64,000 bases of DNA from an uncultured Isoptericola sp. (GTDB taxonomy: Bacteria > Actinomycetota > Actinomycetes > Actinomycetales > Cellulomonadaceae): positions 744,001-808,000 of the forward strand of contig CANMFP010000001.1 in the NCBI GenBank assembly GCA_947497265.1, given 5' to 3'. The notes beneath the pieces are model-generated. The model was not told the origin of the DNA. It made no database searches and worked only from the letters and a program-made list of their open reading frames with translations. Shown one piece after another: positions 1 to 64,000 of the stretch (its first letter is position 1; each line of letters begins with the position of its first letter). The position numbers and the translations under genes are program-made.

Positions 1-871
1 GGAGCAGGGCGTCGAGGATCTGCGCCATGCGCTCGGCCTCGGCCCGCACGTGCTCGACGTCGTCCGCGTCCTCGGCCTCGACGGTCAGTGCGAGCGACTC
101 GATGCGCAGCATCAGGGCGTTGAGCGGGTTGCGCAGCTCGTGCGAGGCGTTGGCCACGAACTCCTGCTGGCGGCGCATCAGGTGCTCGACGCGCTCCGCC
201 ATCTCGTTGAATCGGCTCACCACCTGGCGCAGCTCGGGCGGCCCGGTCGACGGTGGGATGCGCTCGTCGAGCCGCCCACCGCCCATCTTCTCCATCGCCT
301 GGTCGACGGCGCGGACCGGCCGCAGCACCCAGCCCGCCGTGCGGTCGGCGAGGACCAGCGCGAGCAGCGCCATCACCACGCCCGCCGCACCGAGGAGCGC
401 CCAGCTGTACCAGATCGCGCGCTGCACCTTCACGGCGTCCGACGACGTCACGAGGGCGCCGACCAGGTCCCCGCCGTCGAAGATGGGCTCGGCGACCACG
501 ATCCGCTGGGCGTCCCAGGGCCAGAACGTCTCGCGCATCTCCGCGCGGCGGCCCGCGAGCGCCGCGTGCCGCTCCGCGTAGTCGTGGATCTCCAGCCCTT
601 CCGCTGCGACGGTGACCCCGGCCTGGTCGACGACGCCGGCACGGATGCCGTACACCTGCCGGTACCTCTCGAGGTCTCCCGCGACGAGGGACGGGTCGTC
701 GGCGACGATCGCCTGACGGGCGGGCAGCACCAGGTAGCTCGTGTCGCGCAGCCGGTCCAGGAAGACCTCCTGCTGGTGCGCGCGCGTCACGCTCCCCGCG
801 TAGAGCATGCCGAGCAGCAGGATGACCAGGGCGAGCGGCACGTAGACGAGCGCGGCGAGTCGGCTCCGCAC
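1..871 (-). CDS. Sensor histidine kinase, C-terminal part cut by window edge
   Basis: Membrane sensor kinase that would phosphorylate the response regulator encoded just upstream. The GTG start at 871 follows the regulator stop (873-875) by one base, so the two are translationally coupled. The 290 visible codons show a transmembrane segment at about residues 7-24, an extracytoplasmic sensor region, a second transmembrane segment near 165-190, a HAMP linker, and the HisKA box ASHELRNPL with the phospho-acceptor at about His244. The ATPase domain lies beyond position 1 and is not seen. The signal it senses cannot be inferred. Confidence 0.9.
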   Translation of the reverse strand, partial: MRSRLAALVYVPLALVILLLGMLYAGSVTRAHQQEVFLDRLRDTSYLVLPARQAIVADDPSLVAGDLERYRQVYGIRAGVVDQAGVTVAAEGLEIHDYAERHAALAGRRAEMRETFWPWDAQRIVVAEPIFDGGDLVGALVTSSDAVKVQRAIWYSWALLGAAGVVMALLALVLADRTAGWVLRPVRAVDQAMEKMGGGRLDERIPPSTGPPELRQVVSRFNEMAERVEHLMRRQQEFVANASHELRNPLNALMLRIESLALTVEAEDADDVEHVRAEAERMAQILDALL

Positions 872-872
872 G

Positions 873-1550
873 TCACTGCTGCCCGACGCGGTACCCCACG
901 CCGCGCACCGTCTCGACGACGGCGGGCTCGCCGAGCTTGCGGCGCAGGGAGGCGACGTGGACCTCGAGGGTGCGGCCGAGCCCCTTCCAGCTGGAGCCCC
1001 ACACCTCCCGCAGGATGCGTTCGCGGGCGAGCGCCGTGCCGCGGTGGCGGACCAGCAGCGCGAGCAGGTCGTACTCCTTGCGGGTGAGCGACACGACGTC
1101 GCCGTCGGTGCGGCGCACCACGCGGGCGGCGAGGTCGACCTGCACCTCGCCGACGTCGATCCGGGCGACGTCGGCGCGGCCGTCCCACTCCCGGGACCGG
1201 CCGCGGCGCAGCACCGCGTCGATGCGGGCGAGGACCTCGCGGATGTCGTACGGCTTGGTCACGTAGTCGTCGGCGCCGAGCTCCAGGCCCCGCACCCGTG
1301 ACTCGAGCTGGGTACGTGCGGTGACCATGATGATCGGGGTGTCGCAGACCTTGCGCATCCGGCGGCAGACCTCGAACCCGTCCATGTCCGGCAGCGCCAG
1401 GTCGAGCAGCACGAGGTCCGTCCGCGGGCTCAGCGCGTCGAGCGCGCTCGCGCCGTCGGCCGCCCGGAGCACCTCGTACCCGTGCTTGCCCAGGACGGAG
1501 ACGAGCGCGCCGGCGACATGCTCGTTGTCCTCCACGACCAGCAGCTGCAC
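873..1550 (-). CDS. OmpR/PhoB-family response regulator
   Basis: DNA-binding response regulator, partner of the kinase that follows it. An N-terminal receiver domain (about residues 1-115) has the acidic pair VEDNE, the phospho-acceptor in LVLLDLALPD (about Asp50) and the conserved lysine in VTKPYD. A C-terminal winged helix carries LTRKEYDLL and the terminal RGVGYRV typical of OmpR/PhoB proteins. The start is taken at the GTG giving VQLLVVEDNE; a GTG 21 bases upstream is also open. The target genes are unknown. Confidence 0.92.
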   Translation of the reverse strand: MQLLVVEDNEHVAGALVSVLGKHGYEVLRAADGASALDALSPRTDLVLLDLALPDMDGFEVCRRMRKVCDTPIIMVTARTQLESRVRGLELGADDYVTKPYDIREVLARIDAVLRRGRSREWDGRADVARIDVGEVQVDLAARVVRRTDGDVVSLTRKEYDLLALLVRHRGTALARERILREVWGSSWKGLGRTLEVHVASLRRKLGEPAVVETVRGVGYRVGQQ

Positions 1551-1862
1551 GTTCCGACCGTATCCGAGCACGGACGCGACGGATAGACGCGGTCAGGACG
1601 TGAGCACCCCTGGAGCGGGTGATCCGTGGCGGACGCCGCGGTCGGTCCGCGACCGTGATCCTCAGGCCCGCGGCCAGCAGCGGTGCGAGCTCGGCGAGCA
1701 CCACGGGGTCGATCACGGGACGGTTCGGACCGCTCGCTCGGGACGCCAGGGCAGCCGGATGACGTGTCCGGCGCCGGTCGCCAGGGAGCGGTACGCATCA
1801 CAGGAGGGAGCGACGTCTCGTCCCTGCCGCGACGGTAGGGTACGGACGTCGAACGGAGAGCC

Positions 1863-2279
1863 ATGGGACAGGACCGCAAGCAGATCGGCGAGGTGTCGGA
1901 GCGTACCGGCCTCTCCCTGCGCACGATCCGCTACTACGAGGAGGTCGGCCTCGTCATCCCGTCCGCGCGCTCGCACGGCGGATTCCGGCTGTACACCGAC
2001 TCGGACATCGCGCGGCTCCTGCTCGTCAAGCAGATGAAGCCCTTGGACTTCTCCCTCGAGGAGATGCGCGACCTGCTCTCCACGCTCGACGAGCTGGAGC
2101 GCGACGACGCCGGTGCCACGGGCCGCGAGGCCACGCTCGAACGCCTGAGCACGTTCGAGGCGGCGGCCGAGGAGCGCTGCCGGAGCCTGCGCGCCCAGCT
2201 CGAGAGCGCCGAGGAGTTCGCCGGCAACCTGCGCCGCGAGCTCGGCGACCGACGCACGGTGGTGGCCGGCTCCCGATGA
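1863..2279 (+). CDS. MerR-family transcriptional regulator
   Basis: A 138-residue regulator with the MerR N-terminal winged helix (IGEVSERTGLSLRTIRYYEE, then GGFRLYTDSDI) followed by a dimerisation coiled coil rich in Glu and Arg. No cysteine cluster for metal or redox sensing is visible at the C-terminus. The stop overlaps the start of the release factor 3 gene (ATGA at 2276-2279), so the two are co-translated. In other actinobacteria MerR proteins of this look often sit next to SulP transporters (from memory), and a SulP gene follows here after prfC. The ligand is unknown. Confidence 0.88.
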   Translation: MGQDRKQIGEVSERTGLSLRTIRYYEEVGLVIPSARSHGGFRLYTDSDIARLLLVKQMKPLDFSLEEMRDLLSTLDELERDDAGATGREATLERLSTFEAAAEERCRSLRAQLESAEEFAGNLRRELGDRRTVVAGSR

Positions 2280-3868
2280 CCACGCTCGCCACCGAGAACA
2301 CCTCCGTCACGGCCGAGGCCGCCCGACGGCGCAGCATCGCCGTCATCTCCCACCCCGACGCCGGCAAGTCGACGCTCACCGAGGCCCTCGCCCTGCACGC
2401 CCACGCCATCGACCAGGCAGGCGCGGTGCACGGCAAGGGCAACCGCTCCGGCGTCGTCTCCGACTGGCTCGAGATGGAGCAGAAGCGCGGCATCTCGATC
2501 ACCTCGGCCGCGCTGCAGTTCGTCTACCGCGACGTCGTCATCAACCTGCTGGACACCCCGGGGCACGCGGACTTCTCCGAGGACACCTACCGCGTGCTGA
2601 CCGCGGTCGACGCCGCCGTCATGCTCCTGGACTCCGCGAAGGGCCTGGAGCCGCAGACCCTCAAGCTGTTCGAGGTCTGCCGCCGCCGCGGCGTGCCCGT
2701 CATCACCTTCGTCAACAAGTGGGACCGGCCGGGACGCGAGGTCCTCGACCTCTGCGACGAGCTCGAGGAGCGCATCGGTCTGCGGCCCACGCCGGTGACC
2801 TGGCCCGTCGGCGAGGCGGGCCGGTTCCTCGGTCTGCTCGACCGCCAGGACGGCCACGTGACCACCTACCGCCGCGCACCGGGCGGCGCCTCGATCGCCG
2901 AGGAGCGCACGCTCAACGCGTCCCGAGCCGCCGAGGAGCTCGACGACGACTACGTCGAGGCGCTCGAGGGCGCCCAGCTCCTGGAACCGGTCGACGTCGG
3001 CACGTTCCGCAGCGGCGAGACCACGCCCCTGCTCTTCGGGGCGGCGCTGGCCAACATCGGTGTCCGGCAGCTCCTCGACGCCGTCGTCGACCTCGCCCCC
3101 GCGCCGGCCGCACGGCCGACCGCCGACGGCGGCGACCGCCCCGTCGACGCACCGTTCAGCGGGTTCGTGTTCAAGATGCAGGCCGGGATGGACCCCAAGC
3201 ACCGCGACCACGTCGCGTACATCCGGGTGTGCTCCGGGCGGTTCGAGCGTGGCATGAACGTCACGCACCAGCGCACCGGGCGGCCGTTCGCGACGAAGTA
3301 CGCCCTGTCGGTGTTCGGCCGCGAGCGCTCGACCGTGGAGGACGCCTACCCCGGTGACGTCGTCGGGCTGGTGAACGCGGGCGCGCTGGCCGTCGGCGAC
3401 ACCGTCCACGAGCCGTCCGGCCCGTCCGTGCGGTTCCCGCCGATGCCGGCGTTCGAGCCCGAGCACTTCGCCGTCGCACGGTCCTCCGACCCGGGACGCT
3501 CGAAGCAGTTCCGCAAGGGCATGGCCCAGCTCGAGCAGGAGGGCGTCGTCCAGGTCCTCGTCTCCGACCTGCGCGGCGACGCCAGCCCGGTCCTCGCGGC
3601 GGTCGGTCCGCTGCAGTTCGAGGTCGCCGCGTTCCGCATGGAGCACGAGTTCTCGGCGCCGATGGTCCTCGAGACCCTCCCGCTCTCGGTCGCGCGCTAC
3701 GTCGACCCCGAGCACGCCGCCACGGTCGCGGCCTACCCGGGGGCCGAGGTCGCGCGTCGCCGCGACGGCGCCACCCTGGCGCTGCTGCGCGACGTGTGGC
3801 ACGCCCGTGCCTTCGAACGCGGCCACCCGGACATCGCCCTGGACCCGCTGACACCAAACCTGCCTTGA
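2276..3868 (+). CDS. prfC: Peptide chain release factor 3 (RF3 GTPase)
   Basis: Translational GTPase that removes RF1 and RF2 from the ribosome after termination. The 530-residue length is normal for RF3. G-domain motifs are visible: P-loop HPDAGKST (about 26-33), DTPGHADF in switch II, and NKWD for guanine recognition. The central and C-terminal domains include FVFKMQAGMDPKHRDH and the conserved GPLQFEV segment. It starts inside the stop of the MerR gene, an unusual partner for prfC. A gap of about 170 bases follows before the transporter gene. Confidence 0.95.
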   Translation: MTTLATENTSVTAEAARRRSIAVISHPDAGKSTLTEALALHAHAIDQAGAVHGKGNRSGVVSDWLEMEQKRGISITSAALQFVYRDVVINLLDTPGHADFSEDTYRVLTAVDAAVMLLDSAKGLEPQTLKLFEVCRRRGVPVITFVNKWDRPGREVLDLCDELEERIGLRPTPVTWPVGEAGRFLGLLDRQDGHVTTYRRAPGGASIAEERTLNASRAAEELDDDYVEALEGAQLLEPVDVGTFRSGETTPLLFGAALANIGVRQLLDAVVDLAPAPAARPTADGGDRPVDAPFSGFVFKMQAGMDPKHRDHVAYIRVCSGRFERGMNVTHQRTGRPFATKYALSVFGRERSTVEDAYPGDVVGLVNAGALAVGDTVHEPSGPSVRFPPMPAFEPEHFAVARSSDPGRSKQFRKGMAQLEQEGVVQVLVSDLRGDASPVLAAVGPLQFEVAAFRMEHEFSAPMVLETLPLSVARYVDPEHAATVAAYPGAEVARRRDGATLALLRDVWHARAFERGHPDIALDPLTPNLP

Positions 3869-4036
3869 CGTCAGGGTAGAGTTCTCCACGGCTCACCCTT
3901 TCTGCGCCGTCACCGGCGCGACCGAGCCCACCTTCTTCCCGTGCGCAGCGTCGCGTGCGCTGTCCTTGTCCATCCCGACCGTGTCTCGCGACCCGGTCCG
4001 CGGGCGTGCGCGCCCACCGAAGCCGAAAGATGCTGC

Positions 4037-5608
4037 GTGCCGAACGACGCCCGTGCTCCCTTGCCCGATCCCGCCCCCGTGCCGCGGCCCGTCACCGGTG
4101 CGCCCGAGGCGGGCCAGACCTACTCCGTGCTGACGGCGCTGCGGTCCGCCCGGATCCTCAGGACCGAGGTCCTGGCGGGTCTCGTCGTCGCTCTCGCGCT
4201 CATCCCGGAGGCGATCGCGTTCTCGATCATCGCGGGCGTCGACCCACGGCTGGGGCTGTTCGCGTCGTTCACGATGGCGGTCTCGATCTCGTTCCTCGGC
4301 GGCCGGCCCGCCATGATCTCCGCCGCCACCGGGGCGGTCGCCCTGGTCATCGCACCCGTGGCCCGCGACCACGGCATCGAGTACTTCATCGCCACGGTGA
4401 TCCTCGCCGGCATCTTCCAGGTGGCCCTCGGCCTGCTGGGCATCGCCCGGCTCATGCGGTTCATCCCGCGCTCGGTGATGGTCGGGTTCGTCAACGCCCT
4501 GGCGATCCTCATCTTCACCTCGCAGCTCCCGCACCTGTTCGGTGACAAGGTCACGGCCGGCAACCGCTGGTGGATCTATGGCCTGGTGATCGTCGGCCTC
4601 GTGATCATGGTGCTGCTCCCGCGGCTGACCAAGGTGGTCCCCGCGCCGCTCGTCGCCATCGTGCTCATCACGAGCGCGACCGTCCTCGCCGCGATCAACG
4701 TCCCGACTGTCGGCGACGAGGGCGAGCTGCCCCAGTCGCTGCCGTCGCTGCTCGTGCCGGACGTGCCGCTGAACCTCGAGACGTTCCGGATCATCGCCCC
4801 GGTCGCGCTGGCCATGGCCCTGGTGGGCCTCCTCGAGTCGCTGCTGACCGCCAAGCTGGTCGACGACGTCACCGACACGCACTCGAACAAGACGCGCGAG
4901 GCGTGGGGTCAGGGAGCCGCCAACATCATCACCGGGTTCTTCGGGGGCATGGGCGGCTGCGCGATGATCGGCCAGACCATGATCAACGTGAAGGTGTCCG
5001 GCGCGCGCACCCGGATCTCGACGTTCCTCGCCGGCGTGTTCCTGCTGGTCCTCGTCGTCGGGCTCGGCGACGTGGTCGCCGTCATCCCGATGGCCGCGCT
5101 CGTCGCCGTCATGATCATGGTGTCCGTCGGCACGTTCGACTGGCACTCGGTCCGGCCCGGCACGCTGCGGCGGATGCCCCGCTCGGAGACGGCCGTGATG
5201 CTGTCCACCGTGATCGTCACGGTCTGGACCCACAACCTGGCCTACGGCGTCGGCGTCGGCGTCCTGGTCGCGATGGCGCTCTTCGCGCGCCGCGTGGCCC
5301 ACTTCACCACCGTGACGCGCCTCGACGCATCAGATGCTGACGACGAGCGCGTCTACGCCGTCGAGGGCGAGCTGTTCTTCGCGTCCTCGAACGATCTCGT
5401 CTACCAGTTCGACTACTCAGGAGACCCGCACCGTATCGTGATCGACATGACCAATGCCCACGTCTGGGACGCCTCGACGGTCGCAAGCCTCGACGCAGTC
5501 CGCACCAAGTACGAGTCGAAGGGCAAGACCGTCAGGATCGTCGGCGCGAACCCTGACACCGCGGCGAGGCTCGACCGCCTCGCCGGCACGCTGGACGGGG
5601 GGAGCTGA
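4037..5608 (+). CDS. SulP-family anion permease with STAS domain
   Basis: Membrane transporter of the SLC26/SulP family (sulfate, bicarbonate or another anion; substrate not predictable). Membrane segments start near VLAGLVVALALIPEAIAFS and continue to about residue 400. A cytoplasmic STAS domain follows (EGELFFASSNDLVYQF to HVWDASTVASLDAVR). The start is set at GTG 4037 because the upstream open frame is low-complexity and non-membrane; it is open back to 3941. The RNase J gene begins one base after its stop. Confidence 0.9.
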   Translation: MPNDARAPLPDPAPVPRPVTGAPEAGQTYSVLTALRSARILRTEVLAGLVVALALIPEAIAFSIIAGVDPRLGLFASFTMAVSISFLGGRPAMISAATGAVALVIAPVARDHGIEYFIATVILAGIFQVALGLLGIARLMRFIPRSVMVGFVNALAILIFTSQLPHLFGDKVTAGNRWWIYGLVIVGLVIMVLLPRLTKVVPAPLVAIVLITSATVLAAINVPTVGDEGELPQSLPSLLVPDVPLNLETFRIIAPVALAMALVGLLESLLTAKLVDDVTDTHSNKTREAWGQGAANIITGFFGGMGGCAMIGQTMINVKVSGARTRISTFLAGVFLLVLVVGLGDVVAVIPMAALVAVMIMVSVGTFDWHSVRPGTLRRMPRSETAVMLSTVIVTVWTHNLAYGVGVGVLVAMALFARRVAHFTTVTRLDASDADDERVYAVEGELFFASSNDLVYQFDYSGDPHRIVIDMTNAHVWDASTVASLDAVRTKYESKGKTVRIVGANPDTAARLDRLAGTLDGGS

Positions 5609-5609
5609 G

Positions 5610-7295
5610 ATGCACACCGCTCCCCGTGACCTGACGCGCCCTCCCCGGCTCTCCCGCAAGGCTCTGCGGATCACGCCGCTCGGCGGCGTCGGCGAGATCG
5701 GCCGCAACATGACGGTCTTCGAGCAGTCCGGGCGACTCCTCGTCGTCGACTGCGGCGTCCTCTTCCCCGAGGACCACCAGCCCGGCGTCGACGTGATCCT
5801 CCCCGACTTCGCGAGCATCACCGACCGGCTCGACGACATCGAGGCGATCGTCCTCACGCACGGGCACGAGGACCACATCGGTGGCGTGCCGTACCTGCTG
5901 AAGCTCCGTCCGGACATCCCCCTCGTCGGGTCCGAGCTGACGCTGGCGTTCATCGCCGAGAAGCTCAAGGAGCACGGCATCAAGCCAGTCCTGAAGCGGG
6001 TCGAGGCGACCGACCGGTACTCCACCGGCCCGTTCGACCTCGAGTTCATCGCCGTGAACCACTCGATCCCGGACGGTCTCGCCGTCGTCATCCGCACCGC
6101 CGCGGGCTCCGTGCTGCACACCGGAGACTTCCGGATGGACCAGTTCCCGCTCGACGGGCGGCTGACCGACCTGCGGGCCTTCGGCCGCATCGGCGAGGAG
6201 GGCCTCGACCTGCTGCTGGTCGACTCCACCAACGCCGAGGTCCCTGGCTTCTCGATCTCCGAGAGCGACCTGGTCCCGGCGATCGAACAGGTCTTCCGCA
6301 CCACCCCGGGCCGGGTGATCGTCTCCAGCTTCGCCAGTCACGTCCACCGGATCCAGCAGGTGCTGGACGCCTCCCACGCGGTCGGCCGCAAGGTGTCCTT
6401 CGTGGGGCGCTCGATGGTCCGCAACATGCGGATCGCGCGCGAGCTCGGTTACCTCACCGTCCCGCGCGGCCTGGTGATCGACTACAAGAAGACGCGTGGC
6501 ATGGCGCCCGAGCAGGTGACGCTGATCTGCACCGGGTCCCAGGGCGAGCCGTTGGCCGCGCTGTCCCGCATGGCCAACGAGTCGCACGAGGTCCGCATCA
6601 GCGAGGGCGACACCGTGCTGCTGGCCAGCTCGCTGATCCCGGGCAACGAGAACGCGATCTACGGGATCATCAACAAGCTGACGGACCTCGGCGCGAACGT
6701 CGTGCACAAGGGCAACGCCCGCGTGCACGTCTCGGGCCACGCCAGCGCCGGCGAGCTCGTCTACTGCTACAACATCCTCAAGCCGCGCAACGTCATGCCG
6801 GTCCACGGCGAGCCCAAGCACCTGCACGCCAACGGTGCGCTCGCCGAGCGCACCGGCGTCGACCCGGAGAAGGTGCTGATCACCCGTGACGGCGTGGTCG
6901 TCGACCTCGTCGACGGCACCGCGAAGATCGTCGGCCAGGTCCAGGCGGACCTCGTGTTCGTCGACGGGCAGACGGTGGGCCACGCGACCGAGGACACCCT
7001 CGCGGAGCGTCGCCAGCTCAGCGCCGGCGGCGTGCTGACCGTGCTCGTGCTGCTGAAGCCGGGCACGACGGAGCTCGCCGAGCCCCCGGAGTACCTGCAC
7101 CGCGGGTTCGTCCAGAGCCCGGAGAGCCTCGAGGCGGCCACCAAGGCCCTGACGAAGGCGCTCGCCGACGCCGCGGAGCGCGGCATCACCGAGGGCGAGG
7201 AGCTCGAGAAGCGTCTGGCGGGTGCCGTCGGGCGGTCGCTGGCCCGCACCTCCCGCCGCGAGCCGGTCGTCATCGCCCTGGTGCTCGACGCCTGA
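5610..7295 (+). CDS. rnj: Ribonuclease J
   Basis: Metallo-beta-lactamase/beta-CASP exo- and endoribonuclease for mRNA decay and rRNA maturation. The 561-residue length is usual. The metal-binding motif HGHEDHIGG is near residue 88, further ligands include HTGDFRMD and the beta-CASP motif VHVSGHAS, and a C-terminal domain closes the protein. ATG 5610 is chosen because a strong GGGGAG precedes it and the family N-terminus (LRITPLGGVGEIGRNM) follows shortly. The upstream SulP stop is adjacent, so co-transcription is likely. A large inverted repeat lies just after the stop. Confidence 0.96.
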   Translation: MHTAPRDLTRPPRLSRKALRITPLGGVGEIGRNMTVFEQSGRLLVVDCGVLFPEDHQPGVDVILPDFASITDRLDDIEAIVLTHGHEDHIGGVPYLLKLRPDIPLVGSELTLAFIAEKLKEHGIKPVLKRVEATDRYSTGPFDLEFIAVNHSIPDGLAVVIRTAAGSVLHTGDFRMDQFPLDGRLTDLRAFGRIGEEGLDLLLVDSTNAEVPGFSISESDLVPAIEQVFRTTPGRVIVSSFASHVHRIQQVLDASHAVGRKVSFVGRSMVRNMRIARELGYLTVPRGLVIDYKKTRGMAPEQVTLICTGSQGEPLAALSRMANESHEVRISEGDTVLLASSLIPGNENAIYGIINKLTDLGANVVHKGNARVHVSGHASAGELVYCYNILKPRNVMPVHGEPKHLHANGALAERTGVDPEKVLITRDGVVVDLVDGTAKIVGQVQADLVFVDGQTVGHATEDTLAERRQLSAGGVLTVLVLLKPGTTELAEPPEYLHRGFVQSPESLEAATKALTKALADAAERGITEGEELEKRLAGAVGRSLARTSRREPVVIALVLDA

Positions 7296-7308
7296 CCCTC
7301 CTCCGGTC

Positions 7309-7369
7309 GCCGAATAGGTGGATCGGGACCGGTATGCGTCGCATACCGGTCCCGATCCACATATTCGGC
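7309..7369. repeat. 61-bp near-perfect inverted repeat after rnj
   Basis: Two 30-nt arms around a single central base (7339). All positions pair except 7317/7361. It lies 14 bases after the RNase J stop and before a HAD gene on the same strand. No T-tract follows. It could be a strong transcript end, an mRNA 3' stabiliser, or a dispersed palindromic element. Confidence 0.85.
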
Positions 7370-7420
7370 ACGCCACGGACGGCGGTGCACGCGTCGCCGT
7401 CCCCGGCCGATCATGGAACC

Positions 7421-8257
7421 ATGCCACTGCCCTCGCTCCCCCGCCCGGACCAGGTCCGCCTGGTCGTCACCGACATGGACGGCACCCTGCTCGACCCCGA
7501 CGGCGCCGTCCCCGACGGCCTGTGGCCGCTGCTCGAGCGCATGCACGACGCCGGCATCGCGTTCGTCCCCGCCTCCGGACGTCAGCACGCCACCATCGCC
7601 GCGTCCTTCCCGCCTGCCACCACCCCCGGCCACGACGAGCTGGTGATCATCGCCGAGAACGGCACCCTCGTCACGCGCGGCGGGGCCGAGGTGTCCTCCG
7701 AGACGCTCGACCGGGACGGCGTCACCGCCGTCGTCCACGCCGTGCGCGGACTGGGCACCAGCCGGGACGGTGGCGCCGTCCTCGCCGGCAAGCAGGGCGC
7801 CTACGTCGAGCGCGCGGACGCGCGGTTCGTCGACCACGTGCGCACCTACTACCTCGAGCTGGAGGTCGTCGAGGACCTGCTCGCCGTCGACGACGACGTC
7901 CTCAAGGTCGCCGTGTACGACGACGTCGACTCGGCCACCGGCACGCTGCCCGCGCTCGAGCACCTGCGCGCCACCCACCAGGTCGTGGTGTCCAGCCCGC
8001 ACTGGATCGACGTCATGCCCACCGGTGTCAACAAGGGCCGCGGCCTGCGCCGGCTCCAGGCCGAGCTCGGCGTGACGCCCGCGCAGACGATGGTGTTCGG
8101 CGACTACCTCAACGACATCGAGATGCTCGACGCCGCCGAGTGGTCGTTCGCCATGGCCGGGGCCCACCCCGACGTCCTGGCGCACGCCCGGCACACCGCA
8201 CCGAGCAACGCCGCGCACGGCGTGGTCCGGGTGCTCGAGGCGCTCTTCGCGGACTGA
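7421..8257 (+). CDS. Cof-type HAD-superfamily phosphatase
   Basis: Predicted cytoplasmic sugar-phosphate or nucleotide phosphatase of the HAD IIB (Cof) type. Motif I DMDGTLLD (about 19-26) supplies the nucleophile, motif II is the serine in PASGRQH, motif III is the lysine of GVNKGRG, and motif IV is GDYLNDIEML. A cap domain sits between motifs II and III. The 278-residue length is normal. ATG 7421 is preferred because an upstream frame runs through the inverted repeat. The exact substrate is unknown. Confidence 0.9.
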   Translation: MPLPSLPRPDQVRLVVTDMDGTLLDPDGAVPDGLWPLLERMHDAGIAFVPASGRQHATIAASFPPATTPGHDELVIIAENGTLVTRGGAEVSSETLDRDGVTAVVHAVRGLGTSRDGGAVLAGKQGAYVERADARFVDHVRTYYLELEVVEDLLAVDDDVLKVAVYDDVDSATGTLPALEHLRATHQVVVSSPHWIDVMPTGVNKGRGLRRLQAELGVTPAQTMVFGDYLNDIEMLDAAEWSFAMAGAHPDVLAHARHTAPSNAAHGVVRVLEALFAD

Positions 8258-8268
8258 GGCCGGCCGGC

Positions 8269-8302
8269 GCCGGGACGGCCCACCCACGGTGGCCGGGCCG
8301 GC
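8269..8302 (+). terminator. GC-rich hairpin after the HAD gene
   Basis: Imperfect inverted repeat (GCCGGG...CCCACC / GGTGGCCGGGCCGGC) 12 bases after the stop, without a U-tract. Possible intrinsic transcript end. Confidence 0.35.
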
Positions 8303-8323
8303 ACGAGCCGTTGCCATCGCATC

Positions 8324-8335
8324 TACATCGATGTA
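8324..8335. promoter_or_regulatory. Candidate LacI-type operator TACATCGATGTA
   Basis: Perfect 12-bp palindrome with a central CG, about 40 bases before the arabinanase start. LacI-family sugar repressors commonly bind CG-centred palindromes of this size. It probably couples the arabinanase to sugar availability. No LacI gene is in the window. Confidence 0.5.
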
Positions 8336-8375
8336 AGTTTGCGGTGCTCGCGACCACCCTCAACGTGGAGGACCC

Positions 8376-9857
8376 ATGGAAGCCCGCACCATCGCCCGAA
8401 CACAGCACACCCGGCACTCCCGGCGCACCGTCGCGGCACTCCTCGCCGCGTTCGTCACGGCACTCGCGCTCGTCGCCGGCTGGACCGTCGCCGCCGGCAT
8501 CCCGGCCCGCGCGGCCACCGTCGACCCGAACGCCTGGTACGTGCTCGTCAACCAGCACAGCGGCAAGGCGCTCGACGTCTACGAGGCCGCCACCGACGAC
8601 GGCGCCGGCATCGTCCAGTGGGAGCGCAACGACGGCGCCTGGCAGCAGTGGCGGTTCCTCGACTCCGGGGACGGCTATCACCGGCTGCAGTCGCGGCACA
8701 GCGGCAAGGTACTCGACGTCTCCGGCCGGTCGACCGCCGACGGCGCGGACGTGGTCCAGTGGGCCGACACCGGTGGGACGAACCAGCAGTTCCGCCTGGT
8801 CGACTCCGCCGACGGGACCGTCCGGCTGGTCAACCGCAACAGCGGCAAGGCGCTCGAGGTGTGGGAGTGGTCGACCGCTGACGGCGCCCGCGTCTCGCAG
8901 TTCGACGACCTCGACGGCGCGAACCAGCGCTGGAGCCTCGTACGCGTCGAGGGCGGTGGCGACGGCGGGACCGGGACCAGCTATCCCGGCCCCGGCCCCG
9001 TCACCGGCGACACCGGCCTGCACGACCCCGAGGTGACCCGGACGCCGTCCGGCGGCTACCTCGTGGCGAGCACCGGGCCCGGCGTCCCGCTCAAGACGTC
9101 GGACGACCGCACGCACTGGACCGACGCCGGCTCGGCGTTCCCCGACGGCACGCCGTGGGCCGACCCCTACACCGGCGGCAGCGCCCACCTGTGGGCGCCC
9201 GAGATCCACCACGCGAACGGTCAGTACTACCTCTGGTACTCGGCGTCGTCGTTCGGCGAGAACACCTCGGCGATCTTCCTGGCCACCAGCCCGTCCGGGG
9301 CCGCGGGCACCTGGACGCACCGCGGGAAGGTCGTCGAGTCCGGTGCGGGCGACGACTTCAACGCCATCGACCCCGACGTCTTCGTCGATGCCGACGGCTC
9401 CTGGTGGATGAGCTTCGGCTCGTTCTGGTCCGGCATCAAGATGATCCGCCTCGACCCGGACACCGGGGAACGCTCCGGGTCGGCGTTCCACTCGATCGCC
9501 GGCCGCGGCGGCGGCGCGATCGAGGCGCCGAGCATCCACCACCGCGACGGCTACTACTACCTGTACGTGTCGTTCGACTCCTGCTGCCAGGGCGCCGACA
9601 GCACGTACCGCGTCATGGTGGGCCGCTCGACCTCGGTCACCGGCCCGTACGTGGACCAGGCCGGCGTGCCGATGACGGACGGCGGCGGCACGGAGGTCCT
9701 GGCGAGCCACGGCTCGGTCCACGGCCCGGGCCACCAGACCGTCTTCAGCGACGCCGACGCCGACGTGCTGATGTACCACTACTACGCGGCGTCGGGAGCG
9801 TCGTTCCTGGGGATCAACCTGCTCCGGTACGACGACGGCTGGCCGTCGGTGTACTGA
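8376..9857 (+). CDS. Secreted GH43 arabinan endo-hydrolase with ricin-type lectin domain
   Basis: Predicted extracellular endo-1,5-alpha-L-arabinosidase. A long Sec signal (positive start, hydrophobic VAALLAAFVTALALVAGW, cleavage near ARAAT) leads into a beta-trefoil RICIN/CBM13 module (about 48-190, three repeats with NxxSGKAL and QW motifs), a short Gly/Pro linker, and a GH43 five-blade propeller to residue 493. Candidate catalytic acids lie in LHDPEV, AIDPDVF and GAIEAPS. The lectin is at the N-terminus. A CG-centred palindrome upstream suggests sugar repression, and the gene stands alone. Confidence 0.92.
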   Translation: MEARTIARTQHTRHSRRTVAALLAAFVTALALVAGWTVAAGIPARAATVDPNAWYVLVNQHSGKALDVYEAATDDGAGIVQWERNDGAWQQWRFLDSGDGYHRLQSRHSGKVLDVSGRSTADGADVVQWADTGGTNQQFRLVDSADGTVRLVNRNSGKALEVWEWSTADGARVSQFDDLDGANQRWSLVRVEGGGDGGTGTSYPGPGPVTGDTGLHDPEVTRTPSGGYLVASTGPGVPLKTSDDRTHWTDAGSAFPDGTPWADPYTGGSAHLWAPEIHHANGQYYLWYSASSFGENTSAIFLATSPSGAAGTWTHRGKVVESGAGDDFNAIDPDVFVDADGSWWMSFGSFWSGIKMIRLDPDTGERSGSAFHSIAGRGGGAIEAPSIHHRDGYYYLYVSFDSCCQGADSTYRVMVGRSTSVTGPYVDQAGVPMTDGGGTEVLASHGSVHGPGHQTVFSDADADVLMYHYYAASGASFLGINLLRYDDGWPSVY

Positions 9858-9874
9858 CACCCGGACGCCGGGTG
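9858..9874 (+). terminator. Short hairpin directly after arabinanase stop
   Basis: Perfect 7-bp stem CACCCGG / CCGGGTG with a 3-base loop starting right after the stop codon. Possible intrinsic terminator without a U-tract. Confidence 0.4.
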
Positions 9875-9950
9875 AGGCGCGCCACGATCCGCGTCCACCC
9901 GGCGTCGGCCGCAGTAGGCTTCCGGGGTGCGTCTCTGGACGGGAGCGACG

Positions 9951-11795
9951 ATGGCCGGACGACCGCTGGCAGCCTGGCTGCGTACCGACTCGGGTGCCGC
10001 CCTGCTGCTCCTGGGCGTCACCGCGCTCGCCCTGCTCTGGGCCAACTCGCCGCTGTCCGGCTCGTACGAGCACCTGTGGGAGACGCCGATCAACATCGAG
10101 GTCGGCGAGCTCGCCTTCGACATGGACCTGCACCACTGGATCAACGACGGCCTCATGGTGCTGTTCTTCTTCGTCGTCGGCCTCGAGGTACGCCAGGAGC
10201 TCTCGATCGGCTCCCTCCGCCGGCGCAGCCAGCGCCTGGTCCCGCTCGTCGCCGGCACCGTCGGCGTGGCGGTCCCCGCGCTGATCTATCTCGCGGTGGC
10301 CGGCCGGCAGGCACCCGAGGGCTGGGGCGTCGTCGTCGGCACGGACACCGCGTTCCTGCTCGGCGTGCTCGCCCTCGTCGGCCCGGCGATGTCGAACCAG
10401 CTCCGCGTCTTCCTGCTGACCCTGTCGGTGGTGGACGACTTCCTCGCGGTGACGATCATCGGCGTCGTCTACTCCGACGCGATACGGGTCGGCCCGCTGC
10501 TCCTCGCGCTGGCGTGCCTCGGCGCACTGTGGCTGCTGGGCCGCATGCGCGAGTGGCGCAGCGCCCCGTACGTGGTCGTGGTGGTCGTGCTGTGGGGGGC
10601 CACCGTGCAGGCCGGGGTGCACCCGTCCATCGCCGGGATGCTCGCAGGCCTGCTGGTGCCCGCCGCGCTCACCCGCCGTGACGACGTCGTGCGGACCAAG
10701 AACCTGTACCGCGCCTACTGGCAGTCCCCCAGCGCGAGCGTCGCCCGCGACGTCCACCTCGGCCTGGCGCGGTCCATCTCGGTGAACCACCGGCTGCACC
10801 AGGTGCTCAACACCCCGGTGCTCCTCGTCGTCGTGCCGCTGTTCGCGCTCGCGAACGCCGGGATCGACCTGCGGGGCGGCGCGCTCGGCGACGCGCTGGG
10901 CTCGTCAGTCACGTGGGGCGTGGTCGCCGGGCTGGTCGTCGGCAAGCTGGTGGGCATCAGCGTCGGCACGTGGGTGGCCGTCCGGCTCGGGCTCGGCACC
11001 CTGCCCGACGGCGTGGGGCCCGGCAGCGTGCTCGGCGGCGCGGCCCTGTCCGGGATCGGCTTCACCGTCTCGCTGCTCGTGGTCGACCTGGCCTTCGACG
11101 ACGCGGCGCAGCGCCAGGCCGCCACCGTGGGCGTGCTGCTCGCGCTGGTGATCGCCTCGCTGGTCGCCTGGGCACTGTTCGCCACAGCACGGGTGCGGTG
11201 GGGCGAGGAGAGCGCCGACCTGCCCCTGACGCTGGACCCGCCGGTCGACCTGCGCCACGACCACGTGCGGGGCGACCCCGACGCGCCGCACACCGTGGTG
11301 GAGTACTTCGACTTCGAGTGCCCGTTCTGCGCCCGGACCACCGGGATGTGGCGGGACCTGCGCGACCACTTCGGCGACCGCGTCCGGTACGTGGTGCGTC
11401 ACCTGCCGCAGGAGGACGTGCACCCTCGGGCGCTGCTCGCCGCCGTCGCGTCGGAGGCGGCGGCGCGGCAGGGCCGCTTCTGGGAGATGCACGACCTGCT
11501 GTTCGCCCACCAGTCCCGCCTCGAGGCGGAGGACCTGCGCGGCTACGCCGAGGAGCTCGGCCTGGACCTGGAGCAGTTCGACGCCGACCTCGCCGACGAC
11601 GCCCTGCACGCCCTCGTGCAGGACCACACCGTCAGCGCGGCGGCCAGCGGCGCCCGCGGGACACCGACGTTCTTCCTCGACGGCACCCGTCACCAGGGCT
11701 CCCACGACGCCCAGACGCTCATCGCGACGCTCGAGGCGCTGGACAGCGCCGACGGCCTCGCCGACCCGTCCCCACAACGCCGACGACGGCGCTGA
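9951..11795 (+). CDS. nhaA: NhaA Na+/H+ antiporter fused to a DsbA-like thioredoxin domain
   Basis: Sodium/proton antiporter for pH and Na+ homeostasis. Residues about 1-415 are NhaA-like, with many membrane helices and conserved segments DGLMVLFFFVVGLE, TDTAFLLGVLAL and VVDDFLAVTIIG (antiporter aspartates). From about residue 430 a DsbA/thioredoxin-4 fold follows, with redox motif CPFC in DFECPFCARTT and cis-Pro segment GTPTFFLDG. Such fusions are known in actinobacteria. ATG 9951 has a good GGGAG six bases upstream; GTG 9927 is an alternative. The substrate of the redox domain is unknown. Confidence 0.93.
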   Translation: MAGRPLAAWLRTDSGAALLLLGVTALALLWANSPLSGSYEHLWETPINIEVGELAFDMDLHHWINDGLMVLFFFVVGLEVRQELSIGSLRRRSQRLVPLVAGTVGVAVPALIYLAVAGRQAPEGWGVVVGTDTAFLLGVLALVGPAMSNQLRVFLLTLSVVDDFLAVTIIGVVYSDAIRVGPLLLALACLGALWLLGRMREWRSAPYVVVVVVLWGATVQAGVHPSIAGMLAGLLVPAALTRRDDVVRTKNLYRAYWQSPSASVARDVHLGLARSISVNHRLHQVLNTPVLLVVVPLFALANAGIDLRGGALGDALGSSVTWGVVAGLVVGKLVGISVGTWVAVRLGLGTLPDGVGPGSVLGGAALSGIGFTVSLLVVDLAFDDAAQRQAATVGVLLALVIASLVAWALFATARVRWGEESADLPLTLDPPVDLRHDHVRGDPDAPHTVVEYFDFECPFCARTTGMWRDLRDHFGDRVRYVVRHLPQEDVHPRALLAAVASEAAARQGRFWEMHDLLFAHQSRLEAEDLRGYAEELGLDLEQFDADLADDALHALVQDHTVSAAASGARGTPTFFLDGTRHQGSHDAQTLIATLEALDSADGLADPSPQRRRRR

Positions 11796-11819
11796 CGGCA
11801 GGTCCGCCGGGCCGCCGGC

Positions 11820-12281
11820 TCAGCAGCTGGGGCAGGGCACCTCTCCCGGGCGAGCTACGCCACGCTCCGCGCGGACCCTGTCCCACCACGCCTGCGCCCG
11901 GTCCAGCAGCGGCGCCGTGCGCTCCCAGAGCGTCGGGCGGCGGGTGCTGACCCGGAACGTCGTGGCCGCCGCAGCGTCCGAGACGACGGCGGAGACCCGC
12001 TCCGGGGCGCAGTGCCCGTACTTCGCCCGGTAGGCGTCGTCGAGCGGGCCGTGCACCTCGGGCGCCACCTCGGCGAGCGTCACGTGGTGCACGACGTCGG
12101 CCACCCGCACGCGTGCCCCGCCACCGCCCGGGTGCAGCCGTTCCCCGCCTGGCGCCGACCGCACGTAGAGGTCGTGGCCGAGGGACACCACCCACGCCGG
12201 GTTCCCCGGGCCTGACCCGTCGCTCGTGAGCAGCTGGGCGGTGGGAAGGGACGCGAGGTCCTGCAGGGTGGTGTCGGTCAT
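11820..12281 (-). CDS. DUF2255-family protein
   Basis: A 153-residue cytoplasmic protein resembling the small DUF2255 family (function unknown; it has a flavin-reductase or pyridoxamine-oxidase-like feel around LYVRSAPGGE). It carries a short C-terminal extension ending CPSC. ATG 12281 follows GAGGAGACC; a TTG one codon earlier is also possible. It is convergent with nhaA and divergent from the ROK regulator. Confidence 0.6.
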   Translation of the reverse strand: MTDTTLQDLASLPTAQLLTSDGSGPGNPAWVVSLGHDLYVRSAPGGERLHPGGGGARVRVADVVHHVTLAEVAPEVHGPLDDAYRAKYGHCAPERVSAVVSDAAAATTFRVSTRRPTLWERTAPLLDRAQAWWDRVRAERGVARPGEVPCPSC

Positions 12282-12430
12282 CAAGGTCTCCTCGCGGCGG
12301 TGCGTCAGGGTCGTGCTGGGCGGGCTCGGGTGGATGTGGTCTCCTCAGAGGGGGTGTGCGTCCAATCCGGTGGAACCCCGCTGTCGCCCCGGCTATTCCG
12401 GCAGCAGGAGGCCCGCCCTTCCTAGGCCTG

Positions 12431-12454
12431 CTTTTGCCGATCATGAAGCAAAAG
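12431..12454. promoter_or_regulatory. Inverted repeat CTTTTGC-N10-GCAAAAG upstream of ROK gene
   Basis: Perfect 7-bp arms, about 60 bases before the ROK start and in the divergent space with the DUF2255 gene. A plausible autoregulatory operator; the AT-rich arms stand out in the GC-rich background. Confidence 0.45.
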
Positions 12455-12513
12455 ATGACCTTTCGGGGCACAACTTCCCTCGCAGAGCTCGATCTATGTG
12501 GTTGACTCTCCGC

Positions 12514-13716
12514 ATGGCGACCGTTTCGGCACCCGAGCTCGGTGCCGTCCTGCGGCTGCTCCGCGACGGGCGTTACCGCACCCGCGCCGAGCTAGCGCGC
12601 ACGGCCGGGCTCTCCCGCTCCACGATGTCCGCGCGTATCGACGAGCTCCTGCGCCTCGGCCTCGCAGCCACGGTCGGCGACGCCGGATCCACCGGAGGCC
12701 GGCCCGCCGCGACGTTCGCGCTCGCACCCGGCTCCCGGCTCGTCGCCGGCGTCGACCTCGGCGCCACCCACGCGCGGGTCTCCGTCACCGACCTCACGGG
12801 CCGCGAGCTCACCGAGCACATGGAGCAGCTCCACATCGCCGACGGCCCGGACGTCGTGCTCGACCGGGTCGCCGAGATCCTCGTGGGGCTGGTCGCCGGC
12901 CTCGACCGGCCTATGAGCGACGTGGTGGGCGTGGGGGTCGGCGTCCCGGGACCGGTCGACCACACCACGGGCCGCCCGACCAAGCCGCCGATCATGCCGG
13001 GCTGGGACGGCAGCGACGTCGTGGGAGCGCTCCGACAACGTCTCGGGGACGTCGCCGTGCTCGTCGACAACGACGTGAACCTCATGGCTCTCGGCGAGCA
13101 CGCGACCGCCCTGCCCGCCGTCGGCCACCTGCTCTACGTCAAGGTCGCCACCGGCATCGGCTCCGGCATCGTGGCCGACGGCAGGATCCACCGCGGCGCG
13201 CAGGGCAGCGCCGGCGACCTCGGCCATATCGCCGTCCCCGGGGCGAAACCGGTCCGCTGCACGTGCGGCAACAGCGGGTGCCTCGAAGCCATCGCGGGCG
13301 GTGCCGCCGTCGCCGCCCGCCTCGCCGCCCAGGGCCTCGCCGCGGAGAGCACCAACGACGTCGTCGAGCTCGTCCGGCACGGCGACCTCCGCGCCGCCGC
13401 GGCGGTCCGCGACGCCGGCCGGTCGATCGGTGCCGTGCTCGCCGGCTGCGTCAGCCTGCTCAACCCGTCCGCCGTCGTCGTCGGCGGATCCATGTCACGA
13501 GCCGGCGAGCACCTCATCGCCGGCATCCGCGAGATCGTCTACTCCCGGTCGCTGCCGCTGGCGACCCAGCACCTGCGCGTCGTCACCAGCATCGCCGGGC
13601 CGCGTGCCGGTGTGCTCGGCGGCGCGCACGCCGCCACCGAGCACGCCTTCGCCCACCCGGAGCTCCTCACCGGCGAGACCGTCAGCCCACCGGGCTCGGC
13701 AGCCGCGACAGCCTGA
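12514..13716 (+). CDS. ROK-family transcriptional regulator (NagC/XylR-like)
   Basis: Sugar-responsive repressor. An N-terminal winged helix (LRDGRYRTRAELARTAGLSR, residues about 12-60) precedes a ROK kinase-like domain. That domain has the phosphate-binding start VAGVDLGATHARV, the DNDVN segment, and the ROK zinc motif CTCGNSGCLEA (CxCGxxGCxE). No Shine-Dalgarno is clear; ATG 12496 is an in-frame alternative. The 3' end overlaps the converging last gene of the ebo operon by 35 bases. Whether it regulates that operon or a sugar locus is unknown. Confidence 0.88.
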   Translation: MATVSAPELGAVLRLLRDGRYRTRAELARTAGLSRSTMSARIDELLRLGLAATVGDAGSTGGRPAATFALAPGSRLVAGVDLGATHARVSVTDLTGRELTEHMEQLHIADGPDVVLDRVAEILVGLVAGLDRPMSDVVGVGVGVPGPVDHTTGRPTKPPIMPGWDGSDVVGALRQRLGDVAVLVDNDVNLMALGEHATALPAVGHLLYVKVATGIGSGIVADGRIHRGAQGSAGDLGHIAVPGAKPVRCTCGNSGCLEAIAGGAAVAARLAAQGLAAESTNDVVELVRHGDLRAAAAVRDAGRSIGAVLAGCVSLLNPSAVVVGGSMSRAGEHLIAGIREIVYSRSLPLATQHLRVVTSIAGPRAGVLGGAHAATEHAFAHPELLTGETVSPPGSAAATA

Positions 13717-15055
13717 GCAGCAGGTCCCGCACCTCGGTCGCCTCCAGGCGCTCCGTGCCCAACGGCACCGAGGACAGCAGCACCGGGCCGTCCGCCGGGT
13801 CCGCCGGCAGGCGACCGTGAGTGCCCCGCACCGGCGACGGGTCGAGCGGCACCACCCGCAGCGCGGACCGCAGGCCCGTCTTCTTGCGCAGCACGTGCAG
13901 CAGCGCCCGCGCCTTCACCCAGCGGTCCGCGGGGTCCCAGAACAGCTCGGCCGGGTCGAACCCCGGCTTCTTGTGGATCTCCACCGACCGCGCGAAGTCC
14001 GGCGCCTTCGCGTCGTCCAGCCAGTAGTAGTAGGTGAACCAGGCGTCGGGCTCGGCGACCAGCACCAGGTCTCCCGCCCGCTCGTGGTCCAGCCCGTACG
14101 CGGCGCGGCCCTCGGCGTCCAGCACCTCGGCCACACCGGGCAGCGCGGCCAGCAGCTCGGAGACCTCGGCCAGGTCGGCCTCGTCCGGCACGTAGACGTG
14201 CGCCACCTGGTGGTCCGCCACGGCGAACGCCCGCGACGTCCACGGGTCCAGCAGCTCGCCCGTGGCGTTCGTGTGCACGTGCAGCAGGCCCGCACGGCGC
14301 AGGGCCCGGTTGACGTCCACCGGGCGGCGCGCCGCCGTGATCCCGTACTCGCTGAGCGCGACGACGGTGGTGCCGGTCCGCTCGGCGTCGTCGAGCAGCG
14401 GGGCGAGCACCTCGTCGACCGCCTGCGCGGCCGCCACCGCCTCGGGTCCGTCCGGGCCGAACCGCTGCAGGTCGTAGTCGAGGTGCGGCACGTACACCAG
14501 CGTCATGTCGTGGTCCGGCAGCAGCCGCCGCGCGGCCGCCACGATCCACCGCGAGGAGGCGATGCTCGCCGTCGGCCCCCAGTAGGTGAACAGCGGGAAC
14601 GGACCCAGCTCGGACTCCAGCTCGTCGTGCAGCTCCGGCGGCCACGTCCAGCAGTCCGGCTCCTTGCGGCCGTCGGCGCGGTAGACGGGACGCGGGGTGA
14701 TCGTCGTGTCCGCCGTCGACCCCATGGCGTACCACCAGCACACGTTGGCGACCCGGTAGCCCGGCTGCTCGTGCCGGATCGTCTCCCAGACCTTCTCGCC
14801 CTGGACCAGCCGGTGGTGCTGACGCCACAGCAGCGGCTCGCCCAGGTCGCGGAAGTACCAGCCGTTGCCCACGATGCCGTGGTCCCGGGGCATCCGGCCC
14901 GTGAGGAACGTCGACTGCACCGAGCAGGTCACCGCCGGGAGCACCGTCCCCAGCTCCGCCCGTCCGCCACCCTCGGTCAGCGCCCGCAGGCGCGGCATGT
15001 GCTCCAGCAGGCGTGGGGTCAGCCCGACCACGTCGAGCACCAGCATCCGGTTCAC
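13682..15055 (-). CDS. eboF: EboF-like alkaline-phosphatase/nucleotide-pyrophosphatase-fold protein
   Basis: Last gene of the ebo-type operon. A 457-residue protein of the alkaline phosphatase/phosphodiesterase superfamily: metal and nucleophile motifs appear as LVLDVVG at the start, VTCSVQSTFLTG with the candidate Thr nucleophile, DHGIVGNGWYF, and VALSEYG. No signal peptide is seen. GTG 15055 overlaps the EboE stop in GTGA, showing coupling. Ebo clusters are known for moving or processing a metabolite, as with the scytonemin precursor in cyanobacteria; the substrate here is unknown. Confidence 0.85.
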   Translation of the reverse strand: MNRMLVLDVVGLTPRLLEHMPRLRALTEGGGRAELGTVLPAVTCSVQSTFLTGRMPRDHGIVGNGWYFRDLGEPLLWRQHHRLVQGEKVWETIRHEQPGYRVANVCWWYAMGSTADTTITPRPVYRADGRKEPDCWTWPPELHDELESELGPFPLFTYWGPTASIASSRWIVAAARRLLPDHDMTLVYVPHLDYDLQRFGPDGPEAVAAAQAVDEVLAPLLDDAERTGTTVVALSEYGITAARRPVDVNRALRRAGLLHVHTNATGELLDPWTSRAFAVADHQVAHVYVPDEADLAEVSELLAALPGVAEVLDAEGRAAYGLDHERAGDLVLVAEPDAWFTYYYWLDDAKAPDFARSVEIHKKPGFDPAELFWDPADRWVKARALLHVLRKKTGLRSALRVVPLDPSPVRGTHGRLPADPADGPVLLSSVPLGTERLEATEVRDLLLRLSRLPSPVG

Positions 15056-16230
15056 AGGACCTCCATCCCTCGGTCGACGAGCTGCGCGCGCGTCCAGTCC
15101 AGCTCCGCCGCGATGCCGGCCACCAGGCCGTCGTCGTCGCGGGGCCGCAGGTGCGCGGGCAGCACCGACCACGTGTACGTCTCGGTCTCCAGGTGCTCCA
15201 CGAGCGGGTGCGCACCACCGACCAGGAGCCCGAGCGCGTCCGTCAGGACCTCCCGGGTGCTCCGCAGCGGCGGGCGCGGGTCGGCGTGCAGCGGCACGTG
15301 GACGTGCACCCGCCACGGCCCGTCGCCGGGCAGGCCCGCCGAGCCCGCCACGCGGCCGAGCGCGTCCGGCAGGTCGTCACGGCGGTCCACCGACGCCTCC
15401 TGCTGCTCGCGCACCTGGTGCAGGAACCGCGCCTCCACGAACTCCTCCAGCGCGGCCAGCGCCTCGGGGTCCGTCGGGTCGTCGCAGTGCAGCGCCGCCG
15501 AGACCTGCGTCTTGACCACGTCGACCCCCGCACCGTGGAGCTGCGCGAGCGCCGCGGCGGGGTCCTCGAACTCGGTGGCCAGGTGGCACAGGTCGAGGCA
15601 GGCGCCCAGCCGCTCGGTATCGACCCCGTCCAGGTGCTCGACGAGGCCGCTGGTCGTCTCGGCGACGCAGCCGGGCTCGGGCTCGAACGCGACCCGCACC
15701 GTACGACCGGTGCGGTCCTCCAGCTCCCCGAGCCCCTCGGCGAGCCGGTCGACCCGGTCGCGGGCCGCGGCGGCACGGTCGGCGTCCCAGGGCTCGCGCC
15801 AGCCCAGCGGCAGCGTGCTGATGCTGCCGCGCGTGACGTCGTCGGGCAGGAGCTCGCCGAGAACCTGCGCGCAGTCGAGGGTGTACTCGAGGCGGGCGTC
15901 CTCGGTCCAGTCCGGCCGGTAGACCGCCTTCTTGACCACCGGCGCGTGGAAGTTGCCGTACGGGAACGCGTTGACCGTGACGACCTCCAGTCCCTCGTGG
16001 TCGAGCGCCTTGCGCAGCAGACCGACGGCGGCGGGATCGGCCGCGAGCCGACGCGTCGCCTCGGCGGGGAGCCACAGGCCGAGACCGAGGCGGTCCACCC
16101 CGAGCCGCCGCCGCACGGGGCCGCCGAACCGCCGGAGCTGGTCGACGAGCCCGTCGACGTCCTGCGCCGGGTGGACGTTGGTGCCGTAGGACACGTGCAG
16201 GACGCTCCCGTCGGGGTGGCGCAGACGCAC
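15052..16230 (-). CDS. eboE: Metabolite traffic protein EboE (xylose-isomerase-like TIM barrel)
   Basis: A 392-residue TIM-barrel protein of the sugar phosphate isomerase/epimerase clan. It has typical EboE features: an N-terminal SYGTNVHPAQDVDG, metal-site style segments FEPEPGC and CLDLCHLA, and HVHVPLH. GTG 16230 lies 3 bases after the EboB stop and the end overlaps eboF. Known ebo clusters pair this barrel with a TatD barrel (EboB) and a UbiA-like protein (EboC). The substrate is unknown. Confidence 0.87.
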   Translation of the reverse strand: MRLRHPDGSVLHVSYGTNVHPAQDVDGLVDQLRRFGGPVRRRLGVDRLGLGLWLPAEATRRLAADPAAVGLLRKALDHEGLEVVTVNAFPYGNFHAPVVKKAVYRPDWTEDARLEYTLDCAQVLGELLPDDVTRGSISTLPLGWREPWDADRAAAARDRVDRLAEGLGELEDRTGRTVRVAFEPEPGCVAETTSGLVEHLDGVDTERLGACLDLCHLATEFEDPAAALAQLHGAGVDVVKTQVSAALHCDDPTDPEALAALEEFVEARFLHQVREQQEASVDRRDDLPDALGRVAGSAGLPGDGPWRVHVHVPLHADPRPPLRSTREVLTDALGLLVGGAHPLVEHLETETYTWSVLPAHLRPRDDDGLVAGIAAELDWTRAQLVDRGMEVL

Positions 16231-16233
16231 GGC

Positions 16234-17133
16234 TCAGCCCTCCGAGCCCGCGGTCGGCACGCCCTGCGACCCGCCCGGCGCGAGCGGCTCACCACGCTGC
16301 AGCGTGTTGCCCGCGAAGTCCCCGGCGTCGTCGACCACGTCGTCGAGCAGCAACCGGCCGCTCTGGCCGTAGAACGCCACCGGGTTGCGCCAGAGCACGT
16401 GGTCCACGTCGTCGTCGGTGTAGCCGCCCTCGAGCATGGCCCGGCCCGTGCGGTACGTCTTCAACGGGTCGGAACGTCCCCAGTCCGCCGCCGAGTTGAC
16501 CAGCGCGCGGTCCAGGCCGCGGCGGTCCAGGATCGCGACCATCCGGTCCTCGTCCATCTTGGTGTCCGGGTAGACGGAGAACCCGGCCCAGCAGCCCGCG
16601 TCGTCGACCAGGTCGACGGTCTTCTCGTTGAGGTGGTCCACGAGGACGCGCTCCGGCGGCAGGCCCACCTGCCGCACGATCTCCAGGGTGCGCCGGGTGC
16701 CGGCCACCTTGTCGCGGTGCGGGGTGTGGACCATGACGGGCAGGTCGTGCTCGCCGGCCAGCTCGAGCTGGCGGACCATCACCTTCTCCTCGGCGTCGGT
16801 CATCGAGTCGAAGCCGACCTCGCCGACGGCGACCACGCCGTCCTTCTCCAGGTAGCGCGGGAGCAGGTCGAGCACCTCCAGCAGCCGCGGGTCGTTCGCC
16901 TCCTTCGGGTTCAGCGCGATGGTGGCGTGGTGGGCGATGCCGAACTGCGCGGCCCGGAACCTCTCCCACCCCAGCAGCGCGTCGAAGTAGTCGACGAACG
17001 AGCCGACCGACGTGCGCGGCTGCCCCAGCCAGAACGCGGGCTCGACGACGGCGCGCACCCCGGCGGCGTGCATCGCCTCGTAGTCGTCGGTCGTCCGGGA
17101 GGTCATGTGGATGTGCGGGTCGAAGATGCGCAC
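16234..17133 (-). CDS. eboB: EboB-like TatD-family metal hydrolase
   Basis: A 299-residue TatD-type TIM barrel. Metal ligands can be placed in the N-terminal DPHIHM, GEVGFD, MVHTPH and LVDHLNE. The start is GTG 17133, with GAGGAG upstream, and the barrel begins within three residues. It lies between eboA (48-base gap) and eboE (3-base gap). It is probably a hydrolase on the ebo metabolite rather than a DNase, judging from context only. Confidence 0.88.
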   Translation of the reverse strand: MRIFDPHIHMTSRTTDDYEAMHAAGVRAVVEPAFWLGQPRTSVGSFVDYFDALLGWERFRAAQFGIAHHATIALNPKEANDPRLLEVLDLLPRYLEKDGVVAVGEVGFDSMTDAEEKVMVRQLELAGEHDLPVMVHTPHRDKVAGTRRTLEIVRQVGLPPERVLVDHLNEKTVDLVDDAGCWAGFSVYPDTKMDEDRMVAILDRRGLDRALVNSAADWGRSDPLKTYRTGRAMLEGGYTDDDVDHVLWRNPVAFYGQSGRLLLDDVVDDAGDFAGNTLQRGEPLAPGGSQGVPTAGSEG

Positions 17134-17180
17134 GGCACTCTCCTCGGGTCGGTCCGCGGCGTCGCGGAGGGATCGGTCGG

Positions 17181-17756
17181 TCAGTGGTCGGCGGAGGCCA
17201 GCAGCCGCAGCGCGTCCTCGGGGACGTCGCGCCCGGCGGCCTCGCGCTCCTCGGCGAACGCGCGCACCATCCGGTCGAGCTCGGCATCGCGGCGGGCGTC
17301 CAGGGCCGCGACGGAGGCCAGCGGGACGCCGGTGAACAGGCACTTCAGGACGCCGTGGCGCCAGGCGTCGGCCGGCAGGTGCGCGGCGGCGTACGGGCCC
17401 ATCGCGACGGCCACCAGCCGGGTGTCGTTGGTCCGCAGCGCGTCGAGGACGACGGGCACCGCGCCGTCGCCGAGCCCGAGCTCCTCGAGGTCGGGCAGCG
17501 CCATCAGCACGGCGCGGCGCTCGTCGGCGTCGCCCACGGCGTACTGCCCGGCGACGACGTCGGCCGCGACGTCCGGCCCCGCCGTCTCGCACGCGGCCAC
17601 CAGCAGCCGGGACCGCGCGACGTCCTCGATCCGGCGGCCGTCCAGACCCGGGCCGCGACCGACCACCCGGGCTGCGCGGGCGGAGACCCGGGGCAGCGCC
17701 GCGGGATCGTGCCGCACCTCCCCGACGAGCACGGCGAGACGTTCCTCGGCGGTCAT
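17181..17756 (-). CDS. eboA: EboA-domain protein
   Basis: A 191-residue mostly helical protein matching the look of EboA: LPRVSARAARVVGRGPL-type start, then LVAACETAGPDVAADV, and the conserved end of the family around PYAAAHLPADAWRHGVLKC with VPLASVAALDARRDAELDRM. The start ATG 17756 is set by a perfect AGGAGG upstream, inside the end of the preceding gene. EboA has no known enzymatic activity; it is a marker of the cluster. Confidence 0.82.
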   Translation of the reverse strand: MTAEERLAVLVGEVRHDPAALPRVSARAARVVGRGPGLDGRRIEDVARSRLLVAACETAGPDVAADVVAGQYAVGDADERRAVLMALPDLEELGLGDGAVPVVLDALRTNDTRLVAVAMGPYAAAHLPADAWRHGVLKCLFTGVPLASVAALDARRDAELDRMVRAFAEEREAAGRDVPEDALRLLASADH

Positions 17757-17760
17757 CTGG

Positions 17761-18621
17761 TCACCTCCTGGGTCTGAGCGGGATGTCCGCCTGGTAGGCC
17801 GACGCGCGGATCGCCTCGGCACTCGAGGCGACGAGCCGAGCGGCGGCGTGCGAGTGGCGGGGCAGCTCGACGGCGGCCAGGCCGTCGAACGCGGCCTCGT
17901 GCAGCGCGGTCAGGACCCCGGGCAGGTCGACGTCCCCGGTGCCGAGCTCGAGGTGCTCGTGCACGCCACGCACCATGTCGTCCACCTGGACGTGGGCGAT
18001 CAGGTCCCCTACGCGACGCACCACGTCAGGGCCGGGAGCGTCCTCGACGCAGGTCAGGTGGCCGACGTCCACCGTGAGCCGCAGGGCGTCCGGGTCGCCG
18101 AGCTCGCGGCGCAGGTCCAGCACGTCGTCGACCCGCTCGACGAGCATCCCCGGCTCCGGCTCGAAGGCGAGGACGACGCCCGCGGCCTCCGCGACGGGGA
18201 TCAGCTCCTCGAGGCCGGCCCGCAGGCGCGAGCGGCCCGTCGCCCTCGAGGTGCCCACCGGCAGGATCCCGGACCACAGGTGGACCGCCGGCGACCCGAG
18301 GTCCGCGGCGATCTCGACGGCGGTACGCAGCAGGGCGACGCGGCGCTCCCTGCCCTCGTCGGACAGCAGGGTCGGCTCGTGCTTGCGGCGGGGGTCGAGC
18401 ACGTAGCGGGCGCCCGTCTCCACGACCACCCGCAGGCCGTGCCGCTCGAGCATCCCCCGGACCGCCGTCGTCCGCGCCGCGAGGTCCGGCGCCAGCGGGT
18501 CCAGGTGCATGTGGTCGAGGGTCAGGGCGACGCCGCCGTACCCGTGGTCGGCGAGCAGCGCGAGCGCGTCGTCGAGGCGATGGTCGGCCAGCCCGTTGGT
18601 GCCGTAGGCCATCGTGATCAC
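17761..18621 (-). CDS. Sugar phosphate isomerase/epimerase-like TIM barrel in ebo operon
   Basis: A 286-residue xylose-isomerase-like barrel. Metal-site style acids appear in VVVETGARY, FEPEPGML, TVDVGHL and HVQVDD, and VELPRHS near the end. GTG 18621 overlaps the EboC stop (GTGA), and the end carries the AGGAGG for eboA. It is a second isomerase-fold member beside EboE and could act on an inositol- or sugar-derived intermediate made by the upstream synthase. No specific activity can be assigned. Confidence 0.8.
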   Translation of the reverse strand: MITMAYGTNGLADHRLDDALALLADHGYGGVALTLDHMHLDPLAPDLAARTTAVRGMLERHGLRVVVETGARYVLDPRRKHEPTLLSDEGRERRVALLRTAVEIAADLGSPAVHLWSGILPVGTSRATGRSRLRAGLEELIPVAEAAGVVLAFEPEPGMLVERVDDVLDLRRELGDPDALRLTVDVGHLTCVEDAPGPDVVRRVGDLIAHVQVDDMVRGVHEHLELGTGDVDLPGVLTALHEAAFDGLAAVELPRHSHAAARLVASSAEAIRASAYQADIPLRPRR

Positions 18622-19484
18622 GTCGGGCTCACCACCTTGGCACCCGCCCGCGCCAGCGGGACCACGGTCATCAGGCCGAGCGCGGCACCGACGGCGCCCT
18701 GCCCGGCGAGCAGCGCGGCCTGGAGCGGAACCATCCCCCGGATGCCGACGCCGGTGGCCCGCCGGGCGTTCCCGGCGTCGGGCGCGCGGACGACGTCGAG
18801 CTGGGCGGGCAGGACGGCGGCCACGTACGACGCGGCGAGGCCCGGCCCCGCGACGGACGTGGCGACGGCGCCACCGCGTGCACCCACCAGCGCGCCGAGG
18901 GCGGCCGCGGCGCCGACGCCGACGGTGGTGGCCGCGGCGGTGCGGGCCGTGCCGACGGTCGTGCCGTGCACCTCGCCCCGCGACACGGCCGTGACGGCGA
19001 GCGTGTGCACGCCGAGCGCGGTGGCCGGACCGAGGGCGGCGCGCCGGCCGCCGGCACCCATCAGCACGTCCAGGAACCGGGTCGACGCCATGACGACCGG
19101 CCCGGCCGCCGTCGGCTTCGCGACGAGGTCGTACGTCCACACCGCGGCCGCCAGGGCGGTGCCCACGGCGAGCGGCCGCCGTCCGGCGACCGCGGCGCAC
19201 GCGAGCCCCACGCCGGTGAGCGCGGCCGCGACGCCCAGGGCCTCGTCCGGCCGGACCCGGCCCGACGGGATCGGACGGTCCGGCCGCTCGACGGCGTCGA
19301 GCTCACGGTCGGACCAGTCGTTGAGGGCCATGCCCGCCCAGTACAGGGCGGCGGACGCGAGCGGGAGCGCCGCCGTCCGCCCCCGGCTCGGCCACCCCGC
19401 GGCCGCGGCGCCGACCAGCGTGTCACCCGGGACGGTGAGTGCCGCGGGGAGCCGGACGAGCTCGGCGAGGTCGCGCCACCTCAT
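18618..19484 (-). CDS. eboC: EboC-like UbiA-type prenyltransferase-fold membrane protein
   Basis: A 288-residue polytopic membrane protein of the UbiA superfamily. The first Asp-rich motif is visible in ALNDWSDRELDAVERPDRP followed by IPSGRV, and about eight hydrophobic segments fill the rest. ATG 19484 overlaps the stop of the synthase gene (ATGA). EboC proteins are UbiA-like; whether they prenylate the cluster metabolite or only carry it is not settled. It would be the only membrane component of the operon. Confidence 0.86.
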   Translation of the reverse strand: MRWRDLAELVRLPAALTVPGDTLVGAAAAGWPSRGRTAALPLASAALYWAGMALNDWSDRELDAVERPDRPIPSGRVRPDEALGVAAALTGVGLACAAVAGRRPLAVGTALAAAVWTYDLVAKPTAAGPVVMASTRFLDVLMGAGGRRAALGPATALGVHTLAVTAVSRGEVHGTTVGTARTAAATTVGVGAAAALGALVGARGGAVATSVAGPGLAASYVAAVLPAQLDVVRAPDAGNARRATGVGIRGMVPLQAALLAGQGAVGAALGLMTVVPLARAGAKVVSPT

Positions 19485-20674
19485 GCGGCGCCGTGGGACG
19501 GCGCGTCCGCCGGGGCGGCGGCGAGGTCGGCGCACCAGCGGGTCAGCGCCTGCCACTGGTCGGTGAGCGCGTGCGACGTGCCACCCAGCGGCTCCTTGAA
19601 GAAGAACCCGAGCGCGGCGACGGGGCCGCACTGGCCGGCCTGCTGCGCTCGCGCGAGGAGGCGGGCGAGGTCGAGGACGAGCGGCGCGGCGAGCGCCGAG
19701 TCGCAGCCCTCCCAGGTGACCTGCATGCGCATGCGGGTCCCGAGGAACCCCTCGAACGACACGTGGTCCCAGGCCGTCTTCCAGTCGCCCATGTCGGCGA
19801 CGTGGTCGATCCGGACCGGCCCGTCGACGGGGTAGCCGAGGATCGCCTCCAGCGCCATGGCCTTCGTGGCCGTCTTGCTCGCCGCCGCGGCCGGGTCCGC
19901 CAGCGTGCGGCCGTCCCCGCCCCCGAGGATGTTGAACGCCGCCCACGACCGGACGTCGAGGGCGCGCATCGCGAACATCGGCGCGAGCGCCGACTTCAGG
20001 AGGGTCTCGCCGGTCTTCCCGTCCCGCCCGGCCCACGGCAGGTGCCGGGCCTTGGCGAGCTCCTCGAGCGCGGGCACGTGCGGACCGGTCGACGGGGTGA
20101 ACTCCACGAAGGGACAGTCGGCCCGGAACGCGGCGTACGCGTAGAGGGACGACGGCGGGAGCGCTGCGGTCCCGTCGTCGAGCGCGCGGTCGAGCTCGTC
20201 GAGGGAGCCGATACGGGCGGCCTCGGGCGACGGTGGTTCCGTGCTGGAGACGTCGATGACGACGAGGTGGTCGAGATCGTGCTCGGCGCGGAAGTCGCGC
20301 AGGTCCTGCTCGAGCCGGTCGGCGGTGGCGCGGTCCGCGGCTCCGGTGGCACCCGGGCGGACCCGGGCATCGACCGCGGCGAGCCCGTCGAGCACCTCGG
20401 TGACCGTCTCGGGCGGTACCACCCCCGAGCGGGCGAGCTCCTGGGCCCGCTCGACCATGCTGCCGGCGAGGTCGTGCCCGCCGAGAACCAGCCCGTCGAG
20501 GGGCGGCAGCCCTGCGCGGGACACCTCCTCGAGCTCCGTGACCAGGCCGGTCGGCGCGGTGCCGCCCCGTGCGAGGGCGAGTGCGCCGACGGTGGCGGTG
20601 GTCGCGACCGAGCCGCGAGCGCCGATGAACCAGACTCCGGTACGGGGTCCACGGACGTCGTCATCATTGACCAT
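19481..20674 (-). CDS. Myo-inositol-phosphate synthase-like NAD enzyme heading ebo operon
   Basis: First gene of the seven-gene operon. The 397-residue protein resembles inositol-3-phosphate synthase: N-terminal Rossmann glycine motif in WFIGARGSVATTATVGAL, the VVIDVSSTEP segment, FVEFTPS, the signature GRDGKTGETLLKS, FNILGGGDG, and HVADMGDWKT. ATG 20674 has no Shine-Dalgarno, but an upstream promoter predicts a leaderless message. In described ebo clusters the cyclase (EboD) is dehydroquinate-synthase-like; here a different sugar-phosphate cyclase fold takes its place. The product is presumably a cyclitol phosphate (inference). Confidence 0.85.
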   Translation of the reverse strand: MVNDDDVRGPRTGVWFIGARGSVATTATVGALALARGGTAPTGLVTELEEVSRAGLPPLDGLVLGGHDLAGSMVERAQELARSGVVPPETVTEVLDGLAAVDARVRPGATGAADRATADRLEQDLRDFRAEHDLDHLVVIDVSSTEPPSPEAARIGSLDELDRALDDGTAALPPSSLYAYAAFRADCPFVEFTPSTGPHVPALEELAKARHLPWAGRDGKTGETLLKSALAPMFAMRALDVRSWAAFNILGGGDGRTLADPAAAASKTATKAMALEAILGYPVDGPVRIDHVADMGDWKTAWDHVSFEGFLGTRMRMQVTWEGCDSALAAPLVLDLARLLARAQQAGQCGPVAALGFFFKEPLGGTSHALTDQWQALTRWCADLAAAPADAPSHGAA

Positions 20675-20681
20675 ATCGCGC

Positions 20682-20709
20682 ACACTACGCGACTTATGTT
20701 CGCTGTCAA
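20682..20709 (-). promoter_or_regulatory. Promoter of ebo operon, predicted leaderless start
   Basis: On the minus strand a -35 TTGACA (20709-20704) and a -10-like TAGTGT (20687-20682) are 16 bases apart. Transcription would start about 7 bases further on, at or beside the ATG at 20674, which lacks a Shine-Dalgarno. Confidence 0.6.
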
Positions 20710-20842
20710 GCAAATGTCGGGCCACTTCTGCACTCGCAGGTCAGCGCGGTTCCTTGACCCTCGCCGAACGGGCTCGATACCTTCGCGGCTGGCCGACGGG
20801 GGCCCTGCGCGGTGCCGCCGTCCTGGACGAGGGTGTGCATCG

Positions 20843-21877
20843 ATGGTGGCTGGCAGGACGGTCCGGTTCGACTCCGCGGCGCTCCGCGAGGACCTGCGCG
20901 CGGCATGGAAGGACGCCGCTGCGGCCCTCCTGCTGACGCTGGCGGTGTTCGTCCTGCTGTACCGGAGGGTCGAGACCGGCGCCTCGGCCACGACCGACGT
21001 CATGCCGTACCTCGCGGACGCCCCGCTGTACTGGATGTACTGGTTGTGCCAGGCGTTCGGATGGTCGGGCCTCGCGTGGGCGTGGATCACCGTGATGCTC
21101 GGGCTCGTCCGGTCCGCCCGGCGCCCGGCCCGGCTGCCCGTCCCGACGGCACGGCTCGAGCGGTGGCACCGCACCACGAGCCTGACGACGATCGGCCTGA
21201 TGTTCGCCCACGCCTTCTGGTTCTTCGCCGAGCTGGTCCGGGAGAACGCGGACGGGCTCTCCGCACCGACGCTCGTGGGGAGCGCCTTCGTCGACGTATT
21301 CGTCCCCGGCGGGTACTCCTCGGGCACGGGGCAGATCGCGATCCTGATCGGGCTGCTGGCGCTCTACCTGGCCGTTCCCCTCGGGCTCGCGTTCTACGCG
21401 CGCCGGTGGATGGGCCCGCGCGTCTGGCAGGCGCTGCACGCGTCGATCATCGTCGTCTACGTGCTCAGCGTGTGGCACACGCTCCTGTACGGGACGAACG
21501 TCTGGTACGACGGCGCCTTCCGCACCACCGTCTGGCTGCTCCAGCTCCCGGTCGCCGCCCTCCTGCTCGCCCGGCTGCTCGCACCGGCACGCACGGCTGG
21601 GCGGACCGTCGTCGACGCCGTCGGCCGCTGGGTCGGGCGCGGCGCCGTCGCGCTGACCGTCGTCGTGGTGCTGTGGGCGACCGCCACCGGCCGGGACGGA
21701 GGCCGCACGCCAGGAGCGGAGGGAACCGGCCCCGACGTCACGCAGGCGATGGTCTGGGCGGGGTCCGTGCTCTTCGCGGTCGCGGTCACCGTGGCCGTCG
21801 TGCGGGCGCACCGCCGCCCGCGGGTGCGCCCGGGTCGCGACGAGTCCGGGAAGCTGGAGCACAGCCGGTCGGCGTAG
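20843..21877 (+). CDS. Ferric-reductase-like transmembrane heme protein
   Basis: A 344-residue membrane protein with about seven to eight helices and histidines suited to bind heme in a ferric-reductase-like core (RWHRTTSLTTIGLMFAHAFWF, LHASIIVVYVLSVWHTLLYG). No FAD or NAD domain follows, so it needs a partner reductase, as with MsrQ-type or YedZ-like proteins. ATG 20843 is chosen over an upstream GTG. It is divergent from the ebo operon across a 170-base gap and convergent with a TetR gene. The partner is unknown. Confidence 0.75.
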   Translation: MVAGRTVRFDSAALREDLRAAWKDAAAALLLTLAVFVLLYRRVETGASATTDVMPYLADAPLYWMYWLCQAFGWSGLAWAWITVMLGLVRSARRPARLPVPTARLERWHRTTSLTTIGLMFAHAFWFFAELVRENADGLSAPTLVGSAFVDVFVPGGYSSGTGQIAILIGLLALYLAVPLGLAFYARRWMGPRVWQALHASIIVVYVLSVWHTLLYGTNVWYDGAFRTTVWLLQLPVAALLLARLLAPARTAGRTVVDAVGRWVGRGAVALTVVVVLWATATGRDGGRTPGAEGTGPDVTQAMVWAGSVLFAVAVTVAVVRAHRRPRVRPGRDESGKLEHSRSA

Positions 21878-21890
21878 GCCGGCCTCGCCG

Positions 21891-22475
21891 TCAGCGGCGC
21901 GCGACGGCGGCGTCGAGCAGCAGGTCCAGCGACCGGTGGGCGGCCTCGCGCGCCCTGGGGTCCCCGCCGCGGTCGACGAGCCACAGCGCGGCCTCGTTCA
22001 TCGCGCCGGAGAGCTGGGCGGTCAGCGCGTCGAGCAGGGCCGCGGGCACCCCCGCCTCGGCGAGGGCTTCCCGCAGGTGGACGGCCGACGACTCGGCGTC
22101 CTGAGCCCGCCACTCCTGCCACCCGACGACGGCGGGCGCCTCCACGAGCAGGATGCGCACCATCCGCGGCGCGGTGATCGCGTCGAGGAACGCGTGGCTC
22201 CCGGCCCGCAGCCGGTCCGCGGGTCCGCCGTCGGCGGCCTCTGCGGCTTCGACGAGAGCCGCCGCGACCTCTCGCTGCAGGTGCGCGGTCACCGCCCGGA
22301 ACAGGCCGGCCTTGCTCCCGTAGTGGTGATAGACGGCCCCCCGCGTCACCCCGCCCGCGGTGGCGACGTCGTCCAGCGCGACGGCGGCGTAGCCCCGGTC
22401 GGCGAACAGGTCGGCGGCGATCTCCACGAGGCGGCGGGCCGTCTCGGCGGCCGCTGCGGCGGTGGCGCGTGGCAT
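21891..22475 (-). CDS. TetR-family repressor
   Basis: A 194-residue regulator with an N-terminal helix-turn-helix (AADLFADRGYAAVALDDVATAGGV, then GAVYHHYGSKAGLF) and a ligand-binding C-terminus that includes ILLVEAPAVVGWQEWR. ATG 22475 is set by AGGAGGACC. It is divergent from a VOC-family gene; two copies of a dyad lie between them, so it very likely represses both itself and that neighbour. Confidence 0.9.
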   Translation of the reverse strand: MPRATAAAAAETARRLVEIAADLFADRGYAAVALDDVATAGGVTRGAVYHHYGSKAGLFRAVTAHLQREVAAALVEAAEAADGGPADRLRAGSHAFLDAITAPRMVRILLVEAPAVVGWQEWRAQDAESSAVHLREALAEAGVPAALLDALTAQLSGAMNEAALWLVDRGGDPRAREAAHRSLDLLLDAAVARR

Positions 22476-22486
22476 GGGTCCTCCTG

Positions 22487-22530
22487 ACATGCACAGCGTA
22501 TGTATAGTGGTTTACGTACGCAGTGTATGT
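22487..22530. promoter_or_regulatory. Tandem operators in TetR/VOC intergenic region
   Basis: Two 17-bp dyads of the same form: ACATGC-N5-GTATGT (22487-22503) and ACGTAC-N5-GTATGT (22514-22530), starts 27 bp apart. Each has one arm mismatch. Size and place fit operators of the divergent TetR repressor. Confidence 0.65.
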
Positions 22531-22545
22531 CTTCGAGGAGGCGCC

Positions 22546-22950
22546 ATGTCCGTCACGAGCTTCTACCCCGTCATCATGTCCGCGGACGTCAGCTCCGCCG
22601 CCGACTTCTACCGCCGCGTCCTGGACTTCGAGACCACGTTCGAGGCCGACTGGTACGTGAGCCTGCGCCGCGGCACCTTCGAGCTGGCCCTGCTCGACGC
22701 CGATCACCCCACCGTGCCCGCCGGGTTCGGCCGGCCCGTCCAGGGGCTGCTGCTCAACCTGGAGGTCGAGGACGTCGACGCGGAGCACCGGCGACTCGTC
22801 GACGAGCACGGTCTGCGGCCCGTGCTGCCGCTGCGCGACGAGCCCTTCGGGCAGCGGCACCTGATCGTGGAGGCGCCCGACGGCGTCCTCGTCGACGTCA
22901 TCCAGCCGATCGAGCCGTCGGCCGAGTTCGCGGCGGCCTACCGCGAATGA
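22546..22950 (+). CDS. VOC/glyoxalase-fold protein
   Basis: A 134-residue vicinal-oxygen-chelate protein with paired beta-alpha-beta-beta-beta units: SFYPVIMSADVSSAADFYRRVLDF and LLLNLEVEDVDAEHRRLVDEHG, ending EAPDGVLVDVIQP. ATG 22546 is preceded by GAGGAG. It may act in detoxification or antibiotic binding; it is probably controlled by the divergent TetR gene and tandem operators. The substrate is unknown. Confidence 0.82.
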   Translation: MSVTSFYPVIMSADVSSAADFYRRVLDFETTFEADWYVSLRRGTFELALLDADHPTVPAGFGRPVQGLLLNLEVEDVDAEHRRLVDEHGLRPVLPLRDEPFGQRHLIVEAPDGVLVDVIQPIEPSAEFAAAYRE

Positions 22951-22954
22951 GCGC

Positions 22955-24211
22955 TCAGGCGACCGGGTCGCGCACGATCGGGCACGTCATGCAGTGCCCG
23001 CCACCGCGCCCGCGGCCCAGCTCCCCGCCGACGATCGTGATCACCTCCACGCCCGCACGGCGCAGCTCCGCGTTGGTCAGGGTGTTGCGGTCGTAGGTGA
23101 AGACCACCCCCGGCTCGACGGCGACCGCGTTGTTCCCCGAGTCCCACTGCTGACGCTCCGAGGCGTACACGTCCCCCGCCGTCTCGACCACGCGCAGCCG
23201 GTCCAGCCCCATGGCGCGCGCCACGACGTCCACGAACGGTGTGCCCCCATGGTCCGTGACCTCCACGCCCGGGGCGCGGTCGCTCGGACGCAGCACGTAG
23301 GGCCGGATGTTGTCGACGATCGTCGGGTGCACCGTCACCAGGTCGCGGTCGGCGAACGTGAACACCGTGTCCAGGTGCATCGCCGCCCGGAGCCGCGGCA
23401 TGCCGGCCACGACCACCTGGTCCGCCGCCCCGCCGTCGAACAACGCCTTGGCGAGCTGGCTGATCGCCTGGCGCGACGTGCGCTCGCTCATGCCGACCAG
23501 GACGACGCCGGAGCCCACCGGCATCACGTCGCCGCCCTCGAGCGTGGCCTGGCCCCAGTCCTGCTCCGGGTCGCCCCACCACACCGTCGCGTCCCGGTAC
23601 TCCGGGTGGAAAGAGTAGATCGCCTTCATCAGCAGCGTCTCGTCCTTGCGCGCCGGCCAGTACAGCGGGTTCAGCGTGAGCCCGCCGTAGATCCAGCACG
23701 TGGTGTCGCGGGTGTACAGGGTGTTCGGCAGCGGCGGCAGCAGGTACTCGCGGGCGTCCGGCGCCTCCTGGGCGAGCGAGACGTAGTCCGTGCGGTAGTC
23801 CGCCGGCAGGTCCGTCGTCGACAGCCCGCCCACCAGGGACCGCGCCAGATCCGACGGCGACAGCGAGTCGAGGTAGGCGCGCGTGCCCTCCACCATGCCC
23901 AGCCCGACGCGGTTCGGCACCACCTTGCGGTCCAGCAGCCACGCCCGCGCCTCCGGCAGCGCCATGGTCTGGGCGAGCAGGTCGTGCAGTTCGACCACCT
24001 CGACGCCGCGGCCGGTCAGCTCGTCGACGAAGTCCTGGTGGTCACGCTGGGCGGCCTCCACCCACATCACGTCGTCGAACAGCAGGTCGTCCGAGTTCGT
24101 CGGCGTCAGCCGCTCGTGCGCCAGGCCTGGCGAGCACACCAGGACCTTGCGCAGCCGACCCACCTCGGAGTGGACGCCGTACGTCGCCGCACCGCTCGCT
24201 CCCGCACTCAT
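22955..24211 (-). CDS. arcA: Arginine deiminase
   Basis: Converts arginine to citrulline and ammonia, the first step of the ADI route for energy and acid resistance. The 418-residue length is usual. Visible motifs are [17 protein letters not shown], the substrate-binding [17 protein letters not shown] with the catalytic histidine, and the C-terminal nucleophile in [15 protein letters not shown] 24211 follows GAAGGAGAAGC. No arcB, arcC or arcD genes are next to it, so it stands alone here. It ends next to the converging VOC gene. Confidence 0.96.
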
Positions 24212-24352
24212 GCTTCTCCTTCGCTCCCGCCGTCCCGCCTGCTCGGCCGTGGCGTGCAGCGCCGTCGGGCACCCGTTCTTCGCGATCCTGGCAGGCGCGG
24301 ATGGGCCTCGCACCCTGACGACCGCTGCCCTCCGTGGGTAGGGTCGGGCGCC

Positions 24353-25087
24353 ATGGCACTCCAGCTCGTGCAGGTGAACTTCAAGGCTCGCGACGAGGCG
24401 GCGCTCGGGCGGTTCTGGGCCGACGCGCTCGGCTGGAGCCTCGACAGCGAGGGCCCCGGGGTGGCCAACGTCGAGCCGCCGGGCTTCGACTGGCCGGACC
24501 CCTCCGCCGTCTGCGTCGACGTCGTCCGGGTCCCGGACCCCGAGACCGTGCGGTACCGCGCGCACCTCGACCTCGCCACGACGTCGGAGGCCCACCAGGC
24601 GGAGCTCGTCGCGCGGTTGCGCGACCTCGGGGCGCAGCCGGCGGACATCGGCCAGGGCGACGTGCCGTGGACGGTGCTCGCAGACCCGGAGGGCAACGTG
24701 TTCTGCGTGCTGGAGCCGCGGCCGCTCTACCAGGACACCGGCCCGATCGCCGCCGTGGTGGTCCACTGCGCCGACCCGCGCGCCATGGCTCGGTTCTGGG
24801 GCGGGGCGACGGGCTGGAAGGTCCACGAGGTCTCCGACGACCACGCCCGGCTGCGCGCCCCCCAGGACGTCGGCCCCTACCTGGAGCTGGTCCGCACGTC
24901 CGCGGAGACCGCCTGGACCCGCGTGCACCTGGACCTGCTGCCGTACCCCGGCGACTCCCAGGCGGCCGAGGTGGAGCGGCTTCGGTCGCTGGGTGCCACG
25001 GACGCCGACGTCGGCCAGGGCGACGTGCCCTGGGTCTGCCTCGCGGACATCGAGGGCAACGACTTCTGCGTCCTGGGGCGGGGCTGA
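24353..25087 (+). CDS. Tandem VOC-domain protein
   Basis: A 244-residue protein made of two glyoxalase-like halves (about 1-117 and 125-244). Each half ends in a parallel motif: [20 protein letters not shown] and [20 protein letters not shown]. The near repeat shows an internal duplication. Proteins of this build are annotated as glyoxalase-like or bleomycin-resistance-like without a known substrate. ATG 24353 gives the domain start directly. It is divergent from arcA. Confidence 0.82.
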
Positions 25088-25115
25088 GGCGGCCCCGGCC
25101 CGTCGACGCCCGGTC

Positions 25116-26096
25116 TCAGAGCACCCGCGCGAGCGCGTCGAGAGCCGCCGTCGGGTCCGGGCCGACGGGGATCATGACCACGCAGGACGCCCCGGCGTCC
25201 CACCGGGCCGCGACACCGCCCTGCACCTGCGCGGGCGTCCCGGCCAGCGCGAGGTCGTCGAGCCACTCGTCCGGCAGGTCCCGGACGAACTCTGCCCGCG
25301 AACCCGCTCGGCGGCGCAGCGCCCGGAACTCCTCGGCGAACGGCAGCGGCACGACGTGCGGGTCCCAGTCGGGCTCCCCGATCCACTCCAGCCCGGGACG
25401 TGCCGTGTCCCGCGCACGCGCCGCGTCGTCGTCGACCGCCGCGACGTCGTAGGTGACGACCCGGTGCGGGCCCGCGGCGGCGACGTGGCCGAGCGCGGCC
25501 CGGACGTACGCGGGGGCGCACGGCTCCGCGAGGACGGTGCCGTCCGCCTGCCGCCCGGCCAGCGCGAGGGACCGCGGCCCCCGCACGCCCGCCAGCACGC
25601 GGGGGGTGGTCGTGGGGACGACGGCGGGTTCCAGCCGCACGCCGTCCAGCGCGACGTAGCGAGCGGTCCCGTCGAGCTCGACGACGTCACCCCGCACCAG
25701 CGCGCGGACGGCGCGCAGGTGCTCCTCGAGCAGCGTGAGCGGGCTGCTGGGCCACGCCCCCGCGGACCGCATCCAGCCCGGCATGCCGTGCCCCAGGCCG
25801 ACGTCGACCCGGCCCGGGAAGAGCTGGCCCAGGGTGGCGACCTCCATCGCCGTGAACGCCGGGTTCCGCGCTGCGGCGGGCAGGACGCCGACCCCCACCC
25901 GGATCCGCTCGGTCGCCGCGAGGACCGCCGCCGCCTGCGCCGTGCCCCCGCGGAACCCGAGGTCCTCGACCACCCAGAGCTCGTCGAAGCCGTGCGCGTC
26001 GGCACGCCGGGCGAAGTCGAGGACGTCCCCGGCCGGCAGGTCCCGGGGCAGCATCACCCCGACCGCACGTTCCGTCGTCGTCTCGGAGGGTGCCAC
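25116..26096 (-). CDS. LLM-class flavin-dependent oxidoreductase
   Basis: A 326-residue luciferase-like (bacterial luciferase/F420 or FMN) oxidoreductase with the TIM-barrel start [43 protein letters not shown], and LGHGMPGWM with [15 protein letters not shown] 26096 follows GGAGACC; the open frame upstream is not protein-like. The reaction is unknown. Its promoter region is shared with the divergent riboswitch-M15 peptidase unit. Confidence 0.85.
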
Positions 26097-26228
26097 GTGG
26101 TCTCCTTCGTCGTCGGGCCCACCCGCGATCATGCCAGCGCCGGACATGCTGTTACGCGTTCGTGACAATCGGTGCCTCCGCGCGGTACGTTTCTGCATGC
26201 CTCGCCACGCCGCGAGGCACGTCGCACG

Positions 26229-26388
26229 GGCGCCGAGCCCTGTCACCGTGCGTCGTCGACCGAAACAGACACGGGGCGGGGGAACCAACGACGGGCGCCA
26301 CGGCGTCCTTGGGGTGAAGCCGACCGCGCAGCGCGCGGCGGCCGGGTCAGTCTCCGACCCGAATCCGACAGCTAACCCCGAAGGCGCC
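26229..26388 (+). ncRNA. c-di-AMP riboswitch (ydaO/yuaA leader)
   Basis: The leader of the M15 peptidase shows the conserved blocks of this riboswitch in order: GGGCGCCGAGCCCTGTCAC, GGGGGAACCAA (26278-26288), TTGGGGTGAA (26309-26318), and GAATCCGACAGCTAACCCCG (26361-26380), closing with GGCGCC just before the ribosome binding site. In actinobacteria this class commonly precedes genes for cell-wall hydrolases, switching them off at high c-di-AMP. The boundaries are approximate. Confidence 0.88.
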
Positions 26389-26399
26389 AGGAGATGACG

Positions 26400-27260
26400 A
26401 TGACCCGCTCCACCCGCGCACGCCGTGGCCGGCACTTCGCCGAGCCCCAGCCCCGCGCCTCCCGTGCTTCACGCACGACCCCGCGACCGGCGGCACGACT
26501 GGCACCACGTCCCGGGAAGGTCGGCGCCGGGTTCGCCCTCGCGCTCGCCACGGCGTCCGCCGTCGTCGCCCCGGCCGTCCTGCCGGAGGAGGCCAACGCC
26601 GAGGGGACCGGGACCACGACCCTCGATCCCACGGCCCTCGCCGCCGCCGAACGGGCGGTCGCCGAGCGCTCCGACCGATCGGCCTCCAGGTCCGGCACGG
26701 CCGCCCGGTCCGGCGTCGCGATCGTCGTCGACCGGGAGGCCAAGGTGTCCCGGGACGGCGACCGCGTCGACCGGGACTCGATCGAGATCGTGCCGGCCGA
26801 CCCCGCCCCGGCCGCGCCGGACGAGCAGGTCCCGCCGCCGGGCTGCGACCCGAGCATCGACCCGCAGGGCAGCAACGGCCGCCTCTCCACGGCCGACCTC
26901 TGCGCGCCGTGGGCCGGCGCCGTGCTCCTGCGCGCCGACGCCGCGACCGCTCTCGCCGCGCTGAACGACGCGTACACCGAGCAGTTCGGCGAGCAGATGT
27001 GCATCACCGACGGCTACCGCAGCTACGACCAGCAGGTGGTGCTCAAGGGGCAGAAGCCCGGCCTCGCGGCCACCCCGGGCACCTCCAACCACGGCTGGGG
27101 CCTCGCGGTCGACATCTGCCCGGAGTCGTACGCCGGCGACCGCTGGGCCTGGCTCGCCGAGCACGGCCCCGCGGCGGGGTGGACCAACCCGGCCTGGGCA
27201 CGCCAGGGCGGTGCGGGACCCTACGAGCCGTGGCACTGGGAGTTCTCCCCCGCCGCGTGA
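26400..27260 (+). CDS. Exported M15-family D,D-carboxypeptidase (VanY-like)
   Basis: Secreted or anchored peptidoglycan peptidase. A long basic N-terminus precedes one hydrophobic segment (VGAGFALALATASAVVAPAVL) with a signal-like end near NAEG. A low-complexity region to about residue 150 leads to the M15 domain, with zinc and catalytic motifs GYRSYDQQ, SNHGWGLAVDI and EPWHWEF. ATG 26400 is 6 bases from AGGAG; ATG 26394 would abut it. The c-di-AMP riboswitch upstream ties the enzyme to osmotic and wall control. Confidence 0.92.
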   Translation: MTRSTRARRGRHFAEPQPRASRASRTTPRPAARLAPRPGKVGAGFALALATASAVVAPAVLPEEANAEGTGTTTLDPTALAAAERAVAERSDRSASRSGTAARSGVAIVVDREAKVSRDGDRVDRDSIEIVPADPAPAAPDEQVPPPGCDPSIDPQGSNGRLSTADLCAPWAGAVLLRADAATALAALNDAYTEQFGEQMCITDGYRSYDQQVVLKGQKPGLAATPGTSNHGWGLAVDICPESYAGDRWAWLAEHGPAAGWTNPAWARQGGAGPYEPWHWEFSPAA

Positions 27261-27269
27261 CGGGTCGCG

Positions 27270-29108
27270 TCACTCCACGGTGACGGACTTCGCGAGGTTG
27301 CGCGGCCGGTCGACGTCCTCGCCCAGCGCCACGGCCGCGTGGTAACCGAGCAGCTGGGTGGGGATGGTCAGCAGGATCGGGTCGAGCTCGACCTCGTTGC
27401 GCGGCACCTCGATGCGCGCCGTCGCCGCGTTCCCGAGCTCGACGCCCGGGTGCGTGATCGCGACGACGGCGCCGCCACGCGCCCGGATCTCCTGGGCCGC
27501 GGTGATGTTCCGCTCGACGAGGTCGTCGTCCGGGATGATCGCGACCGAGGGCAGCTCCGGGCTGATGAGAGCGAGGGGGCCGTGCTTGAGCTCGCTCGTC
27601 GGGTACGCCTCGGCGTGCCGGTAGGTGATCTCCTTGAACTTCTGGGCGCCCTCGCGCGCCACCGGGTAGCCCCGGACGCGACCGACGAAGAACAGGCTCG
27701 GCGCCGTCGAGAGCTCCTTGGCCGCGGCGGAGAGCGACTCCTCGCCGGCGAGGATCTCGGCGATCTGGCCGGGGATCGCCCGCAGCCCGGCGATGATGCG
27801 CCGGCCGTCGGCGAACGACAGGTCGTGCACGCGCCCGAGGGTGAGCGCCAGCAGCGCGAACCCGATCGACATGTGCGTCAGCGCCTTGGTGGAGGCCACC
27901 GCGACCTCGGGTCCGGCGTGCAGGTAGATGCCGCCGTCGACCTCCCGCGCGATGGACGAGCCCACAGCGTTGACGAGGCCGACGACGGTGCCGCCCTTGC
28001 GCTGCACCTCGCGGACGGCGAAGAGCGTGTCGGCCGTCTCGCCGGACTGGCTCACCACCACGTAGAGCGTGCTCGGCTCGATGATGGGGTTGCGGTAGCG
28101 GAACTCGCTGGCGGGCTCCGCGTCGGCGGGGATGCGCGCCAGGTCCTCGATCATCGAGGCCCCGAGCTGGCCGACGTAGTAGGCGGACCCGCAGCCCAGC
28201 ACCTTGACGCGCTCGAAGCGGCGCAGGTCCCGCGGCTCGAGGTTGAGTCCGGCGAGCTTGGCGGTGCCGAAGCGGTCGTCGAGGCGCCCGGTGAGCATCC
28301 GCTCCACCGACTCCGGCTGCTCGTGGATCTCCTTGTGCATGAAGTGGTCGTGCCCACCGAGCTCCAGCTCCTCCACGGTGAGGTCGATCGTGACGGCGGC
28401 ACGCGCCGTCCGCTCCTCGCCGGCGGTGAAGCTGTGGAAGCCGTCCGCGGTGACGGTGGCGAAGTCGCCGTCGTCCAGCAGCACGACCTGGCTGGTGTGC
28501 CGCACGATCGCCGCCGGGTCCGACGCGACGAACATCTCGCCGTCGCCCACGCCGAGCAGCAGCGGCGAGCCGTTGCGCGCCACCACGACGCGCTCGGGCG
28601 TCTGGACGTCGAGCACGGCGAGGGCGTAGGTGCCCACGATCTGCCCGACGGCGCCACGCACCGCGTCCTCGAGGCTCAGGCCGGTCGCGAGCTCGCGCGC
28701 CACCAGGTGGGCGACCACCTCGGTGTCGGTGTCGGAGGTGAGCTCGACGCCGTCGTCGGCCAGGCGGCTGCGCAGCGTCGCGAAGTTGTCGATGATCCCG
28801 TTGTGGACCACGTGGACGCGGCCGTCGAACGACGTGTGCGGGTGGGCGTTGCGCTCGCTGGGCTCGCCGTGGGTGGCCCAGCGGGTATGGCCGATGCCGG
28901 TGGTGCCGGCGAGGCGCGCGGGCAGCGCGGCCTCGAGGTCCCGCACGCGGCCCTGCGCGCGGACGACGCGGGACGGGTTGGCCTTCGAGCGCGGGTTGAG
29001 GACGGCGATGCCGGCCGAGTCGTAGCCGCGGTACTCCAGGCGCGTCAGCCCTTCGACGAGGACGGGCGCTGCCTGCTGGGGGCCGATGTAGCCGACGATT
29101 CCGCACAT
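27270..29108 (-). CDS. glmS: Glutamine-fructose-6-phosphate aminotransferase (isomerizing)
   Basis: Makes glucosamine-6-phosphate for cell-wall precursors. The 612-residue length is typical. The N-terminal Ntn glutaminase domain starts MCGIVGYIG with catalytic Cys2 and has GHTRWATHGEPS. Two SIS domains follow (CGSAYYVGQLGA and SQSGETADT; FFVGRVRGYPVAREGAQKFKE), and the C-terminus ends LAKSVTVE as in the family. No glmS ribozyme is seen upstream. It converges with the M15 peptidase gene, 9 bases apart. Confidence 0.98.
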   Translation of the reverse strand: MCGIVGYIGPQQAAPVLVEGLTRLEYRGYDSAGIAVLNPRSKANPSRVVRAQGRVRDLEAALPARLAGTTGIGHTRWATHGEPSERNAHPHTSFDGRVHVVHNGIIDNFATLRSRLADDGVELTSDTDTEVVAHLVARELATGLSLEDAVRGAVGQIVGTYALAVLDVQTPERVVVARNGSPLLLGVGDGEMFVASDPAAIVRHTSQVVLLDDGDFATVTADGFHSFTAGEERTARAAVTIDLTVEELELGGHDHFMHKEIHEQPESVERMLTGRLDDRFGTAKLAGLNLEPRDLRRFERVKVLGCGSAYYVGQLGASMIEDLARIPADAEPASEFRYRNPIIEPSTLYVVVSQSGETADTLFAVREVQRKGGTVVGLVNAVGSSIAREVDGGIYLHAGPEVAVASTKALTHMSIGFALLALTLGRVHDLSFADGRRIIAGLRAIPGQIAEILAGEESLSAAAKELSTAPSLFFVGRVRGYPVAREGAQKFKEITYRHAEAYPTSELKHGPLALISPELPSVAIIPDDDLVERNITAAQEIRARGGAVVAITHPGVELGNAATARIEVPRNEVELDPILLTIPTQLLGYHAAVALGEDVDRPRNLAKSVTVE

Positions 29109-29174
29109 GGGATCGGTGCTCCTGAGGGGTGAGGGGTGGCGGAGGAAAAGCGGGGGTGCCGGGGGCTGCCCGAC

Positions 29175-29435
29175 CTAGCCGTAGACGATCCGGCGGACCT
29201 GACGCTCGGTGAGCTCCGGCGCGGCCACCACGCGGTCCCGCAGCTCCGCGGCGATGCGCGCGTAGATCTCGGCGTTGCGGTGCCCGGTGGTCTGCAGGGT
29301 CGTGTGGCGGCGCCGGACGTAGTCCTCGACCGGTTCGGAGTACCAGGCGAGGACGTCCTCGATCACGCGCGCGGCCTCGGAGGGGCTCAGGCCCGTCGTC
29401 AGCGCCACGCGGGAGACCAGCTCGGCGTCGATCAC
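29175..29435 (-). CDS. Small conserved-looking protein of unknown function
   Basis: An 86-residue helical, soluble protein directly upstream of glmS (66-base gap) on the same strand. It has Arg/Glu-rich helices (EDVLAWYSEPVEDYVRRRH, NAEIYARIAAELRDRVV) and ends RQVRRIVYG. No motif is recognised. The open frame with good codon use and the tight position before glmS support a real gene. Confidence 0.6.
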   Translation of the reverse strand: MIDAELVSRVALTTGLSPSEAARVIEDVLAWYSEPVEDYVRRRHTTLQTTGHRNAEIYARIAAELRDRVVAAPELTERQVRRIVYG

Positions 29436-29519
29436 CGGTTCATCATGCGCCGCGGACTCACGAGTGTCCAGAATTTGCCCGGATTCGGGCAGATAGCGGC
29501 GGTCGGTCTCCAGCGAGCG

Positions 29520-30500
29520 TCACTCCGTGGGTGAGCCGCCCGCTGCGGCTGCACCACCCGCCGCACGGCGGAACCTCGTCGCGAGGCGTTCGAACGCCGC
29601 CGCGAGCTCGTCGCCCTCGACGACCTCGACGTCGACCCCGAGCTGCGTCAGCCACAGCGCGAGCCCGTCCGGGTCGTCGGAGCCGAGCACGACGCGGCAC
29701 GTGGACTCGTCGACCACCTCGATGTCGAGGGGGATCCGGATCTTGCCGGCGACCTCGGCGGCGGGAGCGTGCACGAGCACGCGTGCGCGGTACTTCCAGG
29801 CCCCCTTGATGACGCGTCCGACGACGAACTCGACCACCTTGTCCTCCGGGATCACGCGGGGCCGGAACCGCGCGCCCGTCGGTGCGTGCGGCACCATGCG
29901 GTCCACCCGGAAGACCCGCCAGTCTCCGCGGTCGAGGTCCCAGGCGAGCAGGTACCAGTACGACCCCCAGGCCACCAGCCGTTGCGGCTCGGTGTGCCGC
30001 GCCGCTTCGCTGCCTCCGGGCTTGGTGTACCCGAAGCGGAGCCGTTCGTGGCCGCGGATCGCGGCAGCGACCGCCCCGAGCGCCGAGAGGTCGAGCGGCG
30101 GATCCGCCCCCGCGACGACGCTCGTCGCCTCGCGGACCGCCTCCACGCGTCGACGCAGGCGCGAGGGCAGCACCTGCTCCAGCTTGGCGAGCGCGGTGAG
30201 CGAGGTCTCCTCGACACCGATCCGCTGGGTCGCGACCACCCCCAGCGCGACCGCGACGGCCACGGCCTCGTCGTCGTCGAGCAGCAGCGGAGGCATCGCC
30301 GTCCCGGCGGCCAGCCGGTACCCGCCCGCGACGCCGGGGCGCGCGTCCACGGGATAGCCGAGCGAGCGCAGCCTGCCGACGTCGGCGCGCACCGTCCGCG
30401 TGCTCACGCCCAGCCGGGAGGCGAGCTCGTCGCCCGTCCAGTCACGCCTGGCCTGGAGCAGCGACAGCAGCTCCAGCAGGCGGGCCGAGGTCTCCAACAT
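29520..30500 (-). CDS. WYL-domain transcriptional regulator
   Basis: A 326-residue regulator. An N-terminal DeoR/HTH-11 helix-turn-helix (LLELLSLLQARRDWTGDELAS, then VSTRTVRADVGRLRSLGYPV) is followed by a WYL ligand-sensing domain with LRFGYTKPGG, WGSYWYLLAWDLDRGDWRVFRVDRM, and the WCX extension. ATG 30500 gives the usual family start; ATG 30512 is also open. It is divergent from an epoxide hydrolase gene, its likely target. Confidence 0.9.
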   Translation of the reverse strand: MLETSARLLELLSLLQARRDWTGDELASRLGVSTRTVRADVGRLRSLGYPVDARPGVAGGYRLAAGTAMPPLLLDDDEAVAVAVALGVVATQRIGVEETSLTALAKLEQVLPSRLRRRVEAVREATSVVAGADPPLDLSALGAVAAAIRGHERLRFGYTKPGGSEAARHTEPQRLVAWGSYWYLLAWDLDRGDWRVFRVDRMVPHAPTGARFRPRVIPEDKVVEFVVGRVIKGAWKYRARVLVHAPAAEVAGKIRIPLDIEVVDESTCRVVLGSDDPDGLALWLTQLGVDVEVVEGDELAAAFERLATRFRRAAGGAAAAGGSPTE

Positions 30501-30563
30501 GTTCTCGATCATTCCACCGATCGCGGAAGCATCCTCGCCGCATTGACCGGGATCGTGGTCGTC

Positions 30564-31706
30564 ATGACCGAGAACACGACACTCACACCGTTCCGCATCG
30601 ACATCCCGCAGGCCGACCTCGACGACCTGCGCACCCGGCTGGCGCAGACCCGCTGGCCGCACCCCGTCCCGGGCCGGGACGACCGCACGGACTTCAGCCG
30701 CGGCATCCCGCTGGCGTACCTGCAGGAGCTGGCAGAGTACTGGCGCGACGGGTTCGACTGGCGCGCCCAGGAGGCGGCGCTCAACCAGCAGGACCAGCTC
30801 ACCACCGTCGTCGACGGGCAGACGTTCCACGTCGTGCACGTGCGGTCGGCGAACCCGGACGCGACCCCGCTCGTCCTTCACCACGGCTGGCCCGGTTCCT
30901 TCGTCGAGTACCAGCGTCTGGTCCCCCTGCTGACCGACGACTTCCACGTGGTCATCCCGTCGCTGCCCGGCTTCGGGTTCTCGACCCCGCTGTCCGGGAC
31001 GGGCTGGGAGCTGGCGCGCACCACGGAGGCGTACGCCGAGATCATGACGCGCCTCGGGTACGGACGGTTCGGTACGCACGGCACCGACATCGGCTCGGGC
31101 ATCGCCGGCCGGCTCGCGGCCCTCCACCCCGAACGGGTCATCGGCACGCACACGGGGGTGGAACGCCGACTGCTCGGGATGGTCGGCGACAAGTTCCCCT
31201 ACCCCGAGGGCCTGACCGACGACGAGAGGGCCCAGATCGCCGAGGTCCACGCGGAGTCCGCCGCAGAGCGGGGGTACTACGAGATGCAGAACCACCGCCC
31301 CGACACGATCGGAGCCGCGCTCACCGACTCACCGGTCGGCCAGCTCGCGTGGATCGCCGAGAAGTTCAAGACCTGGACCAGCGGCGCGTTCCGGACGCCG
31401 GACGGGGCGGTCGACCGCGACCAGCTCCTGACGAACATCAGCCTGTACTGGTTCACCCGCTCCGGCGCGTCGAGCGCGCAGTTCTACTACGAGAGCGAGC
31501 ACTCGGGGCTCGAGTGGGCCATGGCAGCCGAGGTCCCGTCCGGATGGGCCGTGTTCGACAGCCACCCGCTCGTGCGCCGCGTGATGGACCCGTGGGGCGC
31601 GGCCAGTCACTGGAGCGAGTTCACCGAGGGCGGGCACTTCCCCGCGATGGAGGAGCCGAAGCTGCTCGCGGACGACCTCCGCACCTTCTTCCGCCGCATC
31701 TCCTGA
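30564..31706 (+). CDS. Epoxide hydrolase (EHN-domain alpha/beta hydrolase)
   Basis: A 380-residue epoxide hydrolase of the microsomal-like type. It has an N-terminal EHN domain (FRIDIPQADLDDLRTRLAQTRWP), then the oxyanion motif HHGWPGSF, nucleophile aspartate in GTHGTDIGSG, cap tyrosine region, and a C-terminal histidine in EGGHFPAMEEP. It is probably induced through the divergent WYL regulator 63 bases away. The true substrate is unknown. Confidence 0.9.
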   Translation: MTENTTLTPFRIDIPQADLDDLRTRLAQTRWPHPVPGRDDRTDFSRGIPLAYLQELAEYWRDGFDWRAQEAALNQQDQLTTVVDGQTFHVVHVRSANPDATPLVLHHGWPGSFVEYQRLVPLLTDDFHVVIPSLPGFGFSTPLSGTGWELARTTEAYAEIMTRLGYGRFGTHGTDIGSGIAGRLAALHPERVIGTHTGVERRLLGMVGDKFPYPEGLTDDERAQIAEVHAESAAERGYYEMQNHRPDTIGAALTDSPVGQLAWIAEKFKTWTSGAFRTPDGAVDRDQLLTNISLYWFTRSGASSAQFYYESEHSGLEWAMAAEVPSGWAVFDSHPLVRRVMDPWGAASHWSEFTEGGHFPAMEEPKLLADDLRTFFRRIS

Positions 31707-31730
31707 CGCGCGGAGCCTCGCTGGAGGGCC

Positions 31731-32309
31731 TCATGCCTCGAGGAGCGCCAGGGCGCTGTCGAGCGAGCCGGTCGCGCTCCGGGGGTCCACGCGGACGAGC
31801 GCGAAGGCGCTGACCACCAGCGAGGTGCACAGATCGGCCAGCCGGGCCCGCTCGGCCGCGGCGCGCCCCGGGAACCGGGCGTCGACGCCGCGGCCGAGCG
31901 CCGCCCGCAGCTCGGCCCGGTAGTCCGCCACCGTGCGTCGGACCGCCGCGTCCCGGGAGATCGGCGCCCCCGAGGTGTTGACCAGCAGGCAGCCGCTGTC
32001 GGCCTGGATCTCGCCGGTGCGTGCGAGGGCGTCGCGCAGCCCGGTGAAGTAGTCCACGACGGCCTCGGGCGCGACCGGCTCGGCGAGCAGCGGACGCAGG
32101 CGCGGCCGGACGACGTCGTCCAGGTAGGTCCGGACGGCCGCGTCGAACAGCCCGCGCTTGGAGCCGAAGCGGTGGTAGATGCTCGACCGGTTCAGCCCCG
32201 TGGCGGACTCGAGCGCGGGCACGGAGGTCCCCTCGTAGCCCGATCGCCAGAACACCCCGAGCGCCGCACGCACGACGCGGTCGGTCTCGAAGGCCTGCAC
32301 CCTGCCCAT
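31731..32309 (-). CDS. TetR-family regulator
   Basis: A 192-residue repressor with helix-turn-helix (ALGVFWRSGYEGTSVPALESATGLNRSSIYHRFGSKRGLF) and a C-terminus of the TetR_C type seen in stress regulators. ATG 32309 starts MGRVQAFE. It is divergent from DUF1304 and an MDR oxidoreductase; two operators of matching sequence lie in the 96-base gap. Confidence 0.9.
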   Translation of the reverse strand: MGRVQAFETDRVVRAALGVFWRSGYEGTSVPALESATGLNRSSIYHRFGSKRGLFDAAVRTYLDDVVRPRLRPLLAEPVAPEAVVDYFTGLRDALARTGEIQADSGCLLVNTSGAPISRDAAVRRTVADYRAELRAALGRGVDARFPGRAAAERARLADLCTSLVVSAFALVRVDPRSATGSLDSALALLEA

Positions 32310-32326
32310 CGCTCGCCTCCGGTTGT

Positions 32327-32368
32327 TGGAACGGTCGTTCCAGTATAGGTTGTGGACCGATCGTTGCA
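32327..32368. promoter_or_regulatory. Tandem TetR operators TGGAACG-GT-CGTTCCA
   Basis: A perfect 16-bp palindrome at 32327-32342 and a weaker copy (TGGACCGATCGTTGCA) at 32353-32368, 26 bp apart. They sit in the divergent promoter of the TetR gene and the DUF1304-MDR pair, so dual repression is likely. Confidence 0.7.
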
Positions 32369-32405
32369 GAACTTCTGTCGCGCCGCCCGAGCAGGGAGCA
32401 TCCCG

Positions 32406-32789
32406 ATGATCGTCGCCGGACTCGTCCTGGCAGGACTGGCCGCCGCCCTCCACGTCTACATCTTCTGGCTGGAGTCGGTGGTCTGGACGACGCGCGCCCG
32501 CGCCGTGTTCGGCACCAGCGAGCAGGAGGCGGCCGCGACCCGCGAGCTCGCGTTCAACCAGGGCTTCTACAACCTCTTCCTGGCGATCGTCACGGCCGTC
32601 GGCATCGTCCTGCTGGCCACCGGGTCCGACGCGGCCGGTGCGGCCCTCGTCCTCGCCGGCACCGGCTCGATGGCGGCCGCCGCCCTCGTGCTGCTCACCT
32701 CGTCCCCCGGCAAGCGTGGCGCCGCGGTGAAGCAGGGCGTCGTGCCGCTGCTCGCCGTCGTCGCCCTCGCCGTCGGCCTCGCTCTCTGA
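32406..32789 (+). CDS. DUF1304 membrane protein
   Basis: A 127-residue integral membrane protein with four hydrophobic helices. Typical DUF1304 features are AALHVYIFWLESVVW near the start and AFNQGFYNLFLA. ATG 32406 has AGGGAG upstream. It is co-transcribed with the MDR oxidoreductase (40-base gap) and probably repressed by the divergent TetR. Function unknown. Confidence 0.85.
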   Translation: MIVAGLVLAGLAAALHVYIFWLESVVWTTRARAVFGTSEQEAAATRELAFNQGFYNLFLAIVTAVGIVLLATGSDAAGAALVLAGTGSMAAAALVLLTSSPGKRGAAVKQGVVPLLAVVALAVGLAL

Positions 32790-32829
32790 AACGTCCGCCC
32801 CACCGTCCCCGAAGCAAGGCAGGTCCCTC

Positions 32830-33846
32830 ATGTCCGACGTCGTCTCCACCCAGGTCCAGCTCGCCGCCCGCCCCACCGGCTGGCCCACCGAGGACACCTT
32901 CCGCACCGTCCAGGTCACCTACGGCGACCTCGAGCCCGGCCAGGTCCGCGTGGTCAACGAGTTCGTCTCCGTGGACCCGTACATGCGCGGCCGCATGAAC
33001 GACGTCAAGAGCTACGTCCCGCCCTTCAAGGTCGGCGAGACCATGACCGGTGGCGCCGTCGGCCGCGTCGTCGAGTCGGCGTCCGACGACGTCGAGGTCG
33101 GTGCGGTGGTCCAGCACCAGTACGGCTGGCGTGACGTCGTCCAGGAGGACGCTCGCGGTTTCCAGGTGGTGCCGGAGATCCCCGGGGCGCCGCTGTCGCT
33201 CTACCTCGGCATCTTCGGACTGACCGGGCTCACCGCGTACGTCGGGCTCACCGCCGTCGCGGAGCTGCGCGAGGGCGACACCGTGTTCGTCTCCGGCGCG
33301 GCCGGCGCGGTGGGGACCGCCGCCGGTCAGATCGCCCGCCTGCTCGGCGCCGACCGCGTCGTCGGTTCGGCAGGGTCGGCGCAGAAGGTCGAGCTGCTCA
33401 CCGACAGGTACGGCTACGACGCCGCGTTCAACTACAAGGACGCCCCGGTGCGCCGCCAGCTCCGCGACGTCACCCCGGGCGGCGTCGACCTGTTCTTCGA
33501 CAACGTGGGCGGCGACCACCTGGAGGCCGCCCTGGACCGCCTCAACACCGGCGGCCGCGTCGCGCTGTGCGGCGCCATCTCGCAGTACAACGACACCGAG
33601 CGCACGCCGGGGCCGGACAACCTCGCCAACATCGTCACCCGCAGCCTGATGCTGAAGGGCTTCACGCTGCCGAGCTACATGGACCACGCCCCGAAGTTCA
33701 ACGAGCTGATGACCGGCTGGTTCTCCGACGGCAAGATCGTCTACGACGAGACCGTCGTCGACGGCATCGAGAACGCTCCGCAGGCGTTCCTGGACATGAT
33801 GCGCGGCGGGAACGTCGGCAAGATGGTGGTGCGCACGGCCCGGTGA
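32830..33846 (+). CDS. MDR-superfamily NADP-dependent oxidoreductase
   Basis: A 338-residue zinc-free medium-chain reductase of the leukotriene B4 12-hydroxydehydrogenase type. It shows SVDPYMRGRMND near the N-terminus, Rossmann motif FVSGAAGAVGTAAGQIA, and FDNVGGDHLEAALDRL with GRVALCGAISQYN. It would reduce enones or quinones with NADPH. It follows the DUF1304 gene in a TetR-controlled unit. Confidence 0.92.
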   Translation: MSDVVSTQVQLAARPTGWPTEDTFRTVQVTYGDLEPGQVRVVNEFVSVDPYMRGRMNDVKSYVPPFKVGETMTGGAVGRVVESASDDVEVGAVVQHQYGWRDVVQEDARGFQVVPEIPGAPLSLYLGIFGLTGLTAYVGLTAVAELREGDTVFVSGAAGAVGTAAGQIARLLGADRVVGSAGSAQKVELLTDRYGYDAAFNYKDAPVRRQLRDVTPGGVDLFFDNVGGDHLEAALDRLNTGGRVALCGAISQYNDTERTPGPDNLANIVTRSLMLKGFTLPSYMDHAPKFNELMTGWFSDGKIVYDETVVDGIENAPQAFLDMMRGGNVGKMVVRTAR

Positions 33847-33859
33847 CCTGCGAGCGCGG

Positions 33860-35110
33860 TCAGAGGTCGATCCTCGGCGTCGTCCGGCGCCCCTGCAGCA
33901 GGACGCCGGCGACCAGGATGGCGACACCGGCCACGGGCATGACCAGCAGCCCCACCCGCAGGTCGCTCGCATCGGAGACGAGCCCGACGAACGGCGGCGT
34001 CAGGAGGAACCCGAACCGCATCAGCCAGGTGACGGCCATCAGCCCCGTGCCGGGACGCAGGCCCGGCAGCTCGTCGGCCGCGTGCATCGCCGCGGGGATC
34101 ACCGTGGCCACGCCGAAGCCCGCGACGGCGAACCCCGCGACCGTGCTTGGGACGGACGGGAAGGCGAGCGCCAGGGCCATCGCGACGGCGACGAGCGCGC
34201 CCCCGGCACGCGCCACGGCCCGCTGGCCGAAGCGGTCGACGAACCGGTCCCCCGTCGCCCGTCCCAGGAACTCCGCCGCCATGAAGGCGATGAACGCGGT
34301 GGCCGCCACGGCGCCCGTCGCGTCGAGCGACCCCGAGAGGTAGACGGCCGCCCAGGAGTTCGCGGCCTCCTCGACCACGGTGCCGGAGATGCCGACGACG
34401 ACGAACGCGGCCAGCAGGAACAGGGTGCGACCGCGAGGGACCGGCGGCACGGGGGGCCCCGAGGGGTCCGCCACGGCCCGGCGCTGCTCGACCGCACGCT
34501 CGGCCGCGGCGCGCTCGTCGCCGTCGCGACCTGGCAGGCAGTACCGCATCGCGACGAGCGCGACCGCGGAGAACAGCGCGCCGGAGATCGCGAGATGCAG
34601 GTCCAGGGGGATCTCGAGGGCGATCGCACCGGCGGACATCGCCCCGCCCACCACGCTGCCGACCGACCACAGGGCGTGGAACGAGTTGAAGATCGACCGG
34701 CCGTAGCGGCGCTGGACCCGCAGGCCGTGCGCGTTCTGCCCGACGTCGGTGAACGCGTCCGACGCCCCGGCGGCGAACAGCGCGGCGACGAACAGCCCGA
34801 GCGCGGGCGCGGCCCCGGCGCACAGCACCCCGGCCGAGGTCAGCACCGTGCCGAACGCCGCGATCCGGGCCGAGCCGAAGCGGCGGACCGCGGCACCGGT
34901 CGCGAACCCCGAGACGATCGCACCGGCCGGGAACGCGATGACGGCCATCCCGTAGACGGTGTTGCTGAGGTCCAGGGCGGCCTTGATCTCCGGGTACCGG
35001 GGCAGGAGGTTGGCGAGCAGCGCACCGTTCGTGAGGAACAGGACGGCGACGGCGGCGCGCGCCCGCCGCTCCGTCCTCCCCGGACGCCCGGGCGTGGTCT
35101 CGTGGCTCAT
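33860..35110 (-). CDS. MFS transporter
   Basis: A 416-residue major facilitator permease with about twelve membrane helices, MFS loop signature around GAAVRRFGSARIAAFG, and a central Arg/Glu-rich loop (about 195-225). ATG 35110 is preceded by GAGGATGG. It is probably an exporter of small molecules; the substrate is unknown. It converges with the MDR gene and is divergent from the carboxylesterase. Confidence 0.87.
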   Translation of the reverse strand: MSHETTPGRPGRTERRARAAVAVLFLTNGALLANLLPRYPEIKAALDLSNTVYGMAVIAFPAGAIVSGFATGAAVRRFGSARIAAFGTVLTSAGVLCAGAAPALGLFVAALFAAGASDAFTDVGQNAHGLRVQRRYGRSIFNSFHALWSVGSVVGGAMSAGAIALEIPLDLHLAISGALFSAVALVAMRYCLPGRDGDERAAAERAVEQRRAVADPSGPPVPPVPRGRTLFLLAAFVVVGISGTVVEEAANSWAAVYLSGSLDATGAVAATAFIAFMAAEFLGRATGDRFVDRFGQRAVARAGGALVAVAMALALAFPSVPSTVAGFAVAGFGVATVIPAAMHAADELPGLRPGTGLMAVTWLMRFGFLLTPPFVGLVSDASDLRVGLLVMPVAGVAILVAGVLLQGRRTTPRIDL

Positions 35111-35216
35111 CGATCGCCATCCTCGCGCAACCTGGCCCGGCAGGCATCGCCCGCGCCGTTGCGGTGCCGGGGGACGAGGCGCACGCTGTGACGACCGAGT
35201 CAGGGAGGTGGCGTCG

Positions 35217-36800
35217 ATGCAGGCACCCCTGCGCCCGGCTCCCCCGCCCGAGGTGCGCACCCGGGCGGGCCGGGTGCGAGGCGCGTGGCGAGGCCGGGCT
35301 CCCCGGACGGCGGCGTTCCTCGGCATCCCCTACGCCGAACCACCGACGGGCGAGCTCCGCTTCGCCGCACCCGTGCCGCACGCGCGCTGGGACGGCGTCC
35401 TCGACGCCACCGCGTTCGGCCCGACGCCGCAGCGCGGGGACAGCGGCATCACCCTGATCCCCGAGCCGTCCGTCCCGGGCGACGCGACACTGGGCGTCAA
35501 CGTCTTCACCCCCGCACCCGACGTCTCCGCACGGCTTCCCGTGCTCGTCTACGTGCACGGCGGTGGGTACACCTCGGGCTCACCGGCGAGCCCTTGGTAC
35601 GACGGCGCGGCGTTCGCGCGCGACGGCGTCGTGACCGTCACGCTCTCGTACCGACTCGGGTTCGACGGCTTCGGATGGATCGAGGGCGCTCCGTCGAACC
35701 GCGGCGTGCGCGACTGGCTCCTCGCCCTGGAGTGGGTCCAGGAGAACGTCGCTGCGTTCGGGGGCGACCCGGACCGCGTGACGGTCGCCGGGCAGTCCGC
35801 CGGCGGCGGGGCGGTGCTCACCCTGCTCGGGATGCCCGCCGCACAGCACCTCTTCCGCGCCGCCTGGTGCATGTCGGGCGCGCTCTCGGAGGTGCCCGTC
35901 CCCCGCGCCCGTCAGGTCGCGCGACGCCTCGCGGACGCGGCCGGGGTCGCCCCGACGCTCGACGGCTTCCGGAGCGTCCCCGAGGACCGCGTCCTCGCTC
36001 TCCAGGAGTCCGCGGCCCGGCCTGCGAGGGGCGGGCCGCTCGCGGGTGCCGTCGACCAGCTGACACACGGCACGGCCCTCGGGCCCGTCGTCGACGGCGA
36101 GCTGGTCCTCGGGCCCACGGTCTCGTCCCTCCGCGACGGTGTCGGCGCCGGCAAGCCGCTCGTGCTCGGCACGGCCGACGACGAGTTCTCGATGCTCCTC
36201 GACGGGGCACGCAGAGCCCTCCGGTGGGTCCCGCCGAGCCTCGTGCTGGCCGCCCTGCGGGTCCCCCGGTCGCAGCGGCGTGCGTACCTCGCGGCGAACA
36301 CCGCCCTGCGCGCCGGCGGCACGGCCCGGCTCCTGGGCCGGTTCGTCACGGACACGGTGTTCCGGCGCGTGGTGGTGGAGGTCGCGAGGGCGCGCGACGG
36401 CGCGCAGGGGCCGGCGCCGACCTGGGCGTACCGGTTCGCCTGGGCGTCGCCGACGTACGGGATCGCGCTGCACTGCCTCGACGTGCCGTTCTTCTTCGAC
36501 GTCCTCGACGCGCCCGGGGTGAGCAGGATCGCCGGGGACGATCCTCCGCAGCGCCTGGCGGACGACCTGCACGGCGCGGCGTCGGCGTTCGTCCGCTCGC
36601 TCGACCCGGGATGGACCCCCTGGACCGGCTCGGCGTGCGCGGCCCGCGTGTGGGACACGAGCGGGCCGGCCGAGACCGTGGACGGCTACGCGGGCGTGGA
36701 ACCGTTGGTCCGTTCTCCCGGCGACCCGGGCGACGGCGACGGGCTCAGCGTCGCTGCCGCACCGCGAGCTCGACCCCGCGCAGCTCCGCCAGCCCCTTGA
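35217..36800 (+). CDS. Type-B carboxylesterase
   Basis: A 527-residue carboxylesterase/lipase of the alpha/beta-hydrolase fold. It has FLGIPYAEPPTGELRF near the start, oxyanion HGGGYTSGS, nucleophile elbow AGQSAGGGAVL, acid in GTADDEFSML and histidine near LHCLDVPFFF. No signal peptide is seen. ATG 35217 has AGGGAGG upstream. Its 3' end overlaps the converging mannonate dehydratase by 56 bases. Confidence 0.9.
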   Translation: MQAPLRPAPPPEVRTRAGRVRGAWRGRAPRTAAFLGIPYAEPPTGELRFAAPVPHARWDGVLDATAFGPTPQRGDSGITLIPEPSVPGDATLGVNVFTPAPDVSARLPVLVYVHGGGYTSGSPASPWYDGAAFARDGVVTVTLSYRLGFDGFGWIEGAPSNRGVRDWLLALEWVQENVAAFGGDPDRVTVAGQSAGGGAVLTLLGMPAAQHLFRAAWCMSGALSEVPVPRARQVARRLADAAGVAPTLDGFRSVPEDRVLALQESAARPARGGPLAGAVDQLTHGTALGPVVDGELVLGPTVSSLRDGVGAGKPLVLGTADDEFSMLLDGARRALRWVPPSLVLAALRVPRSQRRAYLAANTALRAGGTARLLGRFVTDTVFRRVVVEVARARDGAQGPAPTWAYRFAWASPTYGIALHCLDVPFFFDVLDAPGVSRIAGDDPPQRLADDLHGAASAFVRSLDPGWTPWTGSACAARVWDTSGPAETVDGYAGVEPLVRSPGDPGDGDGLSVAAAPRARPRAAPPAP

Positions 36801-37926
36801 GCCGCCCGACGAGCGAGTAGCCGGGCACGGCGGACGCACGCTCGGAGGCCTGCTCGGCCAGCAGCAGGTGGCCGTGGTCCGGACGCATCGGGATCGGGGC
36901 GCCGCCGTGCTCCTCGCGGCGGAGCTCCTCGCGGACGAGGGCGTCGACGACTCCGACCATGTCGACGTCCCCCCCGAGGTGCGCGGCCTCGTGGAAGGTG
37001 CGCGGGTCGGCCTCGCGGCGCGTGGAGCGCAGGTGGGCGAAGTGGATGCGCGGGGCGAACTCGCCGACCATCGCGACGAGGTCGTTCTCGGGCAGCACCC
37101 CGAAGGACCCGGTGCAGAAGGTCAGCCCGCTGGTCGGGTTCGGGACGGCGTCGAGCAGCCAGCGCGCGTCCGCGGCCGTCGACATGATCCGCGGGAGGCC
37201 GAGCACGGGCCGCGGCGGGTCGTCGGGATGGATACCCAGGCGCACCCCGCACTCCTCGGCCACCGGGACGATCGCTTCCAGGAACTCGACCAGCGCGGAC
37301 CGGAGCGCGTCGTCGTCCACGTCGGCGTAGGCCGCGAGCTCGGCGCGCAGCCCGTCGAGCGTCCACGTCTCCTCCGAGCCCGGCAGGCCCGCCGAGACCG
37401 TGGCGACCAGCCGGTCGACCGCCGTCGGCGTCATCGCGTCGAGGTGGCGACGAGCACGCTCGACCTCCACGTCGGTGTAGTCCGCCTCGGCTCCCGGGCG
37501 CTCCAGCAGGAACAGGTCGAACGCCGCGAAGGCGTCCTGGTCGAACCGCAGCGCCAGCGCGCCGTCCGGCAGCGGATACGCCAGGTCGGTGCGCACCCAG
37601 TCCAGGACGGGCATGAAGTTGTAGCAGACGACGTCGATGCCGCACGCGGCGACGTTGCGCACGCTCTGGGCGTACGTCTCGAGCCACCGCTCGTAGCCGG
37701 GCGCGCGGCGCTTGACGTCGTCGTGCACCGGGATGCTCTCGACGACGGACCAGCGCAGGCCGGCGGCCTCGATCTGCTCCCGGCGGGCGGAGATCGCCTC
37801 GACGGTCCAGACCTCGCCGTTGGGGACGTCGTGCAGCGCGGTGACGATGCCGGTCGCCCCGGTCTGACGGACGTCCGCCAGCGTGATCGGGTCGCGCGGT
37901 CCGAACCAGCGCCAGGCCTGCTCCAT
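36745..37926 (-). CDS. uxuA: Mannonate dehydratase
   Basis: Converts D-mannonate to 2-keto-3-deoxygluconate in glucuronate breakdown. The 393-residue length is normal. Family features are WRWFGPRDPITLADVRQTGATGIVTALH, YNFMPVLDWVRTDL, HPDDPPRP with metal ligands, GLTFCTGSFG, and MRPDHGHLL. ATG 37926 follows GGGAGGACG; an upstream in-frame start is less likely. Two LacI-type operators lie upstream. Confidence 0.95.
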   Translation of the reverse strand: MEQAWRWFGPRDPITLADVRQTGATGIVTALHDVPNGEVWTVEAISARREQIEAAGLRWSVVESIPVHDDVKRRAPGYERWLETYAQSVRNVAACGIDVVCYNFMPVLDWVRTDLAYPLPDGALALRFDQDAFAAFDLFLLERPGAEADYTDVEVERARRHLDAMTPTAVDRLVATVSAGLPGSEETWTLDGLRAELAAYADVDDDALRSALVEFLEAIVPVAEECGVRLGIHPDDPPRPVLGLPRIMSTAADARWLLDAVPNPTSGLTFCTGSFGVLPENDLVAMVGEFAPRIHFAHLRSTRREADPRTFHEAAHLGGDVDMVGVVDALVREELRREEHGGAPIPMRPDHGHLLLAEQASERASAVPGYSLVGRLKGLAELRGVELAVRQRR

Positions 37927-37957
37927 CGTCGTCCTCCCGGTTGCTCCGTCGCCGTTC

Positions 37958-38025
37958 GCAAACGTTGTCATAGGCGCGCAACGGGGTCAACCGGCCCACG
38001 TCGCGTCACGCCGACAAACGTTTGC
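37958..38025. promoter_or_regulatory. Pair of LacI/CcpA-type operators before uxuA
   Basis: GCAAACGTTGTC (centre 37963/37964) and GACAAACGTTTGC (centre 38019/38020) are CG-centred AAACGTT palindromes typical of LacI-family repressors, 56 bp apart. They precede uxuA on the minus strand and flank its promoter zone. Confidence 0.6.
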
Positions 38026-38062
38026 AGCAGCGCTCGACCAGGCGACGGCGCACCGGCGCCCG

Positions 38063-38769
38063 CTACGGGACCGGCCCGGCGGCCTCGCGCACCGCCTCCG
38101 CGAACCACGACGCGATCGTCGTCGGGTGCGTGATGGCGGTCCCCACGCACACCCCGTGCGCGCCGCGTGACAGCGCGGCGGCCGCGGCGGCCGGGTGGTG
38201 CACCCGGCCCTCGACCACCACGGGGAGCGCGCAGCGCTCACGGACCTCGTCCAGGAGGTCCAGATCCGGCCGTCCGTGCGGGGACGCTCGCCGGTGTACC
38301 CCGCGAGCGTGGTGCCCAGCAGGTCCGCGCCGGCCCGCTCCGCGGCCACCGCGTCGTCCACGGAACCGCAGTCCGCCATCACCACCGCGCCGGGGTGCAC
38401 GGCTCGGATCGCAGCGATCGTGGCCGCCAGGTCCCGGCCGTCAGGTCGCGGACGCCGGGTGCCGTCCACGGCGACGACGTCCGCACCGGCGGCGAGCACC
38501 GCGAGCGCATGGTCGACGGTCGGCGTGATGAGCACGCCCTCCTCGCCGTCCTTCCACAGTCCGACCACGGGCACGTCCACCACCGGGACCACGGCCCGCA
38601 GGTCGTCGATCCCCTGGATGCGCAGCGCCACGGCACCGCCGGCGACGACCGACCGGGCGACCTGCGCCGTCGTGCGCGGGTCGCGCATCGGCTCGCCCGG
38701 GTACGCCTGGCAGGAGACGGTCAGACCGCCCCGCATCGCCTCGACGGCATCGGTGCCCGTGGCGGTCAT
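38063..38769 (-). pseudogene. nanE: N-acetylmannosamine-6-P 2-epimerase gene with frameshift
   Basis: Reads as NanE from ATG 38769 (GGLTVSCQAYPGEPM, VVAVDGTRRPRP, VMADCGSVDDAVAA, GTTLAGYTGE) to about 38270. It then shifts by one base and continues as the NanE C-terminus (LDLLDEVRE, PVVVEGRVHHP, GVCVGTAITHP) to the stop at 38063. One missing base near 38265-38272 explains it. The enzyme would act in sialic acid or ManNAc use. It overlaps the upstream ROK gene in ATGA. A real mutation or a read error is possible. Confidence 0.8.
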
Positions 38770-39213
38770 CCGTCCTCCTTCGTGGCGAGGGCCTGGCGTG
38801 CCGTGTGCGCAGCACCGACCAGCGCCGCTCGTGCACCGAGCGCCGCCGGTCGGATCTCGACGTCCGCCAGCACCTCGACGAGCTCCGCCCGCGCCGTGCT
38901 GCGCAGGACCTCCCACCATCGCGGGCCCGCCCCGGCCACGCCACCTCCGACGACGACCACGTGCGGGTCCCACACCGTGACGATCCCGGCGACGGCCCTG
39001 CCGAGGCCGCCGCGGCGCCGTCGACCACCCCGCGGGCGATCAGGTCGCCCCGATCGGCCCGGTCGACGACGCCGTGCGCGTCGGTGCACCCCGCCTGCAC
39101 GCCGGAGGCGACGAGATGCTCCGTCAGACGTTCCAGCGAGGGCACGTCGATCTCGCCCGCCTCGGTGAGGGGCGCAGCAGGGGCGGGACGATCCCGCGGA
39201 AGTGGTGGTTCAC
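38766..39213 (-). pseudogene. Chimeric remnant: sialate-lyase-like N-terminus joined to ROK-kinase C-terminus
   Basis: From GTG 39213 the frame gives HHFRGIVPPLL. After one missing base near 39176 it continues TEAGEIDVPSLERLTEHLVASGVQ, the start of a DHDPS/N-acetylneuraminate-lyase protein. At about 39083-39097 it changes into a ROK kinase tail (CTDAHGVVDRADRGDL), shifts again near 39005, and ends DPHVVVVGGGVAG...LATKEDG. So two genes are joined by an internal deletion. The kinase would be NanK-like, as its stop overlaps nanE. Confidence 0.7.
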
Positions 39214-39242
39214 GGTGGTGCTCCGATGTGGTGGTGGGCGGA

Positions 39243-40060
39243 CTAGAGCAGGGCGGGCGCGGCGGCCAGCAGGGTGCGGGTGTAGTCGTCGGCGGGACGG
39301 TTCAGGACCTGCTCCGCGGGACCGCTCTCGACGATCCGTCCGCCGCGCATCACGACGAGGTCGTCCGAGACGTGGCGGACGGTCTGGATGTCGTGCGAGA
39401 TGAAGACCATCCCCAGGTTCAGCTCGGCCTTGAGGTCCGCGAGCAGGTTGAGGATCTGCGCACGCACCGACACGTCCAGCGCCGACGTCGGCTCGTCGGC
39501 GACGATGACGTCCGGTTCCAGCGCGAGCGCACGGGCGATGGCCACCCGCTGCCGCTGCCCTCCGGAGAGCTGCCCTGGCAGGGCGTCGAGGGCGGAGGCC
39601 GGCAGCCCGACCAGGCGGACCAGGTCCCGGACGCGGGCGTTCCGCGAGGCGGACGTCCCGACGCCGTGCACGTCCAGCGGGTCCCGCAGCGCGTCGGCCA
39701 CCCGCAGGCGGGGGTTCAGGGCCGTCGTCGGGTCCTGGAACACCACGGACACGACCCGGCCGATCCGGCGCCGGATCCGCGGGGTGTAGCGCCGCACGAC
39801 CTCGCCGCGGAACCGCACCGTGCCCGACGACGCGGGCTGGAGCCCCACCAGCACCTTCGCCATCGTGGTCTTCCCGGAACCGGACTCGCCCACGATCCCC
39901 AGGGTGCGTCCCCGGTGGACCTGGATGCTGACGTCGTCGACGGCGTGCACCCGCTGGGCGCGCAGGAGCGAGCCCGTCCGGGAGCGGAAGACGACGTGGA
40001 CGCCGTCGAGCTCGACGAGGGGGCCTCGCCGGCGGCCTCCGCCGTGGTGAGGGGATTCAT
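39243..40060 (-). pseudogene. Oligopeptide-type ABC ATPase (OppF/DppF-like), frameshifted near start
   Basis: ATP-binding subunit of a peptide or sugar ABC importer. Walker A is GESGSGKTT, the signature is LSGGQRQRVAIARAL, Walker B is VIVADEPTSALD, and the H-loop is ISHD. The natural start ATG 40060 (MNPLTTAEAAGEAP) is out of frame with the rest by one base at a five-G run (40019-40023). The upstream oppD-like remnant overlaps its ATG in ATGA. In this context it probably belonged to a sialic-acid importer. Confidence 0.75.
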
Positions 40061-40447
40061 CGGGCACCTCCGGAGACGAGCGGCTCGTCCTGCGAGACCG
40101 CAACCAGATGGTCCGGCTCGTCGGCGACCGGCTCGAGCGCCGGACGCGGACCACTGCCGGTCGAGGGGTTCGACGAGCGGGGTGCGAACCGGTCGCCGGT
40201 CGGGAAGTCACGCGGGGAGGGCACCGTCCCGGGGATCTGCTGGAGCCGTTCGGCCCGCGACTCGATGGACAGCACAGCGCCGAGCAGGCCACGGGTGTAC
40301 TCGTGGCGCGGGTCGGCGAGCAGCTCCGACGTGGGCGCCTGCTCGACGACCTGACCCGCGTACATCACCGTCACGCGGTGCGCGAGCTGCGCGACCAGCG
40401 CGAGGTCGTGGCTGACGAACACCAGGGCGAAGCCCAGCTTCTCCTGG
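40057..40447 (-). pseudogene. C-terminal remnant of OppD-like ABC ATPase
   Basis: Encodes only the last part of an oligopeptide ABC ATPase: QEKLGFALVFVSHDLALVAQ (H-loop), then HRVTVMYAGQVVE, HEYTRGLLGAVLS, and an oligo_HPY-like tail with IPGTVPSPRDFPTGDRFAPR. The Walker motifs and everything upstream are missing: at about 40447 the sequence changes to an unrelated plus-strand coding fragment. The break looks like a deletion junction. Confidence 0.72.
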
Positions 40448-40819
40448 GTGCTCAACACCCCGGACGCCGAACCGGGCGCGATCGAGGTCACCGGCGGCAG
40501 CCTGATCGACCCGCAGGAGACGTACGCCGTCGGCGACACGCTGCGGTACACGTACACGGTGCGCAACCTCTCGGCCGCCACGACCACGGTGGTGCCCACC
40601 GGGAACCTGGACCACCTCGACCCGGCCGAGGCCGCGCAGAACTGCCGCTACCGCGGGCTGGGCGGCGACGCGAGCTATACCTGCACGTTCGCCCGGCACA
40701 CGGTGACGGCGCAGGACGTCGCGGCCGGCGGGTTCACGCCGACCACCACCTGGACGTCGACGTCCTCGGACCACGTGACCGTCGTCGAGCACGAGGGCGA
40801 GCGGGTCGGGCTCGGCTGA
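40448..40819 (+). pseudogene. 3' fragment of a secreted glycosidase, probably sialidase
   Basis: A plus-strand open frame without a natural start, abutting the oppD remnant. It encodes a beta-sandwich module (YAVGDTLRYTYTVRNLS, VPTGNLDHLDP, AQNCRYRGLGGDASYTC, HTVTAQDVAAGGFTPTTTW) of the sort found at the end of secreted actinobacterial sialidases. The catalytic part is absent. Together with nanE, the lyase and the ROK pieces it suggests a lost sialic-acid scavenging locus. Confidence 0.6.
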
Positions 40820-40831
40820 GCGACGGCCCGG

Positions 40832-40878
40832 ACGGACGCCCTCGGCCCCGCGGCGGCGCGGTGGCCGCGGGCGTCCGT
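40832..40878. terminator. Hairpin between converging genes
   Basis: Perfect 10-bp arms ACGGACGCCC (40832-40841) and GGGCGTCCGT (40869-40878) around a GC-rich loop. It lies between a plus-strand fragment and a minus-strand gene, where a bidirectional terminator is expected. Confidence 0.5.
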
Positions 40879-41183
40879 CAGTCGGCCAGCCTCTCGCGCA
40901 CGACGGTGACGACCCGCCCGAGGTTCACCGTCCAGCCGACGCCGAACACGTGCGGGCTGAGGAAGTGCTCCCCCTCCGGATCCCACACGCGTTCCTTGAC
41001 GCGCTGGATGGTGGGGATGCGGAACTCGTAGGGCACGAACCCGGCGACCGTGCCGTGCCACTCCCGCTCCGCAGGATCCTTCTGGAGCTCCTTGGTGACG
41101 GCCGCGACGACGAGCGCGAACATCACCAGCTTGAACAGGCTCGGCGGTCCGCCGCGCTTCGTGCCGTCCTTGTGCGATCCCAT
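40878..41183 (-). CDS. DUF5808 small protein
   Basis: A 101-residue protein with a hydrophobic N-terminal helix (LFKLVMFALVVAAVTKEL) and the DUF5808 block: EWHGTVAGFVPYEFR, then WDPEGEHFLSPHVFGVG and WTVNLGRV. ATG 41183 is preceded by GGAGGTCACG. It is common in actinobacteria, function unknown, possibly membrane-anchored. Confidence 0.82.
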   Translation of the reverse strand: MGSHKDGTKRGGPPSLFKLVMFALVVAAVTKELQKDPAEREWHGTVAGFVPYEFRIPTIQRVKERVWDPEGEHFLSPHVFGVGWTVNLGRVVTVVRERLAD

Positions 41184-41333
41184 CGTGACCTCCGCTCGTA
41201 GGGCTGTCCGTCCATCCTGCCGCGCTCGGGTGCCCCGGTCCACAGGTCCCCGAACGCCGTCCTGTCCGGGTGCGTCCATCGCCGTGCGTGCCTACGGTGG
41301 CCGACCCGACCGACACCCGCGGAAGGAACGACC

Positions 41334-41900
41334 ATGGCAGACACCGATCTCACCGGCCGCACCGTCCTGGCCATCGTGACGAACTACGGAGTCGAGCAGG
41401 ACGAGCTCGTCGTCCCCCTCGAGCACCTGCGCGAACGCGGTGCCGTCGTGACCCTCGCCGCCACGACCACCGACGACGTCGCCACTCTCGTGGGCGACAA
41501 GGACCCGGGCCGCTCGGTGCCCGTCGACGTGGCGCTCGACGACGTCGACCCCGCCGGCTTCGACCTCCTGCTCGTCCCCGGCGGCACCCTCAACGCCGAC
41601 TCGCTGCGGCTGGAGGAGACGACGTCGCGCATCGTGCGGTCGTTCACCGGGTCGGGCCGCCCGGTCGCGGCGATCTGCCACGGGCCGTGGGCGCTCGTGG
41701 AGGCCGGCGTCCTCGGCGGCAAGACCCTCACGTCGTACCCGTCCCTGCGAACGGACATCCGCAACGCCGGAGCCGCCGAGTGGCGCGACGAGGCCGTCTG
41801 CGTCGACGACGCCGAGGGGTGGCGGCTCATCACGTCCCGCAACCCTGGCGACCTCGACGCGTTCGGCGGCGCGATCGACGACGCGCTCAGCGCCGTCTGA
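41334..41900 (+). CDS. DJ-1/PfpI-family protein
   Basis: A 188-residue type-1 glutamine-amidotransferase-like protein. The nucleophile elbow AAICHGPWALVEAG carries the conserved Cys-His, with an acidic residue in the Glu of GVEQDE. The family includes stress proteins, deglycases and chaperones; the exact role is unknown. ATG 41334 has GGAAGGAACG upstream. Confidence 0.88.
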   Translation: MADTDLTGRTVLAIVTNYGVEQDELVVPLEHLRERGAVVTLAATTTDDVATLVGDKDPGRSVPVDVALDDVDPAGFDLLLVPGGTLNADSLRLEETTSRIVRSFTGSGRPVAAICHGPWALVEAGVLGGKTLTSYPSLRTDIRNAGAAEWRDEAVCVDDAEGWRLITSRNPGDLDAFGGAIDDALSAV

Positions 41901-41962
41901 CCAGGCCGGCGCGGCCGATGAGGCTCCGCGACAGAACCTGGACAGGAGAAGGGAATCGCATC

Positions 41963-42066
41963 ATGCCTCTCGTCCAGGTCGACGTCATCAAGGACGTCTT
42001 CACCCCGGTCGGAAGCTGGAGACCATCGCCCGCCTCACCGACGCCATGGTCAGCGTCGAGGGCGGG
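41963..42066 (+). pseudogene. 4-oxalocrotonate tautomerase-family remnant
   Basis: Starts like an intact tautomerase (MPLVQVDVIKDVFTP with catalytic Pro1) after GGAGAAGGG. It shifts frame near 42006-42011 into KLETIARLTDAMVSVEG and then stops resembling the family at about 42066, where the converging gene ends. It is therefore both frameshifted and truncated. Confidence 0.7.
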
Positions 42067-42087
42067 GGCTGGCCTCAGACGGCCGGT

Positions 42088-42567
42088 TCAGCCGCGGCGC
42101 GGGCGGGCCGGGAGCAGCTCGAAGACCGGGTGCCGGTCCGCCTCGGCGGCGAACTCCTCCACGGGCGCGTCGGTGCCGGCGGCGAAGTAGGGCCGCGTGG
42201 CCGGCGCGATCCGCACGTACTCGCGGAGGATCGGCCCGGCGTCCTGCGCCGGCACCTCGCGGACCAGGTACGTCTGGCGCTCGAACAGGCGGTGCAGCAG
42301 CACCCGGCCGTCGGCCCTGGCGTTGTGCACCCATGACACCACGCCGTAGGGCGACACGAGCCACCGCGAACTACCGCCGGTGACGACCGTCGCCGGGTTG
42401 GTCCGAGGCCGGCCGCTCTTGCGGCCGCGCGTCGTCAGCAGCGAGGTGCGCGGTACCAGGTGCAGGCGGACGAGCGTCCGCATGACCGTGTCCTCGGCGC
42501 GACTGACGCGGCTCGAGCGGAACTGCTTCGCGGGCTGCGGGCGGCCCGGCGTGGACGACTCCGACAT
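42088..42567 (-). CDS. Deazaflavin (F420)-dependent nitroreductase-family protein
   Basis: A 159-residue protein of the DDN family: LTTRGRKSGRPRTNPATVVTGG, then WLVSPYGVVSWVHNARA, a split-barrel F420-binding fold. It would use F420H2 to reduce an unknown substrate. Start 42567 is the family-length choice. Confidence 0.85.
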   Translation of the reverse strand: MSESSTPGRPQPAKQFRSSRVSRAEDTVMRTLVRLHLVPRTSLLTTRGRKSGRPRTNPATVVTGGSSRWLVSPYGVVSWVHNARADGRVLLHRLFERQTYLVREVPAQDAGPILREYVRIAPATRPYFAAGTDAPVEEFAAEADRHPVFELLPARPRRG

Positions 42568-42585
42568 GTCTCGACGGTAGACGCC

Positions 42586-43689
42586 TCAGCGCCGCACGTC
42601 GACGGAGAGGATCTGGTCGTCCTCCGGGCCCGGTGAGCCGCGTCCGTCCGTGTTGCTGGTGACGAGCCACAGGCGGCCCTCGGGTCCGGGCACGGCGTCG
42701 CGCAGACGGCCGTGCTCACCGGCGTAGTGGTCGGTCGAGGTGGACGGGTCGTCCACCGGCACAGCGCGCAGCACCTGGCCTCGCAGGTTCGCGATGAACA
42801 GCGTCCCGTCCAGGTGCGCCATCCCGCTCGGGCTGGCCTCCGACGGCGGCCACTGCTGCACGGGGTCGACGAACTCGTCGTCCGCGCCGGCGTCCCCGGC
42901 GCCCTCCACCTCCGGCCAGCCGTAGTTGGCACCGGGCGTGATCACGTTCAGCTCGTCCCACGTGTCCTGGCCGAACTCGGTGGCGAACAGGGTGCCGTCG
43001 TCGGCCCATGCCAGCCCTTGTACATTGCGGTGCCCGTAGCTGTACACCAGCGATCCGTCGAAGGGGTTGTCGACCGGGACCTCGCCGTCGGGCGTCATCC
43101 GCAGGATCTTGCCGCCGAGCGAGTCGAGATCCTGCGCACGGTCCGGGACCCCCGCGTCCCCCACCGTGGCGTACAGCATCCCGTCCGGCCCGAACGCGAG
43201 GCGCCCGCCGTCGTGGACGCTCGCCGCCGGCAGCCCGTCCAGGATCGTCGTCGGCTCCCCCAGGCTCAGCGTTCCCGGCTCGCCCGCCAGCTCGTAGCGC
43301 TGGATGCGGTTGCCGCCCGCGGCGGTCGAGCAGACGTACAGTCGGCCGTCGTCGTCCAGCGCCAGCCCGAGGAGACCGCCCTCGCCGGCCGTCTCCACGC
43401 CGTCGACCACCCCGGCCTCCCGCGCGCTGCCGTCCTCGGCCAGCTCGAGGATCCGGGCACTGTCGCGCTCGCTCACCAGCGGCGTCCCGTCGAGCAGCAC
43501 CACGGACCACGGCGCGTCGAGGCCTGTGGCGACCGTCGTGGGCGCCCCGGCCGCCGAGGTCGCCGTGCTCCCGCCGCCCGTGGCGTCCCCGCCGTCGGAC
43601 GTCGTCGGGCCGCACCCGCCCAGCAGGGCGCCCGCCGTGGCCAGCAGGACCAGGCCGTGAGATGACGCCGTCGTCCGCCGTGTCCCCAT
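42586..43689 (-). CDS. Lipoprotein sugar dehydrogenase-like beta-propeller (GDH/HHIP fold)
   Basis: A 367-residue exported lipoprotein: lipobox LLGGC at about residue 26, a Gly/Ser/Thr linker, then a six-blade propeller with VATGLDAPWSVVLL, EGGLLGLALDDDGRLYV, GGRLAFGPDGMLYATVGD, YGHRNVQGLAW and ITPGANYGWP. These are the marks of the soluble PQQ glucose dehydrogenase family. Whether it binds PQQ is not certain. Confidence 0.88.
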   Translation of the reverse strand: MGTRRTTASSHGLVLLATAGALLGGCGPTTSDGGDATGGGSTATSAAGAPTTVATGLDAPWSVVLLDGTPLVSERDSARILELAEDGSAREAGVVDGVETAGEGGLLGLALDDDGRLYVCSTAAGGNRIQRYELAGEPGTLSLGEPTTILDGLPAASVHDGGRLAFGPDGMLYATVGDAGVPDRAQDLDSLGGKILRMTPDGEVPVDNPFDGSLVYSYGHRNVQGLAWADDGTLFATEFGQDTWDELNVITPGANYGWPEVEGAGDAGADDEFVDPVQQWPPSEASPSGMAHLDGTLFIANLRGQVLRAVPVDDPSTSTDHYAGEHGRLRDAVPGPEGRLWLVTSNTDGRGSPGPEDDQILSVDVRR

Positions 43690-43734
43690 GGGTCCAGCAG
43701 ACTACGCCGGAGCGGCTCCTGTCAGGATGGCGCC

Positions 43735-44508
43735 ATGGCCTACTTCCGACGCACCGGCGCTTCCATGTTCGACCCGACCCCCGCCGTCGGCGGCGCCTGG
43801 AACACCGCCGAGCAGCACGTCGCCCCGACGTTCGGCCTGCTCACCCACCTCGTGGAGACCGATCGCGCCGCCCGGGGGCGCGACGACCTCGCCGTGACGC
43901 GGCTGTCGTTCGACGTCTGGGGCCCCTACCCGCTGGAGTCGATGGAGACGGCGGTGCAGGTGCTGCGGCCAGGGCGGGGCGTCGAGCTCGTCGAGGCCAC
44001 CGTCTCCTGCGGCGGACGGCGGGTGGCCACGCTGCGTGCCTGGCTGGCCGGCGTCGGCGACACGGCCGCGCTGGCGGACGGTGCCCCCGCCACGATGCCG
44101 GGACCGGACGAGACTCCGGCCTGGGACCCGACGACGGACTGGCCCGGCGGGTTCGTCGCCTCGATCGAGGTGCGTCGCAGCCTGGAGACCCCCGGGCGTG
44201 GCCGGGTGTGGGCGCGCACGGACGTCCCGCTGCTCGACGGCGAGGAGGTCGGCCCGCTCGCACGCACGGCCGGGCTGCTGGACGTCGCCAACGGCATGAC
44301 CGTCCGCAGCGACCCGCGCCGCGTCGCGTTCCCCAACCTCGATCTCACCGCTCACCTGTTCCGGGCGCCGACCGGCGGCTGGCTGGGACTGGACACGACC
44401 GTCACGTTCGGGCCGAGCGGCGCGGGTCTCACCTCCGCCGTCCTGCACGACGCCGACGGCGCATTCGGGCGGCTGGCCCAGACCCTGGTGGTCCGGAAGC
44501 TCTCCTGA
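43735..44508 (+). CDS. Acyl-CoA thioesterase-like protein
   Basis: A 257-residue double hot-dog protein of the TesB-like thioesterase family. It has FGLLTHLVETDRAARG, TRLSFDVWGPYPLESMETAVQVLRPGR, and a C-terminal hot-dog with NLDLTAHLFRAPTGGWLGLDT. It would cleave acyl-CoAs of unknown chain type. It is divergent from the propeller lipoprotein gene. Confidence 0.8.
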   Translation: MAYFRRTGASMFDPTPAVGGAWNTAEQHVAPTFGLLTHLVETDRAARGRDDLAVTRLSFDVWGPYPLESMETAVQVLRPGRGVELVEATVSCGGRRVATLRAWLAGVGDTAALADGAPATMPGPDETPAWDPTTDWPGGFVASIEVRRSLETPGRGRVWARTDVPLLDGEEVGPLARTAGLLDVANGMTVRSDPRRVAFPNLDLTAHLFRAPTGGWLGLDTTVTFGPSGAGLTSAVLHDADGAFGRLAQTLVVRKLS

Positions 44509-44586
44509 GCGTGGTGGGCGACCTGCCCGGACGGCGCGTACCGTCTCCTCGAGGAACGCCCCACCCTGTCCACGAGGAGGAAGCCG

Positions 44587-45414
44587 ATGCCCGAGACGAC
44601 CCCTACCACCGGCCCGCTGCCCCGCATCGGGTTCGGTACCGCCGCCCTGAAGGGCCGGCACGGTGCGGAGACGATCGCGGAGGCGTTGCGGACGGGCTAC
44701 CGGCTGATCGACTCGGCGTTCAACTACGAGAACGAGGGAGCCGTGGGCGCGGCCGTGCGGTCCAGCGGCGTGCCCCGCGACGAGGTGATCGTCACCTCGA
44801 AACTGCCCGGCCGCCACCATGCCCACGCCGCCGCGCTCGAATCGGTCGAGGAGAGCGTCTACCGCACCGGCCTGGACCACCTCGACCTGTACCTGATCCA
44901 CTGGCCGAACCCGTCGCAGGAGCGCTACGTCGAAGCGTGGGAGGCTCTGATCGAGGCGCGCGAGCGCGGGCTGGTGCGCGCCATCGGGGTGTCGAACTTC
45001 CTGCCCGAGCACATCGACCGGCTGGTGGAGGCCACGGGCGTGACCCCCGCGGTGAACCAGGTCGAGCTGCACCCGTACTTCCCGCAGGACGAGCAGCGTG
45101 CCTACGACGCGTCGCGCGGCATCGTCACCGAGGCATGGAGCCCCATCGGGCGGGCGAACGAGATGCTGCGGGACCCGCTGCTGACGCGGATCGCCGAGGG
45201 GCACGGCGTGAGCGTGGCCGAGGTGATCCTGGCGTGGCACGCTCGGCTCGGTGTCCTGCCGCTGCCCAAGGCGACGGCGTCCGAGCGGCAGCGGCAGAAC
45301 CTCGCCGCGATCGACCTGGAGCTCACCGACGCCGACGTCGAGGCCATCGCGTCGCTCGCCCGGCCCGACGGCCGGACCCACGACCAGGACCCGGCGGTCT
45401 ACGAGGAGTTCTGA
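44587..45414 (+). CDS. Aldo/keto reductase
   Basis: A 275-residue NADPH-dependent reductase (AKR5-like). It has IGFGTAALKG, the catalytic Asp/Tyr region LIDSAFNYENEGAVG, LDLYLIHWPNP, the cofactor segment RAIGVSNFLPEHID, VNQVELHPYFPQ, and LPKATASERQRQN. ATG 44587 follows CGAGGAGG. It reduces small aldehydes or keto acids; the true substrate is unknown. It is the last chromosomal-type gene before the IS-bounded island. Confidence 0.93.
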   Translation: MPETTPTTGPLPRIGFGTAALKGRHGAETIAEALRTGYRLIDSAFNYENEGAVGAAVRSSGVPRDEVIVTSKLPGRHHAHAAALESVEESVYRTGLDHLDLYLIHWPNPSQERYVEAWEALIEARERGLVRAIGVSNFLPEHIDRLVEATGVTPAVNQVELHPYFPQDEQRAYDASRGIVTEAWSPIGRANEMLRDPLLTRIAEGHGVSVAEVILAWHARLGVLPLPKATASERQRQNLAAIDLELTDADVEAIASLARPDGRTHDQDPAVYEEF

Positions 45415-45790
45415 GCCGGGCGGCTCGTCTCGCGTGCTCGCCACGGCGCAGAGACCGAACACGACATCCTCGGCGTGCAGGTGCCGCCGGATGTCGTCGA
45501 CGAGACCAGGAACCGCAAGGTCGAGTCAGTTGCACAATTGGGTGCGGGATCCGGCATAACTTGACTTATCGGCTCATGCCGTCTTGACCGCGAGAGGCCT
45601 GCTGAGCTGGCAACAGCGAACCGTATCCTCGGGCCATGAAGCGAACCGAGATTGGCAACCTCGAGCTGCAGGTGGCGTGCTGGGACCACGAAGAGACTCC
45701 GGTGTGCGCCGATGCGATGGCGATGGAGCAGGTGCCAGCGAGCTAGGGCCCGTCTCCGATTCGGACACCTCGCGGTCGCGCCACCCATAC
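45415..45790. other. No recognisable gene; junction zone left of ISL3 element
   Basis: About 375 bases with only short open frames and slightly lower GC. A plus-strand piece near 45425-45540 has coding character but no start and no family likeness. It probably holds remnants at the island edge. Confidence 0.5.
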
Positions 45791-47221
45791 TGGCTCAACG
45801 CAGATGAGGGTGTAGCCGGGGTCTGAAGCCGCCGGCTTCGAGGAGTGATCGGGCGATGTAGTGGGTCAGGTTGCGAAAGCCCAGGGCGGAGCCTCGGAGG
45901 TGTTCGAGTCGGCCGTTGATCGCCTCCGTGGGCCCGTTGCTCGTGCCGGGCAGGTCGAAGAACGCCAGCACGTCCGCGGCGCGCTTGGTCAACATCCGCC
46001 CGAGCGTGACGAGCTCGGTCAGGGCCGCCGGAACGGCGCGGGCCACCGAGTCGATCACCGCGGTCATGAGAGCACGGCCCTGGGCGCGGTCGGGGTGGCG
46101 GTAGGCGGTGATCATGCGCTGGTAGATGCCCCAGGTCGCCTCGACCTCGACGTGCTCCTCGATCGCGAACAGGGCCTCGATCCTGGTCGTCTGCTTGTCG
46201 GTGAGCAGGTCGGCGCCGGTGTGCAGGGTCCGTCGTGCGCGGTAGAGCGGATCCTTGGCGCGGCCGCGGTGGCCGTGCAAGTCGAGTTGGACTCGGCGGC
46301 GGCAGCGGTCCAGGGCATCACCGGCCAAGCGCACGACGTGGAACGGGTCCATCACCGCGGTCGCGTCGGGCAGCTCGTCGGCAGTGGCGGTCTTGAACCC
46401 GGTGAAGCCGTCCATCGCGACGACCTCCACCTGATCTCGCCAGGTCTTCGGGCGGGTGGCGAGCCACTGCTTGAAGGCCTGCTTGGAGCGCCCCTCGACC
46501 ATGTCGAGCAACCGGGCGGATCCGGTGCCGTCGCGGATCGGGGTCAGGTCGATGACCACGGTGACGTACTTCTCGCCGCGCCGTGTGTGGCGCCACACGT
46601 GCTCGTCGACTCCGATGACGGCCACGCCGTCGAAGCGGGCCTCGTCATCGATCAGCACCCGCCGACCTTCGGCCAGGACAGCGTCGTTGGCGGTGTGCCA
46701 TGCCACCACGAGGGCCTCGGCCACCCGCGCGACCGTCAGATGCTGGGTGACCAGACCCACCAGGGCCCAGCGCACCGCCGCCCGCGAGAGCTTCGCCCGC
46801 GGCTCGGCCGCCCTCGACGTGTCTTGGCGCCACACCCGCCCGCAGCTCTCGCAGCGGTAGCGGCGCACCCGCACCAGCAGCGTCGTCGGCCGCCACCCGA
46901 ACGGTTCGTGCGCCAGCCGCCGAGACACCGTGCCCCGCGGCGTGCCCTCGGCCCCGCACCCGCGGCAGAACGCATCATCGGCGCGCGCCACGACCCGGCA
47001 GCACAGCGTCGCCCGGTCGGGCTCCAGATGCTGCCCGACCACGACGAGCCCGAGCTCGTCCAGGCGCGCGAAGGTCGCCAGGTCAGGGGCAGCGAAGGTA
47101 AGTTCAGGCACGTCGAGGTCTTCCAGATGGTGAGCGTGAGAACTTCCATCCTGGGGGACCTCGACCCATCCCCGGAACCGGCTCAGCCAGCCAGCGCTAC
47201 ACCCTCATCTGCGTTGAGCCA
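45791..47221 (-). mobile_element. ISL3-family insertion sequence
   Basis: A complete element of about 1.43 kb bounded by perfect 26-bp terminal inverted repeats (45791-45816 and 47196-47221; outer end GGCTCAACGCAGATG). It holds one transposase gene whose stop lies in the left repeat. The 8 bases outside each end differ (CCCATACT and AGGTTAGT), so the 8-bp direct repeat expected for ISL3 is missing. Confidence 0.9.
45795..47111 (-). CDS. ISL3-family transposase
   Basis: A 438-residue DDE transposase. The N-terminal zinc finger (CRGCGAEG and CESCGRVW) and helix-turn-helix are followed by the catalytic core: VIGVDEHVWRH (first Asp), VVAMDGFTGF and VMDPFHVVRLA (second Asp), and a C-terminal GTSNGPTEAINGRLEHLR (Glu). 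The length is standard for ISL3 and the reading frame is intact, so it may be active. Confidence 0.95.
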   Translation of the reverse strand: MPELTFAAPDLATFARLDELGLVVVGQHLEPDRATLCCRVVARADDAFCRGCGAEGTPRGTVSRRLAHEPFGWRPTTLLVRVRRYRCESCGRVWRQDTSRAAEPRAKLSRAAVRWALVGLVTQHLTVARVAEALVVAWHTANDAVLAEGRRVLIDDEARFDGVAVIGVDEHVWRHTRRGEKYVTVVIDLTPIRDGTGSARLLDMVEGRSKQAFKQWLATRPKTWRDQVEVVAMDGFTGFKTATADELPDATAVMDPFHVVRLAGDALDRCRRRVQLDLHGHRGRAKDPLYRARRTLHTGADLLTDKQTTRIEALFAIEEHVEVEATWGIYQRMITAYRHPDRAQGRALMTAVIDSVARAVPAALTELVTLGRMLTKRAADVLAFFDLPGTSNGPTEAINGRLEHLRGSALGFRNLTHYIARSLLEAGGFRPRLHPHLR

Positions 47222-47266
47222 GGTTAGTGTGGCGAGGACAGGCGCGGCTACAGCCGGCGACGATCT

Positions 47267-48796
47267 ATGGAGGCATTCTTGGACCCGGATTTCCCGCTCT
47301 GGCTGCGGGCTACACACCTGCTCAACTTTGTCCTAATGGGGATTGTGCTGCGCAGCGGGTGGGAAATTCTCGCCTCGCTGCCCCGCCTGTGGTGGCGCAA
47401 TGACTCCAAGCCGGGCACTGAGTGGATCAAGTTCACCCGCCGGGAGCTGCCGAAGGAGGAGGGCGTCTACACCTCCCTCATGGACGAGCGGTCCGCCAGC
47501 CCGCTGCTGACCTTGCCGGGGAAGAAGAACATCGGCCTGGGGCGGCACTGGCACGGACTGGGAGTGACGCTGTGGTTGATCAACGGCCTGCTTTACGTCG
47601 TCCTGCTGTTCGGCACCGGCCTGTGGCGGCGGATCGTGCCGACCTCGTGGGATGTGTTCCCCGAGGCGTGGGAATCCATGCGGATCTACCTCGGCTTCGG
47701 CGTGCCCTCGATCGAGCATTTCCAGCCCTACGACGCGCTGCAGATGCTCACCTACACCGGCGTCGTCTTCATCTTGGCGCCGTTGCTGATCCTGACAGGT
47801 ATCGCGATGTCCCCGGCCGTGCGTTCGCGCTTCCCCTGGTACCTGAAGCTGTGGGGTGGGCACCAGGGCGCTCGTTCGCTGCACTTCATCGGCATGGTCC
47901 TGATGAGCATTTTCATCGTGATGCACATCGGTCTGGTGTTCTTGGTCCACCCCGAGTACAACCTGCCGCACATGGTCTTCGGTGTCACCGACACCGCCCG
48001 ATACGCGCAGGCCTTCACCATCGCGATCGCCACGATCGTCGTCGTTATCGGCTTGTGGATCGCTCTGAGCTACCTCACGCTGGCCGACCGCCCGCGCTCC
48101 CAGCGCGTGCTCGTGGCGCTGACTGAGCCGATCCGCAAGGTCACCCTGAACTGGATGAAGCCCCGCATGGGACGCCAGAGTACTTACACCGAGAAGGACA
48201 TCTCGGAGTTCCACTGGACCAACGGGCTCCCGCCGACCAAGGACGAGTCCACGGAGTGGCTCGCCCACCGGGACAGCGGCTTCCGTGACTGGCGCCTCGA
48301 GCTCGGTGGTGAGCTGAGCGGTAAGACGCTGCAGCTGAGCCTGGGGGACTTGCGTCAGCTCCCGAAGACCGAGTACATCGCGGTCCACACCTGCATGCAG
48401 GGCTGGTCGGCCACCTCCAAATGGGCCGGCGTCCGGCTCCGTGACCTCCTCGAGGTCCTCGGACCTCCCCCGGAGGGTGCCAACTACGTGATGATCACCT
48501 CCCACGGCCTGGCCCAGGAGATGTGGGACCACCGGCCGCGGGAACCGTTCTACGCGGTGCTGGACCTCGACACGGTCGCCGAGGACGACACGATCCTGGC
48601 GTACGAGCGCAACGGGCACCCGTTGGAGGTGCATCTGGGCGCGCCGCTGCGGCTGCGGGTGGAGTCGAACCATGGGTACAAGATGGTCAAGTGGATCAAG
48701 TCCATCGAGTGGATCACCGACTACGCCGCGTACGGTGACGGTCGTGGCGGCACCCGTGAGGACGCCGCGATGCAGGCGTTCAACGGCCGGATCTGA
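47267..48796 (+). CDS. Membrane cytochrome b561-like / molybdopterin oxidoreductase fusion
   Basis: A 509-residue fusion. Residues about 1-290 form a diheme-type cytochrome-b membrane domain (helices at about 10-35, 95-115, 155-180, 205-230, 245-275; histidines in LRATHLLNFVLMG, GRHWHGLG, SLHFIGMVLM, VMHIG). Residues about 330-500 are a sulfite-oxidase/YedY-like Moco domain with the Mo ligand near Cys376 in VHTCMQGWSATSKWAGV and the end segment ESNHGYKMVKWIKSIEW. No Tat signal is seen. It starts 46 bases after the IS, so its own promoter may be displaced. It is probably a redox enzyme coupled to quinones. Confidence 0.85.
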   Translation: MEAFLDPDFPLWLRATHLLNFVLMGIVLRSGWEILASLPRLWWRNDSKPGTEWIKFTRRELPKEEGVYTSLMDERSASPLLTLPGKKNIGLGRHWHGLGVTLWLINGLLYVVLLFGTGLWRRIVPTSWDVFPEAWESMRIYLGFGVPSIEHFQPYDALQMLTYTGVVFILAPLLILTGIAMSPAVRSRFPWYLKLWGGHQGARSLHFIGMVLMSIFIVMHIGLVFLVHPEYNLPHMVFGVTDTARYAQAFTIAIATIVVVIGLWIALSYLTLADRPRSQRVLVALTEPIRKVTLNWMKPRMGRQSTYTEKDISEFHWTNGLPPTKDESTEWLAHRDSGFRDWRLELGGELSGKTLQLSLGDLRQLPKTEYIAVHTCMQGWSATSKWAGVRLRDLLEVLGPPPEGANYVMITSHGLAQEMWDHRPREPFYAVLDLDTVAEDDTILAYERNGHPLEVHLGAPLRLRVESNHGYKMVKWIKSIEWITDYAAYGDGRGGTREDAAMQAFNGRI

Positions 48797-48808
48797 CAGG
48801 AGCAGGGC

Positions 48809-49030
48809 ATGATCAGCACTATCTACACCGTCGCCGGCATGACCACAGCCGAGGATGCGCGGGCCATCAAGGACAGGCTCTATCGCGTGGCAGGTATCGG
48901 TGCCGTCGCCACCGAGATCATTCCCGACGGCGAAGCGCGCATCATCCTCAAGCACAAGGACGACGTCGAGCTGAACCGCTCGGCCATCGAGGCAGCCGTG
49001 CAGGAGGCGGGCGAATACACGCTCGCCTGA
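48809..49030 (+). CDS. HMA-fold small protein lacking the CxxC metal motif
   Basis: A 73-residue protein with the beta-alpha-beta-beta-alpha-beta pattern of heavy-metal-associated domains. It has YTVAGMTTAEDARAIKDRL where GMTCxxC is expected, then GIGAVATEIIPDGEARIILKH. Both metal cysteines are replaced (Thr/Asp), so it cannot bind metal in the usual way. It follows the oxidoreductase gene by 12 bases with AGGAG before the ATG. Confidence 0.75.
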   Translation: MISTIYTVAGMTTAEDARAIKDRLYRVAGIGAVATEIIPDGEARIILKHKDDVELNRSAIEAAVQEAGEYTLA

Positions 49031-49050
49031 CCATTACGGCTACCAATAAT

Positions 49051-49077
49051 GAGACGAAGCACGTGCTTATTCGTCTC
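49051..49077. promoter_or_regulatory. Inverted repeat GAGACGAA-N11-TTCGTCTC before Crp/Fnr gene
   Basis: Perfect 8-bp arms with an inner AGCACGTGCT palindrome, 21 bases after the HMA-like stop and 33 before the Crp/Fnr start. It could be an autoregulatory operator or a terminator of the first unit. Confidence 0.45.
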
Positions 49078-49109
49078 GGCGCATCTAGCATCACTTTCAG
49101 GAGGCAATC

Positions 49110-49931
49110 GTGAGCAGCGAACCCGGCTCCGCCGCATCGCACGGTGCATCCTCCCCGGTCAATTCGGCTACCGGCGCACCTGGCCGACGACGAGTCCCGC
49201 TGCGCTCAACCTGCGCCCAGCCCCATCACTGTCCATTGCCGGTACGCATGAAGGTTCTCGGCCAGGTGCCGCTCTTCGCCGGTCTGTCCCACGAGGATCT
49301 TGTCGGTATCGACCACCGCATGGTCTCGCTGTCCTGGGCTGAGGACGACCCGCTCTACACAGCCGGCGACGTGGCCGAACATCTCTACGTCATGGCAGCC
49401 GGGCGCGCCAAGGTCTCCCGCCCGACCCCGAACGGCCAGGACGTCGTCGTCGATCTCCTGGCCCCTGGCGACCTCTTCGGAGGCATGCACACCCTGGGCC
49501 AGCCCACCTACCCCGAAACCGTTCGCGCCCTGACCACCACCTGCGCGTTACGCATCGACACACGCGCTTTCCGCGATGTCATGACGCAACACCCCGAGGT
49601 CGCCCTACGGGTGGTGGACGACGTCACCGCGCTGCTAGCGCAAGCGCGTGCGGACGTCACCGCGCAATCCACCGCCACCGTCGCCCAGCGGGTAGCGACC
49701 ACGCTGTTGCGCCTAGCCGAGAAGTTCGGCCAGGACAGCTCCTCCGGTGCCACATTGATCCAGTTGCCGCTGTCTCGCACTGACCTGGCCGGCATGACCG
49801 GCTCGACACCGGAGTCCGTCTCCCGGGTAATGAGCCAGCTCCGCAAGGACGGCATCATCGACTCCGGCCGCAGATGGACCGCCATCCTGGACGGCGACCG
49901 TCTGCTCGCCACCGTGGCCGCCAGTGCCTGA
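49110..49931 (+). CDS. Crp/Fnr-family regulator with N-terminal cysteines
   Basis: A 273-residue regulator. An extended N-terminus carries TCAQPHHCPLP, two cysteines just before the cyclic-nucleotide-binding fold (PLFAGLSHEDL, AGDVAEHLYVMAAGRAKV, LLAPGDLFGG). The C-terminal winged helix includes LPLSRTDLAGMTGSTPESVSRVMSQL. The cysteines suggest an Fe-S, heme or thiol sensor rather than cAMP binding. GTG 49110 has AGGAGG upstream. It is the likely activator of two promoters in the island. Confidence 0.9.
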   Translation: MSSEPGSAASHGASSPVNSATGAPGRRRVPLRSTCAQPHHCPLPVRMKVLGQVPLFAGLSHEDLVGIDHRMVSLSWAEDDPLYTAGDVAEHLYVMAAGRAKVSRPTPNGQDVVVDLLAPGDLFGGMHTLGQPTYPETVRALTTTCALRIDTRAFRDVMTQHPEVALRVVDDVTALLAQARADVTAQSTATVAQRVATTLLRLAEKFGQDSSSGATLIQLPLSRTDLAGMTGSTPESVSRVMSQLRKDGIIDSGRRWTAILDGDRLLATVAASA

Positions 49932-49956
49932 GGGGCGAGGACTCTCTCACGTCTGC

Positions 49957-50016
49957 TGCGGTTGATTGATGCACGTCATGGTTCGGTTCCTAGCCCGCTC
50001 GTAACGTCGTAGTCAG
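49957..50016 (+). promoter_or_regulatory. Crp-type box and promoter of the HMA/copZ-like gene (site A)
   Basis: TGCGGTTGATTGATGC at 49957-49972, continuing into CGTCATGGTT, then TAACGTCGTAGTCAGCACCC from 50002. The dyad TGAT-N4-GTCA centres at 49972.5. If TAACGT is the -10 box, the site falls near -41.5, the class II activator position. The same arrangement recurs at 51402. Confidence 0.65.
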
Positions 50017-50061
50017 CACCCAAGAAGGGTGAGACCTCGTCAGAGAAGGAAGGAACACACC

Positions 50062-50301
50062 ATGAGCACCACCGCTCCCACCACCACCCACACGACCCTG
50101 CGCGCCGAAGGCTTCTCCTGCCCCTCCTGCGTGGCGAAGATCGAGAAGCGTGTCGGACGCCTGGACGGCGTCAGCGCCGTGAAGGTCCAGTTCGCCTCGG
50201 CACGCATCGAGGTCGACCACGACCCGGCCAAGGCCAGCGTCGAGGACCTGATCGCCGCTGTGGGCAAGGCCGGGTACGTCGCCAAGCCTGCCGCGTTCTG
50301 A
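50062..50301 (+). CDS. HMA-domain metal chaperone (CopZ-like)
   Basis: A 79-residue heavy-metal-associated protein with the binding motif CPSC in AEGFSCPSCVAKIEKRVG, then VSAVKVQFASARIEVDHDP and a helix AVGKAGYVAK. It is soluble and would hand Cu, Zn or another soft metal to a P-type ATPase. The ATPase in this island lacks its own HMA domain, so this is a fitting partner. The promoter carries the shared Crp-type box. Confidence 0.88.
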   Translation: MSTTAPTTTHTTLRAEGFSCPSCVAKIEKRVGRLDGVSAVKVQFASARIEVDHDPAKASVEDLIAAVGKAGYVAKPAAF

Positions 50302-50327
50302 CGCCCGCGGCGCCAAGGAGAAGGACA

Positions 50328-50569
50328 GTGAGCGTCATGGCACAGGCGGCGCACCTGCAGCTGCGCCTGGGCGAGTTTTTCTGCCCCTCGTGCGCCACCG
50401 ACATCAACCGGCACCTGAAGCGTCTTCCGGGGTGCAGGCCGTGCACATCGATCTGCACTCGCACCGGGTTGACGTCGACTACGACCCCCGACGCTTGGAC
50501 GTCGAGGACATCCTGGTGACCGTCGGCGGCGCCGGCGTTACCGCAAGCGTTATCTCGGAGGACAGCTAG
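50328..50569 (+). pseudogene. Second HMA-domain protein, frameshifted
   Basis: From GTG 50328 the frame gives RLGEFFCPSCATDINRHLKRLPG, then breaks at CCGGGG (50427-50432). One added G would restore VQAVHIDLHSHRVDVDYDP and a normal HMA end (ILVTVGGAGVTASVISEDS) at stop 50567-50569. It is 26 bases downstream of the first HMA gene with AAGGA before the start. A real mutation or sequence error is possible. Confidence 0.75.
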
Positions 50570-50714
50570 GACCCGCCTCCACTAGGGCGACCAGGGACGT
50601 CGACCGGTGCCCAGACCAAGCGCGAGCGCACTGCCCGGGCGTCATCCCGCCACCCATCAGGGCCGCACCGGGCCGCCGGGCCCGTCAATGATCAGCGGAA
50701 GCCTGCCCGCTGCA

Positions 50715-50728
50715 TTCTCACGTGTGAA
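50715..50728. promoter_or_regulatory. Near-palindrome TTCTCACGTGTGAA
   Basis: A 14-bp element with one mismatched pair, 43 bases before the small membrane protein start. Candidate operator; no matching regulator is known. Confidence 0.35.
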
Positions 50729-50770
50729 CCGCTGGTAGACCCACGTCCCAAGAACTCAGGAGAGATTGCT

Positions 50771-51190
50771 ATGAGCGTCAAGCTTCACCATGTCCCGCCG
50801 CGCCTGGCGAGCGGGGCCTTCATATTGAACACCGGAATCACTAAGCGGTCATTGGACGTCGACGGGGCAACGGGGCTGCGGGACCAGGCCGCCAACGCGT
50901 TCCCGTTCTTGAAGAAGATGGACCCGGTCCGCTTCGGGAAGGCGTTGTCGACCTTCGAGATCGCTCTGGGCACGGCGCTACTAGCCCCGATGGTACCCAC
51001 CCGGGTGGCCGCGGCCGGCCTAAGTGGATTCTCGGCCGCATTGATGGCCGTGTACCTCAAGACGCCAGGGTTCACCCGTGATGACGGAATCCGTCCAGCG
51101 CCGGCTGGCATGGGGATCGCTCGGGACGTCTTCATGCTCGGTAGCGGTCTGGGCCTGATGGTGGAGGAACTGGCAACCAGGCGAACCTGA
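50771..51190 (+). CDS. Small membrane protein of the island
   Basis: A 139-residue protein with two or three hydrophobic segments (IALGTALLAPMVPTRVAAAGL, FSAALMAVYL, VFMLGSGLGLMVEEL) after an amphipathic start. It recalls DoxX-like membrane proteins, but I cannot place it in a family. AGGAG precedes the ATG. It lies between the HMA genes and the P-type ATPase and has its own terminator. Confidence 0.65.
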   Translation: MSVKLHHVPPRLASGAFILNTGITKRSLDVDGATGLRDQAANAFPFLKKMDPVRFGKALSTFEIALGTALLAPMVPTRVAAAGLSGFSAALMAVYLKTPGFTRDDGIRPAPAGMGIARDVFMLGSGLGLMVEELATRRT

Positions 51191-51315
51191 CGGGGCCGTC
51201 CCGCCATGCGCGTGACACCCGGCCCCACGGGCCCCGCGGACTGGGGTGTGGTCATGGGCGCCCGCGGGCCGAGGCTACGTGGCTCGTCCGGTCGCATTCT
51301 GAGCCGGACCAGCTA

Positions 51316-51348
51316 AGCGTCACCGCCGATCAACTCGGCGGTGACGCT
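51316..51348 (+). terminator. Strong intrinsic terminator hairpin
   Basis: Perfect 14-bp stem (AGCGTCACCGCCGA / TCGGCGGTGACGCT) with a 5-base loop, followed by CTTCATT. It closes the unit that ends with the small membrane protein. Confidence 0.75.
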
Positions 51349-51401
51349 CTTCATTGCGCCAGCACGCTAGAGCAGCCCCGGCGGCGGTGCACGGATGGGT
51401 G

Positions 51402-51461
51402 TGCGGTTGATTGACGCCGGTCATGGTTGCCCGGTGCCGATCTTCATAACGTCGTTGTCAG
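51402..51461 (+). promoter_or_regulatory. Crp-type box and promoter of the P-type ATPase (site B)
   Basis: TGCGGTTGATTGACGCC, then GGTCATGGTT and TAACGTCGTTGTCAGCACCC from 51447. The dyad TGAC-N4-GTCA is perfect here. The distance from box start to TAACGTCGT is 45 bases, exactly as at site A, while the bases between them differ. Confidence 0.65.
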
Positions 51462-51505
51462 CACCCCGAACTGGGGTTGGACAGCTACAGGAAGGTCGAA
51501 CAGCT

Positions 51506-53446
51506 ATGAACAAGCTGCAGCAGTGGTGGTACGGCAGGTGGGCGATCCCAGTGGTCTCCGGGGCGCTGATCCTCATCTCGTTCTTCGTGGCCCGCGGCCT
51601 CGGTTCCGATGCGTGGAGCAACGCCTTCATGGTGGCCGCCGCCGTGGTCGCGGGTACCCCGATCGTGACCAAGGCAGCCCGGGCGCTCATGGCCCGGGTC
51701 ATCGGCATCGACCTGCTGGTCTCGGTGGCCGCGATCGGCGCGGTGATCATCGGGGAGTACTGGGAGGCCGCCGCGGTGACCTTCCTCTTCGCCATCGGGC
51801 ACGCCCTGGAGTCCGCAACGCTGAACAAGACCCGCTCGGCACTGGCCGAGCTGGTGGCCGTGGCCCCAGACGTGGCCGTGGTCATGCGCGACGGCGTGCA
51901 GGTGGAGGTGCCCGCTGCGAGCGTGGCCATGGGCGAGATCGTCCTGGTCAAGAACGGCGCTAAGGTCCCGGTGGACGGCGAGGTCGTGGCCGGCACCGGC
52001 GCCCTGGACGAGGCCTCCATCACCGGGGAGTCCATCCCCGTGGAGAAGTCCAAGGGCGACCACGTCTTCGCCGGAACCGTCGCCAAGGGTGGGTTCCTCC
52101 AGGTGCTCGCCACCGGCATCGGCGCCGACACCACGCTGGCCCGCATCATCCACCGCGTCGAAGACGCCCAGGACGCCAAGGCCAAGACCGCCCAGTTCAT
52201 GGACCGGTTCTCCGCCTGGTACACCCCGGCCATCATGGTCCTGGCCCTCGTGGTCGGACTCATCACCGGTGACGTCGTGCTCGGGCTGACCCTGCTGGTC
52301 ATCGGCTGCCCTGGCGCGCTGGTCATCTCCATCCCGGTCTCCATCGTCGCCGGCATCGGCCGGGCCGCCAAGGACGGCATCCTCATCAAGGGTGGGGAGT
52401 ACCTGGAGACCTCCGGCAAGATCACCGCCGTCGCGGTGGACAAGACCGGCACCCTGACCAAGGGCCGCCCGCACCTGACCGACGTCGTCGTCCTGGCCCC
52501 AGCCATGGATCGCGCCCAGGTGCTGACCTGGGCAGCCCGGGCCGAGGCCGGCTCCGAGCACCCGCTCGCCCGACCCATCCTGGAGGCAGCAGCCGCGGAG
52601 GGGCTGGCCACGTCGGGGCTGCCCGAGGTCACCGAGCCCGTGCCTGGCAAGGGCATCACTGCCACCATCGGCGGGCGCCGGGTCCTCATCGGCAACGTGG
52701 CGCTGCTGGAGCAGTACGGCGTCGCGGACACTGTTGGCGCCGGGCAGGCCGCTGAGGAGCTCGCCGCAGCGGGCAGGACGGCGATGATCGTGGCCGTGGA
52801 GGATGCGGTGGCTGGTGTGGTCGCGGTGGCTGATGAGGTCCGTCCCGACGCGGCGCAGATGGTCGCCCGTCTGCACGACGCCGGGGTGAAGAAGGTGGTC
52901 ATGCTCACCGGTGACGCCCCGCTGGTGGCGAAGGCAGTTGGTGCGGCGACCGGGGTCGATGAGGTCCGCGCCGGCCTGCTGCCCGAGGACAAGCTCGACG
53001 CGGTCGCGGACCTGCAGCGTCAAGGTCACGTGGTGGCCATGGTCGGCGACGGCGTCAACGACGCCCCCGCCCTGGCAACGGCCAACATCGGCGTGGCCAT
53101 GGGCGCCGCCGGCTCTGCCGTCGCCGTGGAGACTGCGGACATCGCCCTCATGGGCGACAACCTGCTCAAGCTCCCCGAGGCCGTCGGCCTGGCCCGGCGC
53201 ACCGTGAACAACATGCGCCAGAACATCACCATCGCCCTGGTCACCGTGGCCGCCCTGCTGGCCGGCGTCCTCCTGGGCGGGGTGACTATGGCCATCGGGA
53301 TGCTCGTCCACGAAGCTTCGGTCCTGGTCGTCATTATCAACGCCATGCGCCTGCTGCGCCGCCACCAGGACACCACCAGCGCCGTGGCGACAGCGCCGGC
53401 GCAGAGCACCACCACCGAGGCACAGGCAATGGCCCGCCGCCCGTAA
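51506..53446 (+). CDS. P1B-type heavy-metal ATPase with CPG membrane motif
   Basis: A 646-residue metal-pumping ATPase. Actuator TGES is at about 173-176, phosphorylation DKTGT at Asp312, SEHPLA for nucleotide binding, and hinge GDGVND near 514-519. The membrane metal motif is Cys268-Pro269-Gly270 (IGCPGALVIS) instead of CPC, SPC or TPC, and the last helices hold LVHEASVLVVIINAMRLL. No N-terminal HMA domain. It is served by the Crp-type promoter and possibly by the separate HMA proteins. The metal is not predictable. Confidence 0.92.
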   Translation: MNKLQQWWYGRWAIPVVSGALILISFFVARGLGSDAWSNAFMVAAAVVAGTPIVTKAARALMARVIGIDLLVSVAAIGAVIIGEYWEAAAVTFLFAIGHALESATLNKTRSALAELVAVAPDVAVVMRDGVQVEVPAASVAMGEIVLVKNGAKVPVDGEVVAGTGALDEASITGESIPVEKSKGDHVFAGTVAKGGFLQVLATGIGADTTLARIIHRVEDAQDAKAKTAQFMDRFSAWYTPAIMVLALVVGLITGDVVLGLTLLVIGCPGALVISIPVSIVAGIGRAAKDGILIKGGEYLETSGKITAVAVDKTGTLTKGRPHLTDVVVLAPAMDRAQVLTWAARAEAGSEHPLARPILEAAAAEGLATSGLPEVTEPVPGKGITATIGGRRVLIGNVALLEQYGVADTVGAGQAAEELAAAGRTAMIVAVEDAVAGVVAVADEVRPDAAQMVARLHDAGVKKVVMLTGDAPLVAKAVGAATGVDEVRAGLLPEDKLDAVADLQRQGHVVAMVGDGVNDAPALATANIGVAMGAAGSAVAVETADIALMGDNLLKLPEAVGLARRTVNNMRQNITIALVTVAALLAGVLLGGVTMAIGMLVHEASVLVVIINAMRLLRRHQDTTSAVATAPAQSTTTEAQAMARRP

Positions 53447-53528
53447 GCAGCACCGGACCAGGACACCTCAACGCCAGCCGTCCCGGCCCGCCGCTGGAAA
53501 CCAGCACTACCTCAGGAGGAAACACCAG

Positions 53529-53957
53529 GTGAGCACCGAAGAACACTTCACCATCGAAGGCAACATCGAGCACTTCACCATCGCCGACGTCGCCCAGGAC
53601 AACCCCGACTTCCGCCGGGTGCTATGGACCGGTCAGCACGCCCAGATCGTCATCATGACCATTCCCCCGGGTAGTGAGATCGGGGATGAGGTCCACCAGA
53701 ACACCGACCAGATCCTCACCTTCATCAGCGGAACCGGTCAGGCAGACCTCAACGGCCATACCCACCCGATCGAGGCCGGTGACCAGTGCGCCATCCCAGC
53801 CGGCACCCGGCACAACTTCCGCAACACCGGTGCTGAGCCACTCGTGCTCTACACCGTTTATGCCCCGCCCGAGCACGCCGCCGACGGTGCCTACCCGACC
53901 AAGAACGAGGCCGACGCCGCCGAGGCAGCCGGGCAGGACGAGCCCCCCACCGCCTGA
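53529..53957 (+). CDS. Cupin-domain protein
   Basis: A 142-residue single cupin: GSEIGDEVHQNTDQILTFISG (motif 1 with His and Gln/Glu-type ligands) and GDQCAIPAGTRHNFRN (motif 2 His). It may bind a metal and act on a small molecule or as a sensor. GTG 53529 has AGGAGG upstream. It follows the ATPase by 82 bases and is probably in its operon. Confidence 0.87.
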   Translation: MSTEEHFTIEGNIEHFTIADVAQDNPDFRRVLWTGQHAQIVIMTIPPGSEIGDEVHQNTDQILTFISGTGQADLNGHTHPIEAGDQCAIPAGTRHNFRNTGAEPLVLYTVYAPPEHAADGAYPTKNEADAAEAAGQDEPPTA

Positions 53958-54048
53958 CGAGCACACCAACCACCGGCTGAAGCGGCCGGCCAGGTCAGGG
54001 ACCACACTCGGCTCGTTCAGCGACCAACAAGAAGGAAGAAGCAACCCC

Positions 54049-54963
54049 ATGTCCAAGGTGTACGTATTCAATGACTTCGGTGGCCCGGAGAACCAGCAGC
54101 TGGTCGACCGCCCGGCCCCCCCGCCGGGCCCGGGCGAGCTGGCGGTCAAGGTCCGCGCCGCCGGCGTCAACCCAATCGACCACAAGATCCGCTCCGGAGC
54201 TCTGGGCACCGACCTACCGCTGCCGGCCCCCATGGGTCAGGAGGTCGCCGGCGTCGTCACCACCATCGGCGACGGCGTGGAAGGCTTCGCGGTGGGCGAT
54301 GCGATCCTCGGTCCGGTCGCCCCCGGATACGGGGCCTTTGCCCAGGACACCATCGTGCGGGCCACCGAGGCGGTGGCCAAGCCCGAGGAGATCTCCTTCG
54401 CCGACGCCGCCACCATCCCCGTCGCAGCAGCCACCGCCTACGACGCCACCCACCAGATCGAGCTCGAAGCCGGCCAGACGCTCCTGATCCTCGGCGCCGG
54501 CGGCGGCGTCGGGCTCATGGCCGCCCAGATCGGCCGGGTCCACCAGTTCACCGTCATCGGCATCGCCTCGGAGACCAAGCGCCAAATCGTCGAGTCCACC
54601 GGGGCCACCTTCGTCCCCTCCGGGAAGGGCGTGGCCGACCGTGTGCGCGAGGTCGCCCCCGAGGGATTGGACCTCATCGTCGACCTGGTCGGCGGGGATG
54701 CCCTGCGCCAGGTCGCCGCACTGGCCACCAGCCCCTCGCGCATCATCTCCGCCGCCGACCCCGCGACGGCCACCGAGATCGGCGGCTCCGCCCTCGAGCG
54801 CACCAGCGAGGCCATGGCCAAGATCACCGGGGTCATCGAGTACGGCCTCGTCGACCCCCACGTCACCGCCCGCTACCCCCTCGAACAAGCCGGCGAGGCC
54901 ATCGTCGCAGTCGAGACTGGCCACACCACCGGCAAGACCGTCATCGAGCCCTACAGCGCCTGA
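54049..54963 (+). CDS. Quinone-oxidoreductase-like MDR protein
   Basis: A 304-residue zinc-free medium-chain dehydrogenase/reductase. It has VRAAGVNPIDHKIRSG, Rossmann motif LILGAGGGVGLMAAQI, LDLIVDLVGGDALRQVA, and a C-terminal YPLEQAGEAIVAVETGHTTGK. It would reduce quinones or enones with NADPH, fitting redox stress. It is the last gene before the IS1380 element. Confidence 0.92.
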   Translation: MSKVYVFNDFGGPENQQLVDRPAPPPGPGELAVKVRAAGVNPIDHKIRSGALGTDLPLPAPMGQEVAGVVTTIGDGVEGFAVGDAILGPVAPGYGAFAQDTIVRATEAVAKPEEISFADAATIPVAAATAYDATHQIELEAGQTLLILGAGGGVGLMAAQIGRVHQFTVIGIASETKRQIVESTGATFVPSGKGVADRVREVAPEGLDLIVDLVGGDALRQVAALATSPSRIISAADPATATEIGGSALERTSEAMAKITGVIEYGLVDPHVTARYPLEQAGEAIVAVETGHTTGKTVIEPYSA

Positions 54964-55007
54964 CGCGGGCCGACCGGTAGCACCTGTGAAGCAGCCTTGC
55001 GCTACTG

Positions 55008-56724
55008 GCCTCGGGCTTTCATCGGTGAGGGCGTCCGAGGGGTGACCGGGTAAGAGAAAGGTGCCCCTGACCTGGGAAGATACGGCTTGTCGAGAGTCGT
55101 AGCTGTCCAGGTCGAAGGAGCACCTTTCAGGTGAGGAAGCATACGGGGTTCTATCCCCGGTTGAAGACGGACGTCCGCGCTTCGGGCGCGGTCGGGCAGG
55201 CGGGCGGGGTGCTGCTGACCGAGACGGTCCGAGCCACCGGCCTGGACCGCGAGCTGGCCGCGGTGCTGGCGCCGTGGCGCAAGCCGCTCGCGAGGCATGA
55301 TCCGGGCAAGGTGTTGCTGGATCTGGCGGTCGCGCTGGCTTTGGGCGGGGACTGTCTGGCCGACGTCGGGGTGCTGCGCACCGAGCCGGGCATCTACGGG
55401 CCGGTGGCTTCGGACCCGACGGTCTCGCGCACCATCGCTGCGTTGGCCGCGGATGCGGATGCGGCATTGGCCGCGATCGACGCGGCTCGCGCGCAGGCGC
55501 GCACCCGGGCGTGGCGGCTGGCAAGCGATCAGGCGCCGGACCAGGACGTCGATGCCCGCGAGCCGTTGGTGATCGACACCGACGCCACGCTGGTGACGGC
55601 GCACTCGGACAAGGAGCAGGCCGCGGCGACGTTCAAACGCGGCTACGGGTTCCACCCGTTGTGGGCGTTCATCGACCACGGGGCTGCCGGGACCGGGGAG
55701 CCCGCGGCGGTGCTGCTGCGCCCGGGGAATGCCGGATCGAACACCGCGGCCGACCACATTCGGGTTATCACCTCCGCCCTGGCCCAGCTACCCGACCACC
55801 TGACCGGCAGCGGTGGTCGCACGAGGGCGTCGAAGAAGATCCTGATCCGCGCCGACGGTGCCGGCGGCACCCACGAACTCGTGAACTGGCTGACCAAGCA
55901 GCGGCTGGCCTACAGCGTCGGGTTCACCCTGCCCGAACACACCCCCGAGCTGTATCACCAGATCCCCGAGAAGACCTGGACCCCGGCCTACGACGCCGAC
56001 GGCGAGGCCCGCGACGGGGCGTGGGTCGCCGAGCTCACGAACCTGCTCGACCTCGACGGCTGGCCGAAGGGCATGCGTGTCATCGTGCGCCGCGAGCGAC
56101 CCCACCCCGGCGCACAACTACGGTTCGAGGACGCAGGCGGCTACCGGCTGACCGCGTTCGCCACCAACACTGCCGTTGGCGGGCCCGGCCGCCAGTTGCC
56201 CGATCTCGAGCTGCGCCACCGCCGCCGCGCCCGGGCCGAGGACCGCATCCGCATCGCCAAGGACACCGGCCTGGCGAACCTTCCCCTGCAAGGCTTCGAC
56301 GCCAACCGGATCTGGTGCGCCATCGTCGCCCTTGCGGGCGACCTGACCGCCTGGATGCAGACCCTCGCCCTGACCGACCACGACGCGCGCCGATGGGAAC
56401 CCAAACGCCTACGCCTGCGGCTGTTCACCATCCCGGCGACCCTTGCCCGACGCGCCCGCACCAAGGTGCTGCACCTCGCCCGACACGCGCCCTGGGCCGA
56501 CGTCATCACCGGCGCCCTCGCCCGGCTACGAGGACTCGACCCCGCGCCCGGCTGACCCACGGCTCCGACCGTCCCGACGACCACACGCACGACCCGGAAC
56601 CTGGAACCCCGACCGCCCGGACGACACCGGGCCCGATCATCGCACCAACCTGCAAGAATCACGCCCGAACAACGGCAACGACGCCGTCCCCGGCACCGTC
56701 AGCCAAGGGATGAAAGATCGAGGC
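55008..56724 (+). mobile_element. IS1380-family insertion sequence
   Basis: An element of about 1.7 kb with imperfect terminal inverted repeats (GCCTCGGGCTTTCATC at 55008-55023; GATGAAAGATCGAGGC at 56709-56724). A subterminal repeat GAAAGGTGC / GCACCTTTC lies before the gene. Flanking tetramers are CTGG and CTAG, not identical, so a clean 4-bp target duplication is not seen. It bounds the right end of the island. Confidence 0.82.
55131..56555 (+). CDS. IS1380-family transposase
   Basis: A 474-residue DDE transposase with DPTVSRTIAALAADAD, LVIDTDATLVTAHSDKE (first Asp), KRGYGFHPLWAFIDHG, LIRADGAGGTHELVNW (second Asp), and a C-terminal YRLTAFATNT then NRIWCAIVALAGDLTAWMQ. The length and order match IS1380. 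The frame is intact. Confidence 0.95.
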   Translation: MRKHTGFYPRLKTDVRASGAVGQAGGVLLTETVRATGLDRELAAVLAPWRKPLARHDPGKVLLDLAVALALGGDCLADVGVLRTEPGIYGPVASDPTVSRTIAALAADADAALAAIDAARAQARTRAWRLASDQAPDQDVDAREPLVIDTDATLVTAHSDKEQAAATFKRGYGFHPLWAFIDHGAAGTGEPAAVLLRPGNAGSNTAADHIRVITSALAQLPDHLTGSGGRTRASKKILIRADGAGGTHELVNWLTKQRLAYSVGFTLPEHTPELYHQIPEKTWTPAYDADGEARDGAWVAELTNLLDLDGWPKGMRVIVRRERPHPGAQLRFEDAGGYRLTAFATNTAVGGPGRQLPDLELRHRRRARAEDRIRIAKDTGLANLPLQGFDANRIWCAIVALAGDLTAWMQTLALTDHDARRWEPKRLRLRLFTIPATLARRARTKVLHLARHAPWADVITGALARLRGLDPAPG

Positions 56725-56769
56725 TAGTCCTGCAGCCGTAGATCGTAGCTGCGACCTGTGGCTCTAGAA

Positions 56770-57198
56770 CTAGCCGCTCTTCGATTGGTTGTACGAATCC
56801 CAAAGGTCTCGCTCGGTGAACACGTCGTACAGAGCATCCTGCGCTGCCACCGCTTGGCGGTGGCTAAGTCTGCCGCGGTCCTGCTCCGCGAAGATCTCTC
56901 CTTCGATTGAGTCGAAGCAGACCATGGTGCCGACCGAGGTCGCGAACGTGTCGGACTCATCCTCGGTCGCGTCGAGACAACCAGTCAGCTTCTTTCGGTA
57001 GTTCCTGGCAGCGCGGTCCTCGGATTCCTCCAGCTGCGCTTGCTTGTCCTCGATGGCCGCATCGCTAGAGCGCGACGCCGTGCTCGCCTCACTGGGTGTG
57101 AGTTCTTGCTCGCCTGCGACGCCGCCGGAACAGGAGGCCGTCAGTGCCATTAGCGTCCCGCTCGCTGCGGCAGCCATAGCCAGCTTGAACTTCGTCAC
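56770..57198 (-). CDS. Small lipoprotein of unknown function
   Basis: A 142-residue exported protein with signal and lipobox ALTASC, then a Glu/Ser-rich soluble part and two further cysteines (KLTGCLDATE, TMVCFDS) that may form a disulfide. It ends WDSYNQSKSG. No family is recognised. GTG 57198 with GGGAG upstream. It is next to mobile genes and may be a conjugation- or exclusion-type lipoprotein (inference). Confidence 0.65.
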   Translation of the reverse strand: MTKFKLAMAAAASGTLMALTASCSGGVAGEQELTPSEASTASRSSDAAIEDKQAQLEESEDRAARNYRKKLTGCLDATEDESDTFATSVGTMVCFDSIEGEIFAEQDRGRLSHRQAVAAQDALYDVFTERDLWDSYNQSKSG

Positions 57199-57264
57199 CC
57201 ACGCACTCCCATCAGCGATTTACGACCAGCCTTCATCATCCCAGCCCTGCAGACAGGGCAGCAC

Positions 57265-58044
57265 TCACCGGTCGAGTCCGGCTCGCTGGACCTGGGCCGC
57301 GTGGCCGCGGGTACGGCGAGCCTTGGGCGCCTTCGTCTTCTGGACGCTGGGACCGACGGCCTCGGTGGCGGGCTTGGCCTGGCTGACGTCGGCGCGCATC
57401 CGGGTAGCGACGACCTCATGGTCCAGCCCCTTGCCTTCGAGGTCGCGCGCGGTGGCTTCACGGCGCTCGGCGGTGTCGTACATCGCTCGTCCGTCCTCGC
57501 GTGTGCGGTCGCCCGCGGCTTCGTGCTTCTCGGCCTGCGCGGCGGCACGGATCCGCTCGCCCGGGTCGGGCTCGTGCTCGGCTGCCGCTCGAGCAGCGTC
57601 GGCCTGCTGGTCCTCGTGGTCGGCCTCCTGAATGAGCCGCTGAGCCTCAGCGTTCTCCGCGGCCGACCGGGTGCGCTCGGCGTCCGCCTGGGCGCGTTCC
57701 CGGTCGGCGCGCTCGACGGCGGCCCGCACGGCTGCGGGGTCGGCACCGGTGTCGTCGACGTCGAGGCCGTAGCGGGTGCGCAGCTCGTCGCGCATGTGCT
57801 GCTCGGCCCGGACGGCTTCGGGGTCCTCGTGAGCCCACGCGCGGGCCACCTGGTAGGTGTGCCCGATTTGCTCGGCGCCGGCGCGGTCCCACCAGTCCGC
57901 TCGGTGCACGCTCGCGGCTTGCGCGCGCCGTAGGGCGTCCTCGCGGGCGCGGGCGAGACGTTCGCCCACCTGTCCAGCGGCGGAGACCAGGACGCGCAGC
58001 TGGCCCTCGAACGCTTCCTCGATGCCGTCTGACTCGTCGACCAT
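57265..58044 (-). CDS. Long coiled-coil protein of mobile-element type
   Basis: A 259-residue highly charged, mostly helical protein: AAVERADRERAQADAERTR and RAAAEHEPDPGERIRAAAQ form coiled coils, with a basic tail (KTKAPKARRTRGHAAQ). A segment RADWWDRAGAEQIGHTYQVARAW is near the middle. Similar proteins occur beside relaxase genes of actinobacterial plasmids and ICEs. ATG 58044 is preceded by AGGGAG. It is probably a mobilisation accessory. Confidence 0.6.
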   Translation of the reverse strand: MVDESDGIEEAFEGQLRVLVSAAGQVGERLARAREDALRRAQAASVHRADWWDRAGAEQIGHTYQVARAWAHEDPEAVRAEQHMRDELRTRYGLDVDDTGADPAAVRAAVERADRERAQADAERTRSAAENAEAQRLIQEADHEDQQADAARAAAEHEPDPGERIRAAAQAEKHEAAGDRTREDGRAMYDTAERREATARDLEGKGLDHEVVATRMRADVSQAKPATEAVGPSVQKTKAPKARRTRGHAAQVQRAGLDR

Positions 58045-58060
58045 CGCAGGTACTCCCTTC

Positions 58061-58369
58061 CTATCGTTCGGGGCCCCGGTCCGGGCCTCGTGTGGTGGTC
58101 TGTCGCGCACGCTGCTGCTCGACCTTGTTCGGCACCGGCGAGGACGCCTGGGCGGCGTCAGTTGCCTGGCTCGCGGCGAGCCGGTCGAGGATCGCCTGTG
58201 CCTCGGGGGCGAGCGTCGCCGCCGCGGTCTGGGTTGGACCCTGAGTCGGCGTGGCCGTCGTGCCGGCGGCCTGCTCTACAGGTGCCGGCAGGGCGTTGCG
58301 TACCCGCACCAACCGTGCGCGGGTGTCCTCCGCGAGGAGCCGCGCCTGGCGTGCCTGCTGGCCCGCCAC
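58061..58369 (-). pseudogene. Probable C-terminal fragment of a mobilisation protein
   Basis: A 102-residue open frame with TRARLVRVRNALPAP and a low-complexity Ala/Thr/Gln tail ending ARQTTTRGPDRGPER. It starts from a GTG without a ribosome binding site, and just beyond it the composition changes (58380). It looks like the end of a larger protein, perhaps a relaxase-linked one, cut at this point. It is 16 bases from the coiled-coil gene. Confidence 0.45.
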
Positions 58370-58500
58370 AGAGGGTTCGTGAAACTGTTAAGTTTGAGAT
58401 CGTTCTCCAGCCCCGAATAGCATCCGCTTGAGCGGGCTCGTACCTCGGCCCAGAGAGGATGGATGGTACGCCTGACGCACCTCGTCCATCAACATCGCAG

Positions 58501-58962
58501 TCAGTGCATCTCGATGGCCGCGTCTCTCGCTTGGCGGCGCCGCTCGCGTGCCATGACGGCGTCGATGCGGCAACGTCGGCAACGCCGCCGGCCATCGCTG
58601 AAGACGTACGTGTTGGCCTCGGTGTACTCATGCCCCTTCGGGCAGTGCGTCTTCGCGCGCTGATGCTCAGCACCGTCGCGCTCCTCGAGGTCCCCGTTGC
58701 GGCGCAGCCGGCGAGCATGAATCCTGCACAGTCCGATGCGGACCGTGCACTGCCGGGTGCATCCCTGGACACCGCAGGTCGTGCGTTCGCCCTCGCGGAC
58801 GCGCGCCCGATAGTCGTCGATGAGGGCCTGCACTAGCTGCGGATCCAGGCGCCAGCGACCATTCGTTTGCTGCTCGCCGCGGAGGCGCAGCCAAACGCGC
58901 ACCGTCTTCGGTGCGACTCCCAACTGCTCGGCCACCATCCGCGGCGACACCAACTCCTCCAC
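58501..58962 (-). CDS. HTH and zinc-finger protein of phage/plasmid type
   Basis: A 153-residue protein. An N-terminal excisionase-like helix-turn-helix (SPRMVAEQLGVAPKTVRVWLRLRG) is followed by two cysteine/histidine pairs: CGVQGCTRQC with LCRIHARR, and CPKGHEYTEANTYVF with CRRCRID. The second block is common in phage HNH-linked proteins. It could act in DNA binding or control of the element. Confidence 0.72.
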   Translation of the reverse strand: MEELVSPRMVAEQLGVAPKTVRVWLRLRGEQQTNGRWRLDPQLVQALIDDYRARVREGERTTCGVQGCTRQCTVRIGLCRIHARRLRRNGDLEERDGAEHQRAKTHCPKGHEYTEANTYVFSDGRRRCRRCRIDAVMARERRRQARDAAIEMH

Positions 58963-58997
58963 ACCGAAGAGGGTAGAACGCGGTCATACTTAGGAAG

Positions 58998-59243
58998 CTA
59001 TCCCGCCGCGCTCTGGTCCTCATCGCGGCCGCGGGGCGGGTGATCGGCGTGTTCGAGCAGGTCGCCGGGCTGGCAGTCGAGCTCGCGGCAGATGGCGTCG
59101 AGAGTCGCGAGTTTGACCGCCTTGGCCTTGCCTGTCTTGAGGATGGACAGGTTCGCCACGGTGATGCCGACACGCTCGGCGAGCTCGGTGAGGGTCAACT
59201 TGCGCTCGACGAGCATCCGGTCAAGCCTGATCACGATCGCCAT
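58998..59243 (-). CDS. XRE-family helix-turn-helix protein
   Basis: An 81-residue Cro/C1-type regulator: MLVERKLTLTELAERVGI and ANLSILKTGKAKAVKLATLD (HTH), then CRELDCQPGDLLE. It ends RGRDEDQSAAG, a tail also found on the zeta toxin of this region. ATG 59243 overlaps the DUF2975 stop by one base. In many bacteria such XRE proteins are paired with DUF2975 membrane proteins, as here. Confidence 0.9.
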   Translation of the reverse strand: MAIVIRLDRMLVERKLTLTELAERVGITVANLSILKTGKAKAVKLATLDAICRELDCQPGDLLEHADHPPRGRDEDQSAAG

Positions 59244-60013
59244 CAGACCGTCAGCCTGCGCTCGTCCTCGATGGTGACGCCGTGGCGGAACACCTCCGCG
59301 ACGAGCAGCACCAGTCCGCCCAGGGCGACCCGGATGAGGTCCACGCCGTTCGGGTAGCCGTCATAGCTGCTCCACGGTTGGAGCGGCACCTCCTCGTTGA
59401 ACGTCGTGGCCCCGTAGCCGACCTGGTACAGGTTCGTGAAGTGGTCCAGTGCCGGTGCCAGGGCGGCGCTGGCGATTGTCAGCCAGCCCAGGGCGCGCAG
59501 GTAGCGCACGGCGCGTGTGTTGAAGGCGTTCCCTCTGGCCGCCGCTGCGAGCAGTCGCCACAGCAGAACCAGCCACACGGTGATCACGGTCGCGATGATC
59601 ACCTTCTTGACGACCTGGGCGGCCACGTAGGGGCTCCAACCGCCGGTCGAGGCGAGCTCGACCTCGCCGAAGAGGTGCACGGACGTCGGACGGATGTCCG
59701 CGTCCTGACGGTGAACAGGCCCACCCTGAGTCTCACTGTCCTCGCCATGGATGAAGTAGTTGCTGCAGAAGCGGGCGTCGTCCCACGAGTCGACGCTCGA
59801 CGTCTGGCACACGTCTTCAAGTGTCTGGACCTGCGTCGAGAGCGTGTCCTGGAAGTGCAGCGGCCCGAGGCTGTAGTCCACGGGGTAGGTCACCTTGCCC
59901 GCCAGCGCCAGGGCGCCGGTCACTGCCACCGTGACGGCCAGGGCCGCGGTGACGACGGCGGCAGCCAGCGCGACCCAGCCCCCGATCTGGAACGCTCGCG
60001 GTGCTCGGGCCAT
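59243..60013 (-). CDS. DUF2975 membrane protein
   Basis: A 256-residue membrane protein: a first helix (VALAAAVVTAALAVTVAV), an extracellular region of about 110 residues with VCQTSSVDSWDDARFCS (two cysteines), then helices VIIATVITVWLVLLWRLL, ALGWLTIASAALAPAL and VALGGLVLLVAEVF. ATG 60013 has GGAGGAC upstream. It precedes and overlaps the XRE gene, forming the usual membrane-sensor/regulator pair. Function unknown. Confidence 0.85.
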   Translation of the reverse strand: MARAPRAFQIGGWVALAAAVVTAALAVTVAVTGALALAGKVTYPVDYSLGPLHFQDTLSTQVQTLEDVCQTSSVDSWDDARFCSNYFIHGEDSETQGGPVHRQDADIRPTSVHLFGEVELASTGGWSPYVAAQVVKKVIIATVITVWLVLLWRLLAAAARGNAFNTRAVRYLRALGWLTIASAALAPALDHFTNLYQVGYGATTFNEEVPLQPWSSYDGYPNGVDLIRVALGGLVLLVAEVFRHGVTIEDERRLTV

Positions 60014-60036
60014 CAGCCAGTCCTCCATATTGTTTA

Positions 60037-60054
60037 ACGATGCGCACACATCGT
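60037..60054. promoter_or_regulatory. Inverted repeat ACGATG-N6-CATCGT upstream of DUF2975
   Basis: Perfect 6-bp arms, with a further CATCGT half-site about 20 bases on. It lies 24 bases before the DUF2975 start and is a plausible operator for the XRE protein of the same operon. Confidence 0.5.
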
Positions 60055-60300
60055 CTCTCGATACTGATGCATCGTGCCTCAATATGTCAATCTCGGAGGA
60101 GCCACTACTGATCCTCGCCGAAGCCCTCTCCGGTCCGTGCTGGACGCGGGCGCTGTGGCGGTACGCAGCGCCTCGCGCGCGGAGGAACCGATACACCTGA
60201 CACGAGGTGACCAGAACGACTTCTTTGCCCTGTTTGCCACCCGATTGACCGATAGGCTACTTTGTGGCAGCCAAGACCAATGATGATCGAAAGGCTTGAT

Positions 60301-61428
60301 GTGTCCCTACCTACAGAACGTGCCCTGCCGTCGCCACGCAGGTCTCGCAGGAACCTCCTCCGGGCGAGCGCTGCCCTGGCCTCCATCAGTCTCGCGGCTG
60401 GTGGCGCGGTGTTCGTCAACGGCACGGCCCATGCGGAAGACGCTGCGGAGTCGACCACCCCTTCCGACGCTCGGATCAACAGCTCGCTGGATGAGATGGC
60501 AAAGCTGTTCGCCAGTGCGGTGACCAGCGAGCAGGTTCGCCACGACATTCATCACGCGGTAGCTCAGAGATTCGACGGCGACACCGAGGTTCTGTGGGAA
60601 GATCTTTCGGAAGCACCTAACGTCGATAGTGCACTGGCGGCCAGCTATGGAGCCAACCGGTCGATGCTTGCCAGCGATGCGGGTCGCGCAGTCGACGATG
60701 TCGCCGCGCAGATTCCGCGTTTTCAAGTCGCCGTGCCGAGCAAGTTTGACGATTGGGACCCTGTAAACGAGGTTCCACTCGTCGGCTATGTGCCCGAGGG
60801 GATCGATGACCTGGAACTAGAGACCATCAACGCCTACGACGCCTCCGGCAAGGCGCACAAACTGGACGCGTGGGCGGAGCCCGCCGAACCAATTATCGTG
60901 CTTGGCGTAAACGAGCGAACCGACGACTCCGGAAACTTGCTGGATGGGGCGATCGACAGCGCCGGCAATATGGCGATTCCGAAGCCGGACGCAACCTCTC
61001 CCGAGACGGAGTCGCCGCAGGCCGTCGCAGCCGCAGCATCCAACTGGGGCGCGCGCATCGTCAGGGTCAAACTCGTTGACAACAAGGAACCCATAATCAA
61101 AGGTAAAGCCGAGATCGCGTACGCCGCAGCGAGCACCTGCGGCGATCTCCTAAAAGACGAGCCAAACGTACAAGGCTTGGACTTGGACGGCGAAGTTATT
61201 ACGAGAAACATTTACCTCGGTACTACCAGGTGTGACGTGGTCATCTATTGGTGGGAGAACGACTCGGGCAACATTGATTTCACTCTTTCCTACGCAGGCG
61301 TGTCGCTCGGGGTTGGAGTTGCTGACAGCGACGACCTTATTGGCGGCATCCTGCTCGACCACAACCTCTTCGAGGGAGGCACCAATGACCGAACGGCCTG
61401 GAGCGCCTTGGTCATGAAGACGGACTGA
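60301..61428 (+). CDS. Secreted DUF3103-like protein
   Basis: A 375-residue exported protein. Twin-arginine-like PRRSRRNLLRASAAL precedes a signal segment that ends near AHAED. The mature part includes FQVAVPSKFDDWDPVNEVPLV and PEGIDDLELETINAYDASG with PIIVLGVNER, the pattern I associate with DUF3103; function unknown. GTG 60301 is chosen because GAAAGG lies 6 bases before it; ATG 60280 is an alternative. Its GC is lower than its neighbours, suggesting transfer. Confidence 0.7.
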   Translation: MSLPTERALPSPRRSRRNLLRASAALASISLAAGGAVFVNGTAHAEDAAESTTPSDARINSSLDEMAKLFASAVTSEQVRHDIHHAVAQRFDGDTEVLWEDLSEAPNVDSALAASYGANRSMLASDAGRAVDDVAAQIPRFQVAVPSKFDDWDPVNEVPLVGYVPEGIDDLELETINAYDASGKAHKLDAWAEPAEPIIVLGVNERTDDSGNLLDGAIDSAGNMAIPKPDATSPETESPQAVAAAASNWGARIVRVKLVDNKEPIIKGKAEIAYAAASTCGDLLKDEPNVQGLDLDGEVITRNIYLGTTRCDVVIYWWENDSGNIDFTLSYAGVSLGVGVADSDDLIGGILLDHNLFEGGTNDRTAWSALVMKTD

Positions 61429-61775
61429 GCCATCCAGCAGCTCGCGAAATGGGTGGGCGGCTCGCGTACGGCGAGAGTGACCGGTCACCTCAGTGCGGAT
61501 CCGCTCGGCTGACCCCGCCAGGTTGGTGCCTGGACCCGAGACTGAAGTCTCGCGTCCAGGCACCACGTGGTTGGAAGAGAGGGTCAGCCGACATTGCCTT
61601 TCTGAGTACGGGCGCTGGTTGCAGGGCACAACTCTGGCTCGCCGAGGCAGCACGGCCACGCGCGCAGTCTTTCGGTGCGCCTCCCAATGCTCGGCCACCG
61701 TCGGCGGCAGCGCCTGCTCCTGCACACCGGCGAGGTTAGGCGTGGCGGAGAATCTGGTCCGTCCCTCCTAGCGAG
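61429..61775. other. Gene-free stretch with a large nested hairpin
   Basis: No convincing gene. The main content is the inverted-repeat structure at 61506-61590, downstream of the DUF3103 gene and downstream of the converging zeta gene. Confidence 0.6.
61506..61590. repeat. 85-nt nested inverted repeat
   Basis: Outer arms CGGCTGACCC (61506-61515) and GGGTCAGCCG (61581-61590) are perfect. Inner arms (61524-61543 and 61546-61565) are 20 bases with a single C:C mismatch and a 2-base GA loop. The spacers are unequal (8 and 15 bases). It could be a bidirectional terminator, a structured RNA, or a recombination/transfer site. Confidence 0.8.
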
Positions 61776-62771
61776 CTAACCCGCCGCGCTCTGGCCCTCG
61801 CCGTGGTCCCGGCCGGCTCGCTTGAGCACGGCAAGAGGCCTCAGCGGCACGGCGGTCGATCATGTTGCCCGCCGCCGCACGCCCCAGGTCGGCCTCGAGG
61901 ACACGCTCAGCGCTGATGCCGGGCGTGAAGAAGCGCCGATACCGCCTCACCGCATCACACTCAAGCGCGAGTCGGTGCGCCGACTCCTGCGACACCGAAC
62001 GCGAACCGTCCTCGGCGAACACGCTGCGCACGTAACTCTCGGGCACCCACCGCCCGCCGTACTCGTTCTTCCCGGCAACCGCGTCCACGTAACTACCGCG
62101 CCACCGCTCGGCCACGCGCGCCGTGGAGACCTCGACCGGCACCTCGACATCGAGCACCTCGACTGAGTAGCCGGCCTCCTTCAGCTGCCAGCCCAGGGTC
62201 AGCGCGGCCTCCGGCTTGGACAGCACAGAGTCGATGACCACGTTCGCCCCCGCCCGAATCGCCTCGCCCCGGATGCTCTTGGCGAGCGCGGAGGATTCCT
62301 CGTGCACCAGCGCCGCGAAGTCCAGTGGGTAGAACCGTTCGCCCTGCTCCTCGAGCTCGTGCACGGCCGGCGGCTTGATGAACGACTCGTAGACCCGTCC
62401 GCCACGGCGGCGTCGAGCAGGTCCTCCTTGATCTCGTCGGGGTCAACCTCAAGCCACGCGCGACGCTGCGCCGTGCCTTCCTTGCCGATCACCTCGGCCA
62501 GGAGGTGCGACTTGCCGGCACCCGGAGGGCCAGCCAGCACAATGGCGCGCCGGCCGTGCTCAACCTCGTCGGCCAGACGGTCTCGGTACGGCTGCATGAT
62601 CTCGCGGTGCAGCCGCCGGCGCATCGACGTCGGCCGATCCGGAGCGAAGAACCACGCCGGGTTCGACACCGTGGCATGCCGGCTGTCCGGAGACAACGGG
62701 GCACCCGGAGCCGACAAGGCACGGATCGTACGCGCGTGCTGCTCAACGACGTCGTCTGCGATGGGCGTCAC
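61776..62771 (-). pseudogene. Zeta-toxin-family kinase, frameshifted
   Basis: The N-terminal frame from GTG 62771 has the Walker A segment IVLAGPPGAGKSHLLAEV and a conserved LEVDPDEIKEDLLDAAVADG. It shifts near 62394-62402 into YPLDFAALVHEESS, ANVVIDSVLSKPEAA and EVLDVEVPVEVS. A second shift near 61850 would give the tail KRAGRDHGEGQSAAG at stop 61778-61776. Zeta toxins phosphorylate UDP-GlcNAc or similar. As written the toxin is split and probably inactive. It follows its HTH partner by 11 bases. Confidence 0.8.
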
Positions 62772-62782
62772 GACAGGTGAGA

Positions 62783-63238
62783 CTACGCGTTCGTGCGATG
62801 CGCCTCGCCGAGCTCGTCGTAGAGGCCCTCGTCAATTAGACCGTCATCCAGGGCCCGCGCCAGCTCCTCGACAGTGTGTGTGCCCGGCTCATCGACGATC
62901 AGCGCGTCATACCCATCACTGGTCGGCGACGGGTCATACGGCCACCGCGTGAGCTCGGCGATGACCTGCTCACGGGTCAGCTCACCCACCGCATACCGCT
63001 GCGCGATCTCATACGGCGACGCCCCCGAGAACCCCTCCGGAACTTCAGCGACCTTCGCCGCAGTCTTCAATGCCGAGTTCACACTCGGCTGCGTCAGATC
63101 CAGCGCCTGAGCGATCTGCTGCTGCGTCATCGTGCGCGTCAGCCCGCGCAGACCACGCAGGTACGCCAACCGGTCAACCGCCTGGCGGTGCCGCAGCCAC
63201 CGCACGGCCTCCACCTTGGGGGACTCCCTCATCGACAC
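62783..63238 (-). CDS. HTH antitoxin-like partner of zeta toxin
   Basis: A 151-residue protein with a helix-turn-helix (MTQQQIAQALDLTQPSVNSALKTAAK) and a C-terminal acidic region (VDEPGTHTVEELARALDDGLIDEGL) that may cap the toxin. GTG 63238 is 8 bases after AGGAGG; ATG 63232 is also possible. It lies just upstream of the zeta gene, the usual antitoxin-first order. The role is inferred from position. Confidence 0.75.
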   Translation of the reverse strand: MSMRESPKVEAVRWLRHRQAVDRLAYLRGLRGLTRTMTQQQIAQALDLTQPSVNSALKTAAKVAEVPEGFSGASPYEIAQRYAVGELTREQVIAELTRWPYDPSPTSDGYDALIVDEPGTHTVEELARALDDGLIDEGLYDELGEAHRTNA

Positions 63239-63381
63239 AACCACCACCTCCTATAGAGGATTCTATCATTCGTCCCTCCTCACTTGAATCGCGCCTGCAA
63301 AGCGGGAGCACAGCAACGCATCGGCACCCCTACGTACGACACTGCTACACTTTTCGTCATACGCGACTACAGGAGGAAGCG

Positions 63382-64000
63382 ATGGCAGTTCTTAACGTCC
63401 GGGTGGACGATCGCATCCGCGATCAGCTCAAGGAGATGGCAGACGACGAGGGCGTCTCACTCAGCGAACTCGTCCGGGACCTGCTCATGGAGGCGGTTGT
63501 TCCCGTCTTCGAGCGCGGGGCGAAGCACGGCGACGAGCCTGCCCCGGAGAGCATGCGCCTCATCGACCGCCAGATGCTCTCCTTGCTCCACCGGATCCTG
63601 GGTCGGGTGCTACCGAAGAACTCGGGCGACGTTGACGGAGACCTCGCCTACCAGCTGATGCGGGCAAAGATCCTCGAGGAGGGCTACGCGGGCGAGTACT
63701 GGTATGAGACGGCGGGCTTCAGCACGGAGCTCTCGAAGCGAGACTGCCGTCGCGTCTCGGACATCCTGCAGATGTTCCGGGTGATCACCTTCAGCATCGA
63801 CCACCTGGAGAAGGAGGGGACGCCTGTCGGCGAGGAGCTCGCGTTCCGGCTCGAGTTCGAGGGCTTCGATCACAACGATGCGCTCGAGAACCACATGGCG
63901 AGTTATGTCGCCTTCATGATGCGCGACGGCCGCTGGGCGGAGCTAAAGCCGCAGGTCGAGCGCAACGACAACGGCAACTCTCACGCAGCAACACTCGACA
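63382..64000 (+). CDS. YfbU-family protein with RHH-like N-terminus, cut by window edge
   Basis: The visible 206 codons start MAVLNVRVDDRIRDQLKEMA, DDEGVSLSELVRDLLM (ribbon-helix-helix style), then turn into a YfbU-like domain: MRLIDRQMLSLLHRILGRVLP, EEGYAGEYWYETAGF, DCRRVSDILQMFRVITFSI, and LEFEGFDHNDALENHMASYV. AGGAGG precedes the ATG. It continues past the right edge. It may be a DNA-binding regulator or antitoxin-like protein of the mobile region; no partner is visible. Confidence 0.82.
   Translation, partial: MAVLNVRVDDRIRDQLKEMADDEGVSLSELVRDLLMEAVVPVFERGAKHGDEPAPESMRLIDRQMLSLLHRILGRVLPKNSGDVDGDLAYQLMRAKILEEGYAGEYWYETAGFSTELSKRDCRRVSDILQMFRVITFSIDHLEKEGTPVGEELAFRLEFEGFDHNDALENHMASYVAFMMRDGRWAELKPQVERNDNGNSHAATLD

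Follow-up and report, generated by a model that had tools for sequence, protein, structure and literature searches.

A local FNR-type regulator and predicted class II promoters at a metallochaperone and P1B ATPase gene cluster of an uncultured Isoptericola sp.

Gene cluster and promoter sites

The window, a 64,000-nucleotide stretch of DNA from an uncultured Isoptericola sp., contains a gene cluster (about 47267-54963) in which a regulator of the Crp/Fnr family lies next to genes for a putative metallochaperone and a heavy-metal pump. A cytochrome b561/molybdopterin oxidoreductase fusion (47267) comes first in cluster order and is followed by the regulator, an FNR-type protein of 273 aa (49110-49931, plus strand; Pfam cNMP_binding and HTH_Crp_2) assigned to what is called clade A below. 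The next gene encodes a CopZ-like HMA-domain metallochaperone of 79 aa with the motif GFSCPSC (50062-50301, plus strand; Pfam HMA 5e-15, TIGR00003). A second HMA-type gene (50328-50570, plus strand) carries a one-base frameshift and an in-frame stop; tblastn matches in relatives are split at the same place in five cluster copies (L004, L010, L067, L072, L073), and the gene is intact in three (L008, L068, L069). The following open reading frame encodes a 139-aa protein (50771-51190, plus strand) that is conserved in the relatives' cluster copies, gave no Pfam or NCBIfam match and may, as a guess, be DoxX-like. The P1B-type ATPase (51506-53446, plus strand) is followed on its 3' side by a cupin-domain protein (53529-53957, plus strand; Pfam Cupin_2) and by an NADPH:quinone-oxidoreductase-like protein (54049-54963, plus strand; Pfam ADH_N/ADH_zinc_N_2, TIGR02824). 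Near-identical segments with the regulator and the cluster occur in several other genera, and also on Cellulosimicrobium and Cellulomonas plasmids, which argues that the cluster has moved recently; loci with such nearly identical cluster segments are L004, L008, L010, L067-L069, L072 and L073. The flanking open reading frames (45795-47111, minus strand, and 55131-56555, plus strand) look transposase-like by eye.

The ATPase scores 551 bits against TIGR01525 and, well above cut-off, 492 bits against TIGR01512, and by these profiles falls into the Cd/Zn family. P1B pumps usually carry a CPC motif, the signature of the P1B-2 (ZntA/CadA) group in the metal-binding membrane helix. Here the helix has CPG instead (IGCPGALVISIPV), as do all homologues read except one, in which the motif pattern found nothing.

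Two closely similar promoter sites precede the HMA gene and the ATPase gene. Read directly from the window, site 1 begins at 49957 with TGCGGTTGATTGA-TGCAC-GTCATGGTT and continues at 50002 with TAACGTCGTAGTCAGCACCC, and site 2 begins at 51402 with TGCGGTTGATTGA-CGCCG-GTCATGGTT and continues at 51447 with TAACGTCGTTGTCAGCACCC. In both, GTCATGGTT lies 18 bases and TAACGT 45 bases from the start of the box, and the downstream block of 20 bases (TAACGTCGT, then A or T, then GTCAGCACCC) has a single mismatch; the bases between the blocks differ. An earlier note on this DNA had described identical blocks at identical spacing at 49957 and 51402, and this description is exact. Site 1 comprises an upstream element, TGCGGTTGA (49957-49965, plus strand; -57 to -49), which is conserved in clade A promoters, an FNR-type dyad, TTGATGCACGTCAT (49966-49979, plus strand), and a putative -10 box, TAACGT (50002-50007, plus strand), at the fixed distance of 22 bp from the dyad, with a predicted +1 at 50014. 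Site 2 has the same upstream element, TGCGGTTGA (51402-51410, plus strand), with the same conservation, a dyad, TTGACGCCGGTCAT (51411-51424, plus strand), and TAACGT (51447-51452, plus strand), with a predicted +1 at 51459. The dyad centres, 49972.5 and 51417.5, both fall at -41.5, a position which, like the +1, rests on TAACGT being taken as a -10 element of the TANNNT type with its T at -12. The predicted leaders measure 48 nt to the ATG at 50062 and 47 nt to the ATG at 51506.

The likeness of the two sites is not a matter of chance: the composite pattern TTGAYN4RTCATGG-N20-TAACGT, with up to three mismatches, is found in the window solely at sites 1 and 2, and shuffled windows yield a mean of 0.01 matches and never two. 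The 13-mer TGCGGTTGATTGA occurs three times in the whole genome, and TTGAYN4RTCAW-N22-TANNNT has three exact matches in the 3.77 Mb of the genome as opposed to none for a reversed control. The motif scan for which the earlier note had called thus turned up one further exact copy (G000:C7:2498, minus strand), in the same 45-base register upstream of a paralogous HMA gene on contig C7, which holds a second module of Crp/Fnr, HMA and ATPase genes. Three sites with one mismatch (C2:313787, C3:271919 and C9:35083) are not counted as regulon members, as they have no other support. In the paralogous module (L003 and L070, G000:C7) a gene that by eye is cytochrome P450-like diverges from the HMA promoter.

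Conservation of the operator arrangement

Close copies are by themselves uninformative on constraint, and the conservation tests therefore rest on diverged homologues, sampled in two ways. Among 396 genomes of the order, 25 have an orthologue of the regulator, the identity of most of these orthologues being 40-60%, and nearly all of the regulator-holding loci with the HMA/ATPase operon carry [TAC]TGAY-N4-RTCAW in their HMA or ATPase promoters. TANNNT follows the dyad by exactly 22 bp in all 20 non-redundant HMA/ATPase promoters chosen by regulator orthologue alone, and in 36 of 36 once loci found by pattern are added, 16 of which were partly selected by the motif pattern. The second sample consists of 43 ATPase homologues chosen by protein alone (57-100% identical, 23 Micrococcales genera, 39 genomes), and the full site (TTGAY-N4-RTCAW, 22 bp, TANNNT) lies within 700 bp upstream of 42 of them, a count that holds fewer independent cases, several of the 43 operons being near-identical copies, though the genera are spread widely. 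TANNNT stands at offset 22 from 44 of the 45 core dyads in these upstream regions, and from none at any other offset between 0 and 39. No conserved -35 element was detected in the spacer between dyad and -10, where column information across the 36 promoters is near background. A predicted dyad centre at -41.5, a 22-bp spacing kept in 36/36 and 42/43 cases and the lack of a conserved -35 are the features of a class II promoter. The earlier note had placed the inner dyad near -41.5, and the fixed distance in the relatives agrees with this.

Twenty of the 25 genomes with the regulator carry the exact site, compared with 41 of the 371 without it (Fisher p ~8e-14), a co-occurrence that relatedness and near-identical copies inflate. 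Most of the inspected genomes that bear the site and lack the regulator have a second, related Crp/Fnr protein beside the operon (clade B, 26-32% identical), and the sites adjacent to clade B genes are more symmetrical, for example TTGATCTGCGTCAAGG. Close homologues of the ATPase were found by a class-wide search only within the order, a Corynebacterium plasmid excepted. The comparison of genomes establishes the predicted dyad-promoter geometry, its conservation and its association with both the regulator and the pump, and the fixed operator arrangement appears to be a property of the whole pump family in the order.

The conserved unit of the clade A promoters is larger than the dyad. Among 22 non-redundant promoters TGCGG at -57 to -53 hardly varies, with the G and C at -56/-55 present in all 22, and it is absent from the 14 promoters of the symmetrical, clade B type. 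The element is found both next to divergent upstream genes (as with most orthologues, and with the P450-like gene on C7) and next to a co-directional one (the window); being kept whatever the direction of that gene, it belongs to this promoter. As it has no counterpart on the other side of the dyad, symmetrical contact by a dimer is unlikely, and the alpha C-terminal domain of RNA polymerase or a partner protein might, as a guess, be its reader. The "Crp-type" box of the earlier note thus stands as a conserved dyad, and has to be amended in that the dyad is of the FNR type, not the cAMP type, and that the conserved unit extends to TGCGG.

Several further observations were made on these promoters and loci. 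A C at -14 is present in 33 of the 36 promoters, often within TTC-N-TANNNT; positions -16 to -14 correspond to 49998-50000 and 51443-51445 in the window. In one genome (L142, G348; position 6836) ATPase and promoter are 100% identical to those of the window and a regulator orthologue is undetectable, possibly an orphaned promoter. On a Corynebacterium marinum plasmid (L071) a single cluster contains five sites, all with the same distance from dyad to -10, close to the genes for an HMA protein, a small hypothetical protein, the ATPase, a CueP/oxidoreductase and a ZIP-like protein. Elsewhere a clade A regulator lies beside narGHJI (L046), and another is accompanied by a site before norB with a spacing of 21, not 22 (L064, 7331). 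A more distant Crp/Fnr protein adjoins a site that has the usual spacing and precedes a gene for a hybrid-cluster protein (Prismane; L150, 5963, G093), so that the geometry extends beyond metal pumps.

The regulator and its DNA recognition

The regulator matches the two Pfam profiles of the Crp/Fnr superfamily (PF00027 9e-20, PF13545 8e-20), and its recognition helix, STPESVSR, contains the FNR-type ExxSR that is shared by the aligned orthologues and agrees with the dyad TTGAY-N4-RTCAT. The genome encodes three full-length Crp/Fnr proteins, namely the adjacent regulator, its paralogue on C7 and a canonical actinobacterial Crp, and an FNR-type E-x-x-S-R helix is found only in the first two; the canonical Crp has the helix SRETVNK and the cAMP-pocket signature GELSLFDPGPRT. 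Across the relatives, helices with S-T-x-E (in clade A, S-T-x-E-S-V-S-R) pair with RTCAT in 29 loci, and helices with T-T-x-E or L-T-P-E pair with RTCAA in 14, the one mixed locus being the plasmid cluster that has both. This covariation is confounded by phylogeny, and near-identical copies inflate the association, though its direction is the one that a direct match of protein and operator would predict. We strongly infer from these comparisons that the adjacent regulator binds sites 1 and 2. Regulation by the adjacent Crp/Fnr protein, as the earlier note had surmised, is accordingly the favoured reading as far as sequence can tell, given that the spacing is conserved, the site follows the regulator and the helix is of the FNR type.

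A cAMP-responsive Crp can be rejected: where the M. tuberculosis Crp has FGEL...PRTSS the regulator has FGGM...TYPET, and the Glu and Arg of the cAMP pocket are absent in the orthologues. The regulator starts at a GTG (49110) preceded by an AGGAGG ribosome-binding site, which gives it the N-terminal extension RRRVPLRSTCAQPHHCP. This extension contains a previously overlooked CxxPHxCP segment (CAQPHHC here). Almost every orthologue read keeps PH-x-C; a main subclade is without the first Cys and has a single N-terminal Cys besides the central one. The central residue, at the position of FNR Cys122 (TTTCALRI), is conserved throughout the orthologues. Clade B has an N-terminal Cys of its own (DLCVARVPIFQGL) and a central Cys, and one N-terminal and one central Cys are thus conserved in both clades. 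A classic Fe-S FNR with four cluster cysteines, of which three are N-terminal and the fourth is Cys122, is rejected on account of this set of two N-terminal cysteines (one in a main subclade) and a central one.

Proposed mechanism, signal and known systems

It is proposed that sites 1 and 2 serve as operators of the local FNR-type activator encoded just upstream (49110-49931). A dimer of the activator would bind TTGAY-N4-RTCAT centred at -41.5 and, as a class II activator, bring RNA polymerase to promoters that have a TANNNT -10 and lack a conserved -35, so that the genes for the HMA protein and the CPG-type pump would be switched on together; the paralogous module elsewhere in the genome has this operator too. 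This assignment, a local FNR-type activator acting at class II promoters of chaperone and pump, is very probably correct on the strength of the sequence comparison, activation being deduced from the position of the dyad.

The signal is a separate question. By analogy with FLP-like and Cmr-like regulators, sensing may depend on a cysteine-based switch formed by the PHxC Cys and the Cys at the Cys122 position and responding to thiol-reactive stress, a soft metal or redox/NO, a reading to which we give a nearly even likelihood. The targets, a chaperone and an ATPase, joined on the C. marinum plasmid by CueP and ZIP-like genes, point to metal or thiol stress. The fullest version, in which a branch of the Crp/Fnr family senses soft metals or thiol stress directly through its N-terminal Cys/His segment and acts as the dedicated activator of a distinct CPG-type P1B efflux ATPase, from an operator that is asymmetric and extended, with TGCGG recognised through an additional contact (a partner protein or the alpha C-terminal domain), is possible but on the whole unlikely.

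In some loci the orthologue has narGHJI or norB in its vicinity and not the ATPase gene, and the signal could for that reason be oxygen or nitric oxide, perceived by an Fe-S cluster, a heme or a nitrosated Cys, with the ATPase supplying metal to exported or respiratory enzymes much as FixI/CcoI does under FixK/FNR. The site of a distant relative before hcp, the FNR-type helix and the Cys at the Cys122 position speak for this reading as well. However, at most three cysteines are conserved as compared with the four cluster ligands of FNR, and one subclade keeps two; the profiles place the ATPase in the Cd/Zn family, and the C. marinum sites are grouped with CueP and ZIP-like genes. An oxygen or NO signal is a credible candidate that we nevertheless hold to be somewhat improbable, and it would replace the signal step only, leaving the promoter architecture intact.

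The adjacent protein could also be a repressor, whose dimer at -41.5 would block the polymerase and be released by a metal or oxidant. Derepression is common among metal-efflux operons, as with ArsR/SmtB and CsoR, and the site overlaps the -35 region. Repressors, though, tolerate variable positions, and an invariant distance of 22 bp between dyad and -10 without a conserved -35 fits an activator that touches the polymerase, which makes repression improbable. Still less probable is the binding of sites 1 and 2 by another regulator, be it an unrelated protein or the canonical Crp of the cAMP type. In G348 and several further genomes the operon stands without a Crp/Fnr gene beside it, and TGCGG may bind another protein, yet site presence tracks the FNR-type regulator, and control by the canonical Crp is rejected on account of its SRETVNK helix, which presumably reads TGTGA. 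That the two sites are alike merely through a recent duplication of a promoter segment without regulatory meaning is hardly credible: the downstream block GTCAGCACCC is indeed common mainly to close relatives, but dyad, spacing and -10 are kept in diverged relatives, at 57-80% ATPase identity and in 23 genera, with spacer bases near random.

The proposed local FNR-type activator sets the cluster apart from the common arrangement. In bacteria the control of metal-efflux pumps commonly lies with ArsR/SmtB, MerR, CsoR or two-component regulators, and the CadA, ZntA and CopA systems under ArsR/SmtB, MerR or CsoR resemble the present one in that chaperone and P1B ATPase are placed under a local regulator; here, however, the regulator is of the Crp/Fnr family and would act at -41.5. 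A whole pump family in an actinobacterial order appears to be tied to FNR-type activators, through a geometry recognisable from sequence alone. Searches of an open-access literature library yielded no account of such a pairing of regulator and pump, nor of P1B ATPases of the CPG type, and the cluster offers a test bed for what a CPG-type ATPase transports. An FNR-type activator also governs a P1B ATPase in the control of fixGHIS/ccoGHIS by FixK/FNR. There the ATPase, FixI/CcoI, is a copper pump with CPC that serves the cbb3 oxidase, whereas the pump described here has CPG, is of the Cd/Zn type by profile, is accompanied by a separate HMA protein and has no oxidase genes adjacent.

With E. coli FNR and its class II promoters the system shares the E-x-x-S-R helix, a dyad similar to TTGAT-N4-ATCAA, its centre at -41.5 and the Cys at the Cys122 position. 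It differs in that the N-terminal cluster cysteines of the regulator are incomplete, the operator is asymmetric (RTCAT) and extended by TGCGG, and the target is a metal pump. In Lactococcus, FlpA/B have been connected with oxidative stress and zinc. The FLP, FlpA and FlpS proteins of the Firmicutes, which are FNR-like, have a comparable arrangement of one N-terminal and one central Cys, the FLP-like type being defined by a dithiol/disulfide switch between the two; the present regulator belongs to another phylum, and has a PHxC segment, a different operator and P1B ATPase operons as targets. Two-Cys FNR-like proteins of Gram-positive bacteria have been described, and the role of an Fe-S cluster in them is disputed (PMC5039431). 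What an FNR-like protein without the full cluster motif senses is a question for this group as a whole, and one for which the cluster is likewise a test bed. Among actinobacterial Crp/Fnr proteins, the Cmr protein of Mycobacterium tuberculosis has two cysteines that form a dithiol-type switch responding to redox and nitrosation, and it resembles the present regulator in being without direct cAMP control and in sensing through two Cys (PMC5499769); it differs in its operator, TGTCAGCGTGCTGACA, and in its targets, the DosR regulon.
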